Shown here: positions 1 to 64,000 of the stretch, one piece after another
How positions within the stretch are numbered: position 1 is the first letter of the stretch
Layout: the number at the start of each line of letters is the position of its first letter
Source of the DNA: Tetmemena sp. SeJ-2015
Lineage: Eukaryota > Ciliophora > Spirotrichea > Sporadotrichida > Oxytrichidae
Length of the DNA: 64,000 nt
Assembly: GCA_027382625.1 (NCBI GenBank)
Contig: JAJKFJ010021187.1
Coordinates: forward strand, 1 to 64,000
Reading direction: 5' to 3'
The notes under the pieces: model-generated
The model's database searches: none
The model's input: only the letters and a program-made list of their open reading frames with translations
What the model was told of the DNA's origin: nothing
Translations under genes and position numbers: made by a program

Positions 1-1383
<1,383 letters not shown>

Positions 1384-1700
1384 CACATTTGTACTTAAAA
1401 TGGCTCGTTTTGAGTAACCTAGATTCGCAGTTTCATTCTAAATAGAGCAAAATTTTGTGAAGCCAAAGCAGATGAGCAGCATTGTCTAATATAAGAAGAG
1501 TTTCAAGGGAGAGAAAGCCTGAAAGGAAAGGAAGTTTAAAGGTCTAGTACTTCTCTCACATTTAATATATAGGTAATTAATTGATAAACAATTACTCAAA
1601 ATTATTTTTTTTGTAGACTGAGAGGATGATATAGAAACTTAAGTGAAAATAAAATTATTAAAGAAATTGAGAGAGCATTTTTTATTCCAATATTTATTTA
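1384..1700. other. AT-rich spacer
   Basis: Between the zinc-finger stop and the next ATG I see no convincing coding segment. It should hold the 3' and 5' untranslated ends of the flanking genes. No telomere-like repeats are present. Confidence 0.5.
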
Positions 1701-2768
1701 ATGGATACTACTCAATCAGATCTCAGTTCTATATCTTCTTTTAAAGAAAAGCAAGAGGAGAATTTTCATCAGGAGAATCTTTATAAATAATATCTTAAGT
1801 TGCAATCCAAAAAGAATTAGGAGTAGTTTCTCTAAGATAGAAATGTAAGTTTCCACTCAGAATGGATATATAAATTTGTCTGTTTTCATATTTTCAACAA
1901 TAACTAACAATTTTAGGATGTAACTGATTATTGCTCTTAACGAATTGAAAAAATCTTCAATTAATTTTAAGAAAGTTTTTCCCTCAATTTTAATGATATG
2001 AAGGTAAAGAAATGAAGCAAATACCCTAGCACAATAAATCTTAGAGTCTTTAAGATGCACTCGACCTGGAGTAGTTGTAAAAGCGCGATTAGAAACTCAG
2101 ATCGTACGCAGCCTATGAGAAATACCTGAGAAGGAGCAGTTGGTATCCTGGGAAGTAGCAGATTATAAAAATCTAGCACCAACTCAAGAGCAAAGTTCAG
2201 AGCATGAAGACAAGGAAGTTGGTAGTGTCTGAAACTGAAATCTCCTCTCTCGAAAACTTCTCTGCGACATAGGCTTTCTAGAATTATCAGTTGCTTCATG
2301 AAGGCAATTGAACTTTCTTTCATATTTCAATGGTAAATATACCTACTATGAGTTTATTTGTTCATCAGAACAAAAATCAACTAAAGGAGGAGGAGAAGTA
2401 GGACAAATTAAAGCACAAACTTACATAATACTACTCTACTCAAAATGGCAGTCTGATTCTGGAGCAAAGTAAGGTATAGCAAGCTAAAAATAGAAGCCAC
2501 TTGCTCAATATGAGCCAAAGACATAAAGTTGCTAAAGATTTGATAGAGCTGCCTGGCGTCTCAAGAAATATACAGTTGTTTTAGCAAACTCAGGCAAGTA
2601 GCTTTCTTGAATAAGCTCGAACTGCTTTCAAAAATAAGTCCATTAAAGTTTAATATTTTGAGTTGCTTCTCGGGAGATGAAGTTTAAGCAGGCTCTCTAC
2701 ATGAGTTAAAGGGAAAGTTAAAATTAAACTCAGCTGAGGATAAGTCTTTTTAACCAGTCTACATTTGA
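1701..2768 (+). CDS. Small coiled-coil protein, unknown function
   Basis: It starts at ATG 1701 with a polar, S/Q/E-rich N-terminus. Several exons follow, with probable introns after about 1850, about 2003-2028 and 2333-2368. The middle (about 2030-2310) is K/E/Q/L-rich and looks like coiled coil. After an IES at 2646-2687 the frame ends at TGA 2766-2768. One junction near 2309 is unresolved: an in-frame TGA precedes the intron at 2333, so another small insert may lie there. I recognise no family. Residue use (many TAA/TAG glutamines) is that of the other genes here. Confidence 0.55.
2646..2687. other. IES, pointer AAGTTTAA
   Basis: AAGTTTAA at 2646-2653 and 2680-2687 bounds a 34-nt insert. 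Deleting it avoids the TGA at 2677 and extends the coiled-coil protein by about 30 codons to a TGA at 2766. Confidence 0.75.
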
Positions 2769-2819
2769 TGATCAAGATTTTAGCAAAAGCTTTAGATTAT
2801 TTATTTATATTTTTATTTT

Positions 2820-5800
2820 ATGATGTTATAAAGCTCTAAATTATCGTCTAAAATGCTTGAGAGACTGCATTCTAAAATTAGGTCCAAAAATTAATCTGCA
2901 TTAAGGACTTCTGTAGTGCCAACATAGAGAGCTCCTGATAAGACTTAATCATCAATCAAAACTAAAAAGGACAGAATTATTGTTGCAAATGAACTAGAGA
3001 TTCAAGACTCCTAAGAAATTCAGAAAAATACTTAATACAAACATAATGGAATCAAATATATAATTCAATTATTTAAAATAAATATAATAGGAATCACACA
3101 TATTATTCATTAAACTAAATAAAATAGATATGTCTTCAATTTTAATTATTCTAACAATCAGGGTGGTAGTCAAAAAGGAAATAAACGGTTGAAGTATTTG
3201 ATTTAGCTTGTTGATGGCGTGTCTGTAGTCTATTTCAGTTTGAAAGAAACACTCTAATCTAGTTCAAATTTAATTGAGAACAGAAATTAAATTAAATGTG
3301 CTTTATTAAACCTACGCATTACGCATTAATTAAATTAAAAGCTAATTGGAAGTGACTAGTTCATTGGTTCATTGGTTCATTAGTTCACTGGTACACTGGT
3401 GCATCGGTACATTAAAGGCGTACTTTATGTCACACTCGAATTGTACTAATGCACTAATGCACTAATGCACTACTCAGATAAGGTGGAGTAATTAGATGCG
3501 GATTGAATAATTAATAGCTGCACTGGGGAATAGGGTTTAGGGTGTGTGTGAATATAATATTTAAGCAAATAATAGTTGGAAATATCATAGTCCTTCAATG
3601 TGATGCCTGCTCTTCTGCGTCTCCTTCATTTTCAATATAGGTCTCTGTGCCAGCCTCAGTCTCTGCCCCTACTGCGTGAGCTTGTCCGCCCTCCCGAAGA
3701 AGCCTGATCTCAAAACACTTCGCTAGGTCAAGTGCTTTCAAAGGGAACTCCTTCGACGGCTTCCTTCCATCCTTAGTCATGCGGACTAAGACTGTTCTAT
3801 TCTCAAATGCTTCGACCTCCTCATTCTTTAGTTCTTTGAGTGGGTTTGAGTTAGATGAAGCGATAACTTTCCAGCCTTGATATCTCATCTCATTCGCTCC
3901 CCATTTGATGTTGACGGGAAACCCTTCCCCCTCCATCAACAGCTTCATTCTCGCCAAGTTCTTCCTGCTCAGGAAATTCGGCATATTGATCTCATTCATT
4001 ATCACGAGTTGGGGGTCGTCTCCAATAGATTTTCTGTCCACTATGAAGTTCCCTGCCCCATCCGTAAGTGGCTCAGTCAGGAATATTTCCTGAATGTGAC
4101 GAATCAGAGTGCTCTTGCCCGTGTTTGATTACCCATACATCCAAAAGGTGCAAACCTTCGGGTCTAGCTTGCTGAAGATCACCTCGTAAAGTCCATCCAC
4201 GGCCTTGAGAAGGTTGTAATCTGCTAGAAAGCTATCGGTTACTGGGGCTTTGCTCTGAAGTGTCCTGTCCTTGGAATATTGAGTCTCGATGAAGAGCTGA
4301 AGCTGCTCTATCACATCTCTCCTTTACTTAGGTAGGGCTCCCACCTTTTCGTGCATATCGAAGTGGATCTCTATTTGCTGTTTGTTCTTGGCCAGCTTTT
4401 ACAAGGAGGAGTGATCTTTTATGTTCTATAGAACAGGTCCTTGTACGATTTCACCTCTCCTGCTTGCATCTTTTTAATCGTGTCCTGAATGAACACCTCG
4501 TCTTTTTGCTGCTTGTCAGGATCATCGCTCTTTTTGGATGACTGTCGACTGCGATTACCTTCAGTCAACCTCATGACCACCGTTTCCTTGAGCCCAAAAA
4601 CCATTGAGATATCGCCAGCTTATTTGAAAAGCACTCGTATTTTCCTATCGGAAACTCTCACGTATTTGAGCCCCAAGCTTTCAAGGAACCGCTGGCCGAG
4701 ATAGCGGGTGGACGTGAAGTACTCTTTGGAGAGCCCACCGAAGCAAGGCAAGATAGTTAGAGCCAAATAGAGTTCAGGCTTATTGAGCAATTGGAAGAAG
4801 GCCACTTAGTCTACCTGGAGTATGCCTGTTTGTATCTTGGCGCAGAGGGAGGCATGGTTTAGCTGTTGGTCCTTAGTATCGAGGTCGAAAACAAAGAATG
4901 CTTTGGTATTGTAGTTCTTGGCTGCCGGTAGCTGGTTCATCATGGTCGTAAATAATATCTAACTGAGCCAGGCGCCATTTCTTAAGTATAAAATTTATAG
5001 ACTTTAAATATTCACACACACCCTAAACCCTATTCCCCAGTGCAGCTATTAATTATTCAATCCGCATCTAATTACTCCACCTTATCTGAGTAGTGCATTA
5101 GTGCATTAGTGCATTAGTACAATTCGAGTGTGACATAAAGTACGCCTTTAATGTACCGATGCACCAGTGTACCAGTGAACTAATGAACCAATGAACCAAT
5201 GAACTAGTCACTTCCAATTAGCTTTTAATTTAATTAATGCGTAATGCGTAGGTTTAATAAAGCACATTTAATTTAATTTCTGTTCTCAATTAAATTTGAA
5301 CTAGATTAGAGTGTTTCTTTCAAACTGAAATAGACTACAGACACGCCATCAACAAGCTAAATCAAATACTTCAACCGTTTATTTCCTTTTTGACTACCAC
5401 CCTGATTGTTAGAATATTAAAAATATATTTGCAAAATTAGTTTTGCAAATTATCTTTAATTAATTTTATGTTTTTAACAAAAGTAAATTTAATAATCTTG
5501 ATACTTTAAATATCAAAGACTCTGGCAAATCTTAAAATTCATAGGAAAGCAACATTCGCATGGATGATCCCATTTACCTATAAGAAAATAATTTTCAGCA
5601 ATAAAGCCCAGATAAAACCAAGAGTATTCTATAAAGCTGCAGATTCTACAAAATACAATAACAAGAGGAGCTAAATTTGAGACAATAGGTTCCTTATGAT
5701 TATTTTTTTTAAATAAAAGTTTTTCTTACTAAATAATTTGTGATGGAATAAGAGAAATTTAAGATGAACTTAAGCAAATAAATGAAGTAAGTTGTTTGGA

Positions 5801-8459
5801 CAATTTAAGAAAGCTACTTACTTAAACTTAATTTCATAATTAAGGTTTTATAGTTAAAAATTTGTTTATTAGAGTTTGATGGATTTGGAGTTGGACAACA
5901 AAGTTCATGCAAAAGTGAATGAAAAGTATAATACAGGCGCCAGCAAGATGGCCATAAAGATAAGGGATAGAATGCATTCAAAAGATTATTAAAGCTCTAA
6001 GTATTCCCAGAATAATTTAATTAATATCTAGCTATGTTTATATGCAATGAATTAATACTATGATTCAGCACGGGATGTAAAATATCAGTAAATGCTTTAA
6101 TAGACTATCTTAGGGTATTTTTCCATTGGAGTTGCAAAAGTTTGACGACTTCAATCGATTTTGCAATAAGACTTACATTGAGATTAAGGAAAGAGAGAAG
6201 AAAAACCCTTTCTAAGTTGCCAATTTAGAGTAAGAAAGTCAAAAGAAATACAACAATTTTTAACTCTTTACTTTAGGATAAAAGCAGAAAGAGACAAGCA
6301 CATTTCAATTCTTGAAAACTATATACTCGGTCTTTCAGGTTTCTCAACAATCTCTAAACAAATTCTCAAGGAATGTGCTTAAAGGATAAAGACATATTCC
6401 TTCACGAGAGGATAACCAATTATTTCAAAAGGTTCAAAGCCTCAAGAAATAATAAAATTCTTTATAAAATTCTTTATTAGAAGAACTATATATAATCTTT
6501 CAAGGAACAGTACTAAAGACATAGAAGGCATTCGATTTATTAACTAAAAAGGAACAACTCAAAAAGTATCTTCCTCAATAGAAGTTTGGCAGATAGTTGC
6601 TCCTTAATATTTCAAGCGCCTAGAATACTTAACTGTTCGATTAAGAAGAGTAAGAATAGATCCAATTTATGTTATTATTGTGTATTCAATTTTGAATAGT
6701 CTAATAGTCTTGGTGAATATCTGCACTCTGAACAAGTCATAGGTTTAGATTGTTTGCTTTCAGAAACCAAGACTCTCTCGGATCATTCATATGTATGCTA
6801 TAGTGAAACCGCATCCTGTCTAGTACTTCACTTCCTAGATTTCAAACAAATAAGACAAAAGTTTTACAAGCAAGAAACTCTCCAAAACAGTTTGACAAAA
6901 TGTATAAATGTGATTACATTTCTAAGTTTGTTTTTCAAGCAATTCAGTGTGTGCAAAACGTGGAGTCAAAGCAAACTTGACATCTTCTGCACTTATTTGT
7001 AGCTCTAGTTCTGTAGTAAGAACTAGTTAGTAGTGAGTGAGAACACTCACATTTTTAAAAATAAAAGTCAACCTATCTCTATCTCGTTTATTGTGTTATT
7101 TAAGAGGTTATCTTTGTGAAGAAAGGAAAACTGAGGTTGGAAAAGGAAATAACGATTGATCATACCAACTATTGGCCCACAGGAGTTAAGAACTGGGAAG
7201 TAAATACTACTAAAAGCAGAATGATCCACTCCATTATGACCATTGAGGAGAGTTAATACATAGGAGTAAATCAAATGAAAGTGGGGCAAGTTTATCCTGG
7301 ATCTTTGATAGCTGATGAAGATGACACGGAGTTAATCATTATCAACAAAGAACACTTCTTTGTCTGTAAGAAATTTTATCACTTTATTTCATCTGAAGCT
7401 TATTAATCTTTTTAGTGTTCACACAAAAAGAGATACAAGACTTAATAGATAATTGCAAGGTTAATTTTCCTGACGAAAGAGAAGTAAAGGTCAAGCTCTT
7501 TGCTGACTAGAAATTCAAGCAGATCCGAAACATCGCTCTGATGGATGCGACTAATACAAATAGAATGCCTGAGTGCTATAGAGACTTTTACATGGAGTAG
7601 GGTACGAAGCGTTTGATAACCTGGGCTCACCTGTTCGAGAGCCAGCAGCATCCCAACCGTCAAAAGAGTCTTTAACTCAATAAGTAGAAACTCAAACTAA
7701 AGAGTGATTTAGAAAGAGATAGCAAGGGTGGAGAAGCCAAAACTACGAGGAAAATGAGCCAAGAATCTAGAAACCTCAACTCAAGCACGAGAGGCTATAG
7801 TGAGATGCATAATAGAGATAGCTTTTAGAGTCCTGTGAAAGCTAAGAAAGAGTTTGAAACTTAGAAAAGCTAAAGATAATTTAGGTCAAACAATAACAAC
7901 AGTAACCTTCTGAGTCATATGGAAAATATTTTAAATATGAATGAGTGAGATAAGGCAAAACATCAGAAAAGGGAGCTATAATATAGCAGAGGTAAATGAA
8001 TAAACATCGAGAAATAATCTACAAGATTAGTTCCTTACTTAGAGTTTGTCAAAAACTTAAAAATAGTCGAAGACGCCGTTGAGAACCTATAAATAGGTAA
8101 AAGATGAACTTATTGCTAGCTAAAAGCGATCTCCTTTCAAAATACAAGTTTAGTCAGAGTATAGTAACAACAACAATGATGATCTTAAGAAAACTGCTTT
8201 TGAATAAATTATTTCAATGAATGATTTGATTCTTATTTATGTATAAAGTTATGAGGAAGATTCTTAGAAAACTTTCAACAAGAGGTAAAAGACTTAAAGA
8301 AGACCTATCATTGAGATTATTTATTTAACTAATATATTTCTAGAGATTTCCAGAGAGAAAATAAGTTAAGCTGCTTATAAAAATGCTATGAAGGTGAAAA
8401 ACGACATGACTAATGAAGTTGCTACGCTTGTAATATAAAAGATAGTATAGAACTCTTGA
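2820..8459 (+). CDS. Protein with two cyclic-nucleotide-binding domains
   Basis: The first coding segment begins ATGATG at 2820. It is cut at 3004 by a 2.5 kb IES and resumes at 5523 in frame. After a coiled-coil stretch, a first cNMP-binding domain starts near 6400 with a GQPIISKG motif, then PQELYIIFQG and, near 6700-6830, LHSEQVIG and a C-terminal beta-roll strand. IESs at 6444-6485 and 6654-6699 must be removed to read it. A second domain (about 7100-7440) has IFVKKGKLRLEKE and a GQVYPGS-like loop, split by an intron at 7366-7415. The tail is long, polar and Q/S/N-rich and stops at 8457-8459. A frame change near 7945 is unresolved. No kinase or channel domain is visible, so this is probably a regulatory or ciliary cNMP sensor. 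Confidence 0.75.
3147..3555 (+). repeat. Left terminal inverted repeat (409 bp)
   Basis: It starts TATTCTAACAATCAGGG and ends GTGTGTGAATAT. The reverse complement of 5008-5416 matches it throughout my base-by-base reading. Its inner end holds GGGTTTAGGG followed by a GT run. Positions 3261-3305 resemble the ends of the two MITEs at 25070 and 40743. Confidence 0.9.
3358..3471. repeat. Opposed iteron arrays in the left TIR
   Basis: Seven directly repeated 8-mers of consensus RGTNCAYT occupy 3358-3413 (AGTTCATT, GGTTCATT twice, AGTTCACT, GGTACACT, GGTGCATC, GGTACATT). After a 26-bp spacer, four copies of the same 8-mer occur in inverse orientation at 3440-3471 (ATTGTACT, then AATGCACT three times). 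This is the form expected of Rep-binding iterons around an origin, and the two arrays can pair as an imperfect hairpin. Confidence 0.75.
3595..4943 (-). CDS. SF3 helicase / Rep-like replication protein
   Basis: The only coding region of the TIR element. The C-terminal half has the superfamily-3 helicase set in order: Walker A GQSNTGKST, a hydrophobic strand ending in NE (Walker B position), a B' block with VNIKW, and motif C ASSNSNP. This is the pattern of Rep/NS1-type proteins of small ssDNA replicons. The glutamine of Walker A is encoded by TAA, so the gene uses the ciliate code. The N-terminal half (about 170 codons from ATG 4943) shows no HUH nuclease motif that I can identify. The N- and C-terminal frames differ by one base near 4430. 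Either the gene carries a frameshift, or there are two overlapping ORFs, the second starting at an ATG near 4360. The tail is acidic. Confidence 0.75.
5008..5416 (-). repeat. Right terminal inverted repeat (409 bp)
   Basis: Inverted copy of 3147-3555, ending GTTAGAATA at 5416. The apparent lack of differences between the arms points to recent insertion or ongoing correction between the arms. Confidence 0.9.
5092..5205. repeat. Opposed iteron arrays in the right TIR
   Basis: Mirror image of the arrays in the left TIR: AGTGCATT-type copies first, then the seven AATGAACY/AGTGTACC-type copies reading inward. It comes from the same inverted repeat and supplies a second potential Rep-binding site. 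Confidence 0.75.
6444..6485. other. IES, pointer AAGAA
   Basis: AAGAA at 6444-6448 and 6481-6485 bounds a 37-nt insert. Deletion joins KPQE to LYIIFQG, the correct order within a cNMP-binding domain, and removes a tandem AAAATTCTTTAT pair. Confidence 0.85.
6654..6699. other. IES, pointer GAATAG
   Basis: GAATAG at 6654-6659 and 6694-6699; removing 40 nt joins the middle and C-terminal parts of the first cNMP-binding domain, avoiding a TGA at 6693. Confidence 0.8.
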
Positions 8460-8582
8460 TTGAAATTCATTTATAAACTTTAAATTTTCAATACAAAATG
8501 AGCTCCACACTAGATATTTTATTTGAAAGCAAAAATTCTGTAAGTGAAATTAGAATAAAGAAATCAAGCACGTCTTTTTAAA

Positions 8583-9741
8583 TCAAAGTTGACTCTCAGC
8601 TCTATCTAGAGCACTGATGAATCTGATTGCCGCTTCACTTACGTTCCTAGGCATGCGATTTTTCTCTTTGATTCCCATCATACTCATCAGCATCTATCCA
8701 CTTGAATTCACCTTACTCTTCATAATATTTGGAAGCTTAGTGCCTTCACCTCCACCAATTTAAAAACTAAACTTTCATTCTATAAAGAATTGTGCTGCTG
8801 AACTGCATGCTGTTGAAACCCCCAGAGTTAGTACCTCCAAGAGATTGTGTTTGCTGCATCTACTATTCATGCATCTTTTACTGCTGGACTATCTTATTCC
8901 TATAAGGGTCTTTTCTGAACTTAGATGGATAGAGAAAAAAAATAACCTTAATTTACTCTCAATACTCAAATTGAAGAGAAGCTTTTAAGTAGCAAGGCTC
9001 TCCTTTTACTCTACAAAGCGTTTTCTTCTAGGCAATATGGATTCCTCAACCTTGCTTAGCTCAGCCTTCACCTAAGATACTATATTAAGACCGCCTCCGT
9101 GCATCGCTTAAGTTAAAAGCAACTGTGAAGTTGGAGGGAAGTTCATGGGCTGATTTGGCAAGGCCGAGGCAGAAGCCATCATCGAAAATAATCCTTAGCC
9201 ACCCTTCATTGAAAATAAAAGTTTGAGACAGATCATTAAAAATTTCTAATGAGCTAGAGAACATATTCTAGGCTTGGCTTTATTACTTCATGCTGAGTAA
9301 ACCTGTTTAAGAGTAGCTTGGCATCATACTCCGTTAACTGGCAGATACACTTCCCATCACATTTCTGCCATCACCTCCAGTCGCTGGGTTCGCAAAAGTT
9401 CCCATACTTTAAGAGCCTGCTAAGCCCTGATTGTAAAAGGGTTAAGACTATGATTAAGATAGGCCCATAGCTAGAGAACTACTAGCCATCATCTGATTTG
9501 TCTTTTGGAAGAGCTCATTCGCCTTTTGTTGATAGATGTTGAAAACTTTGCCAAGCATTTCTATTTCAAGCTACTGATTCTTGGCCCCACCTATGCTTGA
9601 GATTCCACTGCTTGCACCTGCTCTTCCCACTGCATGTGAGTCATACCTTTGATCTCTTTATAAATTTTCATTACTAGCCTCCAACATCATCTAACTGATA
9701 CTATCAATATACTCTTGCTAAGCAAAAACATTACAATCCAT
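8583..9741 (-). CDS. Unknown Q/S/M-rich protein
   Basis: ATG at 9741, only 16 bp after the stop of the WD40 gene on the same strand. The N-terminal 100 residues are mixed helical; then a low-complexity S/Q/G/M/N-rich segment; then a K/E-rich coiled-coil-like segment (about 9060-8960). An intron of about 37 nt follows (GTAAATTAAGG...CATCTAAG). The C-terminal segment (about 8750-8583) is basic and ends at TGA 8583-8585. Two frame changes (near 9210 and 8770) are unassigned and probably mark small IESs. No family recognised. Confidence 0.55.
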
Positions 9742-9757
9742 AGTAATATAAAATATT

Positions 9758-12700
9758 TCATAAAATAGTGATAGTTTACTCTTTGGTGATTTGATCTACG
9801 TTTAAATGGAGTTTCCACTCTGTCGATCTTGTATTCTCATCTATTATTTCCTTTATCTTATCCAAGGCTGGATTTTGTTCCACTTTCCTCTTAAGTGATT
9901 CCATATCCATTCCCATCAAATATTATAAAGCTTATAAGAAAGGTCTTAAATTTCAACTTTTTTGTTGCGGTCTTACTGCTGCTCAATCCCACAGCTTGAC
10001 TTCCATTTCCAAGTTTAAATACTCTTCAATAATCTTCACCGAGATGTATAAAGTTTTAAATTATTGGTGCTTGAAGAAGCTATCTGCTTTTCTCTGTACG
10101 CAACTGGATAGGACTCATCAGAGTTTCCCTTTCTAAGTGAGTCTAAGTGCTCTCCAGTCTCACTGTCCCATATCTTAATCTTTCTGTCATAGCTTGTCGA
10201 TATCAACAGCCTCTTATCATACACCCTATAACGACATTTAAAACTAACTCAATAAGTATTAGGATAAACTTACTGTAAGAACTTCAAGTGTCTTATACTT
10301 TCAGAGTGCTCTTTAGATCTCCATTTAAGATTGGGCATCGTGTATTAGCTTGAAAGTGCTCCGCCTATTCCGTATTATCCTGAGTTTTGCCCTCCTTGAG
10401 TGAGATTGATATTGAAATTGAACTCATCCATTTGAGACAGATGACGTCTTTAAACTGAAGGTCCTCCGTTAATTAAATGGTTTGGAGACTGCATCATTTG
10501 TTCAAATAATTTACCAAAATAAGGATAAGTTGCTGCTATGCTTCATCAATTGATATGATCATACTGCTCTGATTTTATAAGTTTTTCTTCTAAGCAGATA
10601 AAACCTACTGTTAAGATATCTAGCTCCCAGCAGTTCCAGGGACAACAAGAGTGCTATTATTCAAAGAATTGGCTGCCTGAATTATTGATGTGTTATTACT
10701 AGGGGCCTTTTATGGAGAGGCTCCATTCATAATTCCCCCCGCATCATTAGCCCTCTGGCTATTAATTAGAAAAATAATTTATTAAAACTAATTAGGAGTC
10801 CTTCTCCTTTTCTTGCAGATTGGAAAGGCTTATCATTTCCCTTTTCTCTTTGCGTATTTTCTCTCTTAGAATTCTTGATTTTCGTATTTTCGAATTTTAG
10901 GATTCTGTTTGTAGGGTCCTTAACTTAAGCCTAGGATATGATCTCATAAAAGTCATAAGCACAGATTGCTCCTCTCTCATCGCCAGTGAATAAAATGTCC
11001 TCAGACTCATCATAGACTATACAATTCACTGCGCATTGCTCATTCTTGTCAAAGTCAATGTTTTGCATCCTAAAAAGGTAAGGAATTTGATAAAGAAATA
11101 AATGAAGATGATACTTACTCAAAGACTTTCTGATATTTATTCATGCAGGGAGGGCCGATCCATAATGTCACAAGACCAACGTTGTCTGATGTGAAGAAGA
11201 ATGGCTTTGACTTAAGAGGGTAGATCTCATTAATTTATGATATAAGATAAAATAGAATTATTGTTAATGTCGCTTGAATCTTTGTAAGCAGGGTAAGAAG
11301 CATCAGGTCTTCCAGTTTCCAACTCATAGGTCTTAATTGAACCCTTATTGAGGCCAACTATTAAGTACTTCATCAGATTTGGGGCATTTTTATCTGCCTA
11401 TCCATTTCCTCCCAACCCTTCAGAAGTATTATGTCTCTCTAAGTTTTACACCCCTTGGGAATTCTTGTTTCCTTCATCATCGCCTTAACTAGTGTGAGAA
11501 TAGAAAATGCTATTCCCATTTTTCTCAAATATTTAGAGAAGCTTAATCGTAAACATAGACTCTAGCTATTTGAATGTCATAGTTAGGAATTTGAATGGTT
11601 CTCCTGACAGCTGCAGGAGCAGCACCACCTAGTCTATCATCCTCGTGCAGCTATATGACTCCATTTGAGCCCACGCTGACTATCATGCTCATTTCCTTAG
11701 TCTTCACAGCCATTAAATTAAGTATTTCTCCATCTGAATGCTCTGTTAACGATTTAATCAGCTCTCCAGTCAGAGCATTAAACATCCTAATCTACCCTCT
11801 CGAGTCACCTACCACGAATCTCTTTTAGGTCAAGTCTAAACAGAATGCGGTGATCTCAGAAAGAATATAAAATGCGAATAATGAATGATTAGATTGAACT
11901 CAGAGCCGGGGGAAGTTACCGGAATGATGTCATTTTTAAAGATATGCTTAATACTGCCATTTAGTGCATTCCAGCACTTTACTGAATTTAAAAATGAAAA
12001 ATTAATCTATGATACAAACAATATAATAGAAGAATCAAGAACTGGTGTGAAAAACTCTTAAGTTTTGTAGATATATTCGCAGCAAAGTGGTGCTTAGTCA
12101 TCGGCCAGTGAGGGATTCTAATTTTTATCATACTCAAAAAAGAGCAGCTGCCTTCCAGCTATGAGCAGTCTTTTATGCTGCCAGATAGGAAGCATGTAGG
12201 AAAGATTGAACTTGAACTGCTCAAAGTTCTCTTGGACGTTGATTGTCTGCACACATTCGAAGGTTCTAATATCCCATACCTTCACGAGACCATCTGCATC
12301 TGAAGAGATAAGTTAAGGAGTGTGGTCAATAGCGAATACGCAAACTATTGGTGCGTTATGAGCTTGCACTTTAAAGACCGGGTTGTCTATATAAGGATTC
12401 CACACATAGATGTCGTGGTCAGTAAAAAATACTTCTTACACCTCTTAATATGAAATCTTAAATTTAGCAAGAAATAATAAATTAAATGCTCTAAGTAAAT
12501 CTTCATGCTCTTCTTCTTTCATTTATTTAAATCTTTCCTGTCTGAATTTTAAATTCCTTGAAAATCACTAGATTTATAATTGAACATCATTTTAAACATC
12601 AATGAGATTTTTTATATTTTAACTAGCTCTAATGTTGAGTGGCTTGACCTCTTGATTTAGCTATCTGCTTATTGTTTACTTTGGAAGGTATATGTCATTT

Positions 12701-13072
12701 TAGCTTTCCATATTTTCTCTCTTGTTGGCAAAAGCACGGAGATAGCCAACTATTCTGTAGTATAGAATTGTCAAGTCGAACTTCCTCTCATCCTCTAATT
12801 CAATAATGTTAGACCACAAATTATATCACAAGCAAAAAACATAAATTATTTTCACTTTCTCAAATCAACTATAGAACTTTCGTCTTACTCTCTCTTTCCT
12901 CCTCCGATTCATATTCAGCAGGATAAAGTTTCTTATAAAAGAAGTAGCAAATCCAAGTTCCTCCCATTAGCCCTAAGCTTTTCCTTCCGTATTACAAGAG
13001 CAGCTCGTTCTTCTTTTTCAAGGTTCTTCGCTTTATCATGTCATGCTTGACAGTGCCTCTTATTTTTGACAT
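9758..13072 (-). CDS. WD40-repeat protein (WDR49/WDR64-like)
   Basis: Starts at ATG 13072 with a basic segment that may include one membrane or hydrophobic stretch. A coiled-coil region and a long beta-propeller part follow. WD-type units seen include VKVWDIRTFECV (about 12290), VKCWNALNG (about 11975), a FVVGDSRGQIRMFN unit (about 11800), a VGLVTLWIGP unit (about 11160) and IKIWDSETGEHL (about 10160). Introns recur, for example about 11074-11122 and 10224-10271. The order and spacing resemble the EF-hand/WD40 proteins WDR49/WDR64 of ciliated cells; this is by motif memory, not alignment. A frame shift near 11570 is unresolved. Stop TGA 9758-9760. Confidence 0.75.
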
Positions 13073-13253
13073 TTCAGATTATTGTTTATTTTTTATTATT
13101 GATGTTCTATAAAATGTTTACTTACATCATAGGTTTGTTTATCCAATCAAATATAGCAAAACTTGTTAATTAAGAGATGTTGTCTTCTATTCTCTAAGAT
13201 GCATTGAGCTTTTTGCTTATTCTCTTAATCATCACTGTGTCTTCGCTTTCTTC

Positions 13254-15416
13254 TCATCTATCTTTGAACCAAAATATTAATAAACTGTAGATATTAATGT
13301 TGATAATTTGTTGCGAACCAGCAAATTTCTAGAGTCCGAGGTAGAGCAGGACCAAGTAGGCAAGCACTGCTAAGAACACGTATAGCTCTTGGAGCTTTGA
13401 GGTGACCAAGTAGAACTGAATCTTGTTTCCAAGCTTTGCCTCTTCGAAGAACTGAATGTCTTTCACAATCACTGCTATGCGCTTCACTCCTCCTTGGATT
13501 TGTTAAGCAAGCAGGCGTTGCATCTCCTTTGCAACAGTGGAGTCTCTTTGGATCATGTGGGGTGCTCTTGGGTTCTTTCCAAGGAAGCCAATGACTTGAG
13601 TGAGGTACTCTGAACTGACGAGTTGCTCGTTATGGACCAAGTAAGTCACTTCATTTCCAACTGCATGATTGAAATCATAAACCATGTGCACCAAGGCCTC
13701 AGAGAGAATGAGAATGTTGCGTCTCACTTGTTGTAAGGCATCAGCGCCTAGAGTCTGATCAAACAGTGAGTACTTTTAGAAGCGGTGCTGTTGCTTATCA
13801 GCCTTAGAAGTGAACACTAAGGCAGAGATACCCTTATCGTTGAGTAAACATACAAACAAGAGGATATACACTTGTGAATAGGACTGTTTAGATTATTTGA
13901 TGCTCGAATTGGATATGTCTCTTTGAGATTGAGTAAGAGTAAGCGGAGTTCTTAACGTTAACCTTTACGTTTCTCAAAGCAGCTGCTTTTTGCACCTGAG
14001 TCAAGAAAGAAAGTGCTGCGGGATCAGTCTCACTGAGTTCACCCTACAAGACAAAGAGTTCATTGGGTGCTTGCATGTTCACTAGTTAGTCCAAGCAAAC
14101 GATAAGCTTTATTCTGAAATAATAATTTTCTAAATTATACCTAAATAGTTTTTATTCTCTCTCTAATGCTGCTTGGTGCATTTTCAATGAATTTAGCTGA
14201 GCCCTCGTGGTTCAATGATCCAGTAGGAGTAAGAACGAACAAAAGATCGAACTTAAAGTATATAAAATGTTTAAAATAAGCATGCAATAAAGTTGTTTGC
14301 GTTTTGTAACTCTGAGAGGAGGCCAGAGAAAATCTTGGAAGTTTACAGAAGAGTAAGGAGGGCAGAGCCGCTAGCTTCCATAGAGTAAGAAAGCTCTGGG
14401 GAAATAGCTAGAGAGTCGTAAGAAGCAGTAAGTGCGATGAGTGGGTTTTGATCACTCTGTTCATTGGCATTCTTGAAAGACACCACACCCTGCAAAAAAA
14501 TAATAACTAAAATGCGATACTTACGTAGAGGATGTCTAGGTTGATTTAAGAAAGTTACTTTGGCTCGTTCTGGTTCAGGATCATCATCCTTTAAATGCAA
14601 ATTACTTAAATATCGGCTTAAGACTTATATCATATACTCAGCCTGGCTGCTGAACATTCTAGAGAAACCTCTTTGAGGGCCACTGCTACCTGCTCTGGAG
14701 ACGGCATCTCTCTTCAGCTCTGCGTGCAAATCGAACAATTTCTCAGTCTCATATGCAAAGTAAACAACTTGATACATTTGAATGATTCCCTCTAATTTTA
14801 CAACAAGAAGTTTAGACCGGAACTGCAATTGAATCTGTAGACATCTTTTGCTGAATATCTTCCCAGACTTTGAGTTGTTTGGGAGGAATAGCCATTTGCT
14901 CTCTTGCAGTTCCTGGGAGTATGACTACCATGCCGAGTGCGCCTTTCCCTACCACCTCACTATTACTTATCTTAATACCTATATTGAAAGAAAGAGGACT
15001 CTGTATTTTTGGAATAACTAGAGAGGGGTATAGCTCATCGAATCTGACTAGTACTACCTTTCTAAAGACATCTCCAGTAACGTGAGCAGCTGCGAAGTTT
15101 AGAGAGTTAGAAAGTGAGCCAAAGGTTTAAAGTTGACCTTCGATTGATTAAGCAGCAGTAGCGTATTGAATCAGTCTGTAAGCCTCGAACTCCATGCTAG
15201 TCTAAACAAATCATTAAGAGTTTTGAATTTTGAGAAGCTATAACTTCTCCATTAAGTTTATTAAAGTGATAGACTATTTGTCTAAAGCTGATTACCTTAG
15301 CAAGGGATGCAAGGGAGCCTAGTAGTAGTAAAGAGGCTAAGAGTTTTGAGCTAGATATGCCGCTGTATAAGCTTCTCTAAGCAAGGTTAAGACTTAAGCG
15401 TAATGAATTTTACCAT
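13254..15416 (-). CDS. NCLN: Nicalin (BOS-complex subunit, ER)
   Basis: ATG at 15416 is followed immediately by a 37-nt intron (15377-15413); the next exon encodes a leucine-rich signal peptide. After a second intron the mature start EFEAYRLIQY matches the nicalin N-terminus. A region with ALTASYDSLAISPELS corresponds to the nicalin VAHYDAFGVAP segment of the aminopeptidase-like domain. Near the end come a QPRA-like segment (KNPRAPHM) and one C-terminal transmembrane helix, as in nicalin/nicastrin relatives. Nicalin sits in the ER membrane with NOMO and TMEM147 and assists multipass protein insertion. Several introns are present; the last residues before TGA 13254-13256 are uncertain. Confidence 0.85.
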
Positions 15417-15595
15417 TGATAAAGAAAGACTTTAATTATATAATAAGAAATTAAATTCAATCTCTAAAATTTATAAGCGACTTCTAATTAGGTTGATATG
15501 TTAGAAAATTAAGGAGTTATAATTTATCTTAGCATATTTTTTTGCTTGGTTAAGTTCTAATAGAGATTAAGTTATGATGATCTGGCTAAGTTCAC

Positions 15596-17360
15596 TCACT
15601 CATTCATCTCCTCATCTTCATCATCCATCTCCATAGGCATCAGAAAAGACTCTATCAAGAAAGTTGCCTTGTCATCCCTAATAATCAAAGAAGTTAACAT
15701 CACATTGAGAAGACATAAGAGAAATAGGATAATTAAATACTTACACATTCTTAACACAAAGGTGGTTGGTTTCTAACAGAGTTATAACGCAAATCAAATT
15801 GTCATTGCTTATTCTAGAGAAAGCAAGCCTAGAGCTTCCATAGTGTACCTAAAATGAGTATGATAAACTTGAAAAGCCAATAACTTACGTTGCCTGGCCT
15901 GATGCTTTCTTGATGAGTAGATCATCTATCTTTTGGTTGAACTTAACTGTGTGGCTTCTTCTGGTTTTCGCATTCTCGTAAACTATGCTGACTTGGGGAT
16001 ATGTCTCCTAGAATTTGAGGTCTACCTTGTCTTTATCTGAGAGAAAGCTGAACTCCTTAAGGGCTCTTTTGAAGTGGTGGATCTTGCAGTACAAGTGTGC
16101 TTGCACGTTATCGGTAGAGTTACTAGGCGATTAGTCCAAATTATGTTGAGCTGCGAAGGTCTCAAGCTGTATTCTAGTAACACTTTGGAATTTTTCTCCG
16201 TGGGGCCCCCTTATATCCTCTGGGATACTGATCTGTAGGTAATTATCGCTCACAGGGTACTGGATTTAAATCACTCCTTCGTCCTCGACCATCCCATCCA
16301 CTATAGACTTTAACTCTTGGAAGGGAAGGCAGAACTCTATCAGTGCTTCTCTAGAATTCTGGCGGTCATTGAAGTCAAGTTGACGATGGCGATGTGCACG
16401 AACATTCACTTCGAAAAAGTTTTCTCCAAAGAAGGCTTTCTTCAACATGCACTTTGTCATTATGCACCCTTGGAGAGAGCTAGAACTAAGGGTGATACCA
16501 GTAATTGTTGCCTAGAACAGCACATCCTATAATGTAAGAGTTAGAAAAGTTAAAATTAGCTGCAGTCTTTGTAAATAATAATCTCTCTAAGATTATAATA
16601 ATCTCATCATTAATTCAAAATGAGAGATAGTCCGCGAAAATGCGCATTCAAAACTTACCTTATTTTTCTTAGGCCCGGTTGGGAACTTAACTGAATCCAG
16701 GCACCACTTGAACCCTTGTATGTCTTTAACTTCACACTTTAAGGTGTTCTCTTCGTCCATATTCTCACCTATTGTGTTGAGTTCTCCATTTAAGCGATGA
16801 TTGTTGTCCATTCTGAGCTTTGCTTTGAGTTATTTTGCGAGTTCTTTGGGCGGGGAAGGTGCTGGGGAGGATAAGTTCTATTTAATTTAATGATTATTAT
16901 TAGCTCTACTTAATTTCCTCTACTATTGTGGCTGGCCACCTTTTTGCGGAGACTCTGACTCCTTCTTCACCTTCCTAGATAGTGAAATCCTGTCATCATC
17001 ATCCTCTTCCTCCTCCTCCTCTTCATCTTGATCTTCATTATTGTCAAGATCCTCATCTTGTCCATCCTACTCATACTCCTCATCTTATTCTTGGATGCCA
17101 TCATCACCTGAGTCCTCATTTTAGTTGGCATTTCTGTTGGCCCTACCATTTCTGACCTGTGAATTCTTCTTGGTTGAGGTGTCGATTTGAAATTCCTCCA
17201 CAGATTGTCTTTTTCCTTTGGAGGGTTGCTAAACATGAGTTAGCTCTTACTCCTCCTCTTCTTCATCATCTTCACTTGGCTGAGCTGGCTAGTGGGTGAG
17301 TTCTTGCTCGTCTTCTTCCTCTTGGCCGTATTCCATCTTGTCGTCGTCACTTAAACTCAT
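15596..17360 (-). CDS. RAD1-like sliding-clamp protein with acidic N-terminus
   Basis: One frame runs from ATG 17360 through a strongly acidic N-terminal part (D/E runs at 16990-17100 and 17250-17330) into a PCNA-fold region. The fold region contains LKCEVKDIQGFKWCLDSVKF, then after an intron (16527-16658) TGITLSSSSLQGCIMTKCML, then a segment matching the interdomain and second clamp domain, and ends with DDKATFLIESFLMP plus an acidic tail. This order matches RAD1 of the 9-1-1 DNA-damage clamp better than HUS1, RAD9 or PCNA. The N-terminal acidic domain of about 170 residues is not part of usual RAD1. More introns lie near 15660-15730 and 15840-15890. TGA 15596-15598. Confidence 0.55.
16575..16605. 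repeat. 11-bp direct repeat inside the RAD1-like intron
   Basis: ATAATAATCTC occurs at 16575-16585 and 16595-16605, 20 nt apart, within an intron (132 nt) longer than its neighbours. It has the form of a pointer pair, so a 20-nt IES may sit in the intron. There is no frame to test this. Confidence 0.35.
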
Positions 17361-17549
17361 TCTAGTCAAAGCGTATATAGATGTCGAAAGTATTGTTAGA
17401 GAGAGAAATAGATATATGCAATCAAAATATTAAGTGATTATACTACTTCTAATCCATACTCAAACCTCGAATATTCAAACTTATTTTATCTCTCAAAAGC
17501 AATTTAGTTTATCCACTTTCGCTCTCTATATGTTTTCACTAAGAGAGAT

Positions 17550-19273
17550 TCAATCGTTTGAAACTGGTTTGTAAGAGAGCTCTTGAGATATTCTGGTCTG
17601 TATGTCTTTACTCTTATTTCGTTTCCTTCTCTGATTTCTATGCTCCCATTTAGCCATCTCAAGCTGTTCCTGAAAAGTCAAACTACTAATCTTGAAATCC
17701 ATTTTCAAATTTATGTATTAGCTCAAAATTATCACAATCCTAGAGAATTCTCTTGATCTCTATCTTAGCGAAGTCTTCCTCCCTCTTTTTGAATTCGTAG
17801 TAGGCTTCTATCAAGGCAGGGTCCTCTTCCTCCAAAGTTGAAGCTATCAGGTTGAAATACTACTATTGCTTCTAGTCAATAATGTTGTTTGCTTGTCGAT
17901 TAAACTCCAGAGTTTACAAGTTTTGCTCAGAATCAGAAATAAGTATAACATTTAGAATCCTTGATTATATCTTAGCATGTATCTTAAATGCTTCCTAAGC
18001 GATCCAAGATTTTACTCTGCTTCATACTTGAGTTTCCTAGAACTGTAGATTTCCCGATATCCCTTGTAGTCTTAAGCTAACTAGAGTTTCTGGTTTGTCT
18101 CTGAGCATTTAGATATTGAGTTATATCTGGATTTTTCTAGATAAGCTTCTATTAAATTTCATTGCTCTATCTTATATATGTCTTTCTATTACATCTACTA
18201 GTTATTATTTCTTGAAATTGTTCTATTACTGGTGGATGAAGCTGCTCTCTTGTTAAAAGGGGGTGAAGCCTTAGTTTTATGTATTAAGTTGAGTTTTTGG
18301 TATTATATTCATCTTCGTATTTTGCTCTCCATTCTTCTTTTTGTCATTTGCTTCGAAAAGTAGAACTGTGTTTTGATGGGAAAATTGTTTGTTTAATGGC
18401 TATGAAATGCACTTCAGGATAGCCTTAAATGCTTTGCTGAAGGTGTTAATTTTTCTCCTTAATTTGAGGACTCATTTCTCCAATGGAACTGAGGTAGTCT
18501 ATGGACTCATTCTACTTTGAAATAGTGATGTCTTCATTTCTCTTTTGATGTGGAGAGTCAAGCTCATAGCTTTAGATCTACATATTCTTTGAATACTACT
18601 ATTACTTTAAATAGGGTGGGGATGCATCGCTCACCCTTTCTCTTTCATACTATAGGTTATGTGATTCTTTGGGGCTAAGATTCTGTATAATCTACTACTG
18701 CTCCTTATGGTTTTAACTTTAAGCGTTTTCAAAAGCCTCCGCCAGAGCTAACTTCTCTTGAACCTTATTGTCTTTCATTTCAGACACTCCTGTATTATAA
18801 GAAGAAAAATAATTAGGAGAAAAAGGAAATATAGAGAAAGTGTATCTGTGAAGGGCCTTAAGATCTGAAACTGGGAGAAAGTTTTAGCGAGGGACTTGAC
18901 TCGAGTGAATTTGTCATCCAATAAGGAAGCTTTGATAATCTCAAACTTCTCCTGCCCACTCAGTTTCCCTTGAAGAGTTTCCCCAAAAGGCCCATTTGAA
19001 CTTAGCTTATAGTAGTTGGAATTGGTGCTTCCAATGTTGTTGGTCTGCAAGCTAGGCTTAAAGTAAAGTTTCTCATATTTTTAATGAAAATAAAATAGAC
19101 TTCTTCTTTCCAAAAGCAGATTGTGGAGCTCCTTGATCTTGAGAAAGTAAGGCAGACCTAATGTTTGTAGTGGAACCACCAAAAGAAGCGACAGGTTTGT
19201 AAGTCTGAGAGTGGTTTGAGAGGATGCGTCTTGACACATGATAAGGAGATGAGAGACTCTGATCTAGTTTCAT
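17550..19273 (-). CDS. Coiled-coil protein, unknown
   Basis: ATG at 19273 begins a serine-rich N-terminal part. Segments in at least four frames follow down to TGA 17550-17552: a region with KLSGQEKFEIIKASLLDDKF (about 18960), a Q/S/E-rich middle and K/E/Q-rich helices (about 18240-17550). Probable introns end near 18780 (ATACAG) and elsewhere. Several frame changes (near 19085, 18160, 17690) are unassigned and may be introns or IESs. Composition suggests a long coiled-coil structural protein, perhaps basal-body or axonemal, but nothing identifies it. Confidence 0.5.
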
Positions 19274-19329
19274 CTTCTATCGCATGCCTTGTGCTTTAAT
19301 CATACAGGGAAAATAAAAAATAAATTTAA

Positions 19330-20921
19330 TCATGTCTTGATGATGTTGCATAAAGACTTTCCCAATATTGTTGATACTTGTTGCTGTTTGATGCTGTGCT
19401 AAATGAGAAAATCGGCCTTGGCTCTAACTTTTGAATAAAATAAGGTATAATAAATTCTTAAAAAGCTATTTGGCAAACCTGCCTTGCTCAGAAATTTCTT
19501 TCTTCTTTCGCTCTTAAAGGGATAGAAGCTTAATGAGCAACCTTCTATTTTTGTGAAGCATATAGCTGTAGGGATCTTTCGTATATTGTAAGATTATAAT
19601 TTAATCCTTTAAGATATTAAGATAGCTTCTATGTTAGTCATCTTATCTTAGATTCCATTAATGTATTTGAAATACTCAGTATCATTTGTTCTTGATATAG
19701 TCTCATATATAAGCTTTGACTTGACATCATCCTCATTTTCTATTAAAAAATTCATAAATTTAGAAATGATCTCATTCGTGAATGACTTAATAGACCTCTC
19801 GTATCTGTACTTCTCAAGCAGCTGCTTTTCTATTTATCTGAGCGCCTTATTCGTAAGTCTCTATCTCTTATCTATCTTTAGCTCCTTTAATTCTTTCTAT
19901 AACTGCACGAAAGAAAATATAATCTCATAAATGTTTAACATTATTATAGAATTATTCTGAAAGCATTGCATTACTCTCTGAGATTTATCTCATCAAATTT
20001 TTCAAATACCTTGGGCAAACCATTACCAATTGATTCTATAGTATTTGGGTTCTATTTTCTATGCTATTCGCCTTAATTGGCTCCACCATCTTTCTCATCG
20101 GACTGATCTTCTTATTAGTCGAAGCCTCCTCTCATAATTGTGGCCTACTACTAGAGCATAGTCTTTCTTCTAATATACTTCCTAGCTTAAATTGCAGCTG
20201 CATCAAAGCTTTAAGGACTCTTGAGCTAGTCTTCACTCATCTTCGCAGTATCTCCTTAATTAAAATCTTGACTGCTAAACTTATCGCTTCTTTAGCTCTC
20301 GGGGTTCTTCCCTATCTCTTCATAGTTCTTTTACTGTCGAAAACTAAATTGCTTAATAAAATAAGGTAATGAATATATATCTTTTTGCTTGAGAGGTTTA
20401 CTCTTAGTATCTGAGAGCCCAAAGTTAAGACGATTTTGCAGCTATTTCTCGTTTATTGTAGAAATTCGCTATGTCACTGACCCTCTACCAAAAGGATCAG
20501 CCTACAAAATTTTACTAGGATTATTCTGTCTCAACCCTTGAAACAGTGCGTTTTAGTTTATAATATGCGACTGCCTCTGACCAATGTTAAACTGATTAAT
20601 TTGATCCTTAACTTTCTTAGCCGAAGATTAAAGTGAATCAAGATCTAGCTTTATTTTGGTCTTCGCCTCATTATTTTTATTTTTGGTCCGATCCATGAAG
20701 CTGAGGCCAGTTATTTGATTGATCCTATTCAAGTTTTTGATCCTTTTCTCAGACGAGTTAAATTTATCATGCTACTAAGTGGCTGCAAATGATATTCTCT
20801 TCTGGGGAGAGTTTATGATGGAGGTATCTGGAGTGGTATGCTCACTCTCCTGTTCTTCTTATTCACTCTGGAGAGAATTTTATTCTGAACTACTGCTTTC
20901 CATTTAAGATTGGTTATACAT
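19330..20921 (-). CDS. Unknown polar/coiled-coil protein
   Basis: Start ATG 20921, stop TGA 19330-19332. The N-terminal half is disordered and S/Q/N-rich. The C-terminal half has a K/E/L-rich helical stretch (about 19910-19640) and then a basic segment rich in F/Y/K. The two halves are in different frames, joined somewhere near 19930-19980. No family recognised. The plus-strand ORFs in this stretch are shadows. Confidence 0.55.
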
Positions 20922-21222
20922 TTTTATAAGCATTAAACTATTCTTTAGCATTCTCAAATAGAGAAGAGTTAAGATAATTTGATATTGATAATTATGAGTT
21001 TTTTATTGCAAATTATAAAGAAATGATTAACAATGCAAAGCTTTAGGCGCATCGCGTAGGGCTTAATTAGTTCAGAAATGAGTTCATTTAGTTCATTCAT
21101 ATTAAAATGTGATAACCTTTTTAGATGTGTGTAAATAGTTTGAGGTGAAACAGATAATGAAGGGAAGTGAGTGAACTAAGCTCCCTCAAAACCCCAAACT
21201 ACGTTCTTATCTAAGCGAGAGA
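20922..21222. promoter_or_regulatory. Shared upstream region of two divergent genes
   Basis: About 300 bp between the starts of the minus-strand gene (20921) and the plus-strand gene (21223). It should contain both promoters and leaders. I see no motif that I can name. Confidence 0.35.
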
Positions 21223-23636
21223 ATGACTTCCAAAGGAAGCCAGCGGCTTACGGATAATAACTCCGCATACAGGGGTGAAGAAAACAACTTAACGCTTTAG
21301 TGTATTGATGAAAGCAGTGAAGTGAGTCACAAGTATGTTTAAGATGACAGTCTTTCAAGTTCGTTCTAAAATATCCCTCAAACCAATTAAAACATACGCA
21401 AGAGCAAGCTACTCAAACTCATCAAAGACTGGACAAATTAAATGGGCAAATTGATTTATTTTGTAATAAAACTGGAGCAAGAGTAAGAGCAAAAGTAGAT
21501 TCAAGCTATTAAAATTAGGATTTTATTAAATAGAGAGGAGGAGGAATTTGAAGAATCATAAGCTGACTCTAATTCGAGTAAGGATTTATTCAGCACTCAG
21601 ATCCAGAATGGAGAGAACAAACTAGACAAATGGAAAGCTGTCTCAGCTAATGATGACTTTGAAAACTTTATCTTCAGCGGAAATGATCTTCAAAACGGCT
21701 CATTCAGCAAAAGATGTACGTATATTCAATCAATTATCAATCATCAATCTAGAGAAGCTGTAACTTTATTATAGGATTAATTAAATAACACAATTTCAAT
21801 TAAATTTAAAGGCCGGGACAGTAAAGAAACCATTGAATAAGATAAAGTGAAACAAAACACAATAATTCAATCTAGCTTAAGGGATAATTAGAAACAGCAA
21901 CAGCTAATTATCCGGGAAAATCAAAACCTTCCAAAGCTTGCGAAACAGATTCAAGTGAGATCAAGTTGGAATGGCAAAAGTAATAATAGGACAAAGGAAT
22001 ATGACCCGTACTAAGACCAAAATTTCAGTCGGAGAATCGCTCTTAATAATGAAAGCAAAAATTCTAATTAAGAAAGCCTAAGGGAGTCCTTAAAATGTTT
22101 CAAGAGCATATTCAACTGAAAGCAAGCAAAAACTTAGGAGTCTGTTGGTAGACTGCATAAAGCTTGAGACATTTGATGATGATCTCTCAAAGGATTTCAA
22201 CAAGGAAGTGTAACTTTATAAAGACTTAGTTTATAGTGTTCATATTTTTTTGAATAAATGAGACTACATGCAACATTTCAAAAACTACATTGAATTCAAG
22301 TAGTACAACCCCTACTCTGAAAAAGATTTGGACTTTGAGAGAGACAAAACTCCGCTAATGAGACAAGGGAAAAATGGAAAATACTACTTGGTGAGACAGC
22401 CTAAAAGGAGTGAACGAATAAGAGATAGATTTTCTTCACAATCTCAAAGCATAGACATTTCAACTTTTGAATCATCCAATTAAAGAGTATTATCTCAAGA
22501 CTATGGTCTTATTTATTTGATCTGCGCACCGGATCTAACCTTAGTTAGTCAGTAGCTACTCTGCTTTACAAATTTACTTCCCTAAATTATATCTAATTGC
22601 CTAATGATATTCGAGATAAAGTGAGGATGCATATGCGGACTCAGTTAAATAGAGCCAATAATCTGGCTATCTTAAAAGGATCCTACGATATTACTCAACT
22701 CAAGGATTAATAATCTAGAAACTAAAATTCTTAATCTGACAAGTTTAACACTTTCACCAACGCAATCTAAAATTCTTCAATTTAGCAAAATCTACTACAA
22801 AAAGCAATTTTTCAAAGTAAAAAACACTCTGAGCCTCAGGTTTATGCCCCTCTTGGAATTCGAGAGAAGATTTCTAAGCCTTTGATAAATCTCCTGAGAT
22901 TGTAAGAGCCCTAAAGTGAAAGATAATCGGTCAGTTACAACATAAGGCGCAATTCTGTCTTAAGCAAAAGCATTCAAGACAATAATTTCTAGAAGGGAAG
23001 TCACCATCACAGTCAAAGCTAAGTGGATTCCATTTACTTAAACAATTCTTCCTATCTGAATCAAATCAACTATGAAGTCTCAAAAGAGGAATAGTCCTCT
23101 ATAGTTTAAATGCTTTATATCTTAGAGGAATTAAAGGACTAGTATGGCCTGAGAAGCCACTAATACCATAGAATATTTGACAAAAGAAAAGTTCTAGAAG
23201 CTGAATAAGAGTTAGAGAACAAGAGGCAGCAAGAATTAGCAAAGTAAATGAAGATGCATCGAGAGATCTATGACAAAAAAGATCAAGACCGTATTCTTAT
23301 AATATATAGTTATAACTCTTTAAATTAATTATTCGCAAATCGATAAGAAGGAAAAGGTAAAATATCAATAAGATTTTCCATGACGAAATGAATGAGCCCT
23401 CTTACTGGGAGGAAAATAGCTATCTTGGATATAAAGGATTTAATCAGTAGATTGAAGATTTGAGAGAAGAGCACAACGCAGAAAAGCTAAATCTTTCATG
23501 CGATGTGATCTTAAAGGCAAAGAAGCTTAGGATACCAAAGATGATTAAGGAGAATGCTTTTGACAGATACAACTCAGTAGATAGGGAAGACTCAACTCCT
23601 ATAACTGCGAATCCTTATAGCAATGGGTAAAAGTGA
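21223..23636 (+). CDS. Large polar protein, unknown function
   Basis: ATG 21223 is the first in a frame opened just after a TGA. The protein is rich in S, Q, N and K, with an E-rich patch near 21540. An intron follows the segment ending near 21715 (GTACGTATA...TTATAG). An IES with pointer GAAAGC (22072-22123) breaks the frame. Past about 22260 comes a segment with HFKNYIEFKQYNPYSEKD and then a long Q/S-rich part. The last exons carry a conserved-looking helical block ending at TGA 23634-23636. Frame changes near 22560 and 23300-23380 are unassigned. I do not recognise it; it could be a ciliary protein. Confidence 0.6.
22072..22123. other. IES, pointer GAAAGC
   Basis: GAAAGC at 22072-22077 and 22118-22123; a third copy lies at 22051. 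Removing 46 nt joins the two frames of the flanking gene and skips a TGA at about 22116. Confidence 0.8.
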
Positions 23637-23737
23637 GGGAAAATAATTGTTATCAATAATTTATCCTTTTTATCGCAACCTAATCTATAAAAATAAAGCT
23701 AAAGATGAGATAAGATTTGAATTTAATTAATGATGTG

Positions 23738-26113
23738 TCATTGTGTTTTGAACAAACTCTGCCCCTCTAGCCTTCCTTATCTATAGATTTCAGAAAATTG
23801 TTTGAGCTCCAGTTGAAATTCCTATTCTTAAATAACAGACAAGAAGTGACTCTTGACAAAAGCAGTATAGAAAATGAGCTTTTGTTTGGCATAGCCGATA
23901 TCTTAGATTGAAGCCTTTAAACTTCTTCTCAATTTCTTTGTTTTCTAATCTGCAGCCTTAGAATTTTTCTTAAGTTTTTCATCAGCGTTTTATTCTTCTT
24001 GATTTACTTTCTACTTTTGTTCTGGGAGAGGGAGCTAAAGCAACTGCTGATTAAGTTTCTCCTCCCAAAAATGAGTGAGATCGTACATTCTTAAGAAACA
24101 TTCAACTGTATCCACTTTACTTGTGAGGATAGTAAAATCAATAAGTTTACACATAACTTCTACTTTAAAATATAAAAAATATCCAAAAAGGGGTATTCAA
24201 ATTAAGGAAACCATATTTATGTTCCATTACTTTTTAAATTATATATAAGGATAGTTTCTAGATCACTGAGAACCATTGGCAAATGACCTTTGAGTTCTTT
24301 CATTTATCTAATGTCTATATTTAAAGGGTTCTATGTAATATACGATATAATTTAATTGGGTTTTTCTTATTTATTTAAAAATAGATCAGATTCCTCCCCT
24401 CATTAAATTTTAGGAAGATTTTGAAGAAGTGGTCTCTAATCTTATCAGAGGATCCTATTCAATTGAAATCAATGCTTTGATAGAATGCAAAAATGCAGAT
24501 TCAACATCAAGAGCTAGTTTCTGCATATCTGGAGAAAGCAAATGAGAAACTATACCATTGCAAATGCGCTCAATATCAGGAGAATCTAGCAAATCGCCGT
24601 TGTACTATCTGTAAAAATGCACATATGGAATCAAATAGGAAACCAAAAGATACTTAAGTGAAGGTGAAGGAGAAGATTTTTTCAACAGTTGATGCAACTA
24701 TGGAATTAAGTTATATTTGTACTGAAGAACCTGATTTCTCAGAGACAGAAGCTAATATTCCTCATTCTCTACATTTAAGTCAATCTCCTCCATATCTTCA
24801 AAGTCATCATTTTCACCATCAATATCTTTTCAAGCACTTTGATCTTAAGTGCTCGATAAATTATTAGATTTAGCGAACTAGTCAAACTCATTCAGATTTC
24901 TCAAGTTTAGTTGATTATCCATAAATTCTCCTGTTTTTGAATCTTCCTCAATTTCCTAAATGTCTAGAGAGGGAAGCTTCAAATGTGTATCTACATTCCA
25001 AAAAGGGATCAATATCTCAAGATCATCTTAAGTAGTAAAATCCAAATCCGTCTTTTCTCCTTTTTATTATAGTTAAAATTTAATTGAAAATCGGAATTAA
25101 ATTAAAATAATAAATGAGGAGTTGTAAAATGTTGGTCGTTAAATCTTGAGATACCTGTCCAATATGGGGCTTGTTAGATAGCTCTTCTAATTATAAAATG
25201 AGTTTGTTCTTGCATCATTACGATAGGATAAGGCTAAGAAAGATATTGATATTTTTTACTCCGAACCAACAAATTAAGAAAAAGCTGTCAGGATTAAAGT
25301 TGCATAGAATTTAATGCTTAATCAAATGGGTAATAAATTCAACCCAAAATATCACACTATAATTGCCAGGAATTTGAAATTTATTAACTTAATTATTAAT
25401 TTAATTCTCTTTTTTATTGTATTCTCAGCTATATTAATCTAGAAAATTCTTGAATAGCTTTTGCTCCTCTGGAGAGAGCAAGTTGGCTACTTACTCATTT
25501 TCATATTAAGAACTTTGAATCTCTTTCAAAAGCTGATTCAATCTCTCATCAGTCATGATTCCTAAATCTTCTACTATCAAGGTTATTTAATTTTAATATC
25601 GTAACTTACATTCTTCTTATTCAGTAGAATTGAGTGCTTATTTCTTGAGAAGTTGCTTCATTTTATTGATTTCTGTTTTATCTTTTACTTTCTTTGCTTT
25701 CAACTCTTCTTCTAGGTTCCTTCTTGCAAATGTTGCCAAACAATTTTTGTTGTGACTCTATTATAAATTAAGGTAACTCTCATCTGTAATCTTACCTTGA
25801 AGCAATGAACGCTGCAATAGCAGACTTCACATTAAGGGCATTTGTACTTATGAGCATTCAATCCGCAACTATCAAATAACAATAAATGGAGAAAACACCC
25901 TTACATTTTGCAAAGAGTATCATCAACTTGCTTTGAGTTTTCTGAGTTTGCTTATTTTTATTCTATGTATGCATCAGTTCTCTATGGATGTATTTCTTTT
26001 ATTTATTTTGAAGGCGCTCGAACGCTTTCCTGAGAAGTGTCTTAAATTGAGATAGCCTTCCTTTCTTCTTGTACTCTGAGGTCACTTATTTCTTTGAGGA
26101 ACTAAAATAGCAT
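23738..26113 (-). CDS. ZNHIT2: zf-HIT domain protein, ZNHIT2-like
   Basis: ATG 26113 follows a TAA/ATT microsatellite. The zf-HIT finger is read across an intron as LCKICG, then HKYKCPQCEVCYC, then SHNKNC, giving the C-x2-C...C-x2-C...H/C pattern. Then come a basic helix, an intron, and LSPEEQKLFKNFLDQ. A 362-bp MITE (25070-25431) interrupts the coding frame exactly here; across it the frame resumes at DLEILIPFWN, as expected for ZNHIT2 (a region ending in a tryptophan-containing motif). An 18-nt IES lies at 24824-24846. Long helical segments follow to TGA 23738-23740. ZNHIT2 acts with R2TP/RUVBL complexes in RNP assembly. Confidence 0.75.
24824..24846. other. Micro-IES (18 nt), pointer ATCTT
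   Basis: ATCTT at 24824-24828 and 24842-24846 (AAGAT on the coding minus strand). The insert is a multiple of three but holds an in-frame TGA; deleting it joins two halves of one continuous acidic frame. Confidence 0.7.
25070..25431. mobile_element. TA-flanked MITE acting as an IES (copy 1)
   Basis: Starts TAGTTAAAATTTAATTG and ends ...TTCTCAGCTA, flanked by TA at 25068-25069 and 25432-25433. The reverse complement of the right end (TAGCTGAGAATACAATA) matches the left end imperfectly over about 45 bp, so it has degenerate terminal inverted repeats. No coding frame. It sits inside the ZNHIT2-like CDS, and cutting it out at the TA restores the frame. A second copy is at 40743. Confidence 0.75.
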
Positions 26114-26117
26114 TTTG

Positions 26118-26119
<2 letters not shown>

Positions 26120-26153
<34 letters not shown>

Positions 26154-26154
26154 T
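26120..26154. repeat. (ATT)n microsatellite
   Basis: About eleven uninterrupted TTA units just upstream of the minus-strand ATG at 26113, in the presumed 5' UTR between two divergent genes. Confidence 0.95.
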
Positions 26155-26303
26155 CCTATTATATAAAAATCAGTATCTATCAGTGTATATATTCAATGAT
26201 GATCTTAATGAAACAAATAATTTAATGCCTTGAGTAGCTTGATTCATCTAAACTTCTTTATCCTTATAATTATAATAAATTTGGAATTTCAAAGCAAATA
26301 ACT

Positions 26304-27574
26304 ATGAAGCCCTCTGGTGCTCACAATAATAACAACCAAACTAATCAGCTCACTGCCTCGCAAATGATCGGCCTGGCTGGGCCTGGGAAGCCATAAGAAT
26401 CAAAAGGTCTAGCTGCCCCTCAGAAGAGTAATCAGAACTAAAGTAAAGCTCAAAGTTCGAAGCAAGTCCACCCTCACCCAATCTTAAAATCTGGCAACTA
26501 GAATGCTCCTGAGGAAACCAAAACTGGCACTACTGCAAACTAAGACAGTCTTTTACCAAGTAGCAAGTAGAGACTCAGCCAAACAAGACATCAGTCTGTG
26601 AACATGGACAATTTTATTCTATTTAATGTAATGGGCAACCATGCTTAAGGCCAACTCAAGGGATTAGGATAAAACAAAGTAGATTTCAATAATCGCTTCA
26701 CTTTTATAATAACTTGATAGAGTCGGATGCACTTAGAAAAGACATAGACTCCACTTTGTAAAGAACTGGAACTCTAAAGAGAGTCTCTGAGTCTCTCAGT
26801 AGTACACTTTCTAACAAGATTGTACCTCTCTAAGTTTAACCAAATGCCAGACTCAGTAGAGCTACTTAGGGCAAGACTCCAACAAAGGGTAAAAATATCC
26901 AGAGACAAAAATCTACTTTAATATATGCATGATCATTGTTACTTAATTCTTGCTAAATCAACTGACAGCAATAATTTAAATGGAGGCAGTGGCAACAAAA
27001 AGAATGCAAACATGGATGTCCAAGAATTGATAAAGTAGATTGTAAGGAATTTAATTGCGATTACTCTAGTTATTGAAGAATGACATTTAATTTCTAATTC
27101 ATGTGTTTTAGGAACAAAAAAGAAAGGAGATTGCTGCCATAAAGGGAAAGAGCAATCAGACCACTACTTCTTAATCCAACCTTAATGGAAAATTGGCAGG
27201 GTTAGGAAAGGAACCAGAAAAAGAAGGCAGGTTCAGCTCTATGCACCAAAATCATATTGATGAAAAAAGCTAGAAGAAGAGATCAACATTAATTAAATAG
27301 CATTTAATTGGAGAATTATAGAATACAATATGGCTTGGTAGGGTAAAAATAGGAAGGGCATAATTTACCTGTAAGATCACCTTTTAGCACTTTTGTTTGA
27401 AAATTATCTCCCAAATACGGTGAGGATGTCGATTATACTATGAAGCATAATTTTTAATTTTTCCAGTTTATAAAAGATATTCGCAACATTAGATGGCAGA
27501 AATTTTAAATTGAGCAAAATTTCCTAATTTTTAGACCAGACTATTTTTCTCAAATTTACATTTACCCTGATTGA
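26304..27574 (+). CDS. Unknown N/Q-rich protein
   Basis: ATG 26304 opens a low-complexity N/Q/S/G/P-rich N-terminus. The frame changes near 26640-26700; then a clear segment LIESDALRKDIDSTL... runs to about 26930. An exon with MDVQELIKQI ends at an intron (about 27048-27110). The next exon is basic and Q-rich. A last segment, with SPKYGEDVDYTMKHNF and an aromatic-rich tail, ends at TGA 27572-27574 but is preceded by an unexplained TGA near 27390. This could also be the N-terminal part of the downstream channel gene; the distance and the lack of a proven join leave it open. Confidence 0.45.
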
Positions 27575-27733
27575 GGCAGAGCTAAAAAATAAAATTTATC
27601 ATAACATTTTATACATATAGACTTGTACCGCAATAATTATCCTTGGGGCCCTGAATTCTGACAAAAGGAATAGCTAATCCTGACTAGAAGAAGACTACTT
27701 ACTGCTCTCTTAAACCTTCGGAAATATCTAGCA

Positions 27734-30700
27734 TGTCGGAAGATATTTATTGGCATAATCACTTGCATACGAATAAAAAGACTAAATAAATATTTTCCCT
27801 CCTTGAATTTTGTAGTATTGCTAATTAAAGTAATTTTTTTACTGGGTTAGTGATATCAAATCTAGAAATTTTCAGTTTAAATTAAAAATATTTAAGCAAA
27901 TTATGATTATTATTTGCAATTTTAAACAGTTGAGTTATAAAATGACAACAGATTGACATTCGCTGTGCACGGAGGTCCTAAAAACGCAGATCGCTCTTCC
28001 TCTTCCTCAGGAAGTGATAATAAAAATAGCAATAAAAAGAGTGGAGGACGTTCAAGGAGGATATATAATGCGATATCTATATAAATATTTTATGAAGACT
28101 GTAAATGAAAATACAAAGACTAAAAGCAAGAGCAAACTAACCAATGAAGAGTTCCTTAAAGGATTTCAACTTCTTGATAAAAAGAATCAGAACAAAGAAC
28201 CGGGTATACTTAGTCAAACCAACATTTAGTTAAATTAATTATAAAGTAAAGTCCCGGTAAAGGGAAAGGTCCATTTGCAGGGGCAAGTGGTAAGATGCTC
28301 AAAATTAAAGCTTTTATCGACGAAGCAAAGCAAGAGTAGATCGATTTTGAGAAAAGTTCATCTGAAAGTATTGATAGTAATCCATCAGATGGCCCAAAGA
28401 AAGCAAAGGGAGTCAAAAAAGATAAAAATTTGGGTTTGGCAGCTGCCATTGGAACTTTAGGCAACGAAACAGGTAGGGGTAAAATCCATCCAGAGGAAGC
28501 CTTAGGAGAAGGACTCACTCAAAGAGCTCTGTTAGGGCTGAAGGAAAACTAGCCTGAAGATCAAGATGGCTAAATCACTAATAGATCTAATTTGAATGCT
28601 ATGATTGGGGGAGCAGTTTCTAATAATGCTAGCTTCCTTGGTGGCAATCTTAATAATGGAGGTGGTAAACTAACTCTTTTAACTCTTAAATTAATATGAG
28701 TTAAGCTTAATTTATCAATGCCTCAGTTATCGGACATACAATCAATTCAGATTAGAACTAGGATATGTCGAATGCTGACGATTAGAATAGATCAAAATAG
28801 ATGAATTTCTCCTTGCTGGATGATTAGATACTGAAACGCAAGATGCCTAAATTTGTGATTAATCCCACAGCGCTTTGGAAAACAGTTTGGAATAATCCAT
28901 CCTTATTTAATTTAAGAAAATCTGGAATGTTCTTGGTTTGCTGTTAATCTTATTTCTTTCGATTACTGTACCTTATCGTATCCCATTTGAAGATACAACT
29001 CATACTTTAAAGTTGAATAATATTGTCACCATAAAAATTAATGACTCCTGATTCTTGGTTCTACTTAGATCTAACAATTGATTCTATCTTTCTCGTCGAT
29101 GTAGCTTTAAATTTCTTTACTGCATATGAAGATGAAAACGGAGAACTGATTGTAGAGAGAAGCAGAATTGCCAAAAATTACATAAAGACTTGGCTTACGA
29201 TAGACATAGCAAGTTCTATTCCAATCTCACTGATTTAGAAGTATTCACAAACAGGTGGTGTCGACAATATTAAGCTTCTAAAGCTCTCGAGACTTCCTAG
29301 ACTTTACAGACTTTTAAGGCTTATCAAACTCATGAGACTCTATAAATCAAATAAGTTTATAAGGAATAGCTTCACTTTAAATTGTAAATTTGAAGTTTGT
29401 GGAGAAATTATTTGCAGCAGTGAATATTTCAGTGACAGCAAACAGAATGATAACTTCTTTGATTATGATGATCTTCTTGCTGCATCTGATTGGGTGCCTC
29501 TGGGCCACAGTTGCTTCTTTAACCTTTGGTGCCTACCCTACTATATGGATGTCTCCGATTGACCTAGTAGATGCAGAAAATTTTGATCAGTATGTGGCAT
29601 CTGTTTACTGGGCGGCAGTAACTATATATACGGTAGGATATGGTGATATAACCCCTTAGAATGAAATGGAGATGATGTCGTGTGTCTTGATTCTCTTCAC
29701 TGGTGTATCACTCTACGCCTATATGTTCTCCAAGCTCTCTACTCTCTTCTCTAGTGTTAATGCTAATGACAATAATCAAAAGACGAGAGATGAGATCATC
29801 TAAGAGCTTTCCCTCAAGCATCGATTCACGACAGATCTCATGAATAAGATACAGTACTTTTTCCAGCAGTAAGTTTAAAAATGTCCCATTAAACTTTTTT
29901 AGGAATTCTAACTTGATATCACTCAGCAAAGAGTATGCGATTGATGAGTTACTTGAAATATTGCCCGCTCACTTAAAGTCTGAGATTTCCTATTTCTTGT
30001 ATAGAGACGCCATTGAAACTATAAAGATCTTACAAGACAAGGACTAGAGATTCTATGGTGACTATCTTTCAAAGTTTGAACCTATGAGAATCAAGAATGG
30101 AACCGTCTTCGCAAAGGAAGGCACATCTCCTCAAGAAGTTTTCTTCCTGCTTAAAGGCTGCGTCTAATGCGAGCGACAAGAGAAATACTATCTTGAGGGA
30201 ACTATTTTTGGGGAGACAGATATCATCCTCAAACGTAATAGAACTGAGTCCTATGTTGCAAAGAGCGATTGCTACATCCTGAAACTAGAAGCAAGTATTT
30301 TCGAATAAATCCTAGATGAGTTTGAGGATATAAGAGAAGAGATTTAATAAATAGTCGTCGAGAGAGAGAAAAAGCGCTTGGAGGATATGCAGCAGACAAG
30401 ATACAAGAAAGAAGATCCCAAAGTGGAGTTACAGCGGCTGATGTCGAAAATCAACCTAGATGATATCCAGAATTAGAAGCATCCTTACTTAAGACATGGA
30501 ACTATCTCCTTAAAAATATTTCATTCGTTCATTATACTTACTAACAAGAGCAATAAGAGTGATGGCTATGATCGTCTATAATCTGTGTAAGATCAAATTG
30601 CTTAGTATGAGAGAAGAGCAAGTGCAGGTAGGAATGAATAAATCTATGAAGAGGACGATAAAGAGGAACTACAGCCATAGCAGGAAGCTAATTCACCTAA

Positions 30701-31785
30701 GACTCAAGGTCAAAGACAATCCCTAAAGAATTATGCCAGTCTTCATGTGGATACTGGAAAAACTTATGGGAACTAGGTAGCAATCGGTAGTAATGTGGCA
30801 GAGAAGCGAGATTCCTCTCTTTAAGGGAAGTTATTAAATCAAACTTCAGTTGGAAGCAAGCTTGGAGCTGCTTCACTAAATACATTTGGAGGAGAGGATA
30901 GTGGATTTGTAGATAATCAGAAAGCAGATCTACTTTACTTTATTCATTTTCATAATATAAAATGCATTTAAGCAGGTGTTCTATCGCCCAGATTATCAAA
31001 GAAGATGGAGGATATTCAAAGTAATTACATGATGAGGCAGCAAATCATCACTCCTCTAGTTGAGAAGTATACCCAGTAATCCAATCCCTCTCCTTATTTA
31101 ATATGATTGCTAATATAATCTCCTGACTTTAACTACAACAAGTTGCGAATGTTTAACAAAGGAAATACCCCTTATTTTTAGCATCTTAAAAGAGTTAAAT
31201 AAGGAAATAAGATGGACGAGCATATTTAGAATATCTAGAACATCAAGAATAACATCCGAGAGAGTATGGCCTTTTTGGGCCAAGAGTAGTAGCTAGACAG
31301 AAATGTGATTGAGGAGCGCATCGCTGAAACTAAGAACTAGATAAGAATGGAAAATTAAATGAAAGAGCTGGAGAGGATAGATGACATTCTTGGCGAGGAG
31401 GAAGAATTTGGCTATGATTCTTAAAGGTAACTCGCATCAGGGGATGAGTTTATTCCTCCTATTAAATTATCAGAAGATAAGGATTTCTTAATTTTAATTG
31501 AGCAATAATAACCTATTAAGGACTTCACTAATGAAGCTGTAAAAATCTTCGGAGCAAGAAAAGATTCAGAGAAAGGCTAAACTTTCAATATTAATTAAAA
31601 ATTTTAATTATGAGGCCATCTATTTTACTTAGAAAGACCGACCTACAAAGGCAGGAAAAGATAAAACTCCATTGCTCAGAGAAGAAGAGCATAATGGAGA
31701 TACTGAAATTAATCAGCCTGCTCCTTCTGCCCACTAAAACTAAATATATTTTTTTTAATTCCCATTTATCTATAAAGATAAATGA
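27734..31785 (+). CDS. CNG/HCN-type K+ channel
   Basis: The N-terminus is uncertain (ATG 27734 is one option); coding is clear from about 27850. Six IESs are mapped below. A serine/lysine-rich leader is followed by NPTALWKT, an intron (28885-28916) and S1 (IWNVLGLLLILFLSIT). Next come S2-S3 with SIFLVDVALNFFTAYED, an arginine/leucine-rich S4 region (LSRLPRLYRLLRLIKLMRLY), S5, a pore with the K+ selectivity filter TVGYGD, S6, a C-linker and a cNMP-binding domain (about 30050-30330). A long polar cytoplasmic tail with coiled coil ends at TGA 31783-31785. TVGYGD indicates K+ rather than nonselective conduction. An intron lies near 29871-29904. Confidence 0.88.
28062..28084. other. Micro-IES (16 nt), pointer TATATAA
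   Basis: TATATAA at 28062-28068 and 28078-28084, so only 9 nt lie between the repeats. Deletion joins RRIY to KYFMKTVNEN in frame in the channel N-terminus. Confidence 0.75.
28998..29047. other. IES, pointer ACTC
   Basis: ACTC at 28998-29001 and 29044-29047. Removing 46 nt joins PFEDTT to PDSWFYLDLT, restoring the S1-S2 linker and S2 helix of the channel. Confidence 0.88.
29353..29398. other. IES, pointer AAGTTT
   Basis: AAGTTT at 29353-29358 and 29393-29398. Removing 40 nt joins LYKSNKF to VEKLFAAVNIS between S4 and S5. Confidence 0.88.
30922..30975. other. In-frame IES, pointer AAGCAG
   Basis: AAGCAG at 30922-30927 and 30970-30975; 48 nt, a multiple of three without a stop. If kept it would encode an odd hydrophobic/histidine insert in a polar tail. 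Confidence 0.65.
31089..31124. other. IES, pointer TCTCCT
   Basis: TCTCCT at 31089-31094 and 31119-31124; 30 nt. It removes an in-frame TGA at about 31104 and keeps the frame (NPSPDFNYN). Confidence 0.82.
31591..31610. other. Micro-IES (13 nt), pointer TTAATTA
   Basis: TTAATTA at 31591-31597 and 31604-31610, with only 6 nt between. Deletion avoids the TGA at 31611 and extends the channel tail by about 55 polar residues (YEAIYFTQKDRPTKAG...). Confidence 0.7.
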
Positions 31786-32813
31786 TAGATCAACTTCAGC
31801 AATTCAGAGTGCAAAACAATTACTCAGCTGGAGCTAATTTCCAACAGACTTTTGACAACTTTTAGTCTGCTGCTTAGAATTTAATAAACTTTAACACACA
31901 GGCTTTGACTGATGGAAGAGCAACAGCTATGGGTGGAGCTCCAAGCACTGATTTTAATAATACACTAGTCAACAATCTAAATTCTAACTTCAACTAGACT
32001 CAGATAGATTCACAAAGAAACGCCTATACAGCTTTGGATATGGCAAGTGCAAAAAATGTTAACAGAGATTATATGGCAGCTAATACAACATATCAGTAAG
32101 ATGCGGGTAGTGCTGGCAACTAGACTCTAGGATTAGATACATAAGGGGATCCTCTTAATAGAAGTCTCAACAGCTATATGATGCAGAATTTGGAATTGAT
32201 GGAGCCCTACAACCCTAATAACGATCCATTTAAGAAAAATTTTATGAATTTCATAAACACTTCTTTAATTTAGATTGCTTGAAAATGACGTGCAGAAATT
32301 GTCTCAGCACATCATGTCTTGCCTCTCTTCTATATCTAACACTCGCTTGCTGATAATGGAGTACTGCTCCTTATTCCGAACTTCTATAGATCAGATGGGC
32401 GAAGACGCTAATGAAATAATTCGTTAACATTATGTTCAAGGCGTTAAGTAGTAGATTAATTTACTTTGATTATTACTTTTATATTTAAGTGCCTCGAGTC
32501 CTACTTGTCTATAATGAACTTAATTGAGAAGTTGATTCAGTCAATAGATTTGCAAACCATTTCTGGCAAAATTTCTCTTATCTAAGTGAAGACCAATGAG
32601 TCAGAAAAGCGTTTCTATTTCTTAGAGAATCGAGTGAAGATGCTACAAGAAGTGCTTGCAAGGAAAATTAAAATTCTGGAAAAGCAAAGAGCACGCATGC
32701 TAAGCAAGAAACCTCTGGTCATTGTCAAACGCAATCCATTATTAGACAAGAGGGATGAGAAGCATCTCTAATTTAATCAAAAGCTTATGGGAAACGAACC
32801 AAGCAATATGTGA
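31782..32813 (+). CDS. Unknown protein, N-rich then coiled coil
   Basis: ATG 31782 overlaps the channel stop codon (ATGA), unusual for separate macronuclear genes, so the true start may lie elsewhere. The N-terminal 160 residues are N/Q/T/A-rich. After a frame change near 32270 comes a helical region (LSQHIMSCLSSISN, YCSLFRTSIDQMGEDANEII). After a further junction near 32440-32490 a K/E/R-rich coiled coil runs to TGA 32811-32813. No family recognised. Confidence 0.55.
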
Positions 32814-32925
32814 ACATAAAGAAATATATCAAGATTTGTTTAACTTCACTAATTTATAATATACTTCTCAGCTTTAGGCTTAAAATAAAATAGAATATTT
32901 CTTAAACAAATTAGAGAGATATTTA

Positions 32926-34790
32926 TCAAATAAGTACTTTAATAATCAATTTAAAGAGGAGTCTTAAGCTTATAAAAATCAGAATATAGATGAAAAGCTT
33001 GATATCTATCTCCAAATACTTATACCATTCCATCTTTTAATACGAGCTAATATCTTTTGAATCTAACTATAAAACTGAGTCTACCCAAAAATCTATCTTA
33101 TCGTCTTCTCTTTTTTCGTAGTCAACAAATTTTCCGTAAGCTTCTAATTTCCCTAAATTACTCTATTTGTCTTCAACTATTTCCTCAAAAGCCTGCTTAA
33201 TTTGTCTAAATAATTCAGATATTTTTTCCTCTTCATCTTAAATGTCTTTATCTTGAATGCATTTCCCTAATGCGAGCTAGAATTCTATAAAATGGCATGC
33301 CATAAATTAGTCATCAGACCCTTAAGGAATAACTATCATAGCAATTATAATTGTAGCTATAAATTAATAATTGATCATTGGCTTGGCTGAATTAATTCCC
33401 TCAGTCATACTATTTGTTTTAAATTATGAATGAGCTTAATATAAAAGATAATTATATTTTGACCTCCATGAGTAATGAATACTTTTACTTTTTAATTCTT
33501 TAGGAGTTCCTTTTGAGGTACCTAATCTAGCAAGAGCAGCTACCAAGATTGAATTTGCTTTGTTAGGGCTTAACTAAATTGGTCTTTCTCAGATTTGGAT
33601 CCACTGAACTTAAATATTACTCCATATTCATCAGCTACTGAGATAATGAATAGTCTCAACGCTTTCATTTGAATGTAAACTTCATATAGAATGTGATAAT
33701 TTAAAGATTTGAATGTGATTGAGAGAAAAGTATGTACCGAAGCTAATTAGAATTACTTTATCTTGCATGAGCATGAACTACTCAAGCACTCCTTGATGAA
33801 TTGAGATATATTGAGCACTTACAGCTTGACTTTAGGCAGGCTATAAATGCTTTACTTTCGAGCTTACTGGATAAGGAGCCTGCACACCATTTTTAATCTA
33901 TTTAATATGCTTATATAGTCAAGAAAAATTTAATTTAGGCAAAGTCCGATAATTAAGTCTGGAAACTAGTTTTGAGTAGATAATTTTAGAAAGAATTTGC
34001 GCATGAAATGTGAAGCTAAGTTCTGAAACCTTAGAATTGTTTAATCTGAAGGGAAAGGGTCTATCTCAAATTGGTTCACATTAAACAGATTATATTCGAG
34101 CGAATGAGGAGGGTCTAAATTAAAATTAGAGTAAAATATTCCATATTTACTTTAAATGCTCCCGAATCTTGAGCTCAGCTTCAATGGCTCCATTCACGAG
34201 TCTTATATATCTTGGGATGCGAAGGAACTCCACAACAGCTGGGAAATAGTTTTCATGGTCTGAAATTATCAAATCAAACTCTTAGTCTCTGAGAGTAATG
34301 TGGAAATCCTTAAGAGTTTTTAGCGTTTTGTCCCAAAATATAGTTTTAGTTAAACTTAATTAAAATATCTGAGAGATTCCCCATTCTGGATCCTTAAAAT
34401 TTTGAAACAAGAAACGGAAAATCCAAGGTAAATGCTTTTGAGGATCACTAAATTATGAAAATATCTTTTTTTCGTACTCAATAGCTTATTGTTCTGTAAG
34501 ATTTGGCTCAACGAACACATTAACGCCTAGTAATGAAGTTTTTCAAAATCTTTGAGGTCATTTGAATACATCAAGAAGCTCACATTGTACTTTTAAGTTT
34601 CTTGAAGATATAAATTTAAAAAAAAAAGATATTTTAAGATAGAGGGCGAGATCTACATTTAAGCTGTTGTGACTTGCGATATGAAGTCCGTAAACTAATA
34701 TTCGAGGCTTTGAAGATTAAACTTTCAGGGGGGTCAGGAAATTAACTTTAAATTCAAATTGTTGTGCTAACTTAATTCAGTATTTTAGTT
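32926..34790 (-). CDS. UDP-glycosyltransferase (GT1, membrane-anchored)
   Basis: Read on the minus strand. Near 34700 an N-terminal strand ILVYGLHIASHN is followed by the acceptor-side domain; FDLIISDHENYFPAVVEFLR lies near 34250. The donor-side domain has ILISFGTYF (about 33750) and the GT1 signature (about 33520-33470) with VPQKELLKN then KVFITHGGQN. After two IESs come EGINSAKPMIVIPQGSDDQF, a coiled stretch and one C-terminal transmembrane helix with a short basic tail, the usual UGT topology. Stop TGA 32926-32928. The signal peptide and first codons are not located; frame changes near 34520 and 34640 are unassigned. Confidence 0.82.
33335..33378. other. In-frame IES, pointer ATCAT
   Basis: ATCAT at 33335-33339 and 33374-33378; 39 nt without a stop. 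Deletion gives KPMIVIPQGSDD, matching the conserved GT1 order, so the insert is not protein sequence. Confidence 0.85.
33407..33456. other. IES, pointer ATA
   Basis: ATA at 33407-33409 and 33454-33456. Removing 47 nt joins THGGQN to MTEGINSAKP inside the GT1 signature. The short pointer leaves the exact edge slightly uncertain. Confidence 0.7.
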
Positions 34791-35843
34791 TACTTTCAAA
34801 ATATATTCTAATTATAAGCAAGTAAATTGTAACTTTAATTATAAGAAAGAAGAGATATTTTCTGTTTAAATATTTTAGTTTGCTTTTCTCTTGATGTAAT
34901 TTAAATAGTTAAGATATTCTTTTTAAAGTCTAGCGAGCTAAATAATTGAGTTAAAAAATAGATGTCTATCTTTCCTTATAATAAACAAGGGTAAAACATT
35001 CTTTTGGATAAAAAGTTTTCAAAGTCGCTGGTTTGGTTTCGATTTTTAAATTTTTTTCGTATATAATTCATGCTGCTGAAATAATGTATACTTAAATTTT
35101 CTAGATCACTCCTCATTACTTAGATTCATATTGACACTTTTAATCTCAGAAATTAGCATACTTTTACATTTTAGAATGAAATTCCTATATAGAAGTAATT
35201 ATTCATTTAATGCGACGATTTGGCATCAATGAGATTCTATTATGAATTTAAATTAAAGGATAAAACAAGTGTACAATCCTCCTCCCCTAAATTTAATTAT
35301 TGTCATAAATGGAGCTTGTATTCCGCGAATCAGCTGCTGAAATAAAAAAATAAATAATGGCTAAGATTATTATAAGCTTTTACATTTTTTATATTAAATT
35401 TTAAAACTTACTTAATTTGTCACTATTTTTATTCGATATTTAATTTAAATAAGTAAATATATTTGGATCTACTCTTTGCAAATTATATAAATTAAAGATC
35501 CTAGCAATGAAAATATTATTGGTCGATTGCTTTTCTTCCTCAAAGTGCTACCCCTTTCCCAATTATCTTGGCTTCATCTAATCGTTATAATAAAAAATAG
35601 ATTTTATAAAAGCATGATATAAAATTAAAATCTATGAATAATAGAAAAGGTATGCTCAGCTCTCTATATATTCATTTTATATTCCATAAATTTGAAAAAT
35701 CTAAAAGAGTTTAGGCTGTGTTAGATAAGGTCGAGTAGCTGATTTAAGACAAGAAATCAATATAGAAATAAAACCCTTCACGGATTTGAAGAACTACATC
35801 TACGACTCCTAGACTCTTTAACTCAATCATAAGAAAACACAAT
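34791..35843. other. AT-rich region without recognisable gene
   Basis: Very AT-rich DNA with short open stretches only. It may hold the missing UGT 5' end and further germline-limited sequence. No repeats over 20 bp or RNA gene seen. Confidence 0.4.
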
Positions 35844-38602
35844 ATGCTGGATTTGCAAGCAGCCAGGAATTTTCAAAAATTAGAGTCTGTAATAGTAGTG
35901 GGAGAATCAAATGCAATTCCTTGGGAGTTTCAATTTTATCCTGTAAGTGTTCACAAAATTATCCCTTAACCATATCTGTCCCTTTAATTATCTCTTAATA
36001 AATGTGCAGGTGCATATGCTTGTACGTTTGTGTATTCAAAGTAAAAAGCCACTGATCGGGTTAGGACTGGGCTTCAACTTGATCGCTCTATATTCTTCAA
36101 CTGGCTTACCATTTGACCATATTTACCTTACTGAGAGGCTATCTCCCTCAAGTGACAAACTCCAGTATATGGATCCTAAGTTAGGCAAGTACAAGAAAAT
36201 CATCATAGACGACTAATCAGGGGACTATTATCTCTTCAACCCATACGACAAAGTACTTTAACCTATGGGGCACTTAGGTTTCTTCAATAATTTTCAGCAT
36301 TAGCGAAAATAATTCGATGTGAGTCCTATGCGCTAAGATTATAGATTAAAGAGTAACGAGTGCATGGCGAAGGTTAGAAAGCTCTACATTCAGCATTCAA
36401 TTATGAAAGGACTCTCTCAAAATTAATTTAAAGTTAACTTAAAGCAGAGCCAATGGTCTGTCATTTAAGTTCCCACACTTTCATCATCTAGAGCTTTTAG
36501 TTTCAAGACTCTAGTGGAAGATGTAATATCAAAGCATTCCTTAGTCATAGAGATGAATCCTCTAGTCAGTGGAATACTGTTCGAAATTCACCCTACTGAC
36601 TCTAATTCAACTTTCATTTTCTAATAGGCATTCAAGGTGCATCTGGATCATTATCTGGCTTAAGCTTCTTTATAGAATAATAGCAATAACTCTCCGCTTT
36701 AAATAACCCCTTCCAAGGATTCATCATCAGCTCCTTACTTTAATCTTAATCGTCCAAGTGCACTTTTATAATAAGTTCCTTTTTATGCATATATATTAAT
36801 TTTTCACTCTTGTTGCGCAAGGAGTAGTAGTATTTCATTGCAAATAGCAGCACGAGTAAGCAATAGAATCAGTCAGTAATGAACTTCTATGACAAAGATA
36901 AGTCAATAAGGGACTCGATGCAATCTCAAATTGACTCTAGGAATAGTTTATTCACACAGAATGTCTTTAATAAGCACAAGCCCTAGTAAGCAGCACTCTC
37001 AGTAAATAGATCGTTAGATTTCTAAGTTAATCCCAGCTTAGAGCTTCGTTCCTCCATTTTATCGAGTGATCTTAAAGAAAACTCAACCTCAAAATAGAAG
37101 TTAGACTATACCAAAAGACTTCTTTTGAATTCTAAGATACAAGAAATTAAGACTAAAATATCCCAGGAGAAGCCTTACTTTGAGAAGAGAATTAATCAAT
37201 AGGACTCAAGTTAAGTTAGTTCAGTCAGGAATGCATCATTTTCAGACTAAAAGTTTATGAAGATAAAGTAGCAAATCAAATTTTCAAATATCAAACAGAA
37301 GGACTCATTGGAACGGAGTATTACTGAATTAAGAAAGCCAATTTTATAGCTTCATTATGATAATGAAAATATGAGAGATTTCTATTTATGATAGAAAATC
37401 AACTCTACAAGATGGAGACGACGTGAGATGTAATGATAATTTCGAAGAATATCACTTAAAGAGACTTAGATTTAGCAGGAATCTTACCACCTTGTCTAAC
37501 TATAAAGATAAAGAAAGCGCAAATGGATTAGATTCTACTCCATAGAATGGTAACTGTGAAGATAAATCTGGTACTAAGCCAAAAATGAACTATTCAGTTA
37601 GTAGTTTTAACCCAAAATAAGAACAGAGACTCCACTCTTAAGATTTTCAAGAAATAAGGTAGTCATAAAATTAACTCTAGAACATCAATTAACAATCACC
37701 AACCAAATTTCATATCAATCAAATAAGATTGTTTGCTTTCAAATTTAATACTCTAAATTTAAGTATAGAGATTAGAAGAATGGAAAGAATGATATCTTGA
37801 GGAAAATATTCAAAAGAGAACTTAATGATGATATCGTTTCTAGCTATTAACTCAGCAAGTTCAAGTTAAATAAAAATGAGATCTCCCCATAGAAACTTAA
37901 CTTTTAAGAGGAACTTTAAAATCTCACTCCCAAGCCCAAAAACTAAAAGAGCGTTAGACTTACTGACATAAGACAAAAGATACTCAAAGACGAAGGGATA
38001 AAAGATGAAAAAACTTTCACTGGATTTTAAAATAATCAGGTGAACTCCTCAGACTAAAATGAATTGAATGAAGCTCAAAACCCTACTTCTCGTAAGAATA
38101 CGATAAGGCTATCTAAAATTATTTATCTTCTTCGCCAGTGAATAAGCTTTACAAGCGTTACAAAGAATTCTAAAAATTGGAGCAGATGACATCAGCATCT
38201 GTTTCTAATTCTGGCGGCTTCTTTGCTGTAAATAGGTAAAACTCTTCTCGAATGAATTCAAAAGATGAGGCTAACCCTAAGAGATAAGGAAGCTATGAAA
38301 AGTCCGTGCAAACTCTGATTGGAGAGAAGTTTCTAAAGGAGGGGTTTCGGCCTGCAGAAGACAGGAATAAGTGGGTTGATAAAAAGGGCTTCAATGCTAT
38401 TGTGGGTGTAGCAACTACTGGAAAGGGCTTTAATCAAACTAAGTATGCTGTGAGAGATTAGAGTCTTAAAAATGAGAAAGGTCTCTTTATTGAGGAGGTC
38501 AGTGCGACTTGCGTTGCCAGAGATCCTAGTGAAACTCCGCTCTTGCATAAATTTAGAGAAAATTCTCCAAAGAAATGGCTCTTCGGAAGTTTTAAGTTTT
38601 GA
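35844..38602 (+). CDS. Large ciliate protein, unknown function
   Basis: Start proposed at ATG 35844; an upstream open stretch in the same frame ends in TGA. Intron 35943-36009 (GTAAGTG...TGCAG). The globular part (35844-36760) includes LIGLGLGFNLIALYSSTGL, SPSSDKLQYMDPKLGKYKK and IIIDDQSGDYYLFNPYDKV. An intron near 36772-36822 precedes a long S/K/Q-rich segment with three small IESs. A second folded block (38180-38600) has KWVDKKGFNAIVGVATTGKG and ends at TGA 38600-38602. I do not recognise either block; both look conserved rather than random. Confidence 0.65.
37355..37393. other. IES, pointer TTATGATA
   Basis: TTATGATA at 37355-37362 and 37386-37393; deleting 31 nt removes a TGA and joins QLHYD to RKSTLQDGD. 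Confidence 0.85.
37741..37762. other. Micro-IES (14 nt), pointer AAATTTAA
   Basis: AAATTTAA at 37741-37748 and 37755-37762, with 6 nt between. Deletion joins LFAFKF to KYRDQKNGKND and avoids a TGA near 37798. Confidence 0.78.
38110..38128. other. Micro-IES (14 nt), pointer TATCT
   Basis: TATCT at 38110-38114 and 38124-38128. Deletion joins KNTIRLS to SSPVNKLYKRY and avoids a TGA at about 38142. Confidence 0.78.
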
Positions 38603-38762
38603 AAATAAAGGATATTACCTTGTGGGGGAATTTGATGAATTTATTTTTCTCTCTAGTTAGTTCAATTATAAATTACAGATTGAAATTGGTACTAATCATG
38701 AAAAATTTCTAACAATAATTAGGATCTATTTAAAAGAAAGAAATAATTATAGCTTTTGAAAT

Positions 38763-41700
38763 ATGAAATCAAACAGACAAACTAACTTTAATAAGCAAAC
38801 CAGCAATTTTAGAATGCTATCTCCTTAAACGAATAATGCCAATGATAAATTATAACCTTCAATTTAAATTCATTAAAGGTGAATAATTTTTTTAATATCT
38901 ATTTAAACATGAATTTTTATAATTTTTGATTATTATTTATTAATTATCTTAATTTTAATGATGATATCCTAACAAAAACTTTGTCTCCAACTTCTATATA
39001 GAGCTCAATGTATTATTTTTTATATTAAATTCAAAATGGAGTAAATTTGTATAAATTAGTATTCGCCTACTCAAAGGATTTCTAACTTTCACTAAGTTGA
39101 ATATTTCACACTCTGCTTATTCAAATACTTCTTCTTAATTCATAAAACAGCACCAGGTTTTATCACAGCCAATTCAAAATTTTAATATAAGAGAAGGCAC
39201 AGAACCTTCAGAGCTATCTTAGGATTAAGCTTATGATTTGAATGAAAGCATTTAGGTAAACTCTGAAAATGTGAAAGTAGCTGCTTATTCGGGTTCTTCT
39301 TAAGGAAATAGAATGGAATAGGAGGAGAGTTGTGACATCAGCTTGAGTGTTGTGGACACATCACTCTAGATAGCATCTCAAATGGATCAACGCCAAATTC
39401 AGGAACTTAGACAGAAATATTCATTTCTAAATATTATTATTTTTATAAGAATCAATTTATTATTTAGCAGTAATCACTTGGGCAAGGTAAATCTAAAAAT
39501 CTAAGGGAATTATCTTACTTCAAACAAGCCTAAAACTATACAATCAGTCAACTCTCAATAAGATATTCAAAGGTAGGGATAAAATAATATCCATGAATAA
39601 AGCAATTTCAATACATCTGCAATTAATGAACCTCACTTCCCTAACTAATATAAAAGACAAGTGTTTAGCAAGCAATTTAAATTGTAAATACAAATAATTT
39701 TAAATTATAAATAAGATAAATTTGTCTGGTAATAATCATTATCAAACTGATGATTAGAGAAGATATGAAGAAAATAAATATGCTAATTCTAATCAAAATG
39801 AATACGGTGATGAAGAAGAAGATGAGACAGATCTAATTTGTATTGATAAAATATAAGAAATAGATTCGCATCATAACAAGTTCAGCTTTGGCACTAGATA
39901 GAGCTACGAATAGATATAGCAACAGTACTAAAATAAAAAAGTAGCAAATTCGAATTCAAAAGCTAACAAGGACTTATTAAAGTTTAAAATTAACTTTGTT
40001 TTAAATTTGACCGCAATCGTTTCAGCGCATATATTAGTGCTTAGAGAGGAGGCAAAAACATAAATTCTTCAGCCTAATAAAAAAGAAATGGTAGTAATAA
40101 AAATCAGGAACAAAGACAGTATACTTTTAAAATTGACTCAAATGAGAACAGCGACTATCAATCAAGTAAAAGATAAGAATTAGTGTTTTAAATAAATGAA
40201 TAAAATCAAAATATCCAAGATAACTATGTTTCAGCCAAATTTACCTCTGAGGAAGAGCATAAAATATAGAAAGAGTTTTATAATAAACTAGAGTTTGGAG
40301 TTCAAGAAAAATCATAGTTAATCTTTTAGAATCCCGCTGAGGATTCGCAATAATCAGATCAAGAATAGTTTGAAGAAAAGTCTTGTAGAAATAAAGTTAA
40401 TGAATCAGAGTAAAACTAGACTGCCAGTTTAATTCTTACCAGCTCCATCTAGAGAACTAGTAATTTTCCAGTAAGGAACTCGCTTTTAAAATTCTAAAAT
40501 CCAGCCATGAGGGCATATTAAAATAGCAATAATCCATATAGAACTCGCAATCTAAGCAACATCTCGAAGGAGTAAAAAAATATAAACTCTTAAACTACAT
40601 TTCTAGATAACTATCTCCCTCAACTCGCTAATTAAGAAGTAAAAGCTCAAGATTAATTATTTGAAAGAGAGCCATCAGATGAGTCAAATATAGAATTTAT
40701 AGAGCGGTAGTATTGTGAAGGTTCGAGTGAGAGTCCTTATTATAGTAGAAATTTTAATTAAAATCGGTGATTGGTTAAAATAATAAATGGATAGTTGCAA
40801 CTTCGTGTCAGTTGAAATTGCAGATTCACCCCCTGATCTGCAGCTTGTTCGATAGAGAATCAAAAATTAATATGAGTTTCTTCTTTAATCATCTTCGTAG
40901 CACCTCTCAGGAGTGAAATATGACTCGCGCATTCTTCATAATCTTCATATTCATCTTCATCGCAACTTGTGTCGCTTATAACTCTTTATTGAGCGCTCCT
41001 ACACAAAAGTTGCAAGGATAAAAAGTTCTTAGAATTTCTTGCTGAATCGAATGGTCTAATTATTATTTAAATTGGACACACTTCAACAGCCACTGATTAA
41101 AGCCATTTTAATTTAATAATTAATTTAATTCTCTTTTTTATTAAATTCTCAGCTATAATCTAAAGGCTCAAACATGAAAAGCTATTTTAGCAATACCTAG
41201 CATCCTACTTTTAAATTTACATTTTAAATAGGTATATATATATCTACTCTTGAATCTTGTTCTAGTAAGAAGAATCTAGAGAGTTAATTAGCCAGCCAAT
41301 TTATAGCTCACGACTATCTATAGCCAGAATAGTGGATGAAAATTGAAGGAGATCAAAGCATTTTTAATGAAGTCTAAAGAGATTAAAATAAAAAAAGAAG
41401 CAAAAATAAATAGGAAGTGCTTCCATAAACTCACTAAAATTTAAAGTAAAATTATTAAAAATCTCCCTACTAAAGATAAAGAAGTAATTTTAGCCCAAAT
41501 TATGCATCACCATCTCCATTAAGACAGAATAGATTCTCACAAAATAAAATGAGTTAATTGTCAAAAACTAAAACTCTTCAGAGTCCATTTCGCTCATATT
41601 AAGCATCGAGACTGTAAACTCCAGAAAATGGGAAACATTTAAATGAATTCTAAAAAGTTCAAAATATTCTAAAGGAAATATTTGAAAACTACTCAGATAA

Positions 41701-42604
41701 ATTTCAAGCAGAGGATAATTAAAAATTGCTGGGGATAAAGAAACTTCATCAAATTCTTTCAGATGCGAGTTTCTATGATTAAGTCCAGCCTACAAAAAGA
41801 TTATTTCTAAGAAATAGGATTGAGTTAATTCTAACGAGTGTCTTAGACGTTGCAAACTTGAATGCTGCTAACTTAACTCTTGAAAATTTTCATGACTTTA
41901 TAGCTTCTCTATCTATTTTTATAAACTTCTTAATTGTCCTTTAATATAATTATTCTATTGAGATTTGTTCTTCATAAAACTAGAATCCTCACTTATTGCA
42001 AGTAATAGAACAGAATTAGATAGGTGATAATTCCAAGTCGATAATAAAATTCACTAAGCTTTTTCTGAGTCCTTTGTACAAGAAAATTAAGAACAGAAGT
42101 TAAAACTTAAAAGTGTTTCTTTCAGCATGCAATTAAGTGAGTTAATAGCAGAGGGACTAGAAAAATCCAAGATTAGCACAAAACCTTAAGAAATATTGTT
42201 AAGATAATTTATCTCTCAATTAGAATGAAGTGATTGAGAGGTATCTCTAATCTTTGAAACCGAACGAAGCATGTATTAGAATCATGAGAGATAAATAAGT
42301 CTTTAGAAGTCTCAAAGATTTGTATTCTGCTTACTTTCCTCATGAAACAGCTTTTGAAAATAGTTAAAATATTGAAAGAGATTATAATGCAAAGCTTTCA
42401 CGATCTTAGATGGTTCAAATGCTAAGAGACTTTGAATTTGTGCCAAAGAAAATTCATTTAAATATTTATTAAATCTAAAATAGCTTTGTTTTCTTTCATC
42501 TATTCAATTATCCTTACTCTTATTCATAATCTAACGCAAACTCTTTATTTTTTATGCAAATACCTATATTTCTATACTGTTTATACCTAAACTTAATAAA
42601 ATGA
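38763..42604 (+). CDS. Very Q/N/S-rich protein with helical C-terminal region
   Basis: Proposed start ATG 38763; the first segment is short and the next 300 nt are hard to assign. From 39110 to 40740 the protein is disordered and dominated by S, N, Q, E and K. MITE copy 2 interrupts at 40743-41155, and reading across it is in frame (ESPYQSKGSNMKSYF). From about 41610 a single frame of about 330 codons is helical, with KLHQILSDASFYDQVQ, RIELILTSVLDVANLN and QMVQMLRDFEFVP, and ends at TGA 42602-42604. The MLRDFEFVP block resembles the NLIRDCGLL block of the downstream gene. Family unknown. Confidence 0.6.
39983..40005. other. Micro-IES (17 nt), pointer TTTAAA
   Basis: TTTAAA at 39983-39988 and 40000-40005. 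Deletion joins DLLKFK to FDRNRFSAYIS and avoids the downstream stop in the first frame. Confidence 0.72.
40743..41155. mobile_element. TA-flanked MITE acting as an IES (copy 2)
   Basis: Starts TAGTAGAAATTTTAATTAA and ends ...TTCTCAGCTA, flanked by TA (40741-40742, 41156-41157). The left end shares AAAATCGG and TTAAAATAATAAATG with copy 1, and the right end shares TTTAATTCTCTTTTTTATT. The interior is different and includes a small palindrome (GCAGAT...ATCTGC). It lies inside a coding frame and TA-to-TA removal keeps the frame. Confidence 0.75.
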
Positions 42605-43867
42605 GGGATTTTTAGATTCACAGAGATCATTTTCATTTCAGTTTATTTCAAAAAAAGAGAGAGAGAGAAAGAGATGGATATAAAAACGAAATAAAATTTG
42701 TGCAATTATTCTAGAATATCATTTTAAATTCCAGAGCTGATAGGGGGATTTAAAAATATCTATTTTTTCATAAAAAAAAGTAATCAATATGCCCTTTAAA
42801 TAGCAAAATATGTATTTCTCTCTCATGAATTTTAATGAATACAATTTTAACATTTAAATACTTTTTAAAATCTTTGGAACAAAGTAATAAGTTTTGACTT
42901 TGGGAATTCTGAAGCCTTAGTATTCACAAAAAGAGGTTATAGAATAAATATTGGGAGACTTTTCACTCTCGAGCATTAAATTTAAATATAGATAAATAAT
43001 TTATAGTTAGTTATTTTTTTAATTAATTTTTAATTGTTAAAAATCAGTGATTTATTATGTTAATAAGTTTAAGAATTTTAAGTAACTCTTCTTTATTTAT
43101 ATTAAAAACCCCCAAAACAGCAGTTTGATTATTAATTCTTTTGAAAATATCCTAGAGTTTGAAGATTAATACTTAATAGAAAGATATCGAAATGAAATTG
43201 TATTTCATTTTTTATAAATAAGTATTCTTACTCAATTTTAATGAATTAAAGAGCATTTTTTGCATATGATTTTCAAGATTGCAATGATTTATTAAATCCA
43301 AGATTCTAAAATTTCTGAAGAAGGAGATTATTCTTTATAAATTTATGTAAAAAAATTACAGCTCCGCTTTGAAACTACTAAGATTCTTTAAGCACTTATA
43401 GTCAAATCATGAAGGACTGAATCGCTTTCATACGAAAACCTAAAGAGCAAAGTAATAATTTTTGACTTTAACCCCTAGTTAAGCAAAGATAAACAAAATT
43501 CTCTAATTGTAAGGAACTGACTTATTCTCTGATTCAATTTGATTTATAAAAGCTAATTATTTAAAAATACACAGAGAATTAAAGATACCATGTAAAATCA
43601 TTTATGTTTCATGAAATAAGTAGAATGTTTGCTTTTACTTCTATCGCATTTTGGGCTGTCGAAGGGCTTTGAATTTCTAACTTTTTATTTGATAAATTAT
43701 TATTTTCAAAATTTACCATATCAGTTACTGCGATAGCCAGTTTTAACGAATTTCTTTAAGATTCTTGTGCATAAACTAACTTTGACTTTTGTTAAAGCTC
43801 CCCCAGAGGAAAAACGCTCTCGAAGCTGGATTCTTATAAAAGCCTTGATCTAGCTCATAATCATACT
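42605..43867. other. AT-rich spacer with short repeats
   Basis: No convincing coding segment. It holds a GA-rich microsatellite at about 42655-42673. A 22-nt motif beginning CAAAGTAATAA occurs at 42880 and again at 43448 with one mismatch. It may be intergenic or a large germline-limited segment. Confidence 0.45.
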
Positions 43868-45565
43868 ATGAGTGAGAGAGGAAATTAAATTTAAATAGGG
43901 TCGTAGGAGCAAGAGTATCTCAAGAATCTCTTTATTGACTACGCCTCTTCATTTATTTCATTTATGAAAATAGTTTATTCAATTGATTATAGTAAGATGA
44001 GTCTCAATGGCTTCACCAATTTAATCAGAGATTGTGGATTACTAAGTTACAAATATTTTGTTTTTTATTAAAAAAAATTATATAATTTTATCTATAAGTG
44101 ACAGAAAGGAGAATTTTAAGCTTCAGAAATGTGAAATTGAGATAATCTTCAAGCTCTCTACAAGAAAAGAATAAATTCTTACTCCTGAAAAGAAAATGAC
44201 AACTCGGGTGAGCTTATAAATTCGTTAAATAATTTTAATGAATTTCTATATGAAGCTCTCCTATTATAAATTAGAAATCACAGCAATAGAAAGAATATAG
44301 ATTAAAATTTCTGAGCAGCTAAACTTAGAGCACTATGAATTTTTAGCAATTCATTGAATCTCTATCTGAGGTAGCTAAATGCCTCAAGTTAGCAGAAAAC
44401 TCTGCATCATCTTTGAACATACTTCTTAATAACTACTTACTTCCATATGTGAATTCAAAAATAAGCATCAAGCATTTACAACTATAGCTCATACAAAATT
44501 CTTTAGTTCTCTTGGATTCAAAACATTCGATAAGTTAAAACAAAAATCAAACTTCTCTCTTTATACTTATATAAAAAGTATGGATAAATTTATAAAAGTA
44601 TGATGACTAAGATGCATGATGTGCTAGTAAAAGCAATGCGAGATATCACTAACAAAGGAGATACTCTTAACTTCAATCAATTCATAGAATTCATGAGTCT
44701 GTTTGAAATCTACCCTCAAATTTGCAATCGTCAGTTCCTGAGCTAATTATTTTCGGTTCTCGCAAGGTTTTACTCTTAAAATACTCTTCTGTCAGAAGAT
44801 TTTTCTTAGAAGAGATAATAAATTATGACTGATATCTTACATGAACAAATAGATTCTCATCTTTGTGTTGAAGGAGTTGGATTGATTGCCATTCTCTATG
44901 ACACTTCAATCGCAAAGATAGAAACCTTACAAAATAGAGCTGCTTACAAGGAAATATATCACCATAGAAAAACAATTAAATTATCCAAAATCATTGGATT
45001 CGAGTCCTCAATAAAACTTCATACACAGAAGCCCATTCTAAAATCAAGATTTTCATGTAAGCAATCAAGCTTTACTTAGATAGTTGTAGCGAGACTTATT
45101 TTAAACTGAATTGAACATGAGTGAAGAGCAAGTTGTTTATAAATATCTTGAACTGATAGAAAAGATGACCAATTTTAACAAAAATAGAGGGAGTAATCTC
45201 TCCCAATCTCGAGCTTACACATTCAGAGATAGTTATACAGTCATATTTTATATTAAGAAAGTAGTTAAGGTAAGAGTTAAAGTGAGTTTGGAGTGAGCTC
45301 TTCATCAGTGGAAAGAGAAAAGAAAAACGCTCATTAAAACTCTGATTTCGAAATTTATAAGGTTGAGCTTTTGAGAAAAATACAAAATGACTATGCTTGG
45401 TACTTTCAAGAAAAGTATCCTTAAAACTAAATTCAGAATATTTCTACTCAAAAAGGGTCAAGAGAAGTTCAAGCAGTTTAAATACTTAAAGAGCTAGGAG
45501 AAAAACATTCAAAGATCTTTTCTTCGGAAGTCCTGACAAAATTAAAATGCTATGATACAAATTGA
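43868..45565 (+). CDS. Helical protein with EF-hand-like blocks, unknown
   Basis: Several coding segments in changing frames starting at ATG 43868. They carry paired blocks of the kind MSLNGFTNLIRDCGLL, then CEIEIIF, then MNFQQFIESLSEVAKCL followed by ASSLNILLNNYLLPY, and again LNFNQFIEFMSLFEIYPQIC. This alternation of a rigid helix pair and a NFxxFIExL block is EF-hand-like but shows no canonical calcium loop. A last segment (45302-45565) is K/E/Q-rich and ends at TGA 45563. Many junctions are unassigned, and some segments could belong to a scrambled gene. Confidence 0.5.
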
Positions 45566-45760
45566 TACATTAAATCATTAGAAATAAATTTTGCCTTGCT
45601 TTCTCTTTATTCTTATATGTTATTGATTTCAAAATTTTAAATTGAAACTCTTCTTGTGTTGAAAGTAAATAAATTTCTCTTTTATGAACGTGTTTTGTAG
45701 CACTTTAATAACATCTTGAAAGAAACTCTAAATTATCAATTAAAATATTTCATAGATTAT

Positions 45761-46190
45761 TTATAAACAAAGCAATTCTGAATTCATCCACCAAGGTTGA
45801 AGAGCTGATTTGGAGCAAAGACTATGTCCTGAGTGCTGAGCAAAAGCCATTTGACTTCATACTTATCTCAGACTGGTAATCTACTCTTAATTTAACCAAT
45901 CCTTATAGTTTATTTTTCCAAGATTTTCATGACGCTTTGGTTTCCACACTTCAAGCTTTGTTAGAGCCAGAGAAGGGCCAAGTTATAATTATGGCTCCAA
46001 AAGAGGCTAAACGCTTTCAAAATTTTTGGAGAAAGCTGAAAGCATCTTTGATATTTAAATGAACACTAGTGATGTTTTCTCCTAGTTACTTAAAGATAAA
46101 TTGGTGCCTCAGTTTTTAAAGAATGAAGAAGAGAAATAAGGACAGAATGATTTCATTCCTAATTTGATAAAAATGACGTTGAAATAGTGA
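45761..46190 (+). CDS. CAMKMT: CAMKMT, C-terminal segment (scrambled MDS)
   Basis: Encodes the C-terminal half of a class-I methyltransferase: STKVEELIWSKD, FDFILISDW (the ADC-like acidic motif position), ALLEPEKGQVIIMAPK, then a C-terminal helix-strand to TGA 46188-46190. It starts at TTATAAA (45761-45767), the same 7-mer that ends the N-terminal segment at 47477-47483. Joining there gives TDGNSYQQFLINKAILNSST in frame. So the segment that follows in the protein precedes in the germline. A T-run near 46022 appears one base short for the expected frame. CAMKMT trimethylates a calmodulin lysine. Confidence 0.8.
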
Positions 46191-46297
46191 ATTACTCTCC
46201 GGCTATCTGTATTCATAGATCATTTCGAATTTCTTAATTAAAAATGTGTCACACTCATCAAATTAAATAGAAATAGTGATAATGAATCAATTAAATT

Positions 46298-46781
46298 TCA
46301 TAGATATTTCCTTGCTGCAGATTTCACTCTGTCCTCGAAGCTTTGAAGTTAAATTTTTTGATTTGATTCGTAAAATGGATTCATGACCACTTTCACGAAT
46401 AGGTCATATACCTCGTTAAAGAAATTTCTGATAGCATCTTCTCCTTTATTTTCATGCAGTAGCAAAAATCTGGAGTCTAAAAGAGTTTATTAGCCAGTTG
46501 AAGTTGAAAAATGCTATCTATTTTTGATATGATATTTAAAACATTCAGATCAGGGTTCGTGACTTACTTGAGGGAGTGAGGAGGCATGTGACTGTGAGTT
46601 CATTGAACCTGTCGACTGTCTTGAGATACATATTGTTAGAATTCCACTGCACTGTATCAACTGCATCTAAACTGGCGTGTAGGATAAAGTCATGAAGTTG
46701 CACATAGTCTTTTCTCTTTACTAGTCCTTCGAGTGGCAACTCGAATACGGGGAAATCATCCTTGCTTACGATCGTGAACAT
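46298..46781 (-). CDS. TRAPPC2: TRAPPC2 (sedlin), vesicle tethering
   Basis: Start ATG 46781 gives [18 protein letters not shown], then [30 protein letters not shown] and LTPSS. After one intron (about 46494-46548, GTAAGTCACG...CTTTTAG) come [33 protein letters not shown] and a C-terminal helix ending [13 protein letters not shown], stop TGA 46298-46300. Length (about 140 residues) and order match sedlin. It is a TRAPP-complex longin-fold subunit for ER-Golgi traffic. The whole gene is uninterrupted by IESs and sits on the opposite strand between the two scrambled CAMKMT segments. Confidence 0.93.
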
Positions 46782-46832
46782 TTACCTTAGGTTTTAATTC
46801 TGCAATTATAATTATTAAAACTTTATTATTCA

Positions 46833-47483
46833 ATGGAGCAAAAGGATTAAGAGCAGAACTCAACAACTAAAGGAGCATACAAATTCAAATCTGTAAAGGA
46901 AACCAAGTTATTGAAAGTTGATAATAGGCCAGAATAAAGACCGCTCTTGGAAAGTTGAAAACTATTCTACTCAATAAGAAAGTAGAGATATCTGAGCTGG
47001 ACTCTGATCACTTAGAGATACAAGGCCTGTTTGAAAAGGAACTGATTCAAACGCCTGAGGAAGAAAGCATCCTGAAATATTCCATCTCAGAAGATATTAA
47101 TCTACAGTTTGCGTAAGATAGCTTATTGAACTTAAGGCTTTTAGACAGAAAAGAAAAGAGATAACAATAGAAGATCTCTAGAGATGCATGGAGCAAGAAG
47201 TGGATAATACAGGCAACGTTAGTAAGTTAAAATTCTATCTTGAACTAAAAATTGTCACTATAGGAGTTTGGCCTAGTGAAGAGATTCTCGCTTACTACAT
47301 TTATTCAAATGAAGATCTTAGAAGTGGAGTTCTTTCCTCCAAAAATGTCTTAGAACTTGGAGCTGGATAAAGCGGGCTTGTAGGCTTCATGATTTCAGCC
47401 TTAAATAAAAAATTCTATCCAGAGAGTGATACCCTTAACGTCTTAATAACTGATGGAAACTCTTATTAGCAATTTCTTATAAA
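46833..47483 (+). CDS. CAMKMT: CAMKMT, N-terminal segment (scrambled MDS)
   Basis: ATG 46833. Frame changes near 46930 and 47155 suggest further small inserts. A 42-nt intron (47222-47263, GTAAGTTAAAA...CTATAG) splits DNTGNV from RVWPSEEILAYY, as in the CAMKMT motif NVxxWPAEEVLAYY. SAM-binding motif I follows (VLELGAGQSGLVGFM) with VLITDGN at the post-I position. Coding similarity ends at TTATAAA 47477-47483, whose partner begins the C-terminal segment at 45761. Sequence beyond 47483 does not continue the family. Confidence 0.8.
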
Positions 47484-47736
47484 TTTTATGAGTTAGAAAT
47501 ACCATTTTAAAATAACTTAAAATGAATTGAAGAATTTAATCATACTGCATTCTTTTAATTAAGATATCCAGATCCAATTATTTTCTGTAAATAGTCAGGT
47601 TTATCAAAAGCTTCTTGAGCTTTCTTCAATATTACACTTAAGTCCCTTCTATGTCTTTATTATCTTAAATGGAAAATTAAGACGATCTATATTTTTTATC
47701 CCTGGTTCTTTTGCTTTTACTGCTCCATTTTCTTTA

Positions 47737-50700
47737 TCATTTTATATTTTTAGCCTATTTGTAATTGTGCTAACTTATTCTTACTGCTTTGTCTCTATCG
47801 CTGGATGATTTATTTTAGCTTAAAATATATTAAAAATTAAAAAAAATTGTAATGATGTTCTGAAAAATGCCTTCTATATTTTTATCTTCGGCTTCTTTAA
47901 TTTTGGAAACAGAAAATATCTCTCTTCTCAGTGATAAGCTATCCTGAAAGTCATCTTATAAATCTTAGATAATAATCATTAGAGAAAGAGAAAAAAATTA
48001 TTTATCTTAATAAATGAAAATTAAGTCATGAGATGAATTGTTCAATCTGTACGGCAGCTTTTTCAGATCTTGAAATCCAATCTAATCGACATATAAGCTA
48101 GACTATGTCAAGTTTGCATCTTTATTAACCATAGTGGTATAATCATTCTCTACTCCCATTTCAAGAACTTAGATAGAGCTCTTTGGAGACAGATTCAAAT
48201 TTCCTCTTACATTGTTAGAATTAGAAAAATAGCTCCTTAATTCAGGTAGACCTTGCCTTGTAGTTTTGTATTTGTCATCAATCGTCTCAACTCTCATCAT
48301 TTAAGCTTGGAATGTTGAATCAATTTATGGATCACTCATCGTATTAGAAGTTGTTTGCATAATTTAGCGAGCTGTTTGAGAAGTACTAGAGTATAATGAA
48401 AATGGCTTTTGTAATTGCTGACTCTGTGGAAAATTTTGGTCCTGTGTTTTCAAATACGATGATTACATAGGATAATAGTACGGTTTCTTATCTAGTACTG
48501 AATAAGTGCTGAATTTGAGAGATTATAAGTTAGTCGCATAATTTTACGTTCTTTATCTAAATCATGACATAAATATTGGCTAAGTAATAAGAATAAAGTT
48601 GATGCTTTCATTGCTTTATTATCTGCATCTATAAGAAAGATTATTTAATCTATAACAAGAAAAATTATTCATAGTATTGCAAGCTATAATTAATCTGCCA
48701 ATTAATTAAGGAAAGCAATATTTTACAAATTAAATCAAGATTAATGGGATCTTTTGTCTGATTACCATATTAGTCTAATATTATAGGATTTTAGCTATTT
48801 CCAGTATCTTTGTAGTTTTAAACTAGGACATTTTGATTTTGCTGCTACAAATTCAAGAAAATTGTTTTTCTGTCGCTCTAAAACTATGAATTAGTATCAC
48901 TATGAAATAGGGATAATTCTTCCCCGTTTTAAACTGAAAAATTTTCCTTTTATGCTATTACACTTTAGCCCGTGCTAGAATTGTATGATACCCTTCTTTT
49001 TTCTAAATTTATAAAGCATAATTAAAAGATAAAATTTTCACTGTTGTTCTGAGAAAAGTCAAACATTCTTTTTATGTTATCAATTAACAGCATTCGATTA
49101 TCTATATTAAAATTCTGCATGCCTTAATAATGAGTTACATTTTTAGCCTCTCTCTTTTAATAATCTCTTAGAAATTGTTAATTGTGAGTGGAAATCTTGT
49201 TTCCATTCCTCAGTTCTAAAATGTTTAAGTCTCTCTTTTCTGGAGTTATGAAATAATTTGTATCAAGAAATTAATGGGAATTAAGAGTCTGTGTGTTACT
49301 ACTGTATTTGACGTCTCTCGCCTAGCCAATAGACAAAGCAGCGCTAGTTATTCCCTTATATACGCCATTATACTTTTTCCTGAGACTTTTCTTTCTCAAA
49401 TGATCGCTAGGTCTGTGGGTTGCTAGCCAGTTGTTACTTGTAAATGCCAATTTTTGCAAGTTCCTGTTAGTTAGAGTATCTCTGGTTGTGATTTGTTATT
49501 GCTGATCGCTTAAAGTGTTTTAAGTTTTATTTTGCATGCTATTCAAGCCTATTTCGAAACTGTTGTTGTAGATATTTTTGGTGATTTTATCTGGCGAATT
49601 ATTGTGTAGTCTGGTTCTATTTCTGTAAATAAATTCACTATCCTGGAGAGTGTCTGCGAAATTAGGATCAAACTTATCTGAAAATAATTCAAATTATTAA
49701 ATAAATGGAGTTGTATAAATATAGATATTAAGTTATCAATCATTTTAGTCTAAATTTCTTGGACGATTCCAGTTCCACTTCCAATCTCTTCTTCACTCTG
49801 CTGATTTTAAGGATGCTGTTCTCTTTAATTATTATCAATAGATTTAAATTGAATAAATAATCTAAAAATATAGTCCTAATCTTTTACCGTAAATTGTATA
49901 TAAAATACTCTTCAGAAGCCTATAGTTTATAATTAAAATCAGAGACAATATTTAATTAAAAAAACTATCTTTTTCTTTAAATCATGAAATATTTTAGTCA
50001 AGAAGTAGGCTTGAATAAAAGTTTAATTTATACTAAGATTTAAGCTTTGTGAAAAATGGATCTCTCTTCTTCCTCCATGAGATAAAAACGAACTATTTAT
50101 GAATGAGGTGAGTATACTTGCTTTATAAAAGGCTGTGAAATATCATTTTCAATTAAATATATAAAAAGATATAGATTAATTTTCAGGTGACTAGTCCTCA
50201 TGGCAACTACTGAAATTATCTGGAGATGCTGATCCCTAAACTATTCCTAGAGATCCTGAAACTAGTGATTAAAATTTATAAGAAAGCATATTTAATATTG
50301 GGTGTGCAATCTTGATGGAGCTATGCTATTAAGTTCTCGCATGCTCGGTTTGGTTGATAGCTTTGATTCTTCTTTGCTATTAACTTTCATTTATGGAGCT
50401 TGCTTTCGTTACTTTGGAATAGGGTTTAGAGCCTCTTTCAGTATCTTGCTGAGATGATGAAATCTTTTTGAAAGCTCTTCCCTAAATAGGATTGAAGTCT
50501 TGTTTGTTGAATTAATGATTCTGAGAAATTATTTTAGGAGCTTGATTCCCTAATAAGTTATTTTTTAGAAACATATTCTGCTGTTAGTTGAAGATGTTGC
50601 AAGCATGTAAAATATATTATAAATATGAATATATACATAAACCTCTAAAAAATAAAATGCATTTTTGAGATAGTGAACGAGGATCTAATTTTAATTTTAC

Positions 50701-52359
50701 TAAGTTTTATTGAGTAAATTATTCTGATAATATACTTAATTAGACTATTAGCTGAAAATAAAAATGAAGATTATAGCTGTTACCATTTATGTCTTAATTA
50801 ACTGAGTCTTAAATAGATTTTTATCTCTAAGTTTAGGCGATAGATTTTCTCTCCTTATTTTAAGGAGCCTGAGTATTCATCATTCTTAAATTCAGGAGGG
50901 TATTCTGGTGAGAACTCAGGCTCTTCTAATGATAAGGGAGAGCGTTAGTTACTTGCCCGCCATTCAAAATTGTATATACAAATTTAAGATTCGGTATCTG
51001 TTCTTAATTTGTACTTAAGTAACTGGTCTGTAAATCTTGGAGAGTTTAATTATTGCCCTAATTGACGATAACATTAAACTAAGAGAGTTAGCTTTATTGG
51101 CTTTGGGTGTTTTATATTAGCATTATCTGTGAATCTCTTTCAGCACTCATTTAAACATAAAAGAATAATATATTTGTAATGAATTTTATTTCTTCAGTGT
51201 GTTTCTTTGGACTATTGGAATTAAAAGCTCTTTGATGCATTTTCTATAAATCAACTACAGACTATATATCTCTACTTTGACTGTGGTTGGCTATCTTGTG
51301 TAATTTTAGAATTGACCTCCTCCTTTGGGTCTGAGATTGACTGGCGTTAGAGTCTTAGGTTTCTATTGCTATCTGAAATTAAATTTGCGCAGATTTTAAA
51401 TTGTCTGATTCTTTGGTATCAGCATATGGATTTAGGGTAGAATTGAGGGACTATTATTCAAGTGATGGATTTATTCTCTAAGTGTTGTCATCCTACTTAT
51501 GTTATCGCAATTTTAACTGCTCGAATTTCATTTGGTCTTTTAACTTTTACTTATATACCTAAGTCAAAGTTGCAGAGGCCTTAGTTATAAAATTAATTCG
51601 AAAAATATTGAAAAAATTTCAATTCAAGTGAATTAAAAATACTAAAGCAAATGAGGCTAAATAAATTGAAATATTTCACTTGTTGATTAACAAAATTTTG
51701 AATTTTGTGCTATTAAACTAATAATTAATTATTGAGTTCGAGTCCATTTAAATTAATGGTTAAAATTCTATTAAAATGCTTGATAAGTTAATTTCCAAAC
51801 AAGCTTTAATTTTAAGCAATTAAATTGGATATAAAATGATACAGCCTTGATCGAAATTAGAAGAATTCCTATAAATAAAGTATTGTAGACCACTGAAAGG
51901 AATTTTCTGTCTTACATCATATTGTTTAAGCAACTCTTCTTTTTATAAAAAATGATTGATAGTTATCGATTGATCGAAGACCATTGTTTTTGGCTATTTA
52001 ATTATTGAATCTTCTAAGTTTTTATGATTTGAATTATCTCTGTTTTATCGAGCATTCTAAAGTTATTTTCTGTTTATTTAGATTGATTATTTGTCTTATT
52101 GTTTTTACTGTTTGTTGACAATCTGAACAACTTTTTGCTCTTGCTAAAATTTCATTGTAAAATTAACTTCTTCATTTTTATCTTTGATTTGAGTGCTTAG
52201 CAAGTGCATCTATTCAGTATCCAAATCTTGATTTAATTCTTTTCTATAATGACCTCTCTCATTTTTAGATTAGCTTGTGACATTAGAATATTTTTCTTCT
52301 ATAAATAAAATAAAAGAATAGACTGCAGGAATATCGCCACCATTTTTTAGTATAGACAT
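47737..52359 (-). CDS. Giant Q/N/S-rich disordered protein
   Basis: Minus-strand frames are open over most of 47737-52359 when TAA/TAG are glutamine. From ATG 52359 the protein is almost entirely low complexity (Q, N, S, K, T) with some coiled coil (about 52270-51880 and 51590-51230). Good stretches include 51100-50790, 50590-50200, 49680-48730 and 48530-47737. Frame changes between them (about 51870, 51190, 50150, 49900) are introns or IESs that I did not resolve; one gene is the simplest reading but two are possible. Stop TGA 47737-47739. Confidence 0.5.
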
Positions 52360-53355
52360 TTGATTGATTTAATTCAACTTTAGGATATTGAAAAAGATTA
52401 TAGTGATAATTATAATACGTACCACCACTTCAATCATCTATAAAATTTGATTCAAGTTCATAAATATACAGCACTCATTACTATTCTCATCTAAAATATT
52501 CGTTATTTCATTAAATAATTATTTGCACTCTATTCGAACTTAGCATATCACTTGATCTATTAAACTAAAAATTATTTAATAAAATTTGATTATTTTAATT
52601 GTTAAATCATAATTGCAATTAACTTTGAAACTTTTAAAAGATTAACTATTTAGGAAGAAACTTATATAAATGCTTCATTCAAGAAATAAGCATAAGTTCT
52701 TTTCTCTAAGAGACACAACTTGTGTTTATGTTTCTTCTCTTTTTTAAACTGGTTTATAAAAAATGATTTCCCTTTTTGGAATAGAAGGAACGAAAGAATG
52801 ATCTACTGTTAAACGAGCTATGCTGCTCATCATCCTACTGTATTCCTATCAAACTTTAAATTCTTAATTCGTTCTTGTGATACATATTATTTTCTGCTTC
52901 TGAGATGTTCTAACTCTCGCAAAATCCCATTTAGTTCCATTTTCTCCAAGGATTAGTTTATAAAAAATATAGAAATATCAAAAACTTTGAGATATTAGTT
53001 CACAAAATAGAGAGCAAATAAAATTACATAGCATCTTGAAATTATAAATAAGTTGTAAAATATTGATGAATAAGAAGAAATGAATATCTTTATTTAAGAT
53101 TTTAAAAATACTAGTTAAAGTTTGTTTTGGGAGAGTTGTTTAACTTTCTTAGCAAGGCTTTTCTCTAGTGCGATCTTAAAAGCCCTAATGTTTATCTCTT
53201 AAAGATAAGATAATTTAAACAAAATTAGAAACCTATAAATTAAGATCTAAATTTCATTCTCTATTTTCTAGACTTCTGGATCATCTTTAAATCTTTGATC
53301 ATTTTCTACCTTTTGCTAAATATAAAAGCCTAAAAATTTCTCATTTTCTCCCTTT
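52360..53355. other. AT-rich intergenic region
   Basis: About 1 kb between two minus-strand genes; no frame of coding character on either strand, no repeats of note. Confidence 0.45.
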
Positions 53356-55091
53356 TCACAACAAAATAAATTAATTAAAAGGATAATTTATTTTCACTGT
53401 TTTAGAAAACTCCCTCCTCTTGGAGAGATAAACATTGCTAAAATGGCTGAATATTGTTTTCAAAAGACTTAAGATCTTTATATTATCTCCGATTTCCTAT
53501 GGCTGTTCGCTTCTCACTATAGTTAGCACGGTTGCTTGAGAAGGAGTTGAATTTCTAACTAAATTAAAAAAAAGAGGAAGTTTTTATTTTTAATTTAAGA
53601 TTTTCTGTAAGGATAAACTTGAGAAACTTTGCATTTAAGGATTCTCGAGCATGTGGTGATTTGAATGAAGCTACTTATTATAAATTACTTCCTATACATT
53701 AGGAGTTCGTGAAAATTTTGTCAAAGAAAATATCTGCTGTTTACTCTTCATAGAGAGAAGCAGGCTATTTGAAGTCTTTTGAATTTAGGGTGTCATGGCA
53801 TCCCGATTAGATTTATTCTAAATATTATTTCTTGCATGCTGTGAGTTTTCATTTACAATACATTTTTAGTTCTAATGAATAGATTCATGAAAACTATTAG
53901 CTGGATTATAATTGCTGCAAATAAGATTTTTCTAGCACTCCCTTCTGTTCTTACTACCAGATGTTTGCAAATCCTTCTATTAAGAAGTTACACTTTGAAT
54001 TTCAGAAGGGGTCTCTTTAGGTTTAATAGTAATTTTGAAGGGAAAATTATTCAAGGAGTCGTTCTATATCTAGAATAATGTACTATTCTTCAGTAGTTTG
54101 TCACTCTGCTTGGATCCTCATCCATTTAGCTATGAAATATAAAATTCGCATTCGATAGAATAGTTATAGTATCATAGAAAAAAGGAATTTTTAATAAAAA
54201 TAGCATCTGTTATCTAGAGTTCAAGAGGTTCTTTAAATTCCATTAATTTTCTAATAAATGCAATATTTTGTTTATAAGTGGTTCTCATTACTTTTGTTGA
54301 CACATCTCAGCATTTGCTGGAAATTAATTTCGGCTGGCTGATTGTGAATGTCTAATGCTAATCCCTTAACTTTCCAGTTTGGAGATTCGTCCATCTCTAT
54401 ACTAATCTCAGATAACAATCACAAACTTACAAGGAATTTATTCTTGTTTCTCATTTAATCTAGAGTTCTAGTAGAAATTATAAGTCGTCAACCCTTGCAC
54501 ATTATTTTGTGTTAGATTTAACTAGCCACCTAGCTGTAACTAATCCTAAATTTCATAGCGGAGGGCTTTCTTATCTGCGTATGTTTCAGTTTCAGAGATT
54601 TGTAAGATCTACTAAAGATCTTTATTTTTATTTAAGCTACTTCTCTACTTTTAATTATGCTCCTTTTTCTAGAAATCTTATTCTTGAGGAGTAACACTGA
54701 CCCTCCTTATCAAAAGCATGGGTGACTACTCCTCTTTAGGATCTTTAAATTTCTAAAGCTATCTTTTTTCTTAGCTGAGTTAGTGATGCAAATTCTAAGA
54801 TTTTTTTTCTTATATTAGACCCGTAACATGGTTTTCGGCAATACCCTTTCTTGGATTTTGATTGATTTCAACTTTCAGCATTTATTAAAGCTTTTTGAGT
54901 CTCTCTTCTTAAAATTTCCTCCTTTTGGTTTCTTTGACCACAAACTTGTTTTATCATTAAGATAGCTGCTGAATTTGTAGGGTTCCTTCTTCTCTTTCAG
55001 AATCTAAATTCTATTATTAGTACAGGAGCTATTCTTTAGAAGTAAAATTTTTATTTTATGCACACTTATAAGTCAGAAGGTTTATATCCAT
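53356..55091 (-). CDS. Unknown K/Q/N/S-rich protein
   Basis: Start ATG 55091, stop TGA 53356-53358. It begins with a Q/E-rich segment (LLYQQQNLDSEREEGTLQIQ). A basic stretch, a Q/K-rich middle with ETETYADKKALRYEIQDQLQ, a segment with NWKVKGLALDIHNQPAEINF, and a long polar part follow. The last about 130 codons (53650-53356) form one uninterrupted frame. At least five frame changes are unassigned. No recognisable domain. Confidence 0.5.
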
Positions 55092-55473
55092 TTATAAATA
55101 ATATATTATGTCATCTAAATCTAGGTATTTATTAAAAGTGGTGTACTACAATTATATCCTCTCTTTAGCTTTTACCTTTTAGTTTAAAATTCAAGTTGGC
55201 TGTTTGAATTTAAATTGGAAATATATAATTACTAAATATCTATGCCTCTCACTTCGTTTTCACAAATAACAGACAACTCTTGTACCTTTATAGAGGCAAG
55301 AGTTTGAACTTATAGTTCTGCAAATTTTTTCAAATATGACTAACTTATTCAAGAAGCTCATTAACACACATTTTAATTGTGTTGAGCTCTAAATCACTCT
55401 AGAACAGTTCTTATTAGCACTTTATATATCAGATTAGTGTTCATCATCATCAACATGAGATAGTAGAAGTTGA
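55092..55473. other. Intergenic stretch
   Basis: About 380 bp with no convincing exon. A short minus-strand frame with MCVNELLEQVSHI ends in TGA and is not supported by context. Confidence 0.4.
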
Positions 55474-56285
55474 TCAGACTCTGCCTCTATTCTCATTTCT
55501 GCGTTTGAGCATTTCACTAACGTTAGCGGGTACATTTGCTCCTCCATTTGAAGCGCCACTCATCTGAGCTTGCATCTGCTGTTGATACTGCAGTTGCTAT
55601 TGTTGTTGCTGTTACTGTTATTGCATCTACTTTTCACTAAGCATGGTTTGAATGCTGCTGCCACTGTTTTGGGAGACATGTCTAGGAGGAGGGAATTGCT
55701 ATTGCTGAGCTGGCATGCCTCTAGGAGTGGTCTATTACTGCTATTGCACCCTATCTTTTGATTGTAAGTGTTAGGATTAAATGGCATCTGATACTACACA
55801 CATTAATTAGCATAAGACTTATAAGTGGATAAATACTATTGTTGCTGCTGTTGCTGATGAGCGGAGGGAGAAGCAGAGAGTGAAGATGACTTTGTCATTA
55901 GTCTTTGCTATCCTGGCTACTGATTTTCTGATTATTGCTATTAGCTATTTGCACTCATCTATGATGAATTTCCGCTTATGTTCGAGTATCTAGATGACTA
56001 CTGTTGGAACTTAGAAGTTATATAATAGAGTAAAAACTTTGCAGCCTGCATTTGAGAATTTTGGAGATGCTTTTGTAAGCTAGCCACCAGGTTATTGACT
56101 TCATTCAACTTCTATGCAACAAATGGCAACTTATTGGGGTCGCTACTTTGCTGAGATATTGAGCTCACTGCTTGCTATAATATTTTGAATTATTTTATTT
56201 TAAATATTTTTTTTTCCGGGTGTTTTTAAAACAAATATAAGCTTGTTTTTAAAGTTATCGTTGTTTAACGCTTATACCTCCTCAT
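55474..56285 (-). CDS. Poly-Q-rich protein
   Basis: Minus-strand frame from about 56190, with ISQQSSDPNKLPF, a helical stretch ENLVASLQKHLQ-like (about 56100) and long glutamine runs mixing CAA, CAG, TAA and TAG codons (about 55620-55580 and 55860-55830). The C-terminus SEMLKRRNENRGRV is at TGA 55474-55476. The upstream edge is unclear: ATG 56285 is open, but an intron ending ATTATAG near 56172 may precede the first sure exon. It lies directly downstream of the kinesin gene and could be its C-terminal extension. Confidence 0.5.
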
Positions 56286-56353
56286 CTAAACATATTAATC
56301 AATCTATCAATCTTACTCTTGCTTAATTCGAAATAGCAATGATTAATTTCTCT

Positions 56354-59300
56354 TCATTCATTCAAATAAATTTTGCTTGAACTTTGCACTTGCTCTGAAG
56401 CGGCTATGTTGTTTAGCTTGAGCTAAACTTCCTTGTTGACGAGTGAATCTATTTTCTCCCTCACAAAAGTAATCTTATCGTTACCAACTTGCTCGAGCTA
56501 CAAACGCAAGTGCTCGTTTTCTCTTTGCTGAACGTCAACCAACTCACTCAACTCAGACACTTTCTCATCAGCAGTAATCAAAACTGCGCTTCCATTAAAA
56601 GCAAGCAAGCAAGATAAGCAAATTTTCATTAGAATGCTGAGATGTGTATTTCCTCTCATTGCTGGCTTAAATCGAGTTCTAGTGTTGGGAGTATGCCACA
56701 CTACCTATAGAATTCTAAAGTATTAAATGAAGATGGATGTTAATTCTATCTGTTATGGTTTGCAGTGGATCCTAAGTTCTGAGTTGTATTTCCATTAGTG
56801 GTTGTGTTTCCGTTAAATACTTGACCAAAGAAGAAGTTGTCATCGTTAAATTGACTTAAAAATATGCTTCCAAAAAAGACTTAATTCACTTTGAGGAGGC
56901 TCTTGTCCGCACTAATCTCTGATAAAGTCCTCTAACTAGGAAACTCTGATCTGCTTAAATTCTATGACCTGCTCTGTTTCCTTGTGAATCCGATCATAGG
57001 CATCTAGCTCCTCTTGCAGTTGAATAATAGTCTCATCTCTTTCATTTAATCTGCTCGTAAGTGCAATCATGATGTCTCTTTACTTCATTAGAAGTTGCTT
57101 GAGTTTATCTGCTTGGGCTTTATCTTCTTCAATGAGATTGCGTTCCCTTTCAATCTCTTGTAATCTCTGTTCATACTCTTGCCTAATTAACTTCTGTTTT
57201 GCTTCCAATGCAGTTCTGAATTGAGGAGTATCTTCAACTTTCTTACCACCTATAAGAATCTAAGAGTCCATCATTTTAATCTTCTCCTCCAACCTTTTCT
57301 TCTCTTCTCGCTCTTGCATGTAAATCAAGATTATATCATAATAGGAGAAAGCCATAAATAAGTGAGCTTGATTAGTTTACTCCTTGGATCTAACTTCAAG
57401 GGCGTTAATTGCAGATTACTTCTCTTCCTCAGCTCTTCGCTTCTCCTACTCTAATTGAGTAAGTTGTGTGAGCTGTTAGTGGTCCATGCCACCTTGATGG
57501 CCCACATGTTTGTTCTTTTCCTCGAGTTCCCACCTTAGACGCCTCAACTCGACTTCGTATTTTCTTAAGAGGGCTCTCTGATCAACATCTTCATTAATCC
57601 TTGCCTCGTTCTTAATCTTCTTTGCTCTTGTAGCAAACTTCAAAGTTGATAAAGATTCGCCAAAAGCATCAGGAGAAGATTTAAAACTATGAGTAAATTA
57701 AATGGAGAGGGAGAGACCATAGCCATCATGGTAGTCTTGCAGTTACCTCCGAGAGAGTCTTCTAAAAGCCTGGTAAGCTTACTATCTCTGTATGGAATAT
57801 GAGATCTGGGCTTTTAATCCGTTAGAGCGGCAATCACATTTCCAAGACATGAGAGTGACTAACAAAAGCTATTTAAATCTTCTTTAAATGTAATGACTAA
57901 TTGATCTTTTTAGACTCTTCAAGTCTTTTTCCAGTGGCGCCAGTGACTCTAACTCTCTCACTTCCTGCCAAATCGACCAGGTTTAGCTTGCCAACCTTGA
58001 TTTGCTTGGGAGCATCATCTGATCCAGGTGATTGATTGTATCCATTATCCATATCATCAATAGCAGTCATCTGCTCCACAATAAATAGAATCACAGAATA
58101 TCTCTTATAACAATAATTATGAAAACAGCATGTGATCGAGAGGAGAGGTCATTCATTTTGGTGGTAGCTGTTGCTCTGCTAAGTGCTCCTTTTTGCATTT
58201 AAATAAATTATGTCTAATAATAGGATGAATAAAGCATAAGAGAATAGATCTCGTTAGGACTACGCACTGCCCATTCACTCAAACCTTCTACAAACACACC
58301 CTTCTTCTTATCCTCACGAATGGATAGAGAAGTTCTGTCAATTTTCAACAAGTCACTAATCACTTCATTGTAGATCTTATATCAGCTTAAATGATTTTTA
58401 AATAAATCAATCATTATAACGATCTATAGATAACTTGCTCTGACCATGAAAGTCGTGTTTTAAGAAGACTGCATTTAAATGAATCTGAATATCTCCTCCA
58501 TTGATCTGGGGACTATACCTCTCTAAGGATCTCCCGCTGAGTACTTAAAGCCTTCCATAGTGTAAGTCTTACCAGTACCAGTTTGACCATAAGCAAGGAT
58601 AGTAGCGTTATAACCTTCAAGTACACTAGTGACTGCTTGTTTAGCAGTGTTTTCGTAGACAAATTCCTGAGTAGAGTGTTCATCATAAACATGATCAAAG
58701 GAGAAGTGTTGCCACACGCAAAGATGAGGATTCTAGTCAATATCCTTTTGGCGATCAGACTCATTCACCTCAGCTCCAAGATATTCCATGATAGCACAGG
58801 ACTTGTTCTCAGTCTGTACCTATAACAAAAGAAAGCTTCTCTAAAACCATGAAAGGAAACTAGTTATAAACGATGGACCTAAATTCACAGCCGTCAGTCC
58901 TTTCGCGAGGAAGAGGTGGTCTCACTCTAATCACCACTTTGAAATTGTCGTTGCTTGAAGAGAAGCCATTAAGAGTTGTGCTCATGGCTGAATTCTACTG
59001 CTGTTATTAAGAATAACTACTCTACTAAGAGAGTGGAGGCAATCCGTAGCCTGGTTTTTAAATATAAGGAAATTTGAGCTTGGTTGCTGAATTTACTGTT
59101 AGAACTATTGCTATTAAAGTGATGATCTAATACTTGGCTGCTATTGTTGCTGCTACTATGGGGAAATGGGAGCAGCCACCATCATGTTCATACTTCCAGG
59201 CAAATAACCTAACTTAAACTATAAAATACTTTAGAGCATCTAAGTTTGCTGTTGCATTCTACTTTGCAACATTTACTATATATAGTTTGAGTTCTGTTAC

Positions 59301-59652
59301 TGAGGAGTTTACTGCTGAGCAGAGAACATCATTTATTGCTGTTAGTGGACTGGTGTCTATCCTCCCTGTATCACACCACTATTATTCATCAGTCCTGTCA
59401 TCTGGTTTTGCTGTTGAGCTACAAAAATATTTCTAATGATTCAAGATTGCAAATTAAATGAGCGTAAGCTTCTCTGATAAATCTGTTATCAGGTAGAGAA
59501 GAAGTGACAGGATTTTGTTGTTGCTGCTAAAATGCTGCAAAATTTGTGGGCTGATACCCTCCATTTAGATTTGCCATTGGGCTTTGGGCTCCAATAGGTG
59601 CACCCATTCCCTATCTGGTTTATTGCTGTTGAATCGGTCTAGCTTGACTCAT
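56354..59652 (-). CDS. Kinesin with Q-rich N-terminal extension
   Basis: ATG 59652 starts a Q/N/P-rich leader (to about 59000, with at least one intron), then the motor: [14 protein letters not shown] (about 58930), the P-loop [13 protein letters not shown] (about 58590), [11 protein letters not shown], the switch-[12 protein letters not shown] (about 58155) and switch-[12 protein letters not shown] (about 57960), then [14 protein letters not shown] and the alpha-6 region. A neck and long coiled coil run from about 57600 to 56400, ending at TGA 56354-56356. Several introns, e.g. about 58390-58440 and 57845-57895. The motor is N-terminal apart from the Q-rich leader, so plus-end movement is likely. 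The class is not clear. Confidence 0.88.
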
Positions 59653-60110
59653 CTTTTTTGCCACTGTATGTACCTTGAAAGTAAGCGATTATTTAAGTTC
59701 TAAAACACAAGATAAATGAGTTAATATAGATCCTAACGGTCAATTATAGAATACAATAACAAGGATTAGAGATACTCTAATAAAATCCAATAATATTCAG
59801 CCAAATCATTATTCAACTAGAGAGAATAAATTAAAATCTCTCTTTATAAATCATAGGTTTTTAATTTATGAGAGAAATTAGAGATTCAAAATCTTGAGGC
59901 AAAGTAAAGAGGATGCTTTCATTTTTTCTAATCGAACTTACTCTTAGTTGTTAGTTGAAAAATATATAATTTAAATTTGAATCAACCAACCTCTTCTACA
60001 CATAAAGTTGCAGCCAAAGCTCAATTTGCACTGTAATTATCTCTATCTTGAAATAGTAAATAGCGAAAATCATTTTGTTATATTTATTAAATAATTAAGC
60101 GGCCATTTCA

Positions 60111-61399
60111 ATGGAAGGGCAAACTCAAGAGGAAACCAGAGCCTCTCAAACAGCAGTCCATACTACCGCAAACGTTGTATAGCAAAAGCCAGACCCATAA
60201 ATTGAGGAAGCTAAAGAGTTGTCGCTCAATAAAATGTCACTATCACACATGGCAGCAGCAGATCAAGATAAAATCTCAGTGCGAACCTTATCTTAGAGTT
60301 AAAACTAAAGACCTCTCTTGATTGGAGTCACAGGAGGTACTGCTAGTGGTAAAACTAGTTTATGCAAATATCTTTTGAATCGATTAAACCTTTTTCAATT
60401 TGCTCAAGCTTTCCAAATCTGCAATTAGACAAGTGTAATTTGCGGCCTTGGAGTTTGCTGATCATAGTTCCCTAACTTTATTTTACAAGAATTACTGAAA
60501 GAATTGGCTTGAACTGCAGCTATATATCACTAGACTCCTTCTACAAGGGACTTTCGTAAACCCATTGATAATTTTTACTCTTGTTTAGTTAGGAAGACCA
60601 CGATAACGCAGAGAACTACAACTTTGATCATCCCAACGCACTTGATTTCAATGAAGCATATAAAGTTTTGCTTGAATTATTGGAAGGAAAGAAGACTAAG
60701 ATTCCCATCTATGATTTCACGACTCATGCTTTAAATCTAGATTAATTTAATGAGTGATGCTCGTTTAGAGAATCAGTACGAAGAAGTGATGCCTGCTCCA
60801 ATAGTCATATTCGAGGGAATTTTGTCTCTCTATGACCTACGCATCAGAGAAATTATGGATGTCAAGATTTTTGTCCTTACTGATGATGATATTCGCCTCG
60901 CCAGAAGATGTAAGAATATAGCAAGAGAGTTATTCGCATTTTAGTGTTAAGAGACTGCTCCGAGAGAGCTAGAACTGTTGAGGGAGTACTTATTCAATAC
61001 AATCGCTTCGTCAAAAAAGCTTACGATGAATATATCAAGCCAACCATGAAATATGCAAATATCATTGTCCCATTCGGTTCAGATAACACTACTGCCATTG
61101 ATTTCATAGTTCAGAATCTGAGATACAAGCTCAAAGATACACACAGAAGAAAAATGTCATCCAACTCTCTCATCCCAACTCAGGAAAGAGAAGAGAAAAT
61201 TATTGCTATTTTAAATGTTTCTTCATTTATTTAGAGATATCTGAGGGGATCAGAGATTAGAGAGCTCTAAGTTTCGAAATCGTAGATTATGCAATTGACT
61301 ACACTAAAACTATTTGTTTAGAGTTTAAAAATTTTACATCGGATTTAAGAAGATGATTACCTTCTACGAAGCTGGTAACTAAGAGAACTTTAAACTTGA
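60111..61399 (+). CDS. UCK: Uridine/cytidine kinase (UCK family)
   Basis: ATG 60111 starts a polar leader of about 75 residues, then the P-loop GVTGGTASGKTSLCK. After an unresolved junction (60370-60485) come ERIGLNCSYISLDSFYKGL, an intron (60559-60591), EDHDNAENYNFDHPNALDF and the IPIYDFTTHA nucleoside-binding segment. An IES (60726-60761) and RLENQYEEV, VIFEGIL follow. An intron (60910-60944) then splits the lid, giving RR then LLRDCSERARTVEG, and YNRFVKKAYDEYI. The product phosphorylates uridine/cytidine in pyrimidine salvage. The C-terminal extension past about 61200 is not family sequence and overlaps the next gene, so the exact stop (TGA 61397) is doubtful. Confidence 0.9.
60726..60761. 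other. IES, pointer ATGCT
   Basis: ATGCT at 60726-60730 and 60757-60761. Deleting 31 nt (3n+1) repairs the frame and joins THA to RLENQYEEV, the conserved uridine-kinase order. No GT-AG intron of suitable length exists here. Confidence 0.92.
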
Positions 61400-62222
61400 A
61401 ATTATGATTCGCTAACTCATCTCATATGAAAGCCCTCTCCTAACTGAGTAATCTACTTCTTCTTTAAAATCTTTCTAGCATCTTCTTGAATTATTTCTCT
61501 CTATCCTTGATTGGCCTAATTGAACGCTCTAAGCTGCAAGATAAACTCTTCATTCAATCATCTGAGCACTTTTATTTCGAAGATGCACTCAAGATTAACT
61601 AAAATGAGGAGAAAGTCAAGGAAGTGACTAGTGCTATTTTCCTCTTTTACCCTGAGTTGCTGGGCGCTAGAGCAAGGCAAGAATTGATGTAAGCTATACT
61701 TCAAAGTTAATTTCGATATTTAGATCTGCCCTTAACTCGATCGCTAATCTTAAGAAAGATAGAGAAAACGGATAAGACTTCAAAGTTAACATTTGCACTT
61801 TCTTCTGTTCTATTTGGATGCTTCAAGAACTCAAAAGTCATCCATTAAAATAAGATCATTTTACAGATTATTTATGACTTTAAAGATCCTTTGTTCAAGA
61901 ACATACAAATATTTACCCTCTCACTAAATGATAAGCTGAGGGAGTATCCTATTATAACGGTCATGGAAGAATACAGTCAAGATCATGCTCAGTAATTTTA
62001 AGATCAAATATTTGAGATAAAAACTTTATCTTTTTTATTCAGTGGGTTGAAGATAGAGAAAGGTTCAAAATTGAATAACTGATGTTAAATTTGCAGTAAT
62101 CAGACGAAACTGGAAAGCCAAGAATCGATCTTACAGCAAAATAGTGCTTTAAAATTTTCTTCACCACTCTTCTCCAGAGAAGCATTTTAAATCAAACTCT
62201 GAGGCTAACCACACAATAATGA
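61353..62222 (+). CDS. Helical protein of unknown function
   Basis: Proposed ATG 61353, overlapping the uridine-kinase tail in another frame. MITFYEAGNQENFKLEIMIR leads into a helical frame; an IES at 61472-61498 is followed by a clean frame of about 185 codons (LIGLIERSKLQDKLF, FLFYPELLGARARQELM, RSLILRKIEKTDK, YDFKDPLFKNIQ). After a probable intron ending TTGCAG (about 62095) the last exon ends at TGA 62220-62222. The repeated helix pairs suggest an alpha-solenoid. It could also be the 3' part of the kinase gene. Confidence 0.6.
61472..61498. other. IES, pointer TTTCT
   Basis: TTTCT at 61472-61476 and 61494-61498; removing 22 nt joins SSLKSF to SLSLIGLIERSK and avoids a TGA near 61525. Confidence 0.8.
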
Positions 62223-62318
62223 TGAAAAAATAATTAAGAATAAGTTAAGTTCAATTTAAAAAGCTATTTGCTCTCATTTGCCATATAACGCTCATATTGA
62301 AGAAATTAAAGTAAGCAT

Positions 62319-63343
62319 TCACTTCTTTTTAGTGAAACTTTAAATTGAGCATTACCCGCTTGGAGGTTGTAGCTGTTTTATTTTGACCATCCCACTTTTC
62401 GGTCTGCCTCTTCCCCTTGATGGCTAGTGCTAATCTGAATTTGTCTTGCCTGAACCAAACCCCGTACTTATATGTGTTACTTTCTTATTCCCACTCTCAT
62501 TCTTGCTCTAATTGCCAGCTTGATGAATAATTCGAGAAATATTCTCTCCACTATGCTTAAGGTTTGCATTTTCAGTTTGTGGAGGTGACGATTTATTAGG
62601 AGTTGAGTGAGTAGTCTCTGATCCTGAATTAGCTCCAATGTTAGATTTTCCTCCAGTAGCTGCTTTTTTAAACATAGGCTTAGTTCCAGATGAGGAGCTT
62701 TACTTTTGCTACTTTGAAGCAGAGCTATTCTAAGGCCTAACTCCGAAAAAGTTTCTCTGAATTTACTGAGCCTGCTTGCTTTAGTTAAGTATTTAACTCT
62801 ATCCAGATTTCGCACCGCTATTAGCATCTTCAGCGCCTTCCCTTAGGTACGAAGAGATAAACTCCATAGAAAGCTTGGAGCTATCAGTTTGTATCTATTC
62901 ATCTAGTAAGGCTTGTGTTTGTAATTCTATTTCTGCTCTTTTCTTAGCTATTTCTTCGGGGGATTAATTAGGCTCAGCTTTTTCAAAAATACTGGATATA
63001 TGAAGCTCAGTTATATTATCCAAGTTATCTTTGAGGTCTTGATGAGTTTCTAACTCTTCCATTTTGAAGAAGCGACAGTAGAGATGATTAGGAATTTCAT
63101 TGGTGAAGTAGACTACTTTCACTTCAATATCGTACTTGTCTTGCCATTTGTCTCTTTTCTTTGACTCCCTATATAATTGATAAGAAGGTCTTATAAGAAT
63201 ACTTACTCCTATCCATCCTTAGACTCTTCTTGCATTTCTTAATCTTCTTCCACTCCTTTATCGCCCTCTAACTCTTCTTGTTTCATTAGATGCACCCCGT
63301 AATCATGCAGACTCTCGCAAGCCTCTGAGAAAGAGAGGTTCAT
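62319..63343 (-). CDS. Unknown protein with AT-hook-like tail
   Basis: ATG 63343 begins MNLSFSEACESLHDYGVHL and an acidic stretch. An intron (about 63170-63208, GTAAGTATTC...TATATAG) follows. Next is a folded-looking region with YDIEVKVVYFTNEIPNHLYCRFF and ELETHQDLKDNLDNITELHI, an E/K/Q helix, then a long S/G/N/K-rich tail ending in RGRGRPKSG, an AT-hook-like motif, and TGA 62319-62321. The EVKVVYFTNEIP block looks conserved but I cannot name it. Chromatin association is suggested only by the tail. The plus-frame and alternative minus ORFs here are shadows. Confidence 0.65.
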
Positions 63344-63582
63344 CCGAACTTATAAGATAGTTGGAGAGACCTAAAATAGAGGGTTTAACTTAATCTTGGC
63401 TTACTAGTTTATTCAAGCTCAGTAAAAAATCATGCTTCGAAAACATATCTTTTCAATCAGATTTCAAACAAAAATTTAGCAGATATAATCAATTATTGGT
63501 AAGCTATCGGATCGTCAAACATAAGAAATGAATATTTGAGATATTCGAACCTCACAGATAATAAAACCTTAAATTATCTAAA

Positions 63583-64000
63583 TCAACAGTCACTTTTGAG
63601 AGTGTCCTATTTACTATCTAATTGTAAATATATCATTTTGATCTTGTGAAATTTCTTCTAGGGTTTCCCTTTAAGCGTTTAGCTTTACTTTTTGGGAAGT
63701 TTATCTTCGCTCTCTTTACTTTAACTGGGCTCATTTTGCCATCCTCTCTCGCTCCAATCATCGCCCAAATGATTTCTCTAGCTATTTTATCTACTACTGT
63801 TCTAGTTGTTGTTATTAAAAACCTAGTTTAGATGATTCTTCAGATTCGTCAACCCCACATTCAATAATCTAGCCTTTTGCTGAGGAGTTAAGTTGCTGTT
63901 GTTCTTTATTCTAAAAGCAGACCTTTACTTTATGACCTAGGTTGAAGTTTAAGGAGAAATAACAGAAGAATCTAAAGTTTTCAAATGTATTAAGAGAGAA
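63583..64000 (-). CDS. Unknown N/Q/K-rich protein, C-terminal part
   Basis: Minus-strand frame open from the window edge to TGA 63583-63585. NNSNLTPQQKARLLNVGLTN is followed by an N/Q/S-rich stretch and a lysine-rich end. The start lies beyond 64000. The plus-strand hydrophobic ORF over the same bases is a shadow of this N/K-rich frame. Confidence 0.55.

Follow-up and report, generated by a model that had tools for sequence, protein, structure and literature searches.

How does an element with long terminal inverted repeats (TIRs) replicate and move when its one recognisable gene codes for a putative SF3 helicase? DNA transposons are usually classified by the transposase that they encode, and the question is raised by the element located at 3147..5416 (no strand assigned) of the window, which is the whole stretch of 64,000 nucleotides that was analysed. 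The element is 2,270 bp long including the TA at each end. Its limits were set by the identical inverted arms that start from TA on both sides and by the terminal motif found at both ends. The left TIR (409 bp, 3147..3555, + strand) and the right TIR (409 bp, 5008..5416, - strand) were delimited by arm comparison. Starting at the flanking TA, both TIRs are the same base for base over exactly 409 bp, and the initial annotation was correct in describing a 2.27-kb element with identical TIRs of this length. The repeat finder gives 417 bp for the window arms, where the excess consists of a few matching flank bases. The outer tip of the window element, which is referred to as tip 1, consists of TA followed by TTCTAACAATCAGGGTGGTAGTCAAAA. 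Tip 1 is located at 3147..3175 (+ strand) and, according to the terminal-motif scan, at 5388..5416 (- strand).

The window element belongs to a large family of TIR transposons in the germline genome. The genome searched is the same germline assembly, which comprises 146 Mb in 5,213 contigs. The window TIR has 46 matches in the assembly. The helicase part has at least 133 protein matches (129 of 375 candidates scored) with identity down to about 30%. The terminal motif TATTCTNACAATCARGGKKGWRGTCAAAA is found at 288 + 277 = 565 places with at most two mismatches, where the reversed control gives 0. The initial annotation had proposed a search for further copies with the same TIRs and had named an assembly artefact as the alternative; the many further copies in the same assembly show that the TIR pair is no such artefact. 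Among the matches listed, 33 inverted pairs of tip 1 were counted by eye, where 22 pairs are 2.1-2.4 kb, five pairs are about 1.3 kb, and six pairs have other sizes (0.8-4.5 kb). Nine tip-1 pairs of 2.0-2.4 kb were picked for having no match in the helicase protein search, and all of them (9/9) match the protein profile, mostly with broken frames. The protein profile finds nothing in L078, a 1.3-kb tip-1 element that is the sole element of that size scanned. The TIR identity is often more than 99% within one copy and is down to 70-76% between copies. At C115:7303-8109 (L021), a helicase fragment is accompanied by two TIR copies that have the same orientation and a spacing of 51 bp, and this pair may represent a nested insertion or a tandem junction.

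The gene of the window element is split over two overlapping minus-strand frames (3595-4515, and 4311 to the first Met at 4943). The SF3 helicase part (3595..4515, - strand) ends with TGA and has matches below the cut-off to the Pfam families DUF5906 (E 0.002) and RNA_helicase (E 0.005). The N-terminal part (4420..4943, - strand; table 6 translation) lies in the other frame and contains a conserved domain. The Walker A of the window helicase is GQSNTGKS when TAA and TAG are read as Gln, and its Gln is the TAA codon at 4129..4131 (- strand); a TAA for Gln inside Walker A had been read from the sequence in the first place. This code suggests that the host is a ciliate. Contig C4839 differs from window 3598-7596 by 2 mismatches and one single-base gap over 4,000 bp. 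The same gene is a single uninterrupted frame in this near-identical contig, so the frame break in the window copy may reflect an allelic difference or an error of sequencing. Programmed frameshifting is an unlikely source of the two frames since C4839 and C2755 (L030, L034) have the same stretch in one frame. Long single frames are found in other relatives, for example C3361 (441 aa), C3384 (440 aa), and C3161 (452 aa), and many other copies of the helicase gene are broken. No second long gene was recognised between the window arms in the ORF list and Pfam scans. Structure prediction for the two pieces of the window gene gives mean pLDDT of 39.7 and 32.1, values too low for the models to assign the N-terminal domain.

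The helicase was characterised from an alignment of eight proteins, where seven proteins are 28-59% identical to the first. Many helicase positions are invariant in this alignment. Walker A (GxxxxGK[ST]) is present in 8/8 members. The Glu of Walker B and the Asn of motif C do not vary across the eight rows, where regular expressions recover Walker B in 6/8 and motif C in 7/8 members. DUF5906 is matched by 8/8 members (best E 9.8e-7) and is above the curated cut-off for C1083 only. RNA_helicase is matched by 7/8 members, below the cut-off where a cut-off is shown, and Parvo_NS1 is matched by 6/8 members (best E 0.0028), also below the cut-off. A search of the family profiles against solved structures gives a chain annotated as Primase (6k9e/6k9c), with E 0.015 and 0.073 and a match that covers the helicase region, and two adenylyl-sulfate kinases score higher through the P-loop alone in the search that gives E 0.073. 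The motif order and the weak family matches are those of an SF3 helicase, and the protein probably belongs to this superfamily as far as can be judged from sequence. The SF3 helicase gene named in the initial annotation thus acquired a profile match, which is above the cut-off in C1083 and below it in the window piece.

The N-terminal domain has one K and two Y that are invariant in 8/8 aligned proteins. No HxH or HxQ motif is present in the first 150 residues of the eight aligned proteins, and no Asp/Glu column reaches 6/8 over the same N-terminal 150 residues. Pfam gives nothing convincing for the N-terminal domain, where the best E is 0.0097 to an unrelated family. HUH-domain families are absent from the Pfam families listed for the window ORFs, the eight relatives, and the N-terminal domain. 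The scanned ORFs of the window and the eight relatives have no match to a DDE transposase, in line with the early remark that sets the element apart from TBE, and no Pfam match to a capsid gene. No outside relatives were found among 8,000 and 670 scored candidates from a large protein set, in IMG/VR, in GTDB genomes, or in plasmids (with one relative as query), where absence is weak evidence as these searches pick candidates by short shared words or patterns. The suggested relation to Rep proteins and ssDNA viruses is retained in part. The SF3 helicase with its weak DUF5906/NS1-type fit remains, but an HUH Rep (0/8) and a known ssDNA virus relative were not found.

The insertion sites were compared to describe how the elements enter the genome. 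TA is present on both sides in 16/17 end pairs (two pairs are from one locus), with C3361 as the exception. The joined-flank probes identified an empty site for at least 3/10, where the other seven, including that of the window, do not count as negatives; 38/40 matches listed in this search are from one repeat family. The filled and empty sites are C2816 and C505, C3358 and C280, and C3480 and a repeat copy on C1827. All three empty sites have exactly one TA, their filled counterparts have two, and the flanks are colinear. Tc1/mariner enzymes duplicate TA on insertion, and TA duplication is typical of DDE enzymes. The three empty sites therefore exhibit the TA target duplication that is the hallmark of Tc1/mariner, and this duplication points to DDE-type insertion over rolling-circle integration. 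PIF/Harbinger, which has TWA duplication, was rejected as the duplication is TA only. Insertion is indistinguishable from precise excision at C2816/C505 and C3358/C280. The comparison at C3480 argues for insertion because the other listed copies of the host repeat are without the element. The end-to-end junction scan of the fetched loci gave two loose matches that were not counted as junctions, and no extrachromosomal form was seen.

The element of the window lies within a putative IES (3004..5522, no strand assigned) with uncertain boundaries. The candidate pointers are ATCAAA at 3051/5512 and AAGACTC at 3004/5516, and with either join the surrounding reading frame would stay open, starting from about 2774. 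The two flanks share nine repeats of 7-8 bp, so neither candidate pointer is significant by itself. The proposal that the element is inside a pointer-bounded IES is thus consistent with the open frame after either join, but the pointers do not stand out by repeat length. The surrounding gene had been taken for a cNMP-binding protein gene, and this identity was dropped since seven ORF pieces have no Pfam support with E up to 0.1. TBEs can also sit in IESs (PMC9797194).

The TIRs contain mirrored repeats. The window TIR has tandem 8-bp repeats, a GGCGTA core, and then similar repeats on the opposite strand beyond the core, all at about 210-330 bp from its end. The tandem iteron-like repeats (NNCAYTRG) of the left TIR are located at 3359..3412 (+ strand) and have period 8 at 28/32 positions, with 0/200 shuffles as high. 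The similar repeats on the opposite strand are located on the inner side of the left TIR at 3442..3472 (- strand), where the mirrored match score is 35 and the null maximum is 22 (0/200 shuffles). The repeat finder gives the mirror of both clusters in the right TIR, with the tandem 8-bp repeats at 5151..5204 (- strand) and the inverted cluster at 5091..5121 (+ strand). The mirrored match in region 170-370 is above all 200 Markov shuffles in 11/15 TIRs including the window, where several TIRs were taken per subfamily and hence are not independent. The shuffles as high in the other TIRs are 3/200 for L041, 8 for L047 (an AT-rich match), 24 for L056, and 109 for L011. Tandem periodicity alone is above all shuffles in 4/15 TIRs (window, L037, L060, and L061). 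The core was placeable in 14/15 TIRs in the fixed-core version of the test, where the match is above all 300 shuffles in 6/14, and the left-right match of a TIR is higher than every pairing with other groups in 6/14. The repeat sequence varies between subfamilies, which would be consistent with joint change of an initiator and its sites. The mirrored repeats resemble an initiator-bound origin in anatomy. A box with sequence GGGAATAGGGTTTAGGGTGTGTGTG is found at the inner TIR edge (window 3526-3550 and 5013-5037), immediately ahead of the gene start, and is possibly a promoter. The stretch GGGGAATAGGGTTT of this box is also found in L037, L018, L055, and L011 and is absent from L041, L060, and L061.

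The outermost 20 bp or so of the elements are of three types. Tip 2 (TATAGGATGAATACRAAAGG) is found at 85 + 76 places and tip 3 (TATAGWTAGGAATTTAATAG) at 70 + 66 places, both with at most one mismatch and a control of 0. The tips were compared with the helicase tree of 31 pieces, which includes some short rows and one long branch (L085). The tip-3 element L051 and the tip-2 element L053 form a sister pair in this tree with support of 100/98, and their helicases are 94% identical over 401 residues. The copy of L053 is broken or truncated in the N-terminal domain, as its frame begins only within that domain. C3205 is the sister of the window helicase with support of 100/98 (93% over 272 columns), and it has tip 2 at the left end and tip 1 at the right end. 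The two ends of this hybrid element (L010:1190-3441, which is C3205:25189-27440) differ over the outer 100 bp or so and are 98% identical in the 295 bp that follow. A further grouping, of L062 (tip 2) and L060 (tip 1), has support of 89/86. Tip exchange is claimed for the two strongest cases only (L051/L053 and C3205/window) because of the short rows and the long branch of L085.

Other elements also carry these tips. L082:1-2001 (C1918:43390-45390) contains a tip-3 element of about 1.97 kb with 65-bp identical TIRs and internal mirrored repeats. Its protein of 435 aa has a GNAT-like domain (PF00583, E 0.0018, slightly under the cut-off) and a Cys/His-rich C-terminus. This GNAT-like protein has 112 genome matches, where the best ten, own locus included, are 93-97% identical, and several of the best ten (C1880, C3546, C3239, C1794, and C3547) are found between tip-3 pairs. 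Pfam recognises no transposase in the L082 element, and no SF3 gene was seen in the tip-3 GNAT-like elements. L083:1-1911 (C1802) contains a 1.89-kb tip-2 element with 64-bp TIRs and mirrored repeats like those of L082, with no gene recognised.

The genome has at least 150 matches to DDE_3 genes. No tip places were found within 3 kb of DDE_3 matches among the matches listed (by eye), and the nearest is about 4.6 kb away on C3177. Four DDE_3 loci were fetched, where L067 (C2133) is the one with visible ends. No DDE partner with the same ends was found among the loci fetched and the matches listed. The DDE_3 locus at L067:557-2659 lies between short inverted repeats, with TATAG at the left, a similarity to tips 2 and 3 that gives no more than a lead; the right end reads TAATAG with no longer shared stretch. 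The GC content is 60% in L066 (C3167) and 50% in L068 (C1213), compared to 33% in the window, and these two DDE_3 loci are possibly contaminant contigs.

The selection on the gene was estimated as dN/dS by NG86 for 8 chosen pairs from 15 long open frames, some of which are incomplete at one end (e.g. C2816 and C3808). The divergent pairs have dN/dS of 0.115 (C4839-C3358), 0.122 (C2816-C1083), and 0.204 (C3161-C3808). The three close pairs have higher values (0.325, 0.524, and 0.692), as in young or decaying copies. Two further pairs have saturated dS, with pN/pS of 0.32 and 0.35. The low dN/dS of the divergent copies and the conserved motifs argue that the protein is in use.

We propose that these elements are replicon-like transposons where the SF3 protein would drive replication and a TA-specific transposase would cut the ends in trans, a reading for which we see about even prospects. 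The N-terminal domain would bind the TIR repeats and load the SF3 helicase there. The element would then be replicated from origins in its two ends without nicking, in the manner of polyoma/papillomavirus-type initiators. The outer tip would be recognised by a DDE transposase specific for TA, which the host or another element would provide in trans and which would perform both the cutting and the insertion. A trans-acting cutter is supported because sister helicases carry different tips (L051/L053 and C3205/window) and because tip 3 also ends the elements with the GNAT-like gene. However, no transposase that uses tips 1-3 was found in the elements scanned, which counts against this reading. 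The same applies to the extrachromosomal form, of which none was seen, and to the TIRs where the mirrored-repeat test failed (L011 and L056). More tentatively, and with somewhat less than even confidence, the family may represent a new class of eukaryotic DNA transposons. This class would be defined by a non-nicking SF3 initiator, mirrored iteron origins in the TIRs, and insertion by a trans-acting TA transposase via swappable tips of about 20 bp that are common to unrelated cargo elements (the GNAT-like gene class).

Part of this evidence is also consistent with ordinary non-autonomous Tc1/mariner-type elements, where the helicase is a once-captured passenger that is irrelevant to their spread. 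The TA duplication, the abundance of DDE_3 genes, and L078, which has the same tips and no protein-profile match, would all be accounted for. However, a passenger agrees poorly with the conserved motifs and with divergent copies that have dN/dS of 0.12-0.20, or with mirrored repeats that are kept in most tested TIRs while their sequence shifts between subfamilies, and we consider this explanation unlikely. The SF3 protein could instead be the transposase itself or direct all mobility, with the K, Y, Y cluster as an unrecognised nuclease site and no need of a partner. It is the sole gene recognised in the nine sampled 2.0-2.4 kb tip-1 elements, it has low dN/dS in divergent pairs, and the three residues are invariant in 8/8 proteins. 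The different tips of sister helicases (L051/L053 and C3205/window), the tip 3 on GNAT-like elements where no SF3 gene was seen, and the TA duplication that is typical of DDE enzymes such as those of Tc1/mariner argue against it and make it quite unlikely.

An endogenous parvovirus-like or CRESS-like virus with HUH nicking and hairpin ends that has lost its capsid is suggested by the SF3 domain with weak NS1 similarity, by the long TIRs, and by precedents in print for Rep genes in TIR elements (PMC3198968). This origin is disfavoured and has a low probability, given the HUH motif in 0/8 proteins, the scanned ORFs without a capsid match, the TA duplication, and the absence of a viral relative in the searches made. 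The GC-rich DDE_3 loci (2/4 fetched, L066 and L068) indicate that the assembly may hold foreign contigs. However, an assembly artefact or contamination as the source of the family itself is refuted, since further copies lie on many contigs and their flanks differ. It also has the empty sites and the in-frame TAA/TAG codons against it, and its probability is negligible.

The replicon-like transposons proposed here can be compared to known systems. Parvovirus NS1/Rep proteins have the SF3 helicase in the C-terminal half, and the viruses have repeats in their inverted ends. The window element is similar to these and to CRESS Rep in both the position of the SF3 helicase and the repeats in inverted ends, but it differs in having no HUH nuclease motif, no capsid match, and very low sequence similarity. 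The large T antigen and E1 initiators of polyoma/papillomaviruses bind mirrored sites and combine a non-nicking DNA-binding domain with an SF3 helicase. Helicase loading at mirrored sites would match the anatomy found here, where the likeness is in anatomy alone and not in N-terminal sequence. TBE and Tec elements have three ORFs, among them a Tc1/mariner-type transposase. The family is like TBE and Tec (Tc1/mariner; hypotrichs and Euplotes) in being abundant in ciliate germline genomes, and unlike them it has one recognisable gene and no recognised transposase. Eukaryotic genomes with Rep genes in TIR elements are already known (PMC3198968). The examples are a geminivirus-like transposon of Tuber melanosporum, which has TIRs of 37 bp and two transposase ORFs and lacks an obvious TSD, and a parvovirus-like element of Saccoglossus (acorn worm) with a capsid-like ORF (PMC3198968). 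Like these elements, the window element has a Rep/NS1-type gene with TIRs and is repeated in a eukaryotic genome, but it has 409-bp TIRs and TA duplication, with no transposase or capsid gene recognised and no HUH motif. An SF3-only, TA-inserting, tip-swapping transposon in a ciliate was not found in the open-access literature, as judged by titles and abstract openings.

The significance of the family comes from a putative replication helicase kept under selection, no known transposase recognised, and the exchange of the tips, which are what a transposase would read. The family would be categorically new if it does replicate from the TIRs and insert in trans. Replication would be separated from integration in a transposon family, and small DNA replicons would be naturally connected with transposons through it. 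The rise in copy number would also become testable in a genome that deletes its transposons in each sexual cycle.
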